Below, in pieces: positions 1 through 34,556 of a DNA stretch of 34,556 nucleotides. The stretch covers positions 1 through 34,556 of IMG/VR virus record IMGVR_UViG_3300044639_001522. One strand, 5' to 3'. A model generated the notes under the pieces. The model saw only the letters and a list, made by a program, of their open reading frames with translations, did no database searches and had not been told where the DNA came from. Numbering within the stretch: position 1 is the first letter of the stretch; each line of letters starts with the position of its first letter. The DNA is from a virus. A program made the position numbers and the translations under genes.

Positions 1-412
1 TTAGATGCTTTATTTCAAACTGAGCATTGTGAATGATGATGTTGGCGTTTGGATCCGACTGCTTGAATACTTTCCGTAACACAGTGGAGACTTGCTCTTG
101 TGCCATAACTCTAGATTCATATCTTCTTTTGCCATCCATCATTGTTCTGGCGGCAGTAGGATTCGCTAAAGATATGCTGTTCTGAGTATAGTAATCGTTG
201 AGTCCACCGGGGCGTGAATGAAACTTGCTTGATTTATAATTTTTGTTTTGAAGGTTTAACTCAATCGAGTTGCCGGACGGGGTTACGATACCAGCCTGGA
301 CTACATTCCCGTACTCAACAGTGGCATCACTGGTCTCGATATCGAAACCAAACTGATTAGTGAAATATGACAGAAGATCTCTGCCAGAAGTTTTGTTCCT
401 GTTGCGAGCCAC
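1..412 (-). CDS. DEDD-type 3'-5' exonuclease-like protein (RNase H fold), 3' end cut by window edge
   Basis: The frame is open from a GTG at 410-412 through base 1, giving 137 codons with no stop, so the C-terminus lies outside the window. Residues 23-27 read FDIET, the usual form of the Exo I motif (D24, E26). Residues 125-133 read IIIHNAQFE, which resembles the Exo II motif of DnaQ/PolB-type proofreading exonucleases (HNAxFD), but with Glu at 133 where Asp is usual. In that family the acidic residues bind two metal ions for 3'-5' hydrolysis. Exo III would lie beyond the edge. The GTG follows the stop of the preceding gene by one base and has only a weak purine-rich site upstream; ATG codons at residues 91-92 are too far in to keep motif I. 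A nuclease-like gene is unusual just after tail chaperones, where a tape measure is expected. Family assignment is inferred from two motifs only. Confidence 0.55.
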   Translation of the reverse strand, partial: MARNRNKTSGRDLLSYFTNQFGFDIETSDATVEYGNVVQAGIVTPSGNSIELNLQNKNYKSSKFHSRPGGLNDYYTQNSISLANPTAARTMMDGKRRYESRVMAQEQVSTVLRKVFKQSDPNANIIIHNAQFEIKHL

Positions 413-413
413 T

Positions 414-1076
414 TTATCTTCTATTCCTTATGTTGAAGTCCCCGGACGGACTACCCCAGTCTGCCTCATGCATTGCGCCATTGTCTTTCGCAAAATTCAC
501 AGGAGTTTTAATCGCCTGGTCCAGATAATGATCCTGAGATAACTCATCTAGGTCCTTGAATATTTTACCACTATCGTCCACATGGTGACTAGTGACGCCA
601 CGGAATTCAAATGTCTTTCCAAGTATTTGCTCTGATTGAGCCAGTCGCTTAAGGATATCCTTCCATGTCATTTTCTCTAAGGCTTCAGGAAGGTAAGAAG
701 GAAATGCTTCACAAATAAAAATAATGGCTTGCTGGACTGCGTCTTGGAGGTGACCCCTTGCTTCGTCCAGTTCCTCGTTGGCTTGCTCTGGATGAACGGA
801 ACATGACATCTTAAGGATCAGCTGAACCACGGTAGATACGACGCCAGAAGCCAATAGTCCAGGACTAGCACCGCCAAGAATACTGTGTTCGATTACGCAG
901 TCTTCCCATATGTCGTCCTCTACAGCCCACCTGAATGTCGGATATGAAAGAATAATGTACTTTGCGGAAGTGTACTTTTGATATGGAAGCAGGCGAAATA
1001 GCACTCTCCCTGCTTCGTATTCAAATAAATATAAGTCTCGATTCTCCGCAAGTAGCTCGTCGAATCGCTGGTCCAC
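414..1076 (-). CDS. Putative tail assembly chaperone, downstream partner
   Basis: A 220-residue protein starting at GTG immediately after the TAA stop of the upstream gene and in the same reading frame. A possible Shine-Dalgarno (AGGA) lies in the last sense codons of that upstream gene. It is soluble and mostly helical by inspection, with no signal peptide or membrane segment. Residues 44-68 (SYPTFRW ... DCVIEHSI) resemble a segment seen in chaperones that act on the tape measure protein; the C-terminal third is polar. I do not recognise a domain with certainty. The call rests on position: two small non-virion-like genes after the tube genes are normally the chaperone pair that coats the tape measure during tail assembly. 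The in-frame single-stop arrangement differs from the usual programmed frameshift. Confidence 0.45.
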   Translation of the reverse strand: MDQRFDELLAENRDLYLFEYEAGRVLFRLLPYQKYTSAKYIILSYPTFRWAVEDDIWEDCVIEHSILGGASPGLLASGVVSTVVQLILKMSCSVHPEQANEELDEARGHLQDAVQQAIIFICEAFPSYLPEALEKMTWKDILKRLAQSEQILGKTFEFRGVTSHHVDDSGKIFKDLDELSQDHYLDQAIKTPVNFAKDNGAMHEADWGSPSGDFNIRNRR

Positions 1077-1586
1077 TTATAATTTCCTGACCAACGACAC
1101 AGCCATATCGGGCGGCATAAAATTAGATGCACGCAAGATGACTTCCTTTAGGGTTTCGATACTTCCTGCCGCCAATGCTCCGACGTTCACCTGAGACAAT
1201 TGAGGGTAGAGAACGCCCTTCATTACGATTGCTTCAGACTTCTTGTATTCATCTAGCTTGGCGATATTACCCATGAGCGCTCTCCATTCCTGTCTACGGA
1301 TCGGACGGAATAAGAAGTTCTCCTTGTCGGACATGGAAATGAAATACACTTCGTCTCCAGTAGATGACTTGAATGAATCTATCATCTCGGGAGTTGGGGC
1401 ATTCTTCATTTCAGCAAGAGCTTGAATAACAGGATCTGTCATTCTTAGTTTCTCTTGAATTTGGGCGTATAGTTGTTTTTCTTCTGCGGATAGAGCCTGA
1501 TAAACCTGCTCTTCTGGAGATAAATCCTCGTAGCTCTCTTCTACAAATTCCTGATTGTCAGCTTCTTCTTCATACTCATAACTCAT
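1077..1586 (-). CDS. Putative tail assembly chaperone, upstream partner
   Basis: A 169-residue protein with a very acidic N-terminus (about residues 1-30, rich in Glu/Asp/Tyr). A segment near residues 91-105 (FLFRPIRRQEWRALM) matches the R-P-x-x-R-x-E-W-R pattern I associate with phage tail assembly chaperones. These bind and protect the tape measure protein before the tube polymerises around it. The start is ATG at 1586 with an AAGGAG-type site a few bases upstream. The gene lies downstream of three tube-family genes and 33 bases after the last of them, consistent with the standard tube-chaperone-tape order. It ends in TAA with the next gene in the same frame (see findings). Confidence 0.6.
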   Translation of the reverse strand: MSYEYEEEADNQEFVEESYEDLSPEEQVYQALSAEEKQLYAQIQEKLRMTDPVIQALAEMKNAPTPEMIDSFKSSTGDEVYFISMSDKENFLFRPIRRQEWRALMGNIAKLDEYKKSEAIVMKGVLYPQLSQVNVGALAAGSIETLKEVILRASNFMPPDMAVSLVRKL

Positions 1587-1619
1587 AAAGTTCTCCTTTT
1601 TAAAATTGTAAGGGGTTTA

Positions 1620-2237
1620 CTATGAAATGTCACGAGCTATAAATGAATAGACTTCCATAACTGGTCGACCATCGCTTTGAATAACTTTTGATTTGCCCAA
1701 GATTTGAATTGAATTGATTTTTTCTCCGATTGTATCCGGACCTAAGTTGCCGTACCCAATCGTCATGTTAAAGCTGTGATGGTTCGTTCTTTCTGTTGTC
1801 TTCTTTACTGGACTTGTAGTGAACTTGGAAGTCATATCCCGTGCAACCTTGTCCAGGCTTCCTGGCGTCGCTGCAAAAAATAAGTCTAAGTTATACCGAG
1901 GGTCATTTTGAAATGTGTTATCGAGTGTATTAATGTCTTTATTATTTATTTCCGTCCTGGTTTTCTCAAGCTCTGACGGCGAAAGACTAAACCTTTTATT
2001 CCTTTCTAGTATCATCCAGAGATAGTTTGGCTCACGAAAATTAATTGCGAACTCGCCAGAAACACTAACAATCCCCTCTGCTATGAAGTCCCAGTGCTGA
2101 GACCCGTAGCCGTATATAGGCTGCTTGTTCTGCTGTATGTTCCACGATATAGACGCAACGTCATCTACCCATGTATCCCCAATAAACAAAGACGCCTGTG
2201 CTCCCGAGAAATATGTGCCGTTGATTTTAGCCGCCAT
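1620..2237 (-). CDS. Tail tube-family paralogue (third copy)
   Basis: A 205-residue protein with the same N-terminal pattern as the main tube protein: a YFSG start, then DVASISW, then a QPIYGYGSQ segment, then a G-V-S-V-S-G-E strand. In the tube at 3360-3962 the equivalents are FSG, IQAISYS, APVYTMG and G-I-A-G-S. Tube-fold proteins form the hexameric rings inside the sheath, and paralogues can form baseplate-proximal or distal rings. The middle (about residues 80-150) is polar and more divergent. It overlaps the preceding gene by one base (TAATG). It sits after the tube terminator, so it is probably made in smaller amounts than the main tube; that is inference. It could instead be a baseplate-tube initiator. 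Confidence 0.6.
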   Translation of the reverse strand: MAAKINGTYFSGAQASLFIGDTWVDDVASISWNIQQNKQPIYGYGSQHWDFIAEGIVSVSGEFAINFREPNYLWMILERNKRFSLSPSELEKTRTEINNKDINTLDNTFQNDPRYNLDLFFAATPGSLDKVARDMTSKFTTSPVKKTTERTNHHSFNMTIGYGNLGPDTIGEKINSIQILGKSKVIQSDGRPVMEVYSFIARDIS

Positions 2238-3274
2238 TAGAATAACCCTCTGCTTTCTCTTAGCATTATGTTTATTTCATCTGCATTCTCTGCAAATGGA
2301 TTTGTTATTTGAGTGTCAATGTTAAAGGTTGCATTTGAAGGAGAAGAGTCTGACCCTTTTTGTTCTGACTGAGCCGATTCTATTTCTTGCTCTAGCATGT
2401 TGGAAAACGTCTTGTAAGCGTTTCCTATCGCTCTCATCGGTAGCATTTCAGTTGCATAAAAATTCATTGAGTTCTGAGTCACAACCTGATCGATAGACAT
2501 GGTCTGACCTTCTGTTCCAATAAGGACATCAAACAAATGCAATGTCGAGTACGCGCCATATTCGTTTGCGAAAAGAAGGAGCACATTGAACGGCTTGATC
2601 TGATCGAGCATTCTGGCTTTGGGATGACTGCCCTTTAGGTTCTCGTCGCTATTAAGTTGGTGCAATTTATACAACTCGTGTTCTTGTAAGGTGTTAAAGA
2701 TCATTGTCCCAGCTACCGTTCGAGGTCCCTGTGTGTAACCTTTAGCTTGAACCTTGCCCAATGTTCTCACTGCAAAGTTCTCCCTAAATGAACTATATGA
2801 GATTGTATGAAGAGAGCCCAGGGGAAAGAATTGTATCTTACTTAATTCAGATAGTTCCGTCTCATATCTGGCTGTTGTTTCGTTTAGAGCTTTTGCTTCT
2901 TGCGTGTTTTGGCTAACCCCAGCCTGAAGGTCAGAGCTTAGGGCATTGGTTATTCCAAGAAGATTTTGCGCCAATCCGTCTCCATTGTAGAGGGGGTTGT
3001 TTGCTTCAAGTTGTGCTGCGTTTAATTGATCTGCATCTCTTTCGCCAATAATGGAAGAAGATGGGGGAGTGGGATTTGAGGCAAGGGCTCGCACTAGCTC
3101 TGTCTGTTCTTTCTTTATTTCTTCTAGTCTTTCTTTATTTTTCTTGATGGCGTTCTTGAGATCGAAGATGCGGAACCCTTGTGCCGGCGTTTGCTTGCCA
3201 CGGTAGGCTATCACTTGTACGTCCGAGCCTGAATAAGTAGTAACCTGGGAAATCTGGTTAGGTGAGTTCGCCAT
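2237..3274 (-). CDS. Tail tube-family paralogue with a helical insertion
   Basis: A 345-residue protein that aligns by eye with the main tube protein at both ends. Near the N-terminus it has YSGSDVQVIAYRGK against FSGVDITPIFQGK. Further on are SLHTISYSSF against EIQAISYSIN, then DQIKPFNVLLLFANEYGA against DQIPPFDIVLAAANEYGA, then MSIDQVVTQ against VSIDDIVTE. Between the first two segments lie about 125 extra residues (about 31-150) that look helical and charged, including a KKNKERLEEIKKEQTEL coiled-coil-like stretch. The C-terminal 50 residues are Ser/Gln/Asn-rich. The family builds the inner tube; a large insert suggests a special ring such as a tube cap, baseplate adaptor or terminator contact. 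The start is ATG at 3274 with AAGG upstream, beyond the terminator hairpin. Confidence 0.6.
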   Translation of the reverse strand: MANSPNQISQVTTYSGSDVQVIAYRGKQTPAQGFRIFDLKNAIKKNKERLEEIKKEQTELVRALASNPTPPSSSIIGERDADQLNAAQLEANNPLYNGDGLAQNLLGITNALSSDLQAGVSQNTQEAKALNETTARYETELSELSKIQFFPLGSLHTISYSSFRENFAVRTLGKVQAKGYTQGPRTVAGTMIFNTLQEHELYKLHQLNSDENLKGSHPKARMLDQIKPFNVLLLFANEYGAYSTLHLFDVLIGTEGQTMSIDQVVTQNSMNFYATEMLPMRAIGNAYKTFSNMLEQEIESAQSEQKGSDSSPSNATFNIDTQITNPFAENADEINIMLRESRGLF

Positions 3275-3291
3275 TGCTGTACCTTGAAATT

Positions 3292-3327
3292 AAAAAAGGG
3301 ACAGACACCTTTCGGCACCTGTCCCTT
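3292..3327 (-). terminator. Intrinsic terminator after the tail tube gene
   Basis: On the minus strand a 9-bp perfect stem (AAGGGACAG at 3319-3327 pairing with CTGTCCCTT at 3296-3304) continues inward through G-U and G-C pairs to a GAAA loop. It runs straight into a T-tract (3292-3297 is AAAAAA on the plus strand). This is a textbook rho-independent terminator, 32 bases downstream of the tube stop codon. It separates sheath and tube from the two tube paralogues. Confidence 0.9.
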
Positions 3328-3359
3328 AATAATACTCTAATCAAATTCTTATCGCAAGC

Positions 3360-3962
3360 TTAGTTTTCCATCGATGACTTAACGCTTGCAATGCGCTCTT
3401 CAGAGCTTGCATCAAAGTGCCAAGGAATAATAGAACGAGCAATATATGTGTATTGCTGCTCTGTTACGATATCATCAATACTAACACCAGAATTCTCGTT
3501 TAAAAGTTCTGCGCCAAAAATCTTCATAACACATTGAGCGCCGTATTCATTTGCAGCAGCAAGAACGATATCGAACGGAGGGATCTGATCTGCGTACCAT
3601 GGAGTTGCTAGTTCTTGGTTGAAACTGTTGTCCGCTGCACCTGCGGTGAACGGATTGTCAGTAAACAAAGAGTTCGCGCCAACTGCGTTACGAAGACCAG
3701 TCTCATCTTTATCGGCAGAGAAGCTAGCACCCTTGAATCTATCAAGCATAGAATGCTTGTCAAAAACAATAAAGATTAGACTTCCAGCGATTCCACGTTT
3801 CCCTCTTGCGAAAGAACGAGGATCGGCTTTGCCCATAGTATAGACAGGAGCTTTTTCACGGTTGATCGAATAAGAAATAGCTTGGATCTCACCGATCGGC
3901 TTTCCTTGGAAAATAGGAGTAATGTCTACCCCTGAGAAACTATTGAATGTTTTAGTTGCCAT
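3360..3962 (-). CDS. Tail tube protein (main copy)
   Basis: A 200-residue protein directly downstream of the sheath gene (20-base gap), the conserved position of the myovirus tube subunit. It has the beta-rich tube pattern: FSGVDITPIFQGK at the start, IQAISYS, a basic loop around residues 45-58 (PRSFARGKRG), a DIVLAAANEYGA strand, and a final segment near SIIPWHF. Six subunits per ring would line the DNA channel inside the contractile sheath. Its own terminator follows, as expected for a highly expressed virion protein. The Shine-Dalgarno is AAGGGG before ATG at 3962. The two following genes are paralogues of it. Confidence 0.8.
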   Translation of the reverse strand: MATKTFNSFSGVDITPIFQGKPIGEIQAISYSINREKAPVYTMGKADPRSFARGKRGIAGSLIFIVFDKHSMLDRFKGASFSADKDETGLRNAVGANSLFTDNPFTAGAADNSFNQELATPWYADQIPPFDIVLAAANEYGAQCVMKIFGAELLNENSGVSIDDIVTEQQYTYIARSIIPWHFDASSEERIASVKSSMEN

Positions 3963-3982
3963 GTTATGTACCCCTTACCTTA

Positions 3983-5836
3983 TTATTGTTTAGCCAAAGA
4001 AGTAATAATAGTAATTCTCTTGAGCTCGAAAGCCGGCACAATCACCAATTCTACTGTTGCATCACCTTGGATCTGCTGGGATACAGTGGCTGATACCTTA
4101 ACTTCAAAACGCTGGATAAATCCAAGCTCCTGAAGTCTTGCAAGCTCCCTAGTCATTCCTGTCTCAAGCGCAACACGAGCCGGAGCTGTGTTTGGTTCAC
4201 CAATGTATGGCTCTGCAACTGCACGAACTGAATCAACGACTTCTGCTACAATTCGCATAGTTGTCAATCGAGTGAAGTCACTATCATTACGAGCTGCTGT
4301 TGGAGCATCAGAAATCTTAAGGGTATCTTCTTTTTGCTTAACTGCAACATAATGAAACTTAGCCAAAGAGTTTAGCTTAGATTTACTGATTCTGAACGGA
4401 GCTCTAACTGAAGAAATAGTCTTGTTTGTAGGAGAGCTATTTGCAGGAAGAGCCGAGTATAGACCGCCGTAGTATGCAGCCATGCCAGCTTGATATCCAA
4501 AGCCATTTGAATCAGTGTTGTTGAAGAAAGTTAGAGGCATGGCAGTGATAGAGATGTATTTACCAATATCAATGATATGTCCGGCTCTATCTCTAACAAC
4601 ATCAGCGTTAGCTAAGAAGTTAGCGCCACTCGGCATTTTACCAGAGTAAGTAGCCGCGAAGCCCTTGTCTCTAGCAGGTGTTCCAGCCATAAATTTATTA
4701 CCAGCCAGTCCAGACCCCTGAGTAACCACAGTTCCTGCTGAACTAATTACCGGCTCTTTACCGATCCAGTTAGAGATATCTTTGGCAGAGTAAGATTTTG
4801 GACCTTTCGTTCCAATAACACCTGTTGCCTCGTTATCATTAACAGAGATTGAAAAGCAGAAGTTTGCCAACTGATATGCAAAGTTAACTTCAGAGAAGTC
4901 ACTTGCAACTAGTGGTGATCCATCAACTTTAGTTGAAGCAGAAGCAAGACCTGCACTTGGGTAGATTTCAGCAACGCCGTCGCTGTCAGTATCCCACCAG
5001 TACAACCATTCGCCATCGGCTTCTTCTTTATACATCTTCCCAAGAGCATCGCCAGGAGCGTTTGCTTTAGGGTAGTTTTTTCCAGCTGGAAGAGTAGTTC
5101 CAAGAACTACCGATGCGCCATCCACAACGTTCTTATCATCAAGATAAACATTCATTGGGATTACAATATCTACTTCATCGTTCTCAAGAGAACGGTAAGC
5201 ATCATCTAGTGCTTCGTATGTTTCCATCTTAGACATCGCAAGTCCATCGTCGCCTTCAATGAGGGTGGCAATAGGATCCGCAAGTGCAACAGCAGGGAAA
5301 GATAGAAAGTCTTCTGAATCCAGGGGATCCCCAATGTCGTCGCCGTCATTGAAGTCACCAGATACAATTACTTCGCCCAAATCAATAACGTCACCACCAG
5401 GGTTGTTATCATAGACAATAATTCCATTTGCATTTTTGATTTGCAAGTGGTTGTCTGAGCTTATGTATTTAGCAAAATAGGCGTCCCCAGCAGATCCATC
5501 CTTTAAAAGCGTTTCAATGCTTGTAGGATTAAGTGCCTGGTCAGCAGTACCAACGCCCAATAGGGTCGCTGATTTTGCACCAATACGTAAAAGAAATGTG
5601 TTCTGTGATCCACCGCCACGAGCTTCGTACATTCCGCGAACCAACGATCCTGCTTTACCGAATTGGTTTTCGCTTTCAGAAGATCTTATAACTGGAACTT
5701 TACGTCCAGTTACACCTTTTGAAGCAGTTCCCATTACGAGTACTAGAGGGGCGCTGTTTGTTACGGAAATCTGTAATCCACCATCTTGGAGTTCGTGGAT
5801 GATTCCAGGTAGGCTCTCAAAGTTATCTAGTGCCAT
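3983..5836 (-). CDS. Contractile tail sheath protein
   Basis: A 617-residue protein, within the range of phage sheath proteins. The N-terminus has an early segment (SAPLVLVMGTASKG, about residues 28-41) typical of sheath domain I, followed by GMYEARGGGSQNTFLLRIG. The C-terminus carries the conserved beta-sandwich that interlocks neighbouring subunits: residues from about 553 read TGMTRELARLQELGFI, followed by a FEVKVSATV strand and a closing ELVIVPAFELKRI strand. Residues 150-330 form an acidic surface-type insertion (many Asp and Glu). The sheath surrounds the tube and contracts at infection. It overlaps the neck gene by 14 bases, and the tube gene follows. Confidence 0.9.
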   Translation of the reverse strand: MALDNFESLPGIIHELQDGGLQISVTNSAPLVLVMGTASKGVTGRKVPVIRSSESENQFGKAGSLVRGMYEARGGGSQNTFLLRIGAKSATLLGVGTADQALNPTSIETLLKDGSAGDAYFAKYISSDNHLQIKNANGIIVYDNNPGGDVIDLGEVIVSGDFNDGDDIGDPLDSEDFLSFPAVALADPIATLIEGDDGLAMSKMETYEALDDAYRSLENDEVDIVIPMNVYLDDKNVVDGASVVLGTTLPAGKNYPKANAPGDALGKMYKEEADGEWLYWWDTDSDGVAEIYPSAGLASASTKVDGSPLVASDFSEVNFAYQLANFCFSISVNDNEATGVIGTKGPKSYSAKDISNWIGKEPVISSAGTVVTQGSGLAGNKFMAGTPARDKGFAATYSGKMPSGANFLANADVVRDRAGHIIDIGKYISITAMPLTFFNNTDSNGFGYQAGMAAYYGGLYSALPANSSPTNKTISSVRAPFRISKSKLNSLAKFHYVAVKQKEDTLKISDAPTAARNDSDFTRLTTMRIVAEVVDSVRAVAEPYIGEPNTAPARVALETGMTRELARLQELGFIQRFEVKVSATVSQQIQGDATVELVIVPAFELKRITIITSLAKQ

Positions 5837-6569
5837 TCTGATTCTCCTTATTTAGACTTGTCAGGCAAACGACTATATTGTTTATTGCTTGTTCGCTAAG
5901 TTCATACATTTTTTCTGTCCTTACATAAAAGATCAAAGACCTCATGTAGTAACCTTCGTTGCCGATTTGCTCAAACTTGTCTTCTTCTCGTTCATCAAAA
6001 AAGAATCTAGTTATGCCAATCCCTGCAAAATAATACCGATTACACTCCATTAAATCTTCGAACCACAGAGCAAGTTTATTTGCTTGAGTGGCTGATCGTG
6101 CAACAACTTGAAATCTTACAAGGTTATCAAACCATTGGGACTTAAGAATTGTAGCTCTGCCAGGATTCTTCGGGTCGTTAACAATCACATCTTTAATTGT
6201 CGGCTCGATTTCCCTTCTGGCTCTACTAAACGGCTCGTTCCCTCCGGCTGTTGTTCCTGGGGCTCTTCGTACTAAAGAGTACAAAACCACTCCACTTACA
6301 TCTTCCTTGGGATACTTAGGATGCTCCATGATCTTGCCACTAACATGTTCATCTTTTAGGATGACTTTTTTGTGGTTCTTGGCTTGATCAAAATCAACCA
6401 AAGCGGCAACTCCGTCTATAAACTCATCTATATCGCAGCTAACTGGAATTGATGACATAGAAGAAGATCTTCTAGCCGCCTTCTGATAGTCTCTTTGAAC
6501 TTGCCTAATTATTTCCTGCTTAATCTCGATTTGTTCTTGATCTAGCTCGGCGTTATAATCAAAGCTCAT
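5823..6569 (-). CDS. Tail terminator/completion-like neck protein
   Basis: A 248-residue protein immediately upstream of the sheath gene. Residues 145-172 (QWFDNLVRFQVVARSATQANKLALWFEDLM) match a pattern common in phage tail terminator or completion proteins, which cap the tube and sheath at the neck. The N-terminal 40 residues are helical and rich in Gln/Glu/Arg, followed by a hydrophobic beta-rich body. The start ATG overlaps the previous stop (ATGA, 6566-6569), which indicates translational coupling in the neck group. The role is supported by position and one motif region, not by a full family match. Confidence 0.5.
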   Translation of the reverse strand: MSFDYNAELDQEQIEIKQEIIRQVQRDYQKAARRSSSMSSIPVSCDIDEFIDGVAALVDFDQAKNHKKVILKDEHVSGKIMEHPKYPKEDVSGVVLYSLVRRAPGTTAGGNEPFSRARREIEPTIKDVIVNDPKNPGRATILKSQWFDNLVRFQVVARSATQANKLALWFEDLMECNRYYFAGIGITRFFFDEREEDKFEQIGNEGYYMRSLIFYVRTEKMYELSEQAINNIVVCLTSLNKENQNGTR

Positions 6570-7159
6570 TGTTGAAAACTCTCGCTGACGACAGAAATCA
6601 CTCTTATTCTATGATACTCTATTCTCCCACCATTGTCCAATCGGTACGGGTCGGCAGACAGAATATCATAGTGTTCAATGATCTCGGTCGGACTAGTAAG
6701 AAGTCCGGCAGGATCCTGCTTGAGTCTTATTACTTTGTCTAAGTTAGTTGGCATGGCTGTTTCTTGCTTGGAAGCCTTGATAAGAAAGTCCCACTCAAAG
6801 TACACAGCCTTATAGTCTACGGACGATTCGCCCGCGCTCTTGTATCTGTTGGTAATAGAGTATGCTTGCGAGTGATTCATAAACCCCTGTACAATGTAAT
6901 CGTCATAGAGGTAGCCATCGTTGGTGGAATGCATCGGGAGAATGTCGACTGGTATTTCTCCGCTGCGATTTGAATATGCATCGGGGTGTTTGACTGGCAG
7001 CCCCTTTCCATCTAGCCTGACTCTTCTATAAAGAAGCCACGTTGCAACATGATTAGTTTTATGCATTAAGTTCTTGAATTCTTTACGAAAGTTTACACCC
7101 CTCGTAGGAACAGAATACGGACCATTGGAAACGCTGCCTGTTCTATATGGATCATGCAT
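6566..7159 (-). CDS. Neck / head-tail connector protein
   Basis: A 197-residue protein between a probable connector gene and the tail terminator-like gene. The C-terminal half has strands around DKVIRLKQ and ILSADPYRLDNGGRIEYHRIRV, resembling small beta-barrel head-closure or neck proteins. The N-terminal 30 residues are polar (RTGSVSNGPYSVPTRGV) and may be a flexible arm. The start overlaps the upstream stop by one base (TAATG at 7157-7161) and the end overlaps the next gene by four bases. I do not recognise a specific family, so the neck role comes mainly from position. Confidence 0.45.
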   Translation of the reverse strand: MHDPYRTGSVSNGPYSVPTRGVNFRKEFKNLMHKTNHVATWLLYRRVRLDGKGLPVKHPDAYSNRSGEIPVDILPMHSTNDGYLYDDYIVQGFMNHSQAYSITNRYKSAGESSVDYKAVYFEWDFLIKASKQETAMPTNLDKVIRLKQDPAGLLTSPTEIIEHYDILSADPYRLDNGGRIEYHRIRVISVVSESFQQ

Positions 7160-7839
7160 TAACGTCTCCTATTGACTCCGTAAATCTTACCAAAATGCAC
7201 GACTCGTGACTCGCCCGATGTGTCGCCTGCAAGGTTCGTTTTCCATCGTCTACCGCCCAGCGGCTTATTAAAATCATTTGCCCCTTTATCTACTAATTCT
7301 GCCAATTTAGGAACATATGGTCTTGCATTAAGGTCCGTCAGACCAAGACAGTCCACTAAAGGTTGTAGGCAATTCCTAACTGCGTGTTCGTACTTAAATA
7401 GTTCGCATTCAAGACTGTTCATAAGCCTAGAAAGACCAGCTTCCACTGACATTCCTTCTCCCCTGGAGATTGAAAGATCACCAAGCTGCTTGAATACTTT
7501 ACCTTCTCCCGCTACAACAAATGCATCGGTATTGGCTATGACTGTTAGTGCAACCTTGATTGCAACCCATTGTCCTGCAAATCGTTCCCATTTGTCATCT
7601 CTGTGGCAGCTGGCTAAGTCTGCAGCCAACAATGAGTAGGTATGTATTAATTGATTCATAATCGAGTCGGGTATGGACGGGACATGTACTCCGACAATCC
7701 TTCTGATTTCTGCAGCAGATGTGTACATCGGTGACATCTCAGTCGTGAAATGACTTTCGAAAGGCGTCATTAAGGGGTCGTTGTCGACCGACTTGATCCC
7801 TTCTAAAAGATATAAGCTAACAATACTATTAATCTTCAT
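7159..7839 (-). CDS. Head-tail joining region protein, function unknown
   Basis: A 226-residue, mostly helical protein. I chose ATG at 7837-7839 rather than the upstream TTG at 7869: the ATG version starts MKINSIVSLYLLEG, overlaps the fibre-like gene by only 11 bases, and has GAGG upstream, although the spacing of about 12-13 bases is long. The C-terminus is basic (GGRRWKTNLAG ... GKIYGVNRRR). The residues between are leucine-rich and soluble, with paired cysteines (ASCHRD and SLECEL) but no metal-binding pattern. It is the first gene of a tightly overlapping trio leading to the sheath, so a neck or completion role is likely. The family was not recognised. Confidence 0.4.
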   Translation of the reverse strand: MKINSIVSLYLLEGIKSVDNDPLMTPFESHFTTEMSPMYTSAAEIRRIVGVHVPSIPDSIMNQLIHTYSLLAADLASCHRDDKWERFAGQWVAIKVALTVIANTDAFVVAGEGKVFKQLGDLSISRGEGMSVEAGLSRLMNSLECELFKYEHAVRNCLQPLVDCLGLTDLNARPYVPKLAELVDKGANDFNKPLGGRRWKTNLAGDTSGESRVVHFGKIYGVNRRR

Positions 7840-10800
7840 GTGGATCTTTATCCTCAATCTGGATATCAATAATAGCGTCTCCGCTACCAGAGATGCCCGT
7901 GATCTTCCCGATCTTTAAGTACTTATCTGATGCAGCTCTTCTTCTGTCTTCTTTAAACAAGAATCGAGACGCAATATACTGAGACGAACCTTCGTCTGCA
8001 GTAAAACTAGTTACCTTAAAGGCTGCTGCATTATTCGTTGCGACTATCTTTCCAGATGCATTACGATTAAGCATGTAGACTCTAGCAAAAGACCTTCCAC
8101 CAGACAGTGTCGCTGGAGGCGCCGTGATGTTGCCAACGGAAGCTGTAGTGGAAAGAGGTATTTGGTTGCCCGCCGTTCCTTTCTCTTTTCTCCGTATGCG
8201 AACTGTGGTCCCAAGAGCTTCAGCCACACAGAAATGCCCGTATGTTGTCCCTTGGTTTAATTTTGATGTATCGTTAATGGCTTGAGCTAGATTCTTAGCC
8301 GTGCCTGATGCAGTCGTACTGATTACATATTGGTTTGTTAACGTCTTGTTGGCGACAGTTACTGCAGTTAAGATTACAGATGTAGATCCGACCTCGGCAA
8401 CTCCACCGATTGTAAATGTCTCACCAACTGTTCCTGCGCCTGCAATGTTGACGTCAGCATATGCGTGTGTCCCGTCCAAAAATGCACGAAATGATGCATT
8501 TCGGTTAGTTTGATACGGAGTATAATTAATGCCATCTACAAGGTTTGCAAGTATCTTTTCATACTTAATGTTTAGCACCGCACTGGCATTGTGACCGATA
8601 GTTACAGCGGTAGGAGCGTAGGTGTTCACTGTCGTGCCTATTAGATTCGCCATTGTGTAAACTGCGTTGGCAACACCAGAGTCAATTGTCACAGTGTTGT
8701 TAATTGCCGGAGTTCCAATTAACTCAATTTCAGCGAACCCTTGTCTCGATACATATATTGTATCTCCTGGCACGAAGGCATTACCCACCTTCAAAATGTC
8801 CATTGTTCCAATGTTAGCCTGAATTTTTCCTGATAGTTTCACAAGCCCTGACGTGGAAGGTGCGATACTATTGAAAGCCAATCCCATTGCAGACCTGAGG
8901 TACAATTCATCTCCGCCTGTGGCTTCAGAATTAACAGACGGAGTCCATATCCCTAGCGCGCCAACGGGTGGTGTTGGAGATTGAGAGGCATGTATTTCCG
9001 GAACAATAGTAAGAGCTGTACCCTGAGCTATAGTTTGTGTTGTATGATTGTAAACAGTTACGAATTTCTCACTGATGTCTTCGGTGACCATCCCTAGTAA
9101 TGTTTGAGTCAGGTGTGACGGAATCGAGTTTGCGCCAGTTCCAGCAAAGTCCACACCTTGAATAGTCGCCCTTCCAGAAGGAGTAGAAAGAGTAATATTA
9201 CTGTTCGTGCTGCTCAGGTCTAATGCCGAAGATGCAGTAACGGGAAGTGTTCCATCGGAAAGAATGGACGCTCCCGTCCTCATCGTTAATGATTTATTAA
9301 AGAACGATCCAGTTTGCTCAAAAGCTGAGATAATGTTATTTGAATCATCTCTTAGTGTCAGTTCTTTTCCGCCCTGTATTGTCCAGTTGCCCGATGCTTG
9401 AGTGTTATACACACCTTGTAACGTGCTTCCTGCTGCGGCGCTGACTTCTATTTCTTGCCCCACTTGGATTAGTGAAACACCAGCCCCCGGCTTTAAGACA
9501 ACAGCGCCGGTTAGGACGGGAGAGCCTTGTGCTTGTATGCTCTTAACTGTGTTGTGCGGATTTGCTGCAGCAATGTGAGAAGCGAATGCAGAATGATCTG
9601 TTCCATCACCAGCTCTATGTGCGGCTCCTGCTGCTAATTGTACATTTAGATCATATGAAGGAAGAATTACGTTAGTTAGTGTTGCCCTGCCTAGCCCGTT
9701 AATTCCAGCCGTTTGGGTTCCTAATTCGTTTAGTACAACAAGCCTGTCCGTGCTATTGGTCCCAGATGAAGCCCTGGTTGTAATAATTTCATGAAGCCCA
9801 GTTGTCGTATTGTGTTGATTGGCATATGCCGCTGTCGTCGCACTATTAATGGTTGCAGTTGCATGGATCTCGTTGAGGGCTCCAAATATTGTTTTCTTAG
9901 TAGTCGTCAATACAGAATCGAGCGAAGATGCTAAGGCTGCAGATCCGAATCCATCAGCAAGCAGTAGAGCTCCAACTTGAGTTCTTACTGTTGGGGTTCT
10001 AACCTCTCCTGTAGTTGTGATGTTTCCGACGGTGGTAAGAGCTCCACCAGAAGCAATCGATGCATTTGTTGTGATTCCAGGTCCAATAGCCAAAGACTCT
10101 GTTTTTATCTCTTTGCTTACTGATGCGCTACCTATAACTTCCAATGCAGGAGTAAAAGAGTTCCCTGTTCCATTCTCTACAATAAACTTCCCTCTTGCGA
10201 GTGATGTTAATATCTTGGGAGGAGAAGACTGATTGTACGCTTGCTGAAGACTCAATGATCCTGCTGTGCTTTTAATTTCATTAATTGCACCAACTAGACT
10301 TTGTGCCGCAGTTGTTAAAATTGTAGAGCCCGCTTGAGATAGCTTAATAGGCGCGAGCAGATTGTTATCTTTAAGATACAACTGTCCGCCGGCTGTGACG
10401 GTTAAGTCTCTAGTGGCGCCAGATGTGCCTATCGTTAAGTTTGTAGTCGATGTAGTTATGCTATTTTTTGTAAAGTCTAATTGCTGCGCTCCTGAGTATA
10501 TCTTCATTGTAGTGGGCTGCAACAAAAGATTTCCGCCACTATCAATCTCAACAACTCCGCCCGAACCTAGGATTATATTTCTTCCAGGGGTAGGGTTAAT
10601 ATAGTTTCCACTGACGTATGCAGACTGAAGGCTGGAAGACCCGACTGTGTCTTCTATGATTTTAATTCTTTCCAGTACGCCGCTTGATGGATTTAGTAAT
10701 GCGGCAGGAGAGTAAACACTAGCTTTAAACAAAACCTCTTGGGTGTCTGTGATAGCCTGGGCGAGGGAGTTGGGATCTTCGGCAACAATATCGTCACCGT

Positions 10801-10882
10801 AAGTTAATCCGTCATCATTATTCCGGAACACCCATTCATCGGGCAGTCCTGTGTTAATCTTCTTAATTCTAAATTGTGACAT
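7829..10882 (-). CDS. Large modular fibre-like virion protein
   Basis: A 1017-residue beta-rich protein built from repeated modules. LQ-x-x-Y segments occur at 84-89 (SLQSAY), 211-216 (SLQQAY) and 487-492 (TLQGVY), each followed by Gly/Asp-rich short strands. Two GA-x-NEI segments (about 198-203 and 334-339) resemble linkers frequent in phage fibre proteins. A His-rich stretch at 422-444 (HRAGDGTDH ... HIAAANPHN) resembles the HxxxxNPH pattern of tail-fibre repeats. The composition is Thr/Ser/Ala/Gly-rich with no membrane segment. Such proteins are usually trimeric and bind host surfaces or decorate the head. The position between the capsid and neck groups leaves open a head fibre, collar whisker or tail fibre. 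No chaperone or peptidase domain is seen at the C-terminus. Confidence 0.6.
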   Translation of the reverse strand: MSQFRIKKINTGLPDEWVFRNNDDGLTYGDDIVAEDPNSLAQAITDTQEVLFKASVYSPAALLNPSSGVLERIKIIEDTVGSSSLQSAYVSGNYINPTPGRNIILGSGGVVEIDSGGNLLLQPTTMKIYSGAQQLDFTKNSITTSTTNLTIGTSGATRDLTVTAGGQLYLKDNNLLAPIKLSQAGSTILTTAAQSLVGAINEIKSTAGSLSLQQAYNQSSPPKILTSLARGKFIVENGTGNSFTPALEVIGSASVSKEIKTESLAIGPGITTNASIASGGALTTVGNITTTGEVRTPTVRTQVGALLLADGFGSAALASSLDSVLTTTKKTIFGALNEIHATATINSATTAAYANQHNTTTGLHEIITTRASSGTNSTDRLVVLNELGTQTAGINGLGRATLTNVILPSYDLNVQLAAGAAHRAGDGTDHSAFASHIAAANPHNTVKSIQAQGSPVLTGAVVLKPGAGVSLIQVGQEIEVSAAAGSTLQGVYNTQASGNWTIQGGKELTLRDDSNNIISAFEQTGSFFNKSLTMRTGASILSDGTLPVTASSALDLSSTNSNITLSTPSGRATIQGVDFAGTGANSIPSHLTQTLLGMVTEDISEKFVTVYNHTTQTIAQGTALTIVPEIHASQSPTPPVGALGIWTPSVNSEATGGDELYLRSAMGLAFNSIAPSTSGLVKLSGKIQANIGTMDILKVGNAFVPGDTIYVSRQGFAEIELIGTPAINNTVTIDSGVANAVYTMANLIGTTVNTYAPTAVTIGHNASAVLNIKYEKILANLVDGINYTPYQTNRNASFRAFLDGTHAYADVNIAGAGTVGETFTIGGVAEVGSTSVILTAVTVANKTLTNQYVISTTASGTAKNLAQAINDTSKLNQGTTYGHFCVAEALGTTVRIRRKEKGTAGNQIPLSTTASVGNITAPPATLSGGRSFARVYMLNRNASGKIVATNNAAAFKVTSFTADEGSSQYIASRFLFKEDRRRAASDKYLKIGKITGISGSGDAIIDIQIEDKDPHED

Positions 10883-10893
10883 TTATAAGTCTC

Positions 10894-11103
10894 CTACTTA
10901 ATAGAAGCGACTTTAGCAAAAATGCAGGCTACCAATTGGCTGTGCTCGTCATTTCTATCTGTGAGAAATAACACTTCTAGTTTGTCTCCAACAATCGGAA
11001 GATGGATTGCTCCATCTTTAATCTTGAGGTCAGAATAAGAAAGCTCAACTTCTGTGTCATCGATAACTTGTATAAATGTATCTTCACTAACGCTTTTAAT
11101 CAT
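10894..11103 (-). CDS. Small hypothetical protein between fibre-like genes
   Basis: A 69-residue acidic protein with alternating hydrophobic strands (EVELSYSDLKI, KLEVLFLTDR, LVACIFAKVASI). It looks like a compact beta fold and has no signal peptide or transmembrane helix. It is tightly packed between two fibre-like genes (2-base gap upstream, 11-base gap downstream), so a virion accessory or fibre-associated role is plausible. I do not recognise the family. Confidence 0.55.
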   Translation of the reverse strand: MIKSVSEDTFIQVIDDTEVELSYSDLKIKDGAIHLPIVGDKLEVLFLTDRNDEHSQLVACIFAKVASIK

Positions 11104-11105
11104 GA

Positions 11106-12458
11106 TTAGTTTCCTACTGTTAAGTATGTTCCGCGTATCTTAAAGGCTCCAACAGCAACAGAATCACACTCAATAAAGAACCCGTATTTAGAAATACTAC
11201 TTACTGTTATGTTCTGAGCGTTTACATTCTCCGATACAGTCAGGGTGACTGAAGATGGAGAGTTGGTTAATTCGTGCTTGAAGTTTACCCCAACACCATG
11301 GAACACTCCTCCTGCGTTAGGAGAATAACCTTTCAATCCAAAGTATCCAATCTCTTGAATGCCGGACTTAAGAACATGGATTCCTGTTACCAGCTTTGAT
11401 GTCTCGTCTAGGTTTAGCAGAAGATTAGCGGAAGCCAAGTTTGAACCAGTGTCATTGTTATGTGTTACCAAGAATCTAGCTGATGCGTTTGTATTTAGTT
11501 TATCCAACTGAACATGTACAGAAGGTGACTTTGCATCAATTTTTGAGTCACTGATAACGGTATCATCCCCTAGTGTGGTCGAGGTTGTTCCTATGATAAA
11601 AGGCGCCGTTATGCTGAACGATGACGTCATTGCCCCTAGCTCAGACGCGGTCATTACGTTGGCGCCAAGTCCGTCTTTAATATTGAATGAAGCAACATCG
11701 TTAATTCCGTCTGTTGCGTCATTAGAATCCAATCTAATAACAAAGTCCTTCTTACTATACATCTCGATCTTGTCCGAACCAAACATCATGTACGCAGAGG
11801 CTGGGTTAGATATCTCTGCAATTTTCTTGTTTGTAAGAAGAAGAATGTCACCAGTTACATTGGTATCTCCAATGTGATTGATGTTTCCTGTTATGTCGAA
11901 AGTGCCGGACCATGCATGTACGCTTGCTGTTGTGGTTCCGAATGTTGTATTTGCCTGTGCCGTTAAATCACCAGAGATCGTAAGCGGACCCTGCATTGAT
12001 TGTGCACCAGACTGCATTACATATCTCGAGTCCAACGATGCAACTGGAGATAAAGAACCAACACCAAGAATGTTATCAATGTCGCCCTGTAGCTCATAGA
12101 TTGCTGGTTGAACTCTGCTTGATGATAGGTTCCCAATAGGGTCGATGACAATAACGTTACCATGATGCTCTGCTGGGTCTGACACTAAGGCTGCAATTTT
12201 ATGTTGATTAAAAGAGGCTTCTAGTGCGCCGACTGCGCTATCCAGATTCTCAATACAAAGTTTAAATGAAGCATTGTTGGCAATGTAATTGTTGCTTGTG
12301 TACGAAATTGTGCGTCCTGCAATTAATAGTTCCTGAACAGCTCTTGCTGCGTCTTGCAGGTCATTAACGTGGGCGGCTTGAACAACATCAATACCATCAA
12401 TCTTGGTATAAATGGGGTTGGCGAAGTTGTCGACTGAAGATGGGAAAAATGATGCCAT
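11106..12458 (-). CDS. Fibre-like virion structural protein
   Basis: A 450-residue protein. The N-terminus (about residues 12-42, IYTKIDGIDVVQAAHVNDLQDAARAVQELL) matches the DG-x-DVV-x-A-x-HVNDLQ-(D/E) pattern common at the start of phage fibre or virion surface proteins, where it forms an attachment helix. The rest is Ser/Thr/Asn/Gly-rich with many short strands (for example MQGPLTISGDLTAQANTTFG and GNINHIGDTNVTGDILLLTN), typical of trimeric beta-fibres. The C-terminus ends in a compact strand pair (KYGFFIECDSV ... FKIRGTYLTVGN). It belongs to the same block as the 1017-residue protein and is probably part of the same appendage. Sixty-four AT-rich bases precede it, with a Shine-Dalgarno AAGGA but no convincing promoter. 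Confidence 0.55.
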   Translation of the reverse strand: MASFFPSSVDNFANPIYTKIDGIDVVQAAHVNDLQDAARAVQELLIAGRTISYTSNNYIANNASFKLCIENLDSAVGALEASFNQHKIAALVSDPAEHHGNVIVIDPIGNLSSSRVQPAIYELQGDIDNILGVGSLSPVASLDSRYVMQSGAQSMQGPLTISGDLTAQANTTFGTTTASVHAWSGTFDITGNINHIGDTNVTGDILLLTNKKIAEISNPASAYMMFGSDKIEMYSKKDFVIRLDSNDATDGINDVASFNIKDGLGANVMTASELGAMTSSFSITAPFIIGTTSTTLGDDTVISDSKIDAKSPSVHVQLDKLNTNASARFLVTHNNDTGSNLASANLLLNLDETSKLVTGIHVLKSGIQEIGYFGLKGYSPNAGGVFHGVGVNFKHELTNSPSSVTLTVSENVNAQNITVSSISKYGFFIECDSVAVGAFKIRGTYLTVGN

Positions 12459-12522
12459 ATATTAATTCCTTATGAAACTTAGTTCATGCAATATTCTACA
12501 CTATTTTCACAATATGGCACAC

Positions 12523-13230
12523 CTAAACTGCAGGCGCCTTTATGTGCATAAATAGGTTTAAGTAAGCTTGCACTTCGTGCTCACCACTATGGTTGTATAC
12601 CAGTCTAATCGTCATTCCTGGCAGCAATCTAGCAGGGTAATTTGATATAACCTGTCCCTGGTCTTGCTTGTCCTCTGATACATAAAAGGTTTCTGCAAAC
12701 TTATCGAGAGGTACTGGCGCAGGTATGTGAGCCGGATACAGCTTTCCTGAGTAATGTCCTTGAACGTCCATGACCGCAAGCTCCACTGAATCTCCAGTTT
12801 TATGTCCGCTTAGGAGTAACTGAACCCCGTTTATCCATCTTTCTTCCGTAAGAAGCAAATCTATAATTGGAGACGATTGAGTGACAAGACCTTTAACACC
12901 CTTGAGTCTTGTGCGAAATCCACCCGCATCATTGAATGGACGAGTCTTTAGGATTGAGCTCCGTATGTTTCCGTCGTCATCCAACGGTAATTCTGACTGC
13001 TGGTAGCGGACAAGGTCTAGAGCCTCAAGATAATGAAGGTCAGAAGTCCCGTTGTTCACTACAATTTTTTTAGCAATGATACTCTCTGCTAGATCAACCG
13101 AGCCAGAGATTTTCTTGTGACTCCGTCCTACCATTAGGTCTGTGAACCCACCAGGCTGAATTACAACAGAGTCGAGCGCATCAATTCTAATGGTCTGTAC
13201 TTTGTCTGTATTATTTTTACATATTAACAT
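12523..13230 (-). CDS. Putative virion decoration or appendage protein
   Basis: A 235-residue, beta-rich, soluble protein with no recognised domain. The N-terminal part (residues 1-80) repeats short strands such as IRIDALDSVVIQPGGFTDL and alternates Lys/Asp. The C-terminal 110 residues have a jelly-roll-like pattern (INGVQLLLSGHKTGDSVELAVMD and then GMTIRLVYNHSGEHEVQAYLNLFMH). It is packed 2 bases from the Ig-like gene and precedes a fibre-like gene, so it probably forms part of a head or collar appendage. The function is inferred only from context. Confidence 0.45.
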   Translation of the reverse strand: MLICKNNTDKVQTIRIDALDSVVIQPGGFTDLMVGRSHKKISGSVDLAESIIAKKIVVNNGTSDLHYLEALDLVRYQQSELPLDDDGNIRSSILKTRPFNDAGGFRTRLKGVKGLVTQSSPIIDLLLTEERWINGVQLLLSGHKTGDSVELAVMDVQGHYSGKLYPAHIPAPVPLDKFAETFYVSEDKQDQGQVISNYPARLLPGMTIRLVYNHSGEHEVQAYLNLFMHIKAPAV

Positions 13231-13232
13231 AA

Positions 13233-14552
13233 TTAATCTTCTATAGATAAGATCAGCTTATTGCCGACCACTGATGCTTCAAAATACAGCTCTTCTTCCA
13301 TCGTCATCGGATATACATCACTAGAAGTGACCACTACCTTATCGGCAATGCTCAGGGGGTCTATGTCCTTGCTGAATGTTACGATAATCTTATTTGGATC
13401 AACACCTTTTGCAATTCTTACTTTCCCTGAAGAAATAGACCCGGTAGATGCAGTGAGTGCTTCAAAGTTGGCAGAGACTTGAGGTTTATTATTGAGTAGG
13501 TTCGCAACCGTAATCGCGCTGGTAACTCCTGCTGCAATTTGAACAGTAATAACATTTCCATTAACAGAAACCGTTTCCGATCCTGCAAGTGCACCTGCCA
13601 CATACTCTAGCTTCCAGCCGTTATAATCAGCAGTTTCTAATTTTGTCTGAAGGATGATGCCTTGAAGGCTCGCTGCGCCTTTCGCTGCCAGCCTAATCAA
13701 AGATGCGCCAAGAACTGGCTCCACGCTTACAACATAGAAATCTCCAGTCGGAGGTACTTCTGCGCCAGTTATGACGGGAAGATTGACTACATTGCCAGAC
13801 TTATCATCTGCGGGAACCTGATAAGAACCCAGCCCCGTGGCGAAATTCCACCCGAATATGTCTATCATTTTATCTTGAGGCTTAACTTTTATCTGCCAGC
13901 TATCGCCGATTGAATAGTCGCCCTCTTCGAATTTAATCTTAATTCCATTGTCGATTTCTATGTGTCTAGCTCTCGCCTGAACAGGGCTAGAGACATAATT
14001 GTCAGAATGGCGACGCCATGTGTACATCGCGCTGTTTTTATGTCCGGCAGCTGTAATTAAGATGGTATAAGAAGTCTCAGTTAAGCCAGTATGCACGCCG
14101 GCAGTCTTCAGTGCTCCAGTTCCAGTATTTAGCGTGCCAGAGACAGCATCAAACACAGATAAGAGACTGACGTTTTTGGAAATAATGACTGCATAATTGG
14201 AGTTCGGGTTTAGTGGCGCTTTAGGCTTTATTGTTATTTCAGATCGAAATAATTTTCCTGCGTTTGCGAGGTCTCCATAATCTTTAACTACGGAAGTATC
14301 GAGCGTGGAAAGCTCTACTTTTCTATAGCTGATCTCCGCATCCACAATATTGTTGACCGAGTTACTTGTCTGAAGTAGCTGTTCGTTATTCTGTCCGCCA
14401 GATGTCTGCAGGCAAACCAAGATAAAGTTAGATGCAGAGATGGATCCAACATCAATAGCTTCGCCGAACAGAACTACAGGCTGGATCGTTATTGGGATGC
14501 CAACCGAGCTAACAGGAGGTTCTACAACAGGAATTAAATTAGCCATTGCCAT
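13233..14552 (-). CDS. Ig-like domain virion surface protein
   Basis: A 439-residue protein with features of bacterial Ig-like (SbsA/Big_5-like) domains. The N-terminal domain has VEPPVSSVGIPITIQPVVLFGEAID ... SNFIL and ends with ITIKPKAPLNPNSNYAVIIS. A second copy at the C-terminus has PNKIIVTFSKDIDPLSI ... VVTSSD ... LILSIED. The pattern of a strand with F-x-(E/K)-x-(I/V)-D, followed by x-x-P-L-x-x-N-x-x-Y, is typical of that fold. The middle region is Ala/Gly/Thr-rich. Ig-like domains on phage virions usually decorate heads or tails and bind weakly to carbohydrates. It is 18 bases downstream of a small Lys-tailed gene and part of the appendage block. Confidence 0.5.
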   Translation of the reverse strand: MAMANLIPVVEPPVSSVGIPITIQPVVLFGEAIDVGSISASNFILVCLQTSGGQNNEQLLQTSNSVNNIVDAEISYRKVELSTLDTSVVKDYGDLANAGKLFRSEITIKPKAPLNPNSNYAVIISKNVSLLSVFDAVSGTLNTGTGALKTAGVHTGLTETSYTILITAAGHKNSAMYTWRRHSDNYVSSPVQARARHIEIDNGIKIKFEEGDYSIGDSWQIKVKPQDKMIDIFGWNFATGLGSYQVPADDKSGNVVNLPVITGAEVPPTGDFYVVSVEPVLGASLIRLAAKGAASLQGIILQTKLETADYNGWKLEYVAGALAGSETVSVNGNVITVQIAAGVTSAITVANLLNNKPQVSANFEALTASTGSISSGKVRIAKGVDPNKIIVTFSKDIDPLSIADKVVVTSSDVYPMTMEEELYFEASVVGNKLILSIED

Positions 14553-14570
14553 CCTACTGAAATTAAATGA

Positions 14571-14900
14571 TTACTTCTTCTTCTTCTTTGCAGGCTTCGG
14601 GGCTGGTGTGCTCTCTGAATTTGAGTGCTTAGCAATTTCAACCTGCGGCTTAACGTCTTCTATTTTAACACTCGTGTCTACAAGCTGTCCACTTTGTATT
14701 GCTAAATGAATCTGTTTCTGTGCCCATTCAGGGTAGTTAGCCAGATCTACTTTAACTGGTCCAGGATTGCTCTGAGATAGTATCAAGTTTAGATCCTGAT
14801 ATCCTAATTCGTTGCGCGTGTTCTTAATAAATTGTCTTGAGATTGGCTCTGCAAGAGCCCATACGAATTGAGTTGGGGCAAGGGATAATTCTAGCTGCAT
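14571..14900 (-). CDS. Small protein with poly-lysine C-terminus, unknown function
   Basis: A 109-residue protein. Residues 1-65 look folded and helical (SLAPTQFVWALAEPISRQFI ... DLANYPEWAQKQIHLAI). The rest is disordered, ending in a Ser/Pro/Lys tail with a final run of lysines. A basic tail suggests contact with DNA or an acidic capsid surface. It is the first gene after the major capsid terminator, so its transcription depends on read-through or an unseen promoter. The Shine-Dalgarno is AAGGAG, inside the terminator-to-start gap. I do not recognise the family. Confidence 0.5.
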   Translation of the reverse strand: MQLELSLAPTQFVWALAEPISRQFIKNTRNELGYQDLNLILSQSNPGPVKVDLANYPEWAQKQIHLAIQSGQLVDTSVKIEDVKPQVEIAKHSNSESTPAPKPAKKKKK

Positions 14901-14920
14901 CTTGTTTCTCCTTTAATGCA

Positions 14921-14949
14921 AATAAAAAAGGGGGCTTTGCAGCCCCCTT
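14921..14949 (-). terminator. Strong intrinsic terminator after the major capsid gene
   Basis: On the minus strand an 8-bp G+C-rich stem (AAGGGGGC at 14942-14949 pairing with GCCCCCTT at 14928-14935) with a six-base loop is followed by TTTTTTATT (14921-14929 on the plus strand reads AATAAAAAA). It is 30 bases beyond the capsid stop codon. This is a clear rho-independent terminator closing the protease-head protein-capsid unit. Confidence 0.93.
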
Positions 14950-14978
14950 CTCTATGACCTATTTGGTCTTAAGTTACA

Positions 14979-16370
14979 TTACAAGATTGGTTCTCTATCG
15001 TCAATGACTTCTAGTTTCCCAGATGCGCTTGCGATATTAACATGTGCCTGAGGAATTGCAGGCTGAGAGCTGAACATGTTGTCTACGTTTACTGCATTCT
15101 TGATAAGTGCAACGCCTTGACCTTCATTCAAGATACCAAGGGCATAACGCTCACGCATTTTGATCTTCTTGATATCACGAGCTGGATCATTCCACTCTTC
15201 AGTTGTAAGCTCTTCATCGACAAGAAGAACACCAAGCTCGTTACGGTCAAACAACATAATGTCTGTAACCTTTTTGATTGGGTCATACTTAACGAACGGA
15301 GATACAATAACTTGAAGCGGCATACCGAGGTATGAAGGAAGCTCAAGTGCAGAATTGATATTCTGGTTACGAAGTCCTGGAGCAGTATCTGGTAAAACGT
15401 TTTCCATTGAACCAAGAGAAAGACCGCCAGCACCTTGCGCCCATGGATTTCCGCCTTTAGCAGAACCCTGGTAAGAAGCAAATAAAGTACCTGAACCTTG
15501 GTTAAAGAACATAGTACGCATATTAGCGTCTTTAAGATACATAGTATAAGTAAGTGGGTGAACTAACATTGTGTTAGCCATGAAACCACGAGCGAGTAAG
15601 TGACCCCAAAGATCAAATAGATCGTCAGAAGTAACTGAACCATTTGCAGCACCGTTGAATCCACGACCATGAGTAACACCAAGAACAGAGCTCTGTGGGT
15701 TAGCATTATCAAAGAATACAGTACCTTCCGCACCGATCATATTGAAGATTTTAACTTCTTTATGACGAGCAAGACATCGACCAGCAGCACGTAAGTGCAT
15801 ATTGATAACGTCAACTTGAGAGTAACGGATCATTTCTTCTGAAACTTTAACCGCGATACCACTCTTGCCGATGTTAGCAACCATGCTAGCTCCGCCTTGA
15901 GACATCTTGGCTTCCGGATATTCACCACCCTCAGGGATGTCTAGTCCAGCAACAGAAAGAGCTCCGTAGCTTGGAAGGAGGATTGTTTGACCCATAGTGT
16001 ACTGGATGCGCTGAAGAAGTGAAGAACCAACGAGCATAGGCTCAATAGCTTCACGAACAATGCTCGAGATAACTCTAGGCATAAGTACTGGAGCATCAGG
16101 AACTGAGTACATATCTTGGATCTTGAACTCTGTACCGTCTGCATCAATACCGTTGTTACGCCAGATAAAGTCGAACTGCTTAAAGCGCGCTTTATAATGG
16201 TCTACAACTGCGTTGTTAATTTGTGTATCTACTACATCCTTCTCACCATCACCAGCGTCGGCTTTTGCTTTTTCAGCAACCGGCTTGTAGAGGTCAGAAA
16301 GGACGAACTTGCGTGCGTCTTTGTTGACTTGCAGCGAGTATCCCTGATGTTTGTCTAAAAAAAGCTTCAT
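14979..16370 (-). CDS. Major capsid protein (HK97 fold)
   Basis: A 463-residue protein with an HK97-type layout. An N-terminal helical arm (residues 1-70) is followed by an E-loop-like region around residues 80-140 (VPDAPVLMPRVISSIVREAIEPMLVGSSLLQ). The P-domain spine helix includes GIAVKVSEEMIRYSQVDVINMHLRAAGRCLARHKEV, and an A-domain segment reads TMLVHPLTYTMYL. The assignment is strengthened by position after protease/scaffold, a dedicated downstream terminator, and codon use like that of a highly expressed gene. It would assemble the icosahedral shell around the portal and scaffold. The Shine-Dalgarno AGGAG precedes ATG at 16370. The N-terminal arm shows no obvious protease cleavage site that I can name. 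Confidence 0.85.
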   Translation of the reverse strand: MKLFLDKHQGYSLQVNKDARKFVLSDLYKPVAEKAKADAGDGEKDVVDTQINNAVVDHYKARFKQFDFIWRNNGIDADGTEFKIQDMYSVPDAPVLMPRVISSIVREAIEPMLVGSSLLQRIQYTMGQTILLPSYGALSVAGLDIPEGGEYPEAKMSQGGASMVANIGKSGIAVKVSEEMIRYSQVDVINMHLRAAGRCLARHKEVKIFNMIGAEGTVFFDNANPQSSVLGVTHGRGFNGAANGSVTSDDLFDLWGHLLARGFMANTMLVHPLTYTMYLKDANMRTMFFNQGSGTLFASYQGSAKGGNPWAQGAGGLSLGSMENVLPDTAPGLRNQNINSALELPSYLGMPLQVIVSPFVKYDPIKKVTDIMLFDRNELGVLLVDEELTTEEWNDPARDIKKIKMRERYALGILNEGQGVALIKNAVNVDNMFSSQPAIPQAHVNIASASGKLEVIDDREPIL

Positions 16371-16395
16371 TAGTTAATCTCCTATTTCCTGTTAT

Positions 16396-17577
16396 TTACT
16401 TGATGTTCATATTAAAACGAACGATACCAGACTTCTGATCCCCACCAGCAAAGTGGATGTTGTGTGGAGCGCCGTTAGTCGCAGAACCAGGCATTTTATC
16501 AAGCTGATTAATTAGACCAGTACGTCCGTCAACAATTGAACCATTTAATCTATCATCGTGAGCTGTCTTAACTTTATCAAGGAATTGCTTAGGGAAGTTT
16601 CCGTCAACTAAAACAACCTGACCAACGATGCTTAAAGACTTGCTAATAGCAGCTGCAATGTTAGCAGCTTCGTTTGTAGCAGAAGTATCACCGATAGCTA
16701 CAGGAGAATAAGCAACCCATGCAGAGTCCTTATCAAAAGTAACGAAATCACCTGGCTTAACTGATCCTCTCCAAGTTGCCATACCAGCGAATGGAGTAGC
16801 ATAAGTGCCAGTCAACTCGTAAAGGTAAGTAACTTCGATCTTATCACCATCTTTAACACCACCAGAAAGCCAAGTAAGCTTATCTGGAGTTCCTTCAACA
16901 AAAGAGAAATCTACATCACGGCGACCGTTGATGCGAAGTTCAATTGTGTGAGCAAGAACAGTATTGTGTGCAAGTACTAGCTCAAGAGAATCTTCAGCAG
17001 CAGTTGCTGAGATTTTGTGAGATTGACGCTTAAAAGTTTCGATAGGAAACTCAAGAAGGTAATCTGTAAGAACCGCTACACCTGTTTGACGGTTATAGTT
17101 GTGGAACTTATAAGTAGCAGGGTTCGTAGGATCAGAGCCAGAAAGCATGTATACATCGTAAGATGCAACACCCATGCAAGCACCAACTGAAATCGAAGCT
17201 GAAATAAGAGAGTCAACAACATACTCGCCAGCAGTTACGAAGTTGCCTTGAGCGTTCTTAACACCCATGGCTGCATCATCTGCAGAGTACTGAGGACCTT
17301 GACCGGCACCAGCTGCAATAAGCAACTTGTATCCAGCAGGAACTAAAGCACCGTTAGAAGCAAGAGCTACTGGCTTACCAGCGGCAATTACAATACGGTC
17401 TTGGAAAACTGGTTCATAACGAACTGATGGTAAGAATGCTGCCGGATAAAATTGTCCGAAACGCATACCTTCCATAATTTCGAAATTAGGGGTTGTGTGC
17501 CCATAAAGCTCACTGTTCCCTTTGTGAGTCGCTTTATATCCACCTTGTGGAAAATTTGGGTTAAAAAAATCAGCCAT
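16396..17577 (-). CDS. Head protein, possible capsid decoration/stabilising protein
   Basis: A 393-residue protein between the protease/scaffold and the major capsid gene, a common place for decoration or stabilising proteins. It is beta-rich and soluble. The N-terminus is Asn/Pro/Gly-rich (FFNPNFPQGGYKATHKGN), and the middle has a repeat-like beta segment (VLAHTIELRINGRRDVDFSFVEGTPDKLTWLSGGVKDGDKIEVTYLY). The C-terminus (NIHFAGGDQKSGIVRFNMNI) forms a closing strand. Its codon use resembles that of the capsid gene, so it is probably abundant in the virion. It could also be a minor capsid or vertex protein. I do not recognise a named family. Confidence 0.55.
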   Translation of the reverse strand: MADFFNPNFPQGGYKATHKGNSELYGHTTPNFEIMEGMRFGQFYPAAFLPSVRYEPVFQDRIVIAAGKPVALASNGALVPAGYKLLIAAGAGQGPQYSADDAAMGVKNAQGNFVTAGEYVVDSLISASISVGACMGVASYDVYMLSGSDPTNPATYKFHNYNRQTGVAVLTDYLLEFPIETFKRQSHKISATAAEDSLELVLAHNTVLAHTIELRINGRRDVDFSFVEGTPDKLTWLSGGVKDGDKIEVTYLYELTGTYATPFAGMATWRGSVKPGDFVTFDKDSAWVAYSPVAIGDTSATNEAANIAAAISKSLSIVGQVVLVDGNFPKQFLDKVKTAHDDRLNGSIVDGRTGLINQLDKMPGSATNGAPHNIHFAGGDQKSGIVRFNMNIK

Positions 17578-17589
17578 TGTTCTATCTCC

Positions 17590-19977
17590 TTAATCGAGTG
17601 AAGGTTTCAAACCGTTCTTCTTCATTACTTTATCTAACCATTGATCTGCATCTTTCTTGCCGTATATGCTTACATAATAGCGATACTGATCATATACTTT
17701 TTCTTTAGAGAATTCATCTGATTTCTTCGTAGAGTCTTTAGACTTGTTCGATTTCTTTTCAGATTCTTGCATAACAGGATTTTCCACCTGGATGCTTGCA
17801 TCTATGTCTTTCTTCTCTAGACCATCATTAATTTTAAACCGAGTTAAGTCAACCTGGCTAGATAAATCTTTGATACTATCTTTCAAAGAGACGATAGAGC
17901 GAGTTTTGTGTTCCTCTACCGAAAGCTTCTCATCAGCAACTTCGAAGTTTCCGCTTAACACTTTCAACTGGACGAGCCTTGTGGCGAGTTCTGTTGCTAG
18001 GGCGTCTTTTACTTCAACTAGTTCTGCGGAGATTGTCTCAACTTCTTCATTAGCCGCTTCTAGCTGTGCTTCGAGAATTGAAATCTCTTGAACAGAATCT
18101 TGGCTAACTTCTACTGGAAACTCATATCCAACTTCAACAAGCTTTTGCTTGGCGTCTTCAAATGCTTTCAGTAAATCGTCAGTTGACACCGCTATAGTAT
18201 TATCACACGGTTCGTTATCCCTGTCAAAAGAGTCAGTTAGGTCGATTGCTAGTTTTGCAAGCTTCTTCTCGATCGCGCCTAAAATGCGACCTTTTACCGA
18301 ATCTGATGCTTTGACTTCAGCAAGAACTGCTTTTGATGCAATGTATGTATTCTTGTCTGTCACAGGGAAAAATCCTTTAACACCACAGAAATCAGAAGCT
18401 CTTAGCCCCTCATTAGAGTGAACAATACCTTCTGGCATGTGCGCATTAAGCATATCAGTGAAAGCCTCTTCCGACAGACCAGAAAGTTCCGCTGCATTTG
18501 CTCTCTTTTGGACGGCTGCAACAACGGCTGACGCTTCAAAGTTGTCACCGAAGTGGAGCACCGTAAGTGGGTCTTTCGCGTCAATTAGGGCTGCCGTTAC
18601 AGCTAGAGATTCAATCTCTTCATCCGTAGCAGAGAACCCATCGATAGACTTGATTAGGGCAATTTTTTCTTCGATTACTTCGTCTGAAATCTCGTCGCCG
18701 TCAACAAGTTTATAAGAGTCCATTTTCTTAGCTTTCTTCTTGGCTTTCTTTTCAGAAGGCTTTTTATCAGCCTTAGGATCCTTCTCTTCTTTGTCTTCAC
18801 CTTTTTTGAAAAGCTTAAACTTGTCGTCAAAATACTTAGTAATAATTTCATCCGCAGAATCACTCTCAACCATTTCACTCTCAGCCATTACGGCTGTAAT
18901 GTCTGTGATTAGCTTTTCAAGGTCCACTTCTGATAGCGACTCTGCATACTGAGAGATTGTCATCTCTTTGCTGCCAGATTCTTCACTATAAGAGTAAACG
19001 CTTGTGCTAACACGAATCCCATCCAGAATATTCTGACGGAGATCCTTCGTCTCTTTCTTCTTAGCCATTGCGTTCTCCATTTTTTGAATATTATCTTTGA
19101 CTTCGATTAAATCTACGTCTTCTTTTGTCGACAATGAATAAAGGTTTTTATCGTTCCAAGCAAACAGGCTAGCTGCTACTGTGAAATTATCCTTGTACTC
19201 GTATAGTGTAATCGAGTCATCTAGTTTGTCTTTAACTTGATGCGCACCTATGATCTTAAATCCAGCTGCATTGGGGTCGGCAGGTGCATTTACAATTCCC
19301 AAGTGGTCATAACTCATTGCTCCTGGGACTAACACCATGACGCTATCATCGTATCTTCCACCCCGAGAGTGCTCGCATGCTCCATCCTGAACCCAGTCGG
19401 TTGCACAGATGCTACACACGGCGCTGTTAGAGGACATAGAGGTTGATACAGTTAGATATCTTTCGTCTAAGATTTTTCCAATCGTTTCTGCATCTGTTAT
19501 CTTAAGAGTTCCTCGGATGTGACCAAGTCCCTTGTATCCATCTTTGCCATCGTAGTTTTCAATTACATGATTAACAAAGTCTGTGATTTTGTTTCGTTTA
19601 ACATCTTTTGCGTCTACAAAGGCGCTTAACTTAGCGAAATAACTATCCTTAGATGCATACTTAGACGATGTATCTACATAATCTGCCTGAATAACACGAC
19701 CCACAGGATCGGCTGGCTTATGAGGATCTTCATCATGTCCGATAATGACAGGCTTGGCGTAGTCTTTTGTAAAGGAAAAGGCGCCGTCCCTCATTTTAGA
19801 AGGAAGATAGAACCCGTAGTTACGAGTTACAATACCTGAGTGTGTCATTTCAATCTGGGCAACTAGCGCGTGACCAGACGGGGACGTTGAGTCCTTCGTC
19901 TTAAAGTACTTATCTTTGTTGGAGGCAATAGATGCCTGACCTTCAATGCGATCTGTAAACTTAACCAAATTTTTCAT
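17590..19977 (-). CDS. Prohead protease fused to scaffold
   Basis: A 795-residue two-part protein. The first 250 residues are a phage prohead protease: residues 75-95 (KPVIIGHDEDPHKPADPVGRV) hold the conserved His (H81) block, and 173-180 (RYLTVSTS) the nucleophile Ser block (S178 most likely), as in S78/U35-type serine proteases. Between them and the end of the protease sits a zinc-ribbon-like cluster, C188-x2-C191 and C201-x-H203. Residues 390-425 are a Lys/Glu linker. Residues about 630-690 are a coiled coil, and the C-terminus is Lys/Ser-rich. The protease would cut the scaffold and capsid proteins during head maturation. The unit has its own promoter (19995-20023). A possible internal start at residue 304 would give a free scaffold. 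Confidence 0.8.
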   Translation of the reverse strand: MKNLVKFTDRIEGQASIASNKDKYFKTKDSTSPSGHALVAQIEMTHSGIVTRNYGFYLPSKMRDGAFSFTKDYAKPVIIGHDEDPHKPADPVGRVIQADYVDTSSKYASKDSYFAKLSAFVDAKDVKRNKITDFVNHVIENYDGKDGYKGLGHIRGTLKITDAETIGKILDERYLTVSTSMSSNSAVCSICATDWVQDGACEHSRGGRYDDSVMVLVPGAMSYDHLGIVNAPADPNAAGFKIIGAHQVKDKLDDSITLYEYKDNFTVAASLFAWNDKNLYSLSTKEDVDLIEVKDNIQKMENAMAKKKETKDLRQNILDGIRVSTSVYSYSEESGSKEMTISQYAESLSEVDLEKLITDITAVMAESEMVESDSADEIITKYFDDKFKLFKKGEDKEEKDPKADKKPSEKKAKKKAKKMDSYKLVDGDEISDEVIEEKIALIKSIDGFSATDEEIESLAVTAALIDAKDPLTVLHFGDNFEASAVVAAVQKRANAAELSGLSEEAFTDMLNAHMPEGIVHSNEGLRASDFCGVKGFFPVTDKNTYIASKAVLAEVKASDSVKGRILGAIEKKLAKLAIDLTDSFDRDNEPCDNTIAVSTDDLLKAFEDAKQKLVEVGYEFPVEVSQDSVQEISILEAQLEAANEEVETISAELVEVKDALATELATRLVQLKVLSGNFEVADEKLSVEEHKTRSIVSLKDSIKDLSSQVDLTRFKINDGLEKKDIDASIQVENPVMQESEKKSNKSKDSTKKSDEFSKEKVYDQYRYYVSIYGKKDADQWLDKVMKKNGLKPSLD
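19066..19078 (-). promoter_or_regulatory. Candidate internal ribosome binding site and start for a free scaffold
   Basis: Inside the protease-scaffold gene, GGAG (minus strand, 19075-19078) lies six bases before an in-frame ATG (19066-19068), codon 304. Translation from here would give a 492-residue protein starting MAKKKETKDLRQ, containing the Lys/Glu linker and coiled coil but no protease. Nested scaffold genes are known in other phages, such as lambda Nu3 within C. This one is an inference from the site and spacing. Confidence 0.45.
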
Positions 19978-19994
19978 TATAGCTCCACCGTATC

Positions 19995-20023
19995 ATTATA
20001 TGGCGTTATCTCGATTTTGTAAA
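19995..20023 (-). promoter_or_regulatory. Sigma70-like promoter before the protease/capsid unit
   Basis: On the minus strand, TTTACA (20018-20023), a 17-base spacer, then a perfect TATAAT (19995-20000). It lies in the 47-base gap between the portal stop and the protease start, with the Shine-Dalgarno following. The match and spacing are near-ideal for the housekeeping sigma factor. It would boost protease, head protein and capsid transcripts up to the terminator at 14921-14949. Confidence 0.8.
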
Positions 20024-20024
20024 A

Positions 20025-22100
20025 CTATGAAATACCATTAGTTATCTTTGCTATGGAATTTACATGAAATGGAGGAATAGAATCAAGACTAAAGCCTTCA
20101 AGGCTAATCTCATATCCTAAATCCTTGCATGTTTCACACTCTGAGTCCCTCGATATGCCTGCCTTTTTGTATCCAAGCGAGCTAAGAGCAAGCGCTTTGC
20201 CATAATTGTAAGCACGGATCCTTTCAGTTCTGTCTATAAATTCTGCTCTATATCTAATGGAATCAATAACTTCTGCCACTTCTTTTGATATGTCTTTGTT
20301 TGATCTGTCTTGTGCTTGTAGCTTATCAATCGTGCGAACTACGCGCCCTGCTATATCTTTGAAGAATTTATCCACATAAGAGGTCGTGTAGGTTCTAACT
20401 TCGGGAAAGTCAGTAATAATAAGCTTGCCTACTTGTTCGTCTGATAGTCGAGCGTCTCTTGCCCCTTGGGCAAATGCAGCAGCTGTGATCTTGGTGTATT
20501 TATCTGTAATGGTTTTCTTTGCCATCCCAGTCATTACTCCAATCCAACTCTTGTCTATTTGTCTTCCTTCAACATGGTCCAGAATATCTGATCTAAGTAG
20601 CCTGGTCGTATCGACCGCTACGTTGTCTTTAATGTAGTAATCTTTTCGAGATGCTTGAGGTCCCGTTTTTGTTCCGTACTGATTGGTCGGACGAGACATT
20701 GATTTTGCTTGTCCCACAGAAGCGTCTGCCTTCATTGAAGCAGCTTGGATTTGCCCATCCACTTGTGCCTGAAGAGATGTCATTGTCACTCTTGCGTGGT
20801 ACATTCCAGCTTCATCTTCTGCTGACATCGGCTCCTTGCCAGCAACCTGGCGAGCTTCATCTACAGTTATAATATTACCGTTGTATAAAACCTGAGCATT
20901 AACGTTCTCTTTCATCTGTTGTTCAATATCAACTTCTTTGAATTTGAACTTAACAATATTTTCTTCTGAAAGAACATCGTACGAGAAAGTAGACTCTAGT
21001 AGTAACTCCTGGATAACTTCTTTATCAATAAAGTCTTCAAGAATGTCTTGATAATCTTTAACCGAGTCGACCAGTGATCGAGACATTGAATCTGCTGTCG
21101 CACGATTCGCAGTGTCGCCGTCTCCAATATCAACACTAGATATTCCTAGTCCAGAAATAACTCTTTGCTTAAAGTAATCAAGGTATTCCCTTGCTTTAAG
21201 TGCGTGCTTCTCTGCCCCGATGTATTCTATTGTATGTCTTTCGGGAGTTACGATCCCGCCCTCTGCTGGCATATTTTCAATCTGTCCGCGAACATAGTCC
21301 ACTTCCGAGATTAACGTGCCATCCGCAAGGCGAACATCACCCGCAGGTTTGCTTTCCGTTCCAACTTTATACTGGAATATAGGAAACAGTGTTTGATAAA
21401 TTAAAAGCTCGACGTTCTCTTCAATTCTACGCAAGGCACGAATGTCGTCCTTGACTGGGGTGATCGAAGGCGTACCAAAGCTAAACCCTGGTTTTTTATA
21501 GGCATAAAAGTGAATTATATCCCGAGGGCTCCACTCTTTAATGATGCCGTTGCGTTCCTGTCTGTATTTTACGATGCGACCCTTGTCATCTCTCTTGAAT
21601 GTTACGTCCTCCGGACCCATGCCGAAATAAGCAGCAACAGGAGCGACATTGCCAATAGATCGTCCACCAGATGCATCCTTGTTACGAACCTTAACCCAGA
21701 AGTAATTGGATCTTGAAATGAGGGCATACCCTGTCTCTCTTAGAAGGTTCCTCCAGCTTCCGCCTGATGCAAATTCAACCTGTTGAAGTCTGGCTTTTAT
21801 GTAATTTATAGTTTCTTTGTTTTTTCCTGCAAACTTTTCACCCTCTTTGAACATGAGAGCGGCTTTCTTTTGAAAGGCTTGTCGAACGATAGCTTCAACA
21901 TCTTCGATGACTCCAATCTCCAGCATATTATATTCGGGTCTGCTGTAAAGAATCCGAGCACCATAATGTTGAACGGGAGTTGAGATGTTAGGGCGCTGAC
22001 CTGCGGATGATTGAATAACGGCTAATGTCGCAGACTGTGCGTCGCGAACGTTGCCTCTTTTATTAAATGATATGATACCATCGGCTTTCATTAAATCCAT
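20025..22100 (-). CDS. Portal protein fused to a MuF-like head morphogenesis domain
   Basis: A 691-residue protein. The first 470 residues match a phage portal: ISRSNYFWVKV, then SPRDIIHFYAYKKPGFSFGTPSI (the conserved D-I-I-H-F then P-G), then RRIEENVELLIYQTLFPIFQYKVG, and a long crown/stem helix around VISGLGISSVDIGDGD. The region 540-691 resembles the SPP1 gp7/MuF domain, with FIDRTERIRAYNYGKALAL at 621-639, C655-x2-C658, and a terminal PPFHVNS (676-682). In MuF proteins this end usually reads PPxHPNCRC; here the later cysteines are missing. The portal forms the dodecameric DNA channel that docks with the terminase and neck. It follows the 701-residue unknown directly, with no intergenic bases. 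Confidence 0.85.
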   Translation of the reverse strand: MDLMKADGIISFNKRGNVRDAQSATLAVIQSSAGQRPNISTPVQHYGARILYSRPEYNMLEIGVIEDVEAIVRQAFQKKAALMFKEGEKFAGKNKETINYIKARLQQVEFASGGSWRNLLRETGYALISRSNYFWVKVRNKDASGGRSIGNVAPVAAYFGMGPEDVTFKRDDKGRIVKYRQERNGIIKEWSPRDIIHFYAYKKPGFSFGTPSITPVKDDIRALRRIEENVELLIYQTLFPIFQYKVGTESKPAGDVRLADGTLISEVDYVRGQIENMPAEGGIVTPERHTIEYIGAEKHALKAREYLDYFKQRVISGLGISSVDIGDGDTANRATADSMSRSLVDSVKDYQDILEDFIDKEVIQELLLESTFSYDVLSEENIVKFKFKEVDIEQQMKENVNAQVLYNGNIITVDEARQVAGKEPMSAEDEAGMYHARVTMTSLQAQVDGQIQAASMKADASVGQAKSMSRPTNQYGTKTGPQASRKDYYIKDNVAVDTTRLLRSDILDHVEGRQIDKSWIGVMTGMAKKTITDKYTKITAAAFAQGARDARLSDEQVGKLIITDFPEVRTYTTSYVDKFFKDIAGRVVRTIDKLQAQDRSNKDISKEVAEVIDSIRYRAEFIDRTERIRAYNYGKALALSSLGYKKAGISRDSECETCKDLGYEISLEGFSLDSIPPFHVNSIAKITNGIS

Positions 22101-24206
22101 TTAGTTCCCTACGTTTCCTGCCCACTTCTTGATTGTATCAAGATTGGACTTAGTTGAGCTAGAGATTTCTCCGCACAGATTAAACTTAATTACTGCAACG
22201 GATGCTGACTCTCCGAATTCATTAGTGGCTTTGATCTGAGCCTTGCTTACGTTTCCTATATCCAACACTGAGCCCGCGCTATTTGCTTGTTTCATGTCGC
22301 CTACTTTCTTGGCTTTGCCAGAAGAGCCATCGGGCAAGTCTTCTATTAGTTCGGCTTCAACATCTGATCCAACCACAACTAAAACAGACCCGCCATCCTC
22401 GTCCTGACCAATTGCAATTGCTGGCGTATTCGCATCGTTGTTACTGTGGTTTGACGCAGACAAAAATGAACCCAGTGCAGCAGACGGATCCTTTTTATTA
22501 TTACATAAGTTACCCGACTTGCCAATTGCATGAAGAGACATAAGGGCGTTTATTACACCTAATATCCTTGCTATCTTCTGTAAATCGGCTGCACCTTGTA
22601 GCATGTCTTCTGTTGTTGCTGCTCTGCCTTTTAGTGTTCTCTCTAGCTCTAATTTCCATACGTTGGCGGTATCATTTATCATGCTTTTGCCGTCAAGGAT
22701 ATATTTGCGCACATCGTGAAGGGAGTTTCCGATAAAGCTACGGGAACCATTTAGCTTATTTCTGGCAGCCCCTATTGCATCCTGTCTTTCGGATTTCGGA
22801 GGAAGTGGCTTGCTGAGTTTGGATAGCGCCTCTTGTTGCTCTGAGATTAGCCCGCCTTTTCCATCGGTACCTCTTAGCTTGTCCAGTTCTTCTTTTATAT
22901 TATCTAATTCTTCTTCTCTGCTAACAAAAGAGAAAGGTGCATCCTGTGTGGTAATCGCCCCTGCTCCATTTCGGTTATTGGGGTCTACTACAATCTGACC
23001 CGTCTCATCTCTCTTGTTTGGGACAACTTCTCCGTTCAACTTCCGCTCTCTATTTGTGGCACTGCGGTCAATGGCGGGGTATGAAGACGGATTGTTAGCG
23101 TAAGTCCCGTCTTTCTTCCGCTGGTTAAGGTAGTCTCTTCTTTCAACAAGAGAGGCAACCTTTCTTTCCATGAAGCTTACGTTCGTGTTTATTTGTGATC
23201 GCCTCGCATTGGAAGCTTTGCTATTTGCATTATTAACGTCTAGTTTAGACAACTGAGTATCAAGCGATTTAATAACGCAATCTATCGGTCCTAGAATTAA
23301 TTGTATGTATTTATCTAATATTTCATTCAACCCGCCCAGTATCGGTGAGAAGAACGGTGTTATGAAAGACATAAAAGCCCCACTTGGGTTGATTAACTTT
23401 ATGTCCGTTAACTTAAGAGCCAAGGTCTGCAATAAAGATACCATGCCGAACAAATCCGGCATACATTGTATCTCCATGAAATTAAGAAGAGAACAAAGGT
23501 CGTCGTACACTTCCGTATTAGAAAGTAGAGCTTTATATTGGTTAAGTAGCTGTCGATATTTTCTGACTAAGTCCTGCTCCAATATCCCGAGTAGTTCTTT
23601 GCCAGGTTGATGCCCACCCTTCCATGATCTTGTGTTACAAGGAATGCATTCTTCGAATATTGCACCTTTCTTTGTACCCTTTCTTCCTCTGATGTAAGAG
23701 CCGGGCGGGTCTGCCTGAAAGGTAGACAAGCTACCTGTCCCTCTCGGAAAGACATTAGGCTCCCTTGGTCCTCTTGCAGTTTCATATTTTCGGTTCTCGT
23801 CATTAAACGCGACACTGCTCCCTTTGACAGGATTTAGCTTCGCAGCACTTGATCCTCCAAGTATAAAGTCAGAGGCACGAGTTGCGTCACTAAGTGTCTT
23901 TGCGGTAATTGGATAGTTACCCTTAATAAGGTCTAGATCTCCAATGCCTTTGATATTTGTGTCGCCTGTGGATGTCATGTCGTCAATTGTCATTTTCGAA
24001 TAGCTTTCCATGCTACTCTTGGACGAAACAATATCTGTCTGCAGATGATTCAGCTGAGGAAGGATGACAGGATATATTGCGGCTTCATTTCCTGTTATTT
24101 GACTGGCTGCCGCTTTTTTATATGCATCTTTAAGGACTGTAACAGCCCTTTTCATGTCTAAGATAGTTTCTGAATTAAATGCAATCTCAATTGTGTTTTC
24201 AGCCAT
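22101..24206 (-). CDS. 701-residue virion-associated protein of unknown function
   Basis: The protein lies directly upstream of the portal and overlaps the preceding gene by one base. Residues 1-110 are helical. Residues 150-205 form a Gly/Arg/Pro-rich segment with a Cys pair (C187 and C190, within EECIPCNTRSW). Residues 210-320 are leucine-rich helices with further cysteines and a hydrophobic stretch around ITPFFSPILGGLNEILDKYIQLILGPIDC that could contact a membrane or hydrophobic partner. Residues 330-480 are Asn/Asp/Lys/Arg-rich and partly coiled coil. The C-terminal 100 residues include beta strands (SVLVVVGSDVEAELIEDLPDG). I do not recognise a family. Its place with the packaging and portal genes suggests an internal head or portal-vertex protein; this is inference. 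Confidence 0.5.
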   Translation of the reverse strand: MAENTIEIAFNSETILDMKRAVTVLKDAYKKAAASQITGNEAAIYPVILPQLNHLQTDIVSSKSSMESYSKMTIDDMTSTGDTNIKGIGDLDLIKGNYPITAKTLSDATRASDFILGGSSAAKLNPVKGSSVAFNDENRKYETARGPREPNVFPRGTGSLSTFQADPPGSYIRGRKGTKKGAIFEECIPCNTRSWKGGHQPGKELLGILEQDLVRKYRQLLNQYKALLSNTEVYDDLCSLLNFMEIQCMPDLFGMVSLLQTLALKLTDIKLINPSGAFMSFITPFFSPILGGLNEILDKYIQLILGPIDCVIKSLDTQLSKLDVNNANSKASNARRSQINTNVSFMERKVASLVERRDYLNQRKKDGTYANNPSSYPAIDRSATNRERKLNGEVVPNKRDETGQIVVDPNNRNGAGAITTQDAPFSFVSREEELDNIKEELDKLRGTDGKGGLISEQQEALSKLSKPLPPKSERQDAIGAARNKLNGSRSFIGNSLHDVRKYILDGKSMINDTANVWKLELERTLKGRAATTEDMLQGAADLQKIARILGVINALMSLHAIGKSGNLCNNKKDPSAALGSFLSASNHSNNDANTPAIAIGQDEDGGSVLVVVGSDVEAELIEDLPDGSSGKAKKVGDMKQANSAGSVLDIGNVSKAQIKATNEFGESASVAVIKFNLCGEISSSTKSNLDTIKKWAGNVGN

Positions 24207-24670
24207 TATGCGCCCACGTTACTTGCGGCTTCTCTGCTCGCCAATAGTGATTCTTTGGATTGCCCACCACCAAGAGGTGATAGTGCCGGACCTTGTGCTT
24301 GCAGTTTTCTGTTCTCTGCTTTCATTGCCTTGTCCGTTAACTGTACTTCTTTTGTTGGTTCAAAACCAGGAGTATATGGCGGAACAGCAGGCGGAGCAGT
24401 AACAACTGGATTAACCGGAGCAGGAGGAGATGTATGCGTATGAGCACTTACTCCCTGTGCAATTTTCTGTAGTTCTGTATTTATCTTTGTCTCTATTATT
24501 GAAATTCGGTCATTCATCTGTCTAACCATAAGCTTATAGTCATCAATGTGAATAAACTCATCTTGCAAAAATAAGTCATGAATTTTACGATAGAGTTTTC
24601 TCCATCTTTGAGCTGGTGCCTGTGATGATGAGGTAACCCTAGGATCAAGCGCCACTGAGATTCCCCCCAT
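24206..24670 (-). CDS. Small structural-type protein with Pro-rich linker
   Basis: A 154-residue protein. Residues 18-70 are helical and coiled-coil-like (QRWRKLYRKIHDLFLQDEFIH ... MNDRISIIETKINTELQKI). A HTHTSPPAPV segment and a Pro/Ala/Val linker (residues 75-105) follow, then a basic and Ser-rich tail. ATG at 24668-24670 has no clear Shine-Dalgarno. A GTG at 24653-24655 (residue 6) has GGGGGGAA six bases upstream and may be the real start, giving an 11-base rather than 26-base overlap with the gene before. It belongs to the small virion gene group after the 25.6-kb promoter. The role is unknown. Confidence 0.5.
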   Translation of the reverse strand: MGGISVALDPRVTSSSQAPAQRWRKLYRKIHDLFLQDEFIHIDDYKLMVRQMNDRISIIETKINTELQKIAQGVSAHTHTSPPAPVNPVVTAPPAVPPYTPGFEPTKEVQLTDKAMKAENRKLQAQGPALSPLGGGQSKESLLASREAASNVGA

Positions 24671-25118
24671 TGGCGATAGATTGGTGGCTGATCCACGCGT
24701 CTACCTTCGCTTCAAAGTCTAGAATAGATTCAAACATGTCGTATGTTATGGTTCCCGAAGCAGCACCAAATAACGTTTCTTCTGCGTCAGCGTAAGCTTC
24801 ATTGGCGGTAACAAGAGGGTCATATTCAAATACAACCCTCTTGGCTTTCTTCCTCATTGCCTTCTTGATCTTCGCGATCTCTTTAAGTAGATCGTCCAAA
24901 TCGCCAATAAGATTTGCGGTTCTATCTGTTGTGCTCGTAGTACCCGTTACGTCTTTCTCGGAAAGGGAAGATTGAGCAGAGTCAACTTGCGGCTTGGGTG
25001 TATAGGCAAATGTGCCCGATGCAGTAAGGGTTTTCCTATCGTCAATTCGTAATGATTTGGTTACCGTCGGGAAGACTACTCGAATCCTCATATCGGCGTT
25101 AAAGGTAACTTGTGCCAT
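24645..25118 (-). CDS. Hypothetical virion-group protein with coiled coil
   Basis: A 157-residue protein. The N-terminal 45 residues are beta-like (VTFNADMRIRVVFPTVTKSLRIDD). A Ser/Thr-rich linker (46-68) follows, then a basic coiled-coil helix (LDDLLKEIAKIKKAMRKKAKRV, about 72-93), and an acidic C-terminal helix ending IDFEAKVDAWISHQS-like. The start overlaps the stop of the previous gene by one base. No family was recognised. It lies between two other small genes and the portal group, so a minor head or packaging-associated component is plausible. Confidence 0.45.
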   Translation of the reverse strand: MAQVTFNADMRIRVVFPTVTKSLRIDDRKTLTASGTFAYTPKPQVDSAQSSLSEKDVTGTTSTTDRTANLIGDLDDLLKEIAKIKKAMRKKAKRVVFEYDPLVTANEAYADAEETLFGAASGTITYDMFESILDFEAKVDAWISHQSIANGGNLSGA

Positions 25119-25579
25119 TAGATTCCTACTGGGTTTTCATCAGCCTGAACGTTAATTGATACATCTGCGATTGTTTGAGCTCGAGTTCCCGGCGGAATCT
25201 CAACTTGAATCCAGAATGGCTTGTATGCATTGTCTCCGGCATTTGTGTTCCCAATATCTCCTACTGTTGCTGTGTTTCCAGGCTCTACTGCTAGCCATTG
25301 GTTCTTTGTAGGTTGAGCATCTTGCACTATGACTTTAAAACCGATAAATGCTTCCGGGTAATGAACATCACCAACTCTAACTTTTCGAGCAGGATATGGA
25401 GTTAGCTTAAGTGCGGTATAGTATAGATTGGTATCATTATTGCGAAGATACAGCTTCTTCTCGATGACTTCTCCATTTGTTCCATCGTGAGATGTCTGAA
25501 TAGGGGATGTCTGCAATCCGTCACGAGACGCCTTGATATAGACGTTATTGCCCTGGTCATATTCATATATATCAATCAT
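25118..25579 (-). CDS. Hypothetical beta-rich virion-group protein
   Basis: A 153-residue protein, almost all beta strand by inspection: EVIEKKLYLRNNDTNLYYTALKL, EAFIGFKVIVQDAQPTKNQW, FWIQVEIPPGTRAQTIADVSINV. That pattern resembles an Ig-like or jelly-roll subunit. The last strands (PPGTRAQTIADVSINVQADENP) are typical of small secreted or virion beta-domains. It is the first gene after the promoter at 25607-25635, with Shine-Dalgarno AGGAG before the ATG at 25579. The family was not recognised, and a decoration or accessory role is inference. Confidence 0.5.
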   Translation of the reverse strand: MIDIYEYDQGNNVYIKASRDGLQTSPIQTSHDGTNGEVIEKKLYLRNNDTNLYYTALKLTPYPARKVRVGDVHYPEAFIGFKVIVQDAQPTKNQWLAVEPGNTATVGDIGNTNAGDNAYKPFWIQVEIPPGTRAQTIADVSINVQADENPVGI

Positions 25580-25606
25580 TTAGTCGCTCCTGTTCTTTTC
25601 TATCTA

Positions 25607-25635
25607 ATTCTATGATGTCATTTCTAAAATGTAAA
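25607..25635 (-). promoter_or_regulatory. Sigma70-like promoter downstream of terminase
   Basis: On the minus strand, TTTACA (25630-25635), a 17-base spacer, and TAGAAT (25607-25612) lie in the 78-base gap between the terminase stop and the next gene. It shares the TTTACA-17-TA-x-AAT form of the promoter at 19995-20023. It would drive the three small genes, the 701-residue protein and the portal. The -10 box has one mismatch to consensus. Confidence 0.6.
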
Positions 25636-25657
25636 GGGCAGAAGAACGCAAGGCGAC

Positions 25658-27589
25658 TTAGAAGGTCTTTCTTCCTGTTCTACCGGACCCTCTTCTCAAG
25701 AATGATTCGTTTCTTTTAATCTGCGACCGACGAGATGGATCGTCATTGTTGAATGCCGCATGCGTGTAGATTCTAGCTGAAGATATATTAGGATTGTGAT
25801 CAGCCGCTGCTGCTCGAGGTTGAGGAACCCCTTTTGCTGCAGGACCCTCTATTCGGCTAAGTGCCTCTCCTAGACTTTGCGGTGGTTTGTTTATATTCCC
25901 ATCCCCAAAGCTACCCGAGAACGAAATCGTCCCATTGTATGATGGCTTAATGAAATCTGATGTTTCCATCTGGAAAGCAAGCAATGCGAGCATTACTCCA
26001 TCCAGATCGTGATCTCCATCTGTTCCTGCAACGTAGATAGGAACACCCGATGCATTTACTCGCGCAATCTGGTATCCAATCAGCTGACGGAACAAAACTT
26101 CATCATAATAAGAGAATTTAATATTACCCTGCTCGAATCTTCTAACTGCATTCTCAACTAAGTAAGGCTTCATCGGCTTACCGACTACTGCACCTGTTAT
26201 AGGATCATGAACGTCAACTTTACTGGAGAAATTAATACCTACAACTTCGGCTAGGTTGGCGTCGACTCTTGCGTGCTCATGCTGAGCCCCTTTTGCATCA
26301 AGCCCAAAACGCTTAATGACCTCGACTTGCATTGCGCCATAACCAGCATCAACGTAAACATACGCTGGCTGCCATACTCTGTTTAACTCTATTATCTTCT
26401 GAATTGCAGCAGTTTGAGTCCATCCAACTTTTTGAACAGTCTCTTTTGCCACAACCTTAAAGAAACCGTCTCTTGGGTTCCACGAAAGTACAGCAATCTT
26501 TGTTCCATTAACAAGATCGTTCCAGTCCACTCCGATAGAGTATACACATTCCGGATCTCTGAATTCGTGCTCATATCTATAGTCTGATCTGGCTGCATGT
26601 ACGTAAGCATACTGAAATACAGAGGTCGTTGCTTCTCCGAACTCTGCTAGAATCTCATGTTGCCATCCTGCTTCCGTATTATAGAATTGCCGCAACTCCT
26701 GCTCCATCGTGATACTCCACGACGGGTTAAACATAGAGGTAAAATGGAATTCTTTGAAATCCATCCTTTCACGGCAGAACTGATAAAAGTAATCCCTTCT
26801 TCCAGTAGGCGTAGACGCGCAAACCAACTCCACATCGGCGTGCTCCATGATTAGGGCAACTATGTTTTCAATTGAACCTTTATCTAAGTAGTCCATCTCG
26901 TCCAATACGATTAAGTCGGCTTTCTGACCTCGTACAGACTCTGCGCCTTTTGCTCCGGCTGAGAATCCTACAACCTTAGCTCCAGACTTTAGTTCTATTA
27001 AGTGATAAGGAGTTGAAATGCTTCTGTTAATTTCTGCATTAAGATCAGGATTGAGCTCAATGAGCTCGCGCATCCTGTTAAATAAGTTTTTAACCTGAGA
27101 CAAGAAGGGAGTGAGCACTAGTGTCGTCCCGAAATCCGGAACCCATTCTTTTAGATTTTCATCATATCTTTGTGACTTAGGAGAGTGAGTATAAAGGAAG
27201 TGGAGAATCTTAATAGCAAGAACATCGGTCTTACCTAATCGTCGACCCCATCTGTATACTTTTCTTTTTGAACTGCATCGAAGAGCTAGAGCTTGATACT
27301 CTGTTCCATCTTTGCCTTTTCTTGGTCGCCACTTTAGATGCTTCCATGCCCACGCGATCGGGTCATATATGGTTTGTGCAACTTCTAGTTCTTCTTTTGA
27401 AATTTTCTTAGCTATTTGATCGTATTTGGGTACGAACTTATCGTCGCCAGGGATACCCTGACAGTTAATAATGAAGTCTCCGGACGTAAACACTGGCATT
27501 CCAGTGATCTCATCCATTGGTCCTTCTTTATCGGCAACACGGGTTTTCTGACACCCCTTGCAATACTCATGCAGGACTTTGCAACTCAT
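25658..27589 (-). CDS. terL: Terminase large subunit (DNA packaging ATPase/nuclease)
   Basis: A 643-residue protein with a full terminase layout. The Walker A-like motif is RWGRRLGKT (113-121). Walker B is LIVLDE (226-231, D230 and catalytic E231). The coupling motif is CASTPTG (257-263). The nuclease domain begins GVDWN (D355), with a second acidic residue at VYVDAG (D414) and a third in the DGDHDLDG segment (524-531, D528 or D530), all as expected for an RNase H-type terminase nuclease. It pumps DNA into the prohead through the portal and cuts the concatemer. The N-terminus carries an extra C10-x2-C13 pair (HEYCKGCQK) not needed for the motor. It follows the glycine-rich array and precedes a promoter. 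Confidence 0.95.
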   Translation of the reverse strand: MSCKVLHEYCKGCQKTRVADKEGPMDEITGMPVFTSGDFIINCQGIPGDDKFVPKYDQIAKKISKEELEVAQTIYDPIAWAWKHLKWRPRKGKDGTEYQALALRCSSKRKVYRWGRRLGKTDVLAIKILHFLYTHSPKSQRYDENLKEWVPDFGTTLVLTPFLSQVKNLFNRMRELIELNPDLNAEINRSISTPYHLIELKSGAKVVGFSAGAKGAESVRGQKADLIVLDEMDYLDKGSIENIVALIMEHADVELVCASTPTGRRDYFYQFCRERMDFKEFHFTSMFNPSWSITMEQELRQFYNTEAGWQHEILAEFGEATTSVFQYAYVHAARSDYRYEHEFRDPECVYSIGVDWNDLVNGTKIAVLSWNPRDGFFKVVAKETVQKVGWTQTAAIQKIIELNRVWQPAYVYVDAGYGAMQVEVIKRFGLDAKGAQHEHARVDANLAEVVGINFSSKVDVHDPITGAVVGKPMKPYLVENAVRRFEQGNIKFSYYDEVLFRQLIGYQIARVNASGVPIYVAGTDGDHDLDGVMLALLAFQMETSDFIKPSYNGTISFSGSFGDGNINKPPQSLGEALSRIEGPAAKGVPQPRAAAADHNPNISSARIYTHAAFNNDDPSRRSQIKRNESFLRRGSGRTGRKTF

Positions 27590-27607
27590 TATAACCTTTT
27601 ATGAACT

Positions 27608-28099
27608 CTATTCGCCCTTTCTTTCTCTTGCGGCTTCCATTTGAAGGGCTCTCTGATTCTGCATTTGACGTATGTTCTCTTGGACGATCATTGCTTTTCT
27701 TTTAGTATCATACTCTAATCTTTTCGTATAATCAACACTTGGCGTTCGATTCGATTTAAGTGTTGCCATCCCCATCCCAATTCCGGCTCCTGCCAGGGCA
27801 CCTATTGCCATATTCTTGCCAGACATTGATCCGCCCTTGCCTAGTGCTCCAGCAAAAGCAGAGGCTCTTCCTTTCATTCCGGATCCAGCCATTCCAGCCC
27901 TAAAGGCGGCAGGCAAACCTTTTCCAAATTTAGCACCAGCCATTGCTGCCATTCCTGCGGCTGCTCCAATTCCTGCGCCAGCGCCTATCTGTAGCGAACT
28001 TCCCATATCATGCTTATTGTATGCAGCAACACCCCCGCCAACTACTGCTGCGCCACCGGCTATTTTTGCTGCATTTCTTATTGAATCCATTCTGCTCAT
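27608..28099 (-). CDS. Gly/Ala-rich glycine-zipper-like protein, array member 7
   Basis: A 163-residue protein. Residues about 8-110 are Gly/Ala/Met-rich with GxxxG spacing (GGAAVVGGGVAAY, GAGAGIGAAAGMAAMAG, GALAGAGIGMGMATL), compatible with membrane-inserting or tightly packed helices. The C-terminal 50 residues are charged and helical (RLEYDTKRKAMIVQENIRQM ... ERKGE). A segment ATLKSN matches the weak hinge motif of the array. The Shine-Dalgarno AAGGGG (just after the preceding stop region) precedes ATG at 28099. The last gene before terminase, it forms one operon with the array. The function is unknown; an internal, ejected or membrane-active virion protein is the likeliest guess. Confidence 0.5.
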   Translation of the reverse strand: MSRMDSIRNAAKIAGGAAVVGGGVAAYNKHDMGSSLQIGAGAGIGAAAGMAAMAGAKFGKGLPAAFRAGMAGSGMKGRASAFAGALGKGGSMSGKNMAIGALAGAGIGMGMATLKSNRTPSVDYTKRLEYDTKRKAMIVQENIRQMQNQRALQMEAARERKGE

Positions 28100-28109
28100 C
28101 TAAAACCCC

Positions 28110-29030
28110 TTAAATCCTGGCGCCATTTATCGTACCCTGTTTCACCCATTCTCCGGTTCCTTTTGCTACATCAATCCCCGCCTTGCTTGCATCCTTGCCG
28201 ACCTGGAAATATCCGCCTTTATCTTTAACAGCTTTATGGAAACCGACTCCAGCCTGTTTGGCAAAATTAAATGCTTGTTTGCCCGTTATCCCTGCGGCGC
28301 GAGCAGCCTGAATGCCCTTGTACATATTCTGACCACCTATGTATCCATACTTTAGTGCAGCCATCTTCATCATTCCAGTCGTGGCGCTACCGTAGTCTCC
28401 GTCAGCAATATTCTTTCCTACAACTCCAGCCTCATAGGCTCCGTATCCAGTTACTGCAGTCGCGAGCATGTCGCTTCCTGAAATATTCTTGAAGTTACCC
28501 TTCATTGTACTTTTAATTGTGTTAATTGCAGGTGTCGTTAAGTGGCTCGATACACTATCTAGTGCTGCTTCCCCAATAGACCCGGCTATAAAGACAGCCC
28601 TGTCCATAGCGGTGCCATTTTGTGATATCTTTCTAAATGCAGCAGTATTTTTGCTTTGAACACCCCGTATCTCTTTAATAGCTTTAGATGAGTTTAATTT
28701 AACTCCCGCTTGTGCTAATTCGATAGAGCTATTGGGATTTTTTAAAACACCCGCCGCAGCACCCATGACATCGCCCATTGCTTCAGCTTTGGTTGCAGAA
28801 GAAGCTTTGTGAAAGCCATAAGTATCCTTAATGTTTCCCCATCTTTTTACTCCCCATGAAGCACCAGCACCAACAGCAGCACCAGCAATAGCTCCGCGCA
28901 TCGCTCCACTTCCGGCATTCTCTCCGGTGACTCCACCGTATAATCCACCAACAGCAGCGCCAGCGGCTGCATACTTTGATGGTCCCCACGTCTTCATGCT
29001 TGAGGTAATGGCATTAAATGCCTTATTCAT
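28110..29030 (-). CDS. Gly/Ala-rich glycine-zipper-like protein, array member 6
   Basis: A 306-residue protein with GxxxG-rich hydrophobic stretches at residues 21-60 (AAAGAAVGGLYGGVTGENAG and following GAIAGAAVGAGASWG) and 185-240. The hinge motif is seen twice, KAFNAITSSMK at the start (3-13) and PAINTIKSTMKG inside (167-178). The C-terminal third is Lys/Gly/Ala-rich and amphipathic (QAFNFAKQAGVGFHKAVKDKGG). The internal copy suggests the gene is a fusion of two smaller units. The start overlaps the HNH gene by four bases (ATGA). No enzymatic motif is visible. The family was not recognised. Confidence 0.5.
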   Translation of the reverse strand: MNKAFNAITSSMKTWGPSKYAAAGAAVGGLYGGVTGENAGSGAMRGAIAGAAVGAGASWGVKRWGNIKDTYGFHKASSATKAEAMGDVMGAAAGVLKNPNSSIELAQAGVKLNSSKAIKEIRGVQSKNTAAFRKISQNGTAMDRAVFIAGSIGEAALDSVSSHLTTPAINTIKSTMKGNFKNISGSDMLATAVTGYGAYEAGVVGKNIADGDYGSATTGMMKMAALKYGYIGGQNMYKGIQAARAAGITGKQAFNFAKQAGVGFHKAVKDKGGYFQVGKDASKAGIDVAKGTGEWVKQGTINGARI

Positions 29031-29374
29031 TTACTTCTCCTGAGACTTACTTTTTTAATTCGTTTCTTAGCCTTATTCTTTTTGGCTAACTCTTGAAACT
29101 CTTTAACGAACTTCTCCGCCCCTTTCTTATGCACATATTCATGCATGTACTTTCTTAACGTTATTCCGTTGCTAACCTCGAATATTAATTCTGGGTTTTC
29201 CCACTTTGAAACAATATGATGGGCTTCTAAATGCCCGCCAGCATCATTTGATAACTGACATACGAATCTATCTCTTTCAAAAACCTTCTGTCTCCATTTG
29301 ATATACATCTTGTCTGTATATATGGATCCATCATTAATCATGGCGCGAATTTTTTCTTTTTCGCTTTCGGTCAT
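29027..29374 (-). CDS. HNH endonuclease, zinc-cysteine-poor variant
   Basis: A 115-residue protein with a clear HNH core: WRQKVFERDRFVCQ (27-40), LEAHHIVSKWENPEL (49-63, H52/H53), FEVSNGITL (N69), and a final H78-x3-H82. HNH nucleases cut DNA at a metal-bound beta-beta-alpha site. The usual zinc cysteines are mostly missing: only C39 remains of a CxxC (C39 then S42), and the ITLCxxCH pair reads R74 and M77. A lysine/arginine-rich tail follows. It overlaps both neighbours by four bases inside the glycine-zipper operon, three genes upstream of terminase. HNH proteins beside terminases can help packaging (as in HK97 gp74). It could also be a homing nuclease, but no intron is seen. Confidence 0.8.
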   Translation of the reverse strand: MTESEKEKIRAMINDGSIYTDKMYIKWRQKVFERDRFVCQLSNDAGGHLEAHHIVSKWENPELIFEVSNGITLRKYMHEYVHKKGAEKFVKEFQELAKKNKAKKRIKKVSLRRSK

Positions 29375-30282
29375 TCTTCGCCTTTCTTGCCGCCGAATGC
29401 ATATTGCAATCCGAACGCTGCCCCGGCTGCAGGTAATGACTCTGCAAAATCAATCCCTACAGACTTGGCTAAATCTTTTCCGGACATCTTCTGTAGACTT
29501 CCAGCTTTAGCAGCTGCTTTAGCCAACTCAGGGGACCCAACATAAGAGTCTATATATTTGGCTGCTCTTGGGTTGTTGTTAAGAAACTTATTCGCCTTCC
29601 TGATTATAGACCCCTCGAGACCAGGCGCATTCATTTTGTCTGTGCCTCTAACAGCCTCAGTAAGGTCAGTATAAAATCCCTTGCCTATGTCTTTTTTAGC
29701 AAACGCACTAGGGAATATTCCCCTTACGGTTTTGAATCTTTGTATCTCAGATGCTTTTTCCCATGCGCTCATTCCAGCTTTATTGGATTTCAAAGTGGCA
29801 AAGCTTTTATTAAAATGTTTACCAATCTTCATTAAGTCATCATATGCCAACCCTCCTTTCACAAGAGAGGCAGAGGCAGCAGAGGCACCGAGAGAAGTGG
29901 CAACAGAAGCCACTGCCAAACTCATTGTACCATTCTCTGTTGCTTTGGATGCTCCTAATCCGGCAATCGAACCAGCGGCGAAGCCAGCCATTGCCCCTTT
30001 GGCGCCCCACTTATATCCGAACTGAGCACCAGCAGTTCCAAGTGCAGAAGTTGTAACACCACCAACGAAACCACTTTTCCAATCGTCTGCGGCTAACGCA
30101 CCGACTCCTCCCATTACAAGGGAGCTAGCCATGAGCTTGCCGGTATTTGTACTTTTGACGCCTTCAATAGCAGCGATACCCATGAGCTTTCCGTAGTTGC
30201 CCAAAGCTTCCAGTCTATTACCGGCTCTTGATGCTTTGTCGGCTGAACTCATCAGTTTATTGACGTTTTCTGGAAAACTCAT
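29371..30282 (-). CDS. Gly/Ala-rich glycine-zipper-like protein, array member 5
   Basis: A 303-residue protein. Residues 45-140 are hydrophobic with many GxxxG and AxxxA steps (MASSLVMGGVGALAA, AGFAAGSIAGLGASK, VASVATSLGASAAS), consistent with several tightly packed or membrane-embedded helices. Residues 158-170 (NKSFATLKSNKAG) resemble the array hinge motif. The remainder is helical, charged and Ala-rich, ending FGLQYAFGGKKGEE. The Shine-Dalgarno AGGGAT precedes ATG at 30282. It overlaps the HNH gene by four bases. No recognised family. Its low complexity means composition-driven similarity must be treated with care. Confidence 0.5.
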   Translation of the reverse strand: MSFPENVNKLMSSADKASRAGNRLEALGNYGKLMGIAAIEGVKSTNTGKLMASSLVMGGVGALAADDWKSGFVGGVTTSALGTAGAQFGYKWGAKGAMAGFAAGSIAGLGASKATENGTMSLAVASVATSLGASAASASLVKGGLAYDDLMKIGKHFNKSFATLKSNKAGMSAWEKASEIQRFKTVRGIFPSAFAKKDIGKGFYTDLTEAVRGTDKMNAPGLEGSIIRKANKFLNNNPRAAKYIDSYVGSPELAKAAAKAGSLQKMSGKDLAKSVGIDFAESLPAAGAAFGLQYAFGGKKGEE

Positions 30283-30290
30283 TTTTATCC

Positions 30291-30932
30291 CTAGTTGTGC
30301 ATTAGCATGGCTTCGTTACCAAGCCCGCCCGCGTTTAGTTGACTAGTTCCGCCACCCAGTCCGGTGCTATTAAGCCTAGCCATCTGGGACGAGGTTGCTC
30401 TCATTGAACTTTGTGATTGTTTTACGCTTTGAGTTCCTGCTCGTTGTCTATCAGTTGTTTTACCAAAAGAATCCATTGCCGAAACAACGCTTGATCCAAC
30501 AGTTGGACCGCCAAGCATTGCAGAGACTATGTTAGCAGCTCCAACAAATGACCCGATTACCGGAATGGCAAACAATCCAGCATCAACGGCATTGGATGTT
30601 CCAACTTTTGCAATTTCAGTCATTCTTGAATCATGAACGGAAGCATCAAAGCTTTCGTTACCCATATACATAGCAATACCGACTTCGAAAGCCGCCCCTA
30701 TGCCAAAAGCACCAGTGACTTTATTCGCCGTTTTACCCGCAAGGGCGCCAGCTTTGTTTATGCCAGGTTGTATGTTGCGACCGAATTGATTACCAACGCC
30801 AGCATACCATTTGGTTGCTTTGCCCGTGGCAGTAGCCCCCGCAACGGAAGCATTGAGTGCGTGCTTAGCGAGACCGAATGCACCCGGAGCGGATTTATGA
30901 AGATTTCTTATCCCTGCTATTCGTCCTTGCAT
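30291..30932 (-). CDS. Gly/Ala-rich glycine-zipper-like protein, array member 4
   Basis: A 213-residue protein. It has two hydrophobic Gly/Ala stretches: about residues 70-92 (GAFGIGAAFEVGIAMYMGN) and 115-145 (AVDAGLFAIPVIGSFVGAANIVSAMLGG), the second long enough to span a membrane. The N-terminus is basic and helical (RIAGIRNLHKSAPGAFGLAKHAL). The C-terminus (from about 165) is Ser/Gln/Arg-rich and disordered, ending GLGNEAMLMHN; a Gly-Leu-Gly-x-Glu-Ala-x-x-x-His ending is one I associate with phage structural proteins, though weakly. The hinge motif was not seen. An AT-rich 68-base gap precedes it. Confidence 0.45.
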   Translation of the reverse strand: MQGRIAGIRNLHKSAPGAFGLAKHALNASVAGATATGKATKWYAGVGNQFGRNIQPGINKAGALAGKTANKVTGAFGIGAAFEVGIAMYMGNESFDASVHDSRMTEIAKVGTSNAVDAGLFAIPVIGSFVGAANIVSAMLGGPTVGSSVVSAMDSFGKTTDRQRAGTQSVKQSQSSMRATSSQMARLNSTGLGGGTSQLNAGGLGNEAMLMHN

Positions 30933-31000
30933 TCTTGCTCTCCATTGACTCTAACTACGCGAAATTTTTAATTTTTATTTTTTTGACACAGTATATCGAT

Positions 31001-31249
31001 CTATTCGTCTCCTGAAAGACCCCATGCTGTCGCACCTACGCCAGCCGCAGCACCACCACCGTACATTGCTAATCGCTTACCACCAATGTCTCTCATTAGA
31101 TCTCTTCCGGCAGTCTTTAAAGTTGAGCCGATCTTTCCACCGCCAGCCAGGTTGCCCATTGCCGCACCATACGCTCTACTAGCAGCCATTCCATCGTGCT
31201 TTAATGTGGATTTAATTGCGTTGACTGCTGATGTCATCTTGGCTTTCAT
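31001..31249 (-). CDS. Gly/Ala-rich small protein, array member 3
   Basis: An 82-residue protein that begins with the hinge motif SAVNAIKSTLKHDG (7-20) and continues with Gly/Ala-rich helices (RAYGAAMGNLAGGGKIG and LAMYGGGAAAGVGATAWGL), the last of which could span or enter a membrane. Its Shine-Dalgarno (AAAGGGG) is made by the final Lys-Gly-Val codons of the gene before it. It is only 3 bases from that gene. The function is unknown. It looks like a mirror image of members 1 and 2, which carry the same motif at the opposite end. Confidence 0.5.
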   Translation of the reverse strand: MKAKMTSAVNAIKSTLKHDGMAASRAYGAAMGNLAGGGKIGSTLKTAGRDLMRDIGGKRLAMYGGGAAAGVGATAWGLSGDE

Positions 31250-31252
31250 AAT

Positions 31253-31576
31253 TTATACCCCTTTAACCGTAGACTTGATCGAGTTAAATGCCTTATTCGC
31301 TTTTACTGCACACCCGAAAGCCATGCCCCCGAGTTGACCTTTTCTTGCCGCTTGCATTGCAGACATTGCTGGTCTATTTATTTTATTAGCAATACTTCTA
31401 GCGCCAGCGCCCATAGCACCAGTTGATGCCATTAATGCGGCAGCCCCTAAGCCTGGTCCGAATATCCCACCTCTATCCTGGGTGCCAAATGCGTAATCTA
31501 AACCAACGCCTGCTGTAACGCCGACTGCAGTAGCTCCGCTATGTCTAAATAGTTGTTTTGTAAATCCCTTAAGCAT
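31253..31576 (-). CDS. Gly/Ala-rich small protein, array member 2
   Basis: A 107-residue protein. Residues 12-60 are Gly/Ala-rich and hydrophobic (GATAVGVTAGVGLDYAFG and GIFGPGLGAAALMASTGAMGAGA). A basic helix (SIANKINRPAMSAMQAARKG) and the terminal hinge motif KAFNSIKSTVKGV (95-107) follow. It is 18 bases downstream of member 1, with an AAGGAGGG Shine-Dalgarno. The zipper spacing suggests homo-oligomers or membrane pores, but this is inference from composition. The family was not recognised. Confidence 0.5.
   Translation of the reverse strand: MLKGFTKQLFRHSGATAVGVTAGVGLDYAFGTQDRGGIFGPGLGAAALMASTGAMGAGARSIANKINRPAMSAMQAARKGQLGGMAFGCAVKANKAFNSIKSTVKGV
31259..31291 (-). repeat. Hinge-motif repeat, gene end of array member 2
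   Basis: About 33 bases encoding AFNSIKSTVKG at the C-terminus of member 2. At nucleotide level it closely matches the end of member 1 (31598-31630): both contain GCATTTAA near the start and a final AAAGGG. The AAAGGGG also serves as Shine-Dalgarno for the next gene. Confidence 0.6.
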
Positions 31577-31594
31577 ATAACGCCCTCCTTATCT

Positions 31595-31948
31595 CTACCC
31601 TTTAATCGTGGACTTGATTTTATTAAATGCGCCATTAGATGCAATTGCCGACCTTTTCATTGTCTGCATTCCGTAACGTTTAGCCAATGCCATGCCGCCA
31701 CGGTTATATGCATTATACATTTTATATGCGCCATAACCTGCGGCTCCACCGAGCGCACCCATGATGCCGCCCTTGAGCGCCCCACCTAACGCACCTACCG
31801 TGCTTCCAATGATCCCATCTCCACTTCTGTATCCGTCAATGCCTCCGGCAACTTGACCCGCTGCAGAAGTTAATAAAGAAGCCTTAAGATAAGGGTTGCC
31901 CTTGGTTGCATAATGCAGGTTGCTTTTGAAATTTCCCAAAAATGCCAT
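31595..31948 (-). CDS. Gly/Ala-rich small protein, array member 1
   Basis: A 117-residue protein. Residues 27-75 alternate Gly/Ala with hydrophobic residues (AAGQVAGGIDGYRSGDGIIG and ALGGALKGGIMGALGGAAGYGAYKMY), a classic GxxxG zipper. It ends with a basic helix and the hinge motif AFNKIKSTIKG (107-117). It is the first array gene after the Cys-motif gene, and a 104-base hairpin-rich leader precedes it, ending with two SD-like sites (GAGGAGAGG, then AGGAG before the ATG). The role is unknown. No signal peptide is seen, so if it is membrane-active, insertion would be direct. Confidence 0.5.
   Translation of the reverse strand: MAFLGNFKSNLHYATKGNPYLKASLLTSAAGQVAGGIDGYRSGDGIIGSTVGALGGALKGGIMGALGGAAGYGAYKMYNAYNRGGMALAKRYGMQTMKRSAIASNGAFNKIKSTIKG
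31598..31630 (-). repeat. Hinge-motif repeat, gene end of array member 1
   Basis: About 33 bases encoding AFNKIKSTIKG immediately before the stop of member 1. It is paired with the copy at 31259-31291. Further copies by amino-acid motif lie at 31190-31231, 28986-29024, 28497-28532 and, weaker, 29773-29811. Confidence 0.6.
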
Positions 31949-31973
31949 TTTTTCTCCTACGCCCTCTCCTCGT

Positions 31974-32037
31974 GATGACTGATGTCATCCCTTCGGTACA
32001 GGCTTCGCCCGTTTATCTAAACAGCCGTCGGCTCCTG
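31974..32037 (-). other. Hairpin-rich leader before the glycine-zipper array
   Basis: In the 104-base gap 31949-32052 four small stem-loops follow one another: GATGAC/GTCATC (31974-31989, 4-base loop), GGC/GCC (32001-32009), GTTT/AAAC (32011-32022) and AGCC/GGCT (32023-32033). CAGG (31999-32002) and CCTG (32034-32037) could close the last two into a small branched structure. The stretch looks more G+C-rich than its surroundings and lies just upstream of the ribosome site of the first array gene. It is probably an mRNA leader that tunes translation or protects the 5' end; the function is inferred. No tRNA consensus fits. Confidence 0.5.
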
Positions 32038-32052
32038 CCTCCCTAGCTGCAA

Positions 32053-32859
32053 TTAATCATCATCTGATATATCAATAATCGTTAACTTCTCGATTGTTGA
32101 TCTCATATCGGACGCTGCGGTAGATACTGATGCCGGACCAACTGTCCCCATAACCGCATCTCTCTTGTATTTTTCTTTCCGCGTGCCCACTAATGATTCT
32201 AACAGATTCTTCCTCCAGCGCCAAGCGCGCTCGATGATATTGAAGGCAGGGTGTTCTTGAAGTTGTATAATGGGTTCCTCGTCGCTATTGAAACCCACTA
32301 CGTTCTTTATCAGACCGTCTGGATTCTCATTCTCGTCTTTCCCCAATAGGATGAATGCCCTCATTTCCATAACATGCGTCGATGCTAGCATTGTCATAGT
32401 CGTTACCTCGGACATTGCGTCAGATTTAACGTCAAATTCGTCGATATATCGTTTCGTGTATTGATCTAATAGCATCCCTTCTATCGGACAGGGTTTTCCT
32501 TCCGGCACTCTTCCCAACTGCTGATGAAGAGGACATTGAAGTTTGAATGGGCATTTATCCCCATAGCATGTAATGGGCATGGAAGCCCTTAAGCCAGATG
32601 ATAACCTTTTAACACCTTGTGTGACGTTCTTCTTTTCTTGTTCCGTTAGGGTAAAACCAGCAGGGAGGTAATTGTCGATAATAGGAGTGAGTCCACCGTC
32701 ATAGAATTTGGATGGGACAAGTCCCTCTCCTTGTGGCGCTAGATTGTGCAGTGCTTCCTCTTCTTCGGGTAAGCCATCAAGTAATTGGTCAATAGTTGAA
32801 CGAGTAAAGTTGCTATCCAATTCTTCTACGCTTTTCATTGCCTGTTTCTTAACTTTCAT
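32053..32859 (-). CDS. Cys-motif packaging-region protein, possible small terminase-like protein
   Basis: A 268-residue protein, the first gene of the late operon. Residues 98-126 hold C98-x4-C103-x5-C109-x14-C124 (CYGDKCPFKLQCPLH ... GKPCPIE), a four-Cys pattern that could bind zinc or an iron-sulfur cluster; similar CP-rich segments occur in uncharacterised proteins near terminases of large phages. The C-terminal half is helical (MLLDQYTKRYIDEF, then EHPAFNIIERAWRWRKNLLESLVGTRKEKYKRD), a basic helical region suited to DNA or terminase contact. Small terminase subunits often precede terL, but here seven array genes and HNH lie between. The Shine-Dalgarno AAGGAT precedes ATG at 32859. The small terminase role is a weak inference. 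Confidence 0.5.
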   Translation of the reverse strand: MKVKKQAMKSVEELDSNFTRSTIDQLLDGLPEEEEALHNLAPQGEGLVPSKFYDGGLTPIIDNYLPAGFTLTEQEKKNVTQGVKRLSSGLRASMPITCYGDKCPFKLQCPLHQQLGRVPEGKPCPIEGMLLDQYTKRYIDEFDVKSDAMSEVTTMTMLASTHVMEMRAFILLGKDENENPDGLIKNVVGFNSDEEPIIQLQEHPAFNIIERAWRWRKNLLESLVGTRKEKYKRDAVMGTVGPASVSTAASDMRSTIEKLTIIDISDDD

Positions 32860-32900
32860 GTGAATCCTTATGATGGGTAAACAAAGTACCCTTAGAGTAG

Positions 32901-32930
32901 ATTATAGCATGGGTGAATATGGTGCATCAA
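32901..32930 (-). promoter_or_regulatory. Late operon promoter
   Basis: On the minus strand, TTGATG (32925-32930), an 18-base spacer, and a perfect TATAAT (32901-32906). Transcription would start near 32894 and read the Cys-motif gene, the array and terminase. With only one promoter in the first 7 kb, it probably controls entry into the packaging programme. Confidence 0.75.
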
Positions 32931-32953
32931 GGAATTAAGTACTTACACGGGTC

Positions 32954-32969
32954 TGTCCATATCTGGACA
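32954..32969. promoter_or_regulatory. Operator-like dyad, proximal copy
   Basis: TGTCCATATCTGGACA is an inverted repeat (TGTCCA ... TGGACA, 4-base centre). Its centre is about 67 bases upstream of the predicted late start. It shares GTCCATAT-x-TGGAC with the distal copy, so both probably bind one dimeric regulator. Confidence 0.75.
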
Positions 32970-32983
32970 ATATGTGGGTAAAT

Positions 32984-32999
32984 AGTCCATATGTGGACA
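32984..32999. promoter_or_regulatory. Operator-like dyad, distal copy
   Basis: AGTCCATATGTGGACA contains the dyad GTCCA-TATG-TGGAC. Its centre is 30 bases from the first copy, about three helical turns, so two dimers would sit on roughly the same face. The distance from the promoter suits an activator; it may equally act on plus-strand transcription. Confidence 0.75.
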
Positions 33000-33073
33000 G
33001 TGTATGAACAGAGTTGCAACAGAGTACAACAAGGGAACATCAGATAGCCCCTCTTTCCCGCGATATGCCTAAA

Positions 33074-33115
33074 TATCAATTAAAAGGTACAAATAGGGCT
33101 GTTTGTATCAATTAA
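33074..33115. repeat. Direct repeat TATCAATTAA, two copies, with internal dyad
   Basis: TATCAATTAA occurs at 33074-33083 and again at 33106-33115, 32 bases apart. Between them TACAAA (33088-33093) and TTTGTA (33102-33107) form a dyad with an 8-base centre. This arrangement suggests a second regulator site for the plus-strand leader. Confidence 0.55.
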
Positions 33116-33129
33116 TGAGTATTTATAAA
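33102..33129 (+). promoter_or_regulatory. Weak candidate plus-strand promoter
   Basis: TTTGTA (33102-33107), a 16-base spacer and TATAAA (33124-33129). The -35 box is poor. It lies before the mini-ORF and hairpin chain, so it is the best visible start for a leader transcript into the HAD gene. The box overlaps the dyad. Confidence 0.35.
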
Positions 33130-33178
33130 AAAATTATATGTAAAAAATGAAAAATCGAGAACGAAGGAGAATTTAATA

Positions 33179-33196
33179 GTGTGTAGAGGGTTCTAG
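33179..33196 (+). CDS. Candidate five-codon leader mini-ORF
   Basis: GTG-TGT-AGA-GGG-TTC-TAG would give a five-residue peptide MCRGF. AAGGAG (33164-33169) lies nine bases upstream, an excellent Shine-Dalgarno. The TAG stop (33194-33196) falls in the loop of the hairpin at 33188-33203. A leader peptide that controls hairpin choice is a possible reading, by analogy with translational attenuators. A chance match cannot be excluded. Confidence 0.3.
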   Translation: MCRGF

Positions 33197-33348
33197 CGAA
33201 CCCAGGGTTTTAATCTAAGTTCGCCAGATTTGAGGTGGGGCTGTTTTGAAGCTGCTCATGCCATACCGTAGAGAAGTAGGGTTGACATGAACAGCCGAAA
33301 AGGAGGGAGGGCTTTCAGTAACCTATAAAGAGACTTCAAGTCAGCCCT
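33188..33348 (+). ncRNA. Candidate structured leader RNA with alternative pairings
   Basis: A chain of helices: GGGTTC/GAACCC (33188-33203, loop TAGC); an alternative pairing of TCTAGCGAAC (33192-33201) with GTTCGCCAGA (33219-33228), 9 of 10 pairs, which cannot coexist with the first; GGCTGTT (33239-33245) with AACAGCC (33290-33296); and AGGGCT (33308-33313) with AGCCCT (33343-33348). There is no U-tract after the last stem. It resembles a riboswitch or attenuator in form, but I recognise no known RNA family. It lies 258 bases upstream of the HAD gene, on the same strand. Confidence 0.4.
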
Positions 33349-33560
33349 AATAAATTATAAGCTCCGAGAAACTTCAATGCAACAAAAATAATGTCCCGCG
33401 CGTATGCGCAATGCAAAAACCCTTATAGAACCGAAAAAATAAAAAAACAAAAAATCCCAGAATGCCGATTTTAGGAAAACCAAAAAAAATGGAGATGCAT
33501 TAGAACGCCCAAAAAGTGAGTCAAATATCCTAGTGTTTTTATTAAACATATAACAAAGTG

Positions 33561-33588
33561 ACTGATCCATTCGAGGTACGGGGTCAGT
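33561..33588 (+). promoter_or_regulatory. 5' UTR hairpin before the HAD gene
   Basis: ACTGATCC (33561-33568) pairs with GGGTCAGT (33581-33588), 8 pairs with one G-U and a 12-base loop, ending 18 bases before the start codon and just ahead of GAGGAG. It may affect mRNA stability or translation initiation. No U-tract follows, so it is not a standard terminator. Confidence 0.45.
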
Positions 33589-33606
33589 TCAAAACGAGGA
33601 GTTATT

Positions 33607-34185
33607 ATGAAAAAGATTACTGTTGAAGAATGCATTGCTTTAGTGTCTTCCGTCCTTGGTGTAGAGGAAGCTAATAGATATAGTAATCATATTGCACGAT
33701 TGCAAGATGTTACTGTTGCTGTTTCTTCATCTGGTGTTATCTGTGTTTTATATACAGATGATGGTGGTAATTCTTCTGATTTTGAGATTCATCTCATTCC
33801 TAAAAAGATTTATGTTGATGTCGATGGAACGTTATTAAATGGTTCATTAGATTCTAAATTTAAAACGATGGTATCTGAAGTTGGATTTGAGAAAACATTG
33901 TCTTGGTATAACGATTGTAATGTTAATGATTTGAGTGTGAATATGGAGTTAATTAATGAGTTAATTACGTTAAGGGAATTTGGTTATGTATTAGTACTAT
34001 GGACTAATAGAGGGGAATGTCAGAAGAAGATGACTAAGGAGAATCTTGGTGTGTATTGGAATATGTTTGATAGTCATGAATTTCATGACGGTAAGAAAGG
34101 TAAGTGTGTATTGGATGGAATGGTATATGACAATGAGAGTAAGTACTTGGCTTGTGGTGTTATGGGTAAGTTGATTAGTTTCTAG
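33607..34185 (+). CDS. HAD-superfamily hydrolase/phosphatase with an N-terminal extension
   Basis: A 192-residue protein. Residues 1-65 form a small N-terminal domain with no recognised match (HIARLQDVTVAVSSSGVICVLYT). Residues 67-192 are a compact HAD domain: motif I YVDVDGTLL with nucleophile D71 and acid D73, motif II LWTNRG (T133), a Lys-rich motif III (DGKKGK, 161-166), and motif IV VYDNES (D175 to E177). HAD enzymes dephosphorylate small molecules, nucleotides or proteins through an aspartyl phosphate. There is little cap domain, so the substrate may be a macromolecule or be exposed. The Shine-Dalgarno GAGGAG precedes ATG at 33607. Codons are strongly AT-ending, unlike the late genes, which suggests different timing or origin. 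Confidence 0.75.
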   Translation: MKKITVEECIALVSSVLGVEEANRYSNHIARLQDVTVAVSSSGVICVLYTDDGGNSSDFEIHLIPKKIYVDVDGTLLNGSLDSKFKTMVSEVGFEKTLSWYNDCNVNDLSVNMELINELITLREFGYVLVLWTNRGECQKKMTKENLGVYWNMFDSHEFHDGKKGKCVLDGMVYDNESKYLACGVMGKLISF

Positions 34186-34253
34186 TATGTAGTAGTAGGT
34201 GTTGTTAGTTAGGTAACATAAACGTGCGATTATGCACAAACAATGGAGTTATT

Positions 34254-34550
34254 ATGTCTAGTTTAAAAGAAGCGTTAGTGAATGTTAAGTCTGATGTAGT
34301 TAGTAGTGTTAAGGATGCGGATGTTGTTGCTCAAGCGACTAAGGCTATTGACGATTCATCTATGAAGATTAAGTCATATGCTGAGGAGCTTATAGCTAAA
34401 GGTAGAGCGAGTGAAGTAGGTAAGTTGGTAGAGAAGTGTCTAGTATGGTTAAAGGAGCAGTTAAGTAAGCTAGTAGGTTACTGTAAGGAGCTATGGGCGA
34501 AGATCGTAGCGTATTTTAGTGCGTCTGATAAATTGAAAATGGATCTGTAG
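34254..34550 (+). CDS. Small helical protein of unknown function
   Basis: A 98-residue protein. I chose ATG at 34254 rather than the upstream ATG at 34224, because GGAG lies seven bases before it and the leader GGAGTTATTATG is identical to that of the HAD gene. It is entirely helical and amphipathic by inspection: an N-terminal acidic/Ser region (SSLKEALVNVKSDVVSSVKD), then two long helices (SYAEELIAKGRASEV and VEKCLVWLKEQLSKLVGYCK), ending with a hydrophobic/Lys mix (ELWAKIVAYFSASDKLKMDL). There is no signal peptide. It could bind a membrane or a partner helix. The family was not recognised. Confidence 0.6.
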   Translation: MSSLKEALVNVKSDVVSSVKDADVVAQATKAIDDSSMKIKSYAEELIAKGRASEVGKLVEKCLVWLKEQLSKLVGYCKELWAKIVAYFSASDKLKMDL

Positions 34551-34556
34551 TATTGG

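Follow-up and report, generated by a model that had tools for sequence, protein, structure and literature searches.

A conserved cassette of glycine/alanine-rich late proteins beside the terminase gene in a lineage of contractile-tailed phages

Introduction

When a contractile phage tail has penetrated the outer layers of the cell, it is not settled how the DNA then passes through the cytoplasmic membrane. A stretch of 34,556 bases in IMG/VR from a large phage with a contractile tail (hereafter the window, i.e., the whole stretch of DNA analyzed) raises a related question, namely what several small glycine/alanine-rich (G/A-rich) proteins encoded beside the terminase large subunit gene (TerL) may be doing there. 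An earlier note on this DNA described seven such proteins and one HNH gene between a Cys-motif gene and TerL, and did not recognize the set as a described system. We found that a conserved cassette of late genes, represented here by the seven proteins, is present in a broad contractile-tailed lineage that includes Bacillus phage 0305phi8-36 and many uncultured relatives.

Results

Organization and composition of the locus

The late operon lies on the minus strand and runs from the Cys-motif gene through the seven G/A-rich ORFs, numbered W1–W7 in transcription order, to TerL and then to portal, capsid, sheath and tube-like genes, whose identities we infer from their order and length (Table 1). 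The seven ORFs are tightly spaced, with a Shine-Dalgarno-like sequence before most of them, and the HNH gene, probably a mobile passenger within the cassette, is located between W5 and W6. All ORFs of the earlier description were present and the composition of the seven was distinct: the fraction of Gly+Ala was 0.31–0.40 in W1–W7 versus 0.10–0.21 in the 25 other ORFs of the window, and GxxxG patterns occurred 2.8–7.7 times per 100 residues versus at most 1.3. W1–W7 were all basic (net charge +6 to +19), and the structural proteins surrounding them were mostly acidic. Their hydrophobic segments were rich in Gly, Ala and Ser, and the maximum 19-residue mean hydropathy was only 1.0–1.9.

The GxxxG-type stretches that had been noted in all seven proteins were thus denser than in other ORFs, but when each protein was compared with its own shuffles, an excess over composition (P<0.05) was observed in W1 and W6 only. 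GxxxG density mostly follows from composition, and the term "zipper" mostly describes composition as well. Because the excess is limited to two members, the strong signal of this locus is G/A-rich composition together with the motif described below, and not zipper spacing throughout.

Table 1. Features of the cassette and its boundaries in the window, in transcription order. Motif scores are from a matrix built on other phages.
Feature	Position	Strand	Description
Cys-motif protein	32053..32859	-	Upstream boundary of the cassette; conserved along with it
W1, G/A-rich, 117 aa	31595..31948	-	Gly-zipper segments, then C-terminal NGAFNKIKSTIKG
W1 motif, C-terminal	31604-31636	-	20.1 bits, shuffle P<0.0005
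W2, G/A-rich, 107 aa	31253..31576	-	C-terminal NKAFNSIKSTVKGV
W2 motif, C-terminal	31265-31297	-	25.1 bits, shuffle P<=0.001
W3, G/A-rich, 82 aa	31001..31249	-	Family C-like: N-terminal AxNxIKST, C-terminal WGL(x)D
W3 motif, N-terminal	31202-31234	-	14.9 bits, P=0.0005
W4, G/A-rich, 213 aa	30291..30932	-	Family A; two hydrophobic segments; signature ends LNAGGLGNEAMLMHN
W5, G/A-rich, 303 aa	29371..30282	-	Several charge-free segments; mid-protein motif
W5 AFNxIKST-like motif, NKSFATLKSNK	29779-29811	-	17.2 bits, shuffle P<=0.001
HNH endonuclease	29027..29374	-	PF13391 above cut-off; phrog_119 E=2.7e-11
W6, G/A-rich, 306 aa	28110..29030	-	Motif and Gly-zipper hairpin (19-60), second motif and weaker hairpin
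W6 first motif, N-terminal, NKAFNAITSSM	28995-29027	-	21.2 bits, shuffle P<=0.001
W6 second motif, TPAINTIKSTM	28503-28535	-	14.5 bits, P=0.001
W7, G/A-rich, 163 aa	27608..28099	-	Adjoins TerL
W7 weak motif, GMGMATLKSNR	27746-27778	-	8.2 bits, P=0.0135
TerL, terminase large subunit	25658..27589	-	Lineage marker; phrog_2 E=4e-30

A motif shared by members of the cassette and by related phages

A motif of the form AFNxIKSTxKG had been reported to recur in the array. We scanned the window with a position-specific matrix built solely from motif instances of other phages, which avoids circularity. The motif was clear in W1, W2, W3, W5 and, twice, in W6, and the positions given earlier were right to within about 12 bases of those found by the scan. 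It was weak in W7, where the site scored lower than the top-scoring one among 25 control ORFs (8.5 bits), and the relatives-only matrix found no motif in W4.

The motif is also conserved in related phages, which disposes of the chief ground on which the earlier interpretation could have been refuted. For example, MNKAFNAIKSTL was present at the N-terminus in L007 and L008, GFNTVKSN occurred near the N-terminus of proteins in L011, L015 and L037, and the proteins of family D (see below) carry the motif C-terminally. W7 has positional counterparts in L006–L009, and W7-like proteins had GYSTLNSN (L007), GYSTLSSN (L008) and TYASLSSN (L009). Among relatives outside the matrix set, sites of at least 10 bits were found in 11 of 199 G/A-rich ORFs and in 17 of 1143 others, so the motif is not universal; it belongs to the closer relatives of the window and to families C and D.

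Families recognized by protein ends

The proteins of the cassette fall into families that are recognized by their ends. Family A combines a hydrophobic hairpin with C-terminal TMRQRSLxxxxxSxxNARSALGNEAxLMH. W4 matched the family A profile over its C-terminal 50 residues (87.5%, E=3.6e-6) and, by BLAST, also L008; its signature is a degenerate, weaker version of that of family A, with an insertion. Family C has AFNxIKST at the N-terminus and ADFLNPWGLGWGD at the C-terminus, and the alignment suggests that W3 is a reduced member resembling this family. Family D, found in relatives as a G/A-rich ORF near TerL, consists of a Gly-zipper hairpin with an SDDTS turn followed by C-terminal ANKAYxKIRG; W1 and W2 matched its profile at 83.8% over 60 columns including the motif, and are paralogues of each other (34% identity, E=6e-5). 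Families B and E end in GLVQGLHxGRHG or LNASGDIVLGMHNxRxG, and in profile comparison families E and KB could be aligned over their final 26 residues only (94.4%). Proteins that otherwise differ thus share terminal signatures, and the AFN motif lies at the N-terminus of one family and at the C-terminus of another. Through such signatures, genes now annotated as hypothetical can be assigned to four or five families. No clear relatives of W5 and W6 were found beyond the motif.

It had also been suggested that the array arose by duplication of units fused or split at the motif. The W1/W2 paralogy, the two motifs in W6 and the occurrence of the motif at either protein end agree with this idea. However, the family D hairpin model scored above own composition only in W6 (P=0.014) and W1 (P=0.04) and did not do so in W2, W5 and W7, and common descent of all seven proteins is therefore not established.

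Searches of Pfam and PHROGs gave no useful match for the families, except that some family A relatives matched a hydrophobic region of tape-measure/tail lysin proteins (phrog_1047, best E=1e-9, and phrog_167); W1–W7 themselves had no significant phrog_1047 match. W6 matched Gly-zipper_Omp with E=8e-4, below the Pfam cut-off, and the gathering cut-offs of PF13488 and PF13441 were not reached (19.7 vs 25 and 16.5 vs 28.9, respectively). Searches against solved structures returned no meaningful homologue. AlphaFold models were poor (pLDDT 53 for W1 and 48.5 for W4), and in the W4 model pLDDT exceeded 70 at the C-terminal signature only, as a helix. Three candidate similarities were discarded. Homology to T7 gp14 was rejected because no family reached an hhalign probability of 1% against six gp14 proteins; a match of L038 to phrog_6056 ("internal virion protein") was weak, missed the T7 record and also hit Bacillus subtilis; and matches of the family D profile to influenza HA2 (E 0.06–1) involved its glycine-rich fusion peptide and were attributed to chance.

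Linkage of the cassette to TerL

The nearest isolated phages by TerL are MTATph1, ME3 and KLEB27-3, which are distant (31–33% identity). A profile scan of IMG/VR yielded 80 loci, and the 46 with at least 2.9 kb of upstream sequence were used for the upstream count. At least one G/A-rich ORF was located just upstream of TerL in 45 of these 46 relatives and at least two in 39, a sample that contains near-duplicates and thus does not represent 46 independent lineages. Within 5 kb downstream of TerL, no G/A-rich ORF was found in any of 58 loci. A D-like zipper ORF did occur downstream of TerL in a separate set of relatives.

When the C-terminal signature MRQRSL..NARSALGNEA was used as the query, with TerL playing no part in the search, 79 viral loci were recovered, some of them duplicates. 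TerL was directly downstream on the same strand in all 79 (median gap 196 bases), and the Cys-motif gene was upstream in many. In some relatives the cassette overlaps the start of TerL. The composition is also largely confined to this place: only three of approximately 245 ORFs of KLEB27-3 have a Gly+Ala fraction of 0.24 or more and these are the cassette, and in the 198.6-kb relative G002 only the family A protein and one 1121-residue protein reach this value. Both KLEB27-3 and MTATph1 have a Cys-motif homologue at the corresponding position, MTATph1 with a PhoH-like gene interposed in the layout, and in ME3 a 546-residue protein directly upstream of TerL ends in the family A signature. A genome scan also detected an orphan family A copy in Lederbergia panacisoli.

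The window has the corresponding features, i.e., TerL adjoining on the same strand, the Cys-motif gene upstream and a family A protein (W4), while the number and sequence of the members differ much between phages. Literature searches found no paper on the cassette genes. By gene order and sequence, a conserved and previously undescribed module beside TerL is well supported, and the earlier impression of an undescribed system was borne out, in the form of a coherent module next to a packaging gene.

Discussion

Because distant relatives keep an equivalent cassette in place, its proteins probably help DNA delivery. We tentatively put first the reading that they may be low-copy Gly-zipper proteins carried in the virion and ejected with the DNA to open the cell membrane, which we consider plausible, short of probable. 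The virion would store the proteins, probably alongside the DNA inside the head, where their positively charged parts could contact DNA or packaging proteins. The terminal motifs (AFNxIKSTxKG and the NARSALGNEA, ADFLNPWGLGWGD and GxIVxxMHNxRxG tails) would be docking tags by which several different cassette proteins are brought together on a single assembly. Once the tail has contracted, the proteins would exit together with the DNA or before it; their only moderately hydrophobic Gly/Ala-rich hairpins would then jointly enter the cell membrane and create an opening through which the genome passes. We infer the virion location, the tag function, membrane insertion and pore formation from the features described above. 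A more specific version, an ejectosome in which several different Gly-zipper hairpin proteins with short, interchangeable terminal tags occupy the same virion site and together open the cytoplasmic membrane, is possible but doubtful.

The modest hydropathy is as expected of proteins that are stored in soluble form and inserted on demand, and not of classical holins. Likewise, ends that serve as addresses and middles that work on different membranes would be expected to give proteins with conserved short ends and variable middles. The linkage to TerL (45/46 and 79/79), confinement to the cassette in KLEB27-3, basic charge, recurring terminal signatures and the match of family A relatives to the hydrophobic region of tape-measure/tail lysin proteins all argue for ejection. 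On the other side are the poor structural models, the absence of a solved homologue in structure searches and of gp14 homology in profile comparisons, and the usual view that a contractile tail can do without a separate ejection channel.

The position beside TerL also fits a packaging or assembly role. The proteins might be membrane-associated factors that bring the prohead, the portal or the terminase to the inner membrane while heads are assembled or DNA is packaged, and are absent from the virion or minor in it, a reading that we regard as rather unlikely. It is favored by the near-constant location of the cassette next to TerL in the relatives, with overlap in some, and by the co-conserved Cys-motif gene; however, gene order often follows assembly without proving it, and the variability of the members is more like that of delivery proteins facing different envelopes than that of a fixed machine. 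It is less likely still that these are minor head, neck or portal proteins in which G/A-rich helices contact one another and not lipid, for instance in a plug or inner body for which the terminal motifs make the assembly contacts. Modest hydropathy, terminal motifs common to different proteins and the confidently modeled helix at the W4 signature would suit such a structure, but the hydrophobic parts vary widely in length and sequence while the ends are kept, and relatives resemble the hydrophobic region of tape-measure/tail lysin proteins. The basic G/A-rich hairpins, the TerL linkage, the conserved ends and the precedents discussed below led us to prefer ejected membrane proteins over both the assembly and the structural readings.

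Late host-takeover membrane proteins, with a holin-like lysis or superinfection-exclusion role, are a very improbable explanation: the proteins are small, hydrophobic and several per genome, and a lysozyme gene lies near them in ME3, but their hydropathy is under that of typical holins, the conserved neighbor in all 79 loci is TerL and not an endolysin, and no family match was found. Finally, the slimmest chance is that of unrelated low-complexity proteins of mostly compositional likeness, for which the non-significant GxxxG excess in five of seven proteins and the hairpin matches restricted to W1 and W6 would speak, since specific terminal motifs conserved in distant phages and a fixed location largely refute it for families A, C and D, with W5 and W6 the least supported members.

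The cassette provides named candidates for DNA passage across the cytoplasmic membrane in a broad and ancient phage lineage, and a true ejectosome would mean that a long contractile tail needs help to complete DNA entry. Should the terminal motifs prove to be docking tags, they would also be short signals that direct proteins into large phage heads. Whatever the function, the signatures are useful as markers.

Comparison with known systems

Several known systems resemble the cassette in part. Holins are more hydrophobic and have lysis neighbors, whereas the hydropathy of the cassette proteins is lower and their constant neighbor is TerL. The Pfam glycine-zipper families PF13488 and PF13441 are resembled by residues 19-56 of W6 and by a few relatives, with scores below cut-off. 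The T6SS-delivered protein Tde1, which needs a GxxxG zipper to permeabilize the target membrane (PMC10240207), is an experimental precedent for such an activity; its likeness to the window proteins concerns the GxxxG feature alone, and the latter showed no DNase domain. Tape-measure/tail lysin proteins are similar to some family A relatives in the hydrophobic region, but the window proteins are short, separate and located beside TerL.

The T7 proteins gp14, gp15 and gp16 embody a similar idea: a group of internal virion proteins, of which some have hydrophobic helices, builds a channel in the envelope. Ejection proteins that form channels are established for short-tailed phages, and gp14 and gp16 of T7 use predicted transmembrane helices (PMC8954989). 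The cassette differs from the T7 set in having no sequence or profile similarity to gp14, in its gene position and in its occurrence in contractile-tailed phages.

Within its own lineage, the window has seven members, more than 0305phi8-36, ME3, KLEB27-3 and MTATph1, and these can hardly be aligned to that lineage except for W4, W3 and W1/W2, which align to metagenomic relatives. The cassette genes of Bacillus phage KLEB27-3, Acinetobacter phage ME3 and Moorella phage MTATph1 are annotated as hypothetical or membrane proteins. For 0305phi8-36, the ME3 annotation points to p112 as the Cys-motif homologue, and p117 is TerL, with p113–p116 in between. Read directly, KLEB27-3 and MTATph1 have the same arrangement as the window, with the Cys-motif gene, G/A-rich ORFs and TerL in the same order.

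Genes neighboring and interrupting the cassette

The cassette of Gly/Ala-rich ORFs (seven in the window) was repeatedly interrupted by HNH and GIY-YIG-like endonuclease ORFs, whose positions differed (see table). Because such ORFs have entered it repeatedly and at varying sites, the sequences suggest that the region beside the terminase large subunit (TerL) gene is a homing hotspot. We found that the Cys-motif protein was kept together with the cassette and TerL throughout the lineage; it may bind metal and act in packaging or in regulation. In Acinetobacter phage ME3, the Cys-motif gene ME3_9 seems to carry an intein-like insertion that begins at a cysteine of this motif (CLTGDTL...NHPF). In several relatives (L003, L102, L106, L130 and L147), TerL genes were 2.4–3.8 kb in length and showed intein-like blocks in the alignment consensus.

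L013, L037, L033 and other relatives had a large ORF bearing a DnaQ-like exonuclease motif, which frequently contained a Gly/Ala-rich part; several of these ORFs terminated in GHHRM-like tails, and that of L037 had a family B-type C-terminal tail (GLVQGLHxGRHG or LNASGDIVLGMHNxRxG in families B and E). The 198.6-kb relative (L010) had a close relative of the window's forward-strand gene in a comparable location, each being oriented opposite to its own late operon.

In another subgroup, a protein resembling family D (Gly-zipper hairpin) was encoded immediately downstream of TerL, not upstream. One bacterial chromosome contained an orphan family A gene (NARSALGNEA-type C-terminal signature); this gene had no TerL in its vicinity and is apparently a phage remnant.

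Features in and around the cassette (L-numbers, loci of relatives, each with its own coordinates)
Feature	Coordinates	Remarks
HNH/GIY-YIG-like endonuclease ORFs	window 29027-29374; L006 490-1449; L007 2568-3565; L009 8532-9448; L011 2441-2959; L037 9421-9939	in cassette
Cys-motif protein	window 32053-32859; L003 2355-3041; L005 9104-9940	C-x4-CP-x4-CPL-x9-13-CPIE
ME3_9	L002 4078-5373	annotated as RNA methyltransferase
Large ORF, DnaQ-like exonuclease motif	L013 2330-5947; L037 5005-8043; L033 843-7094; others	FDxETxG; immediately upstream of cassette
PhoH-like ATPase genes	L005 10331-11155; L032 8089-9324; L038 8066-9349	within or beside cassette in some relatives
Forward-strand gene	window 33607-34185 (+); L010 6374-6571 (close relative)	adjoins late operon
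Gly/Ala-rich D-like protein	L131 8744-9487; L136 5822-6511; L159 6657-7709; L165 5403-5798	C-terminal RGFNxxRGN
Orphan family A gene	L099 9683-10138	Lederbergia panacisoli chromosome
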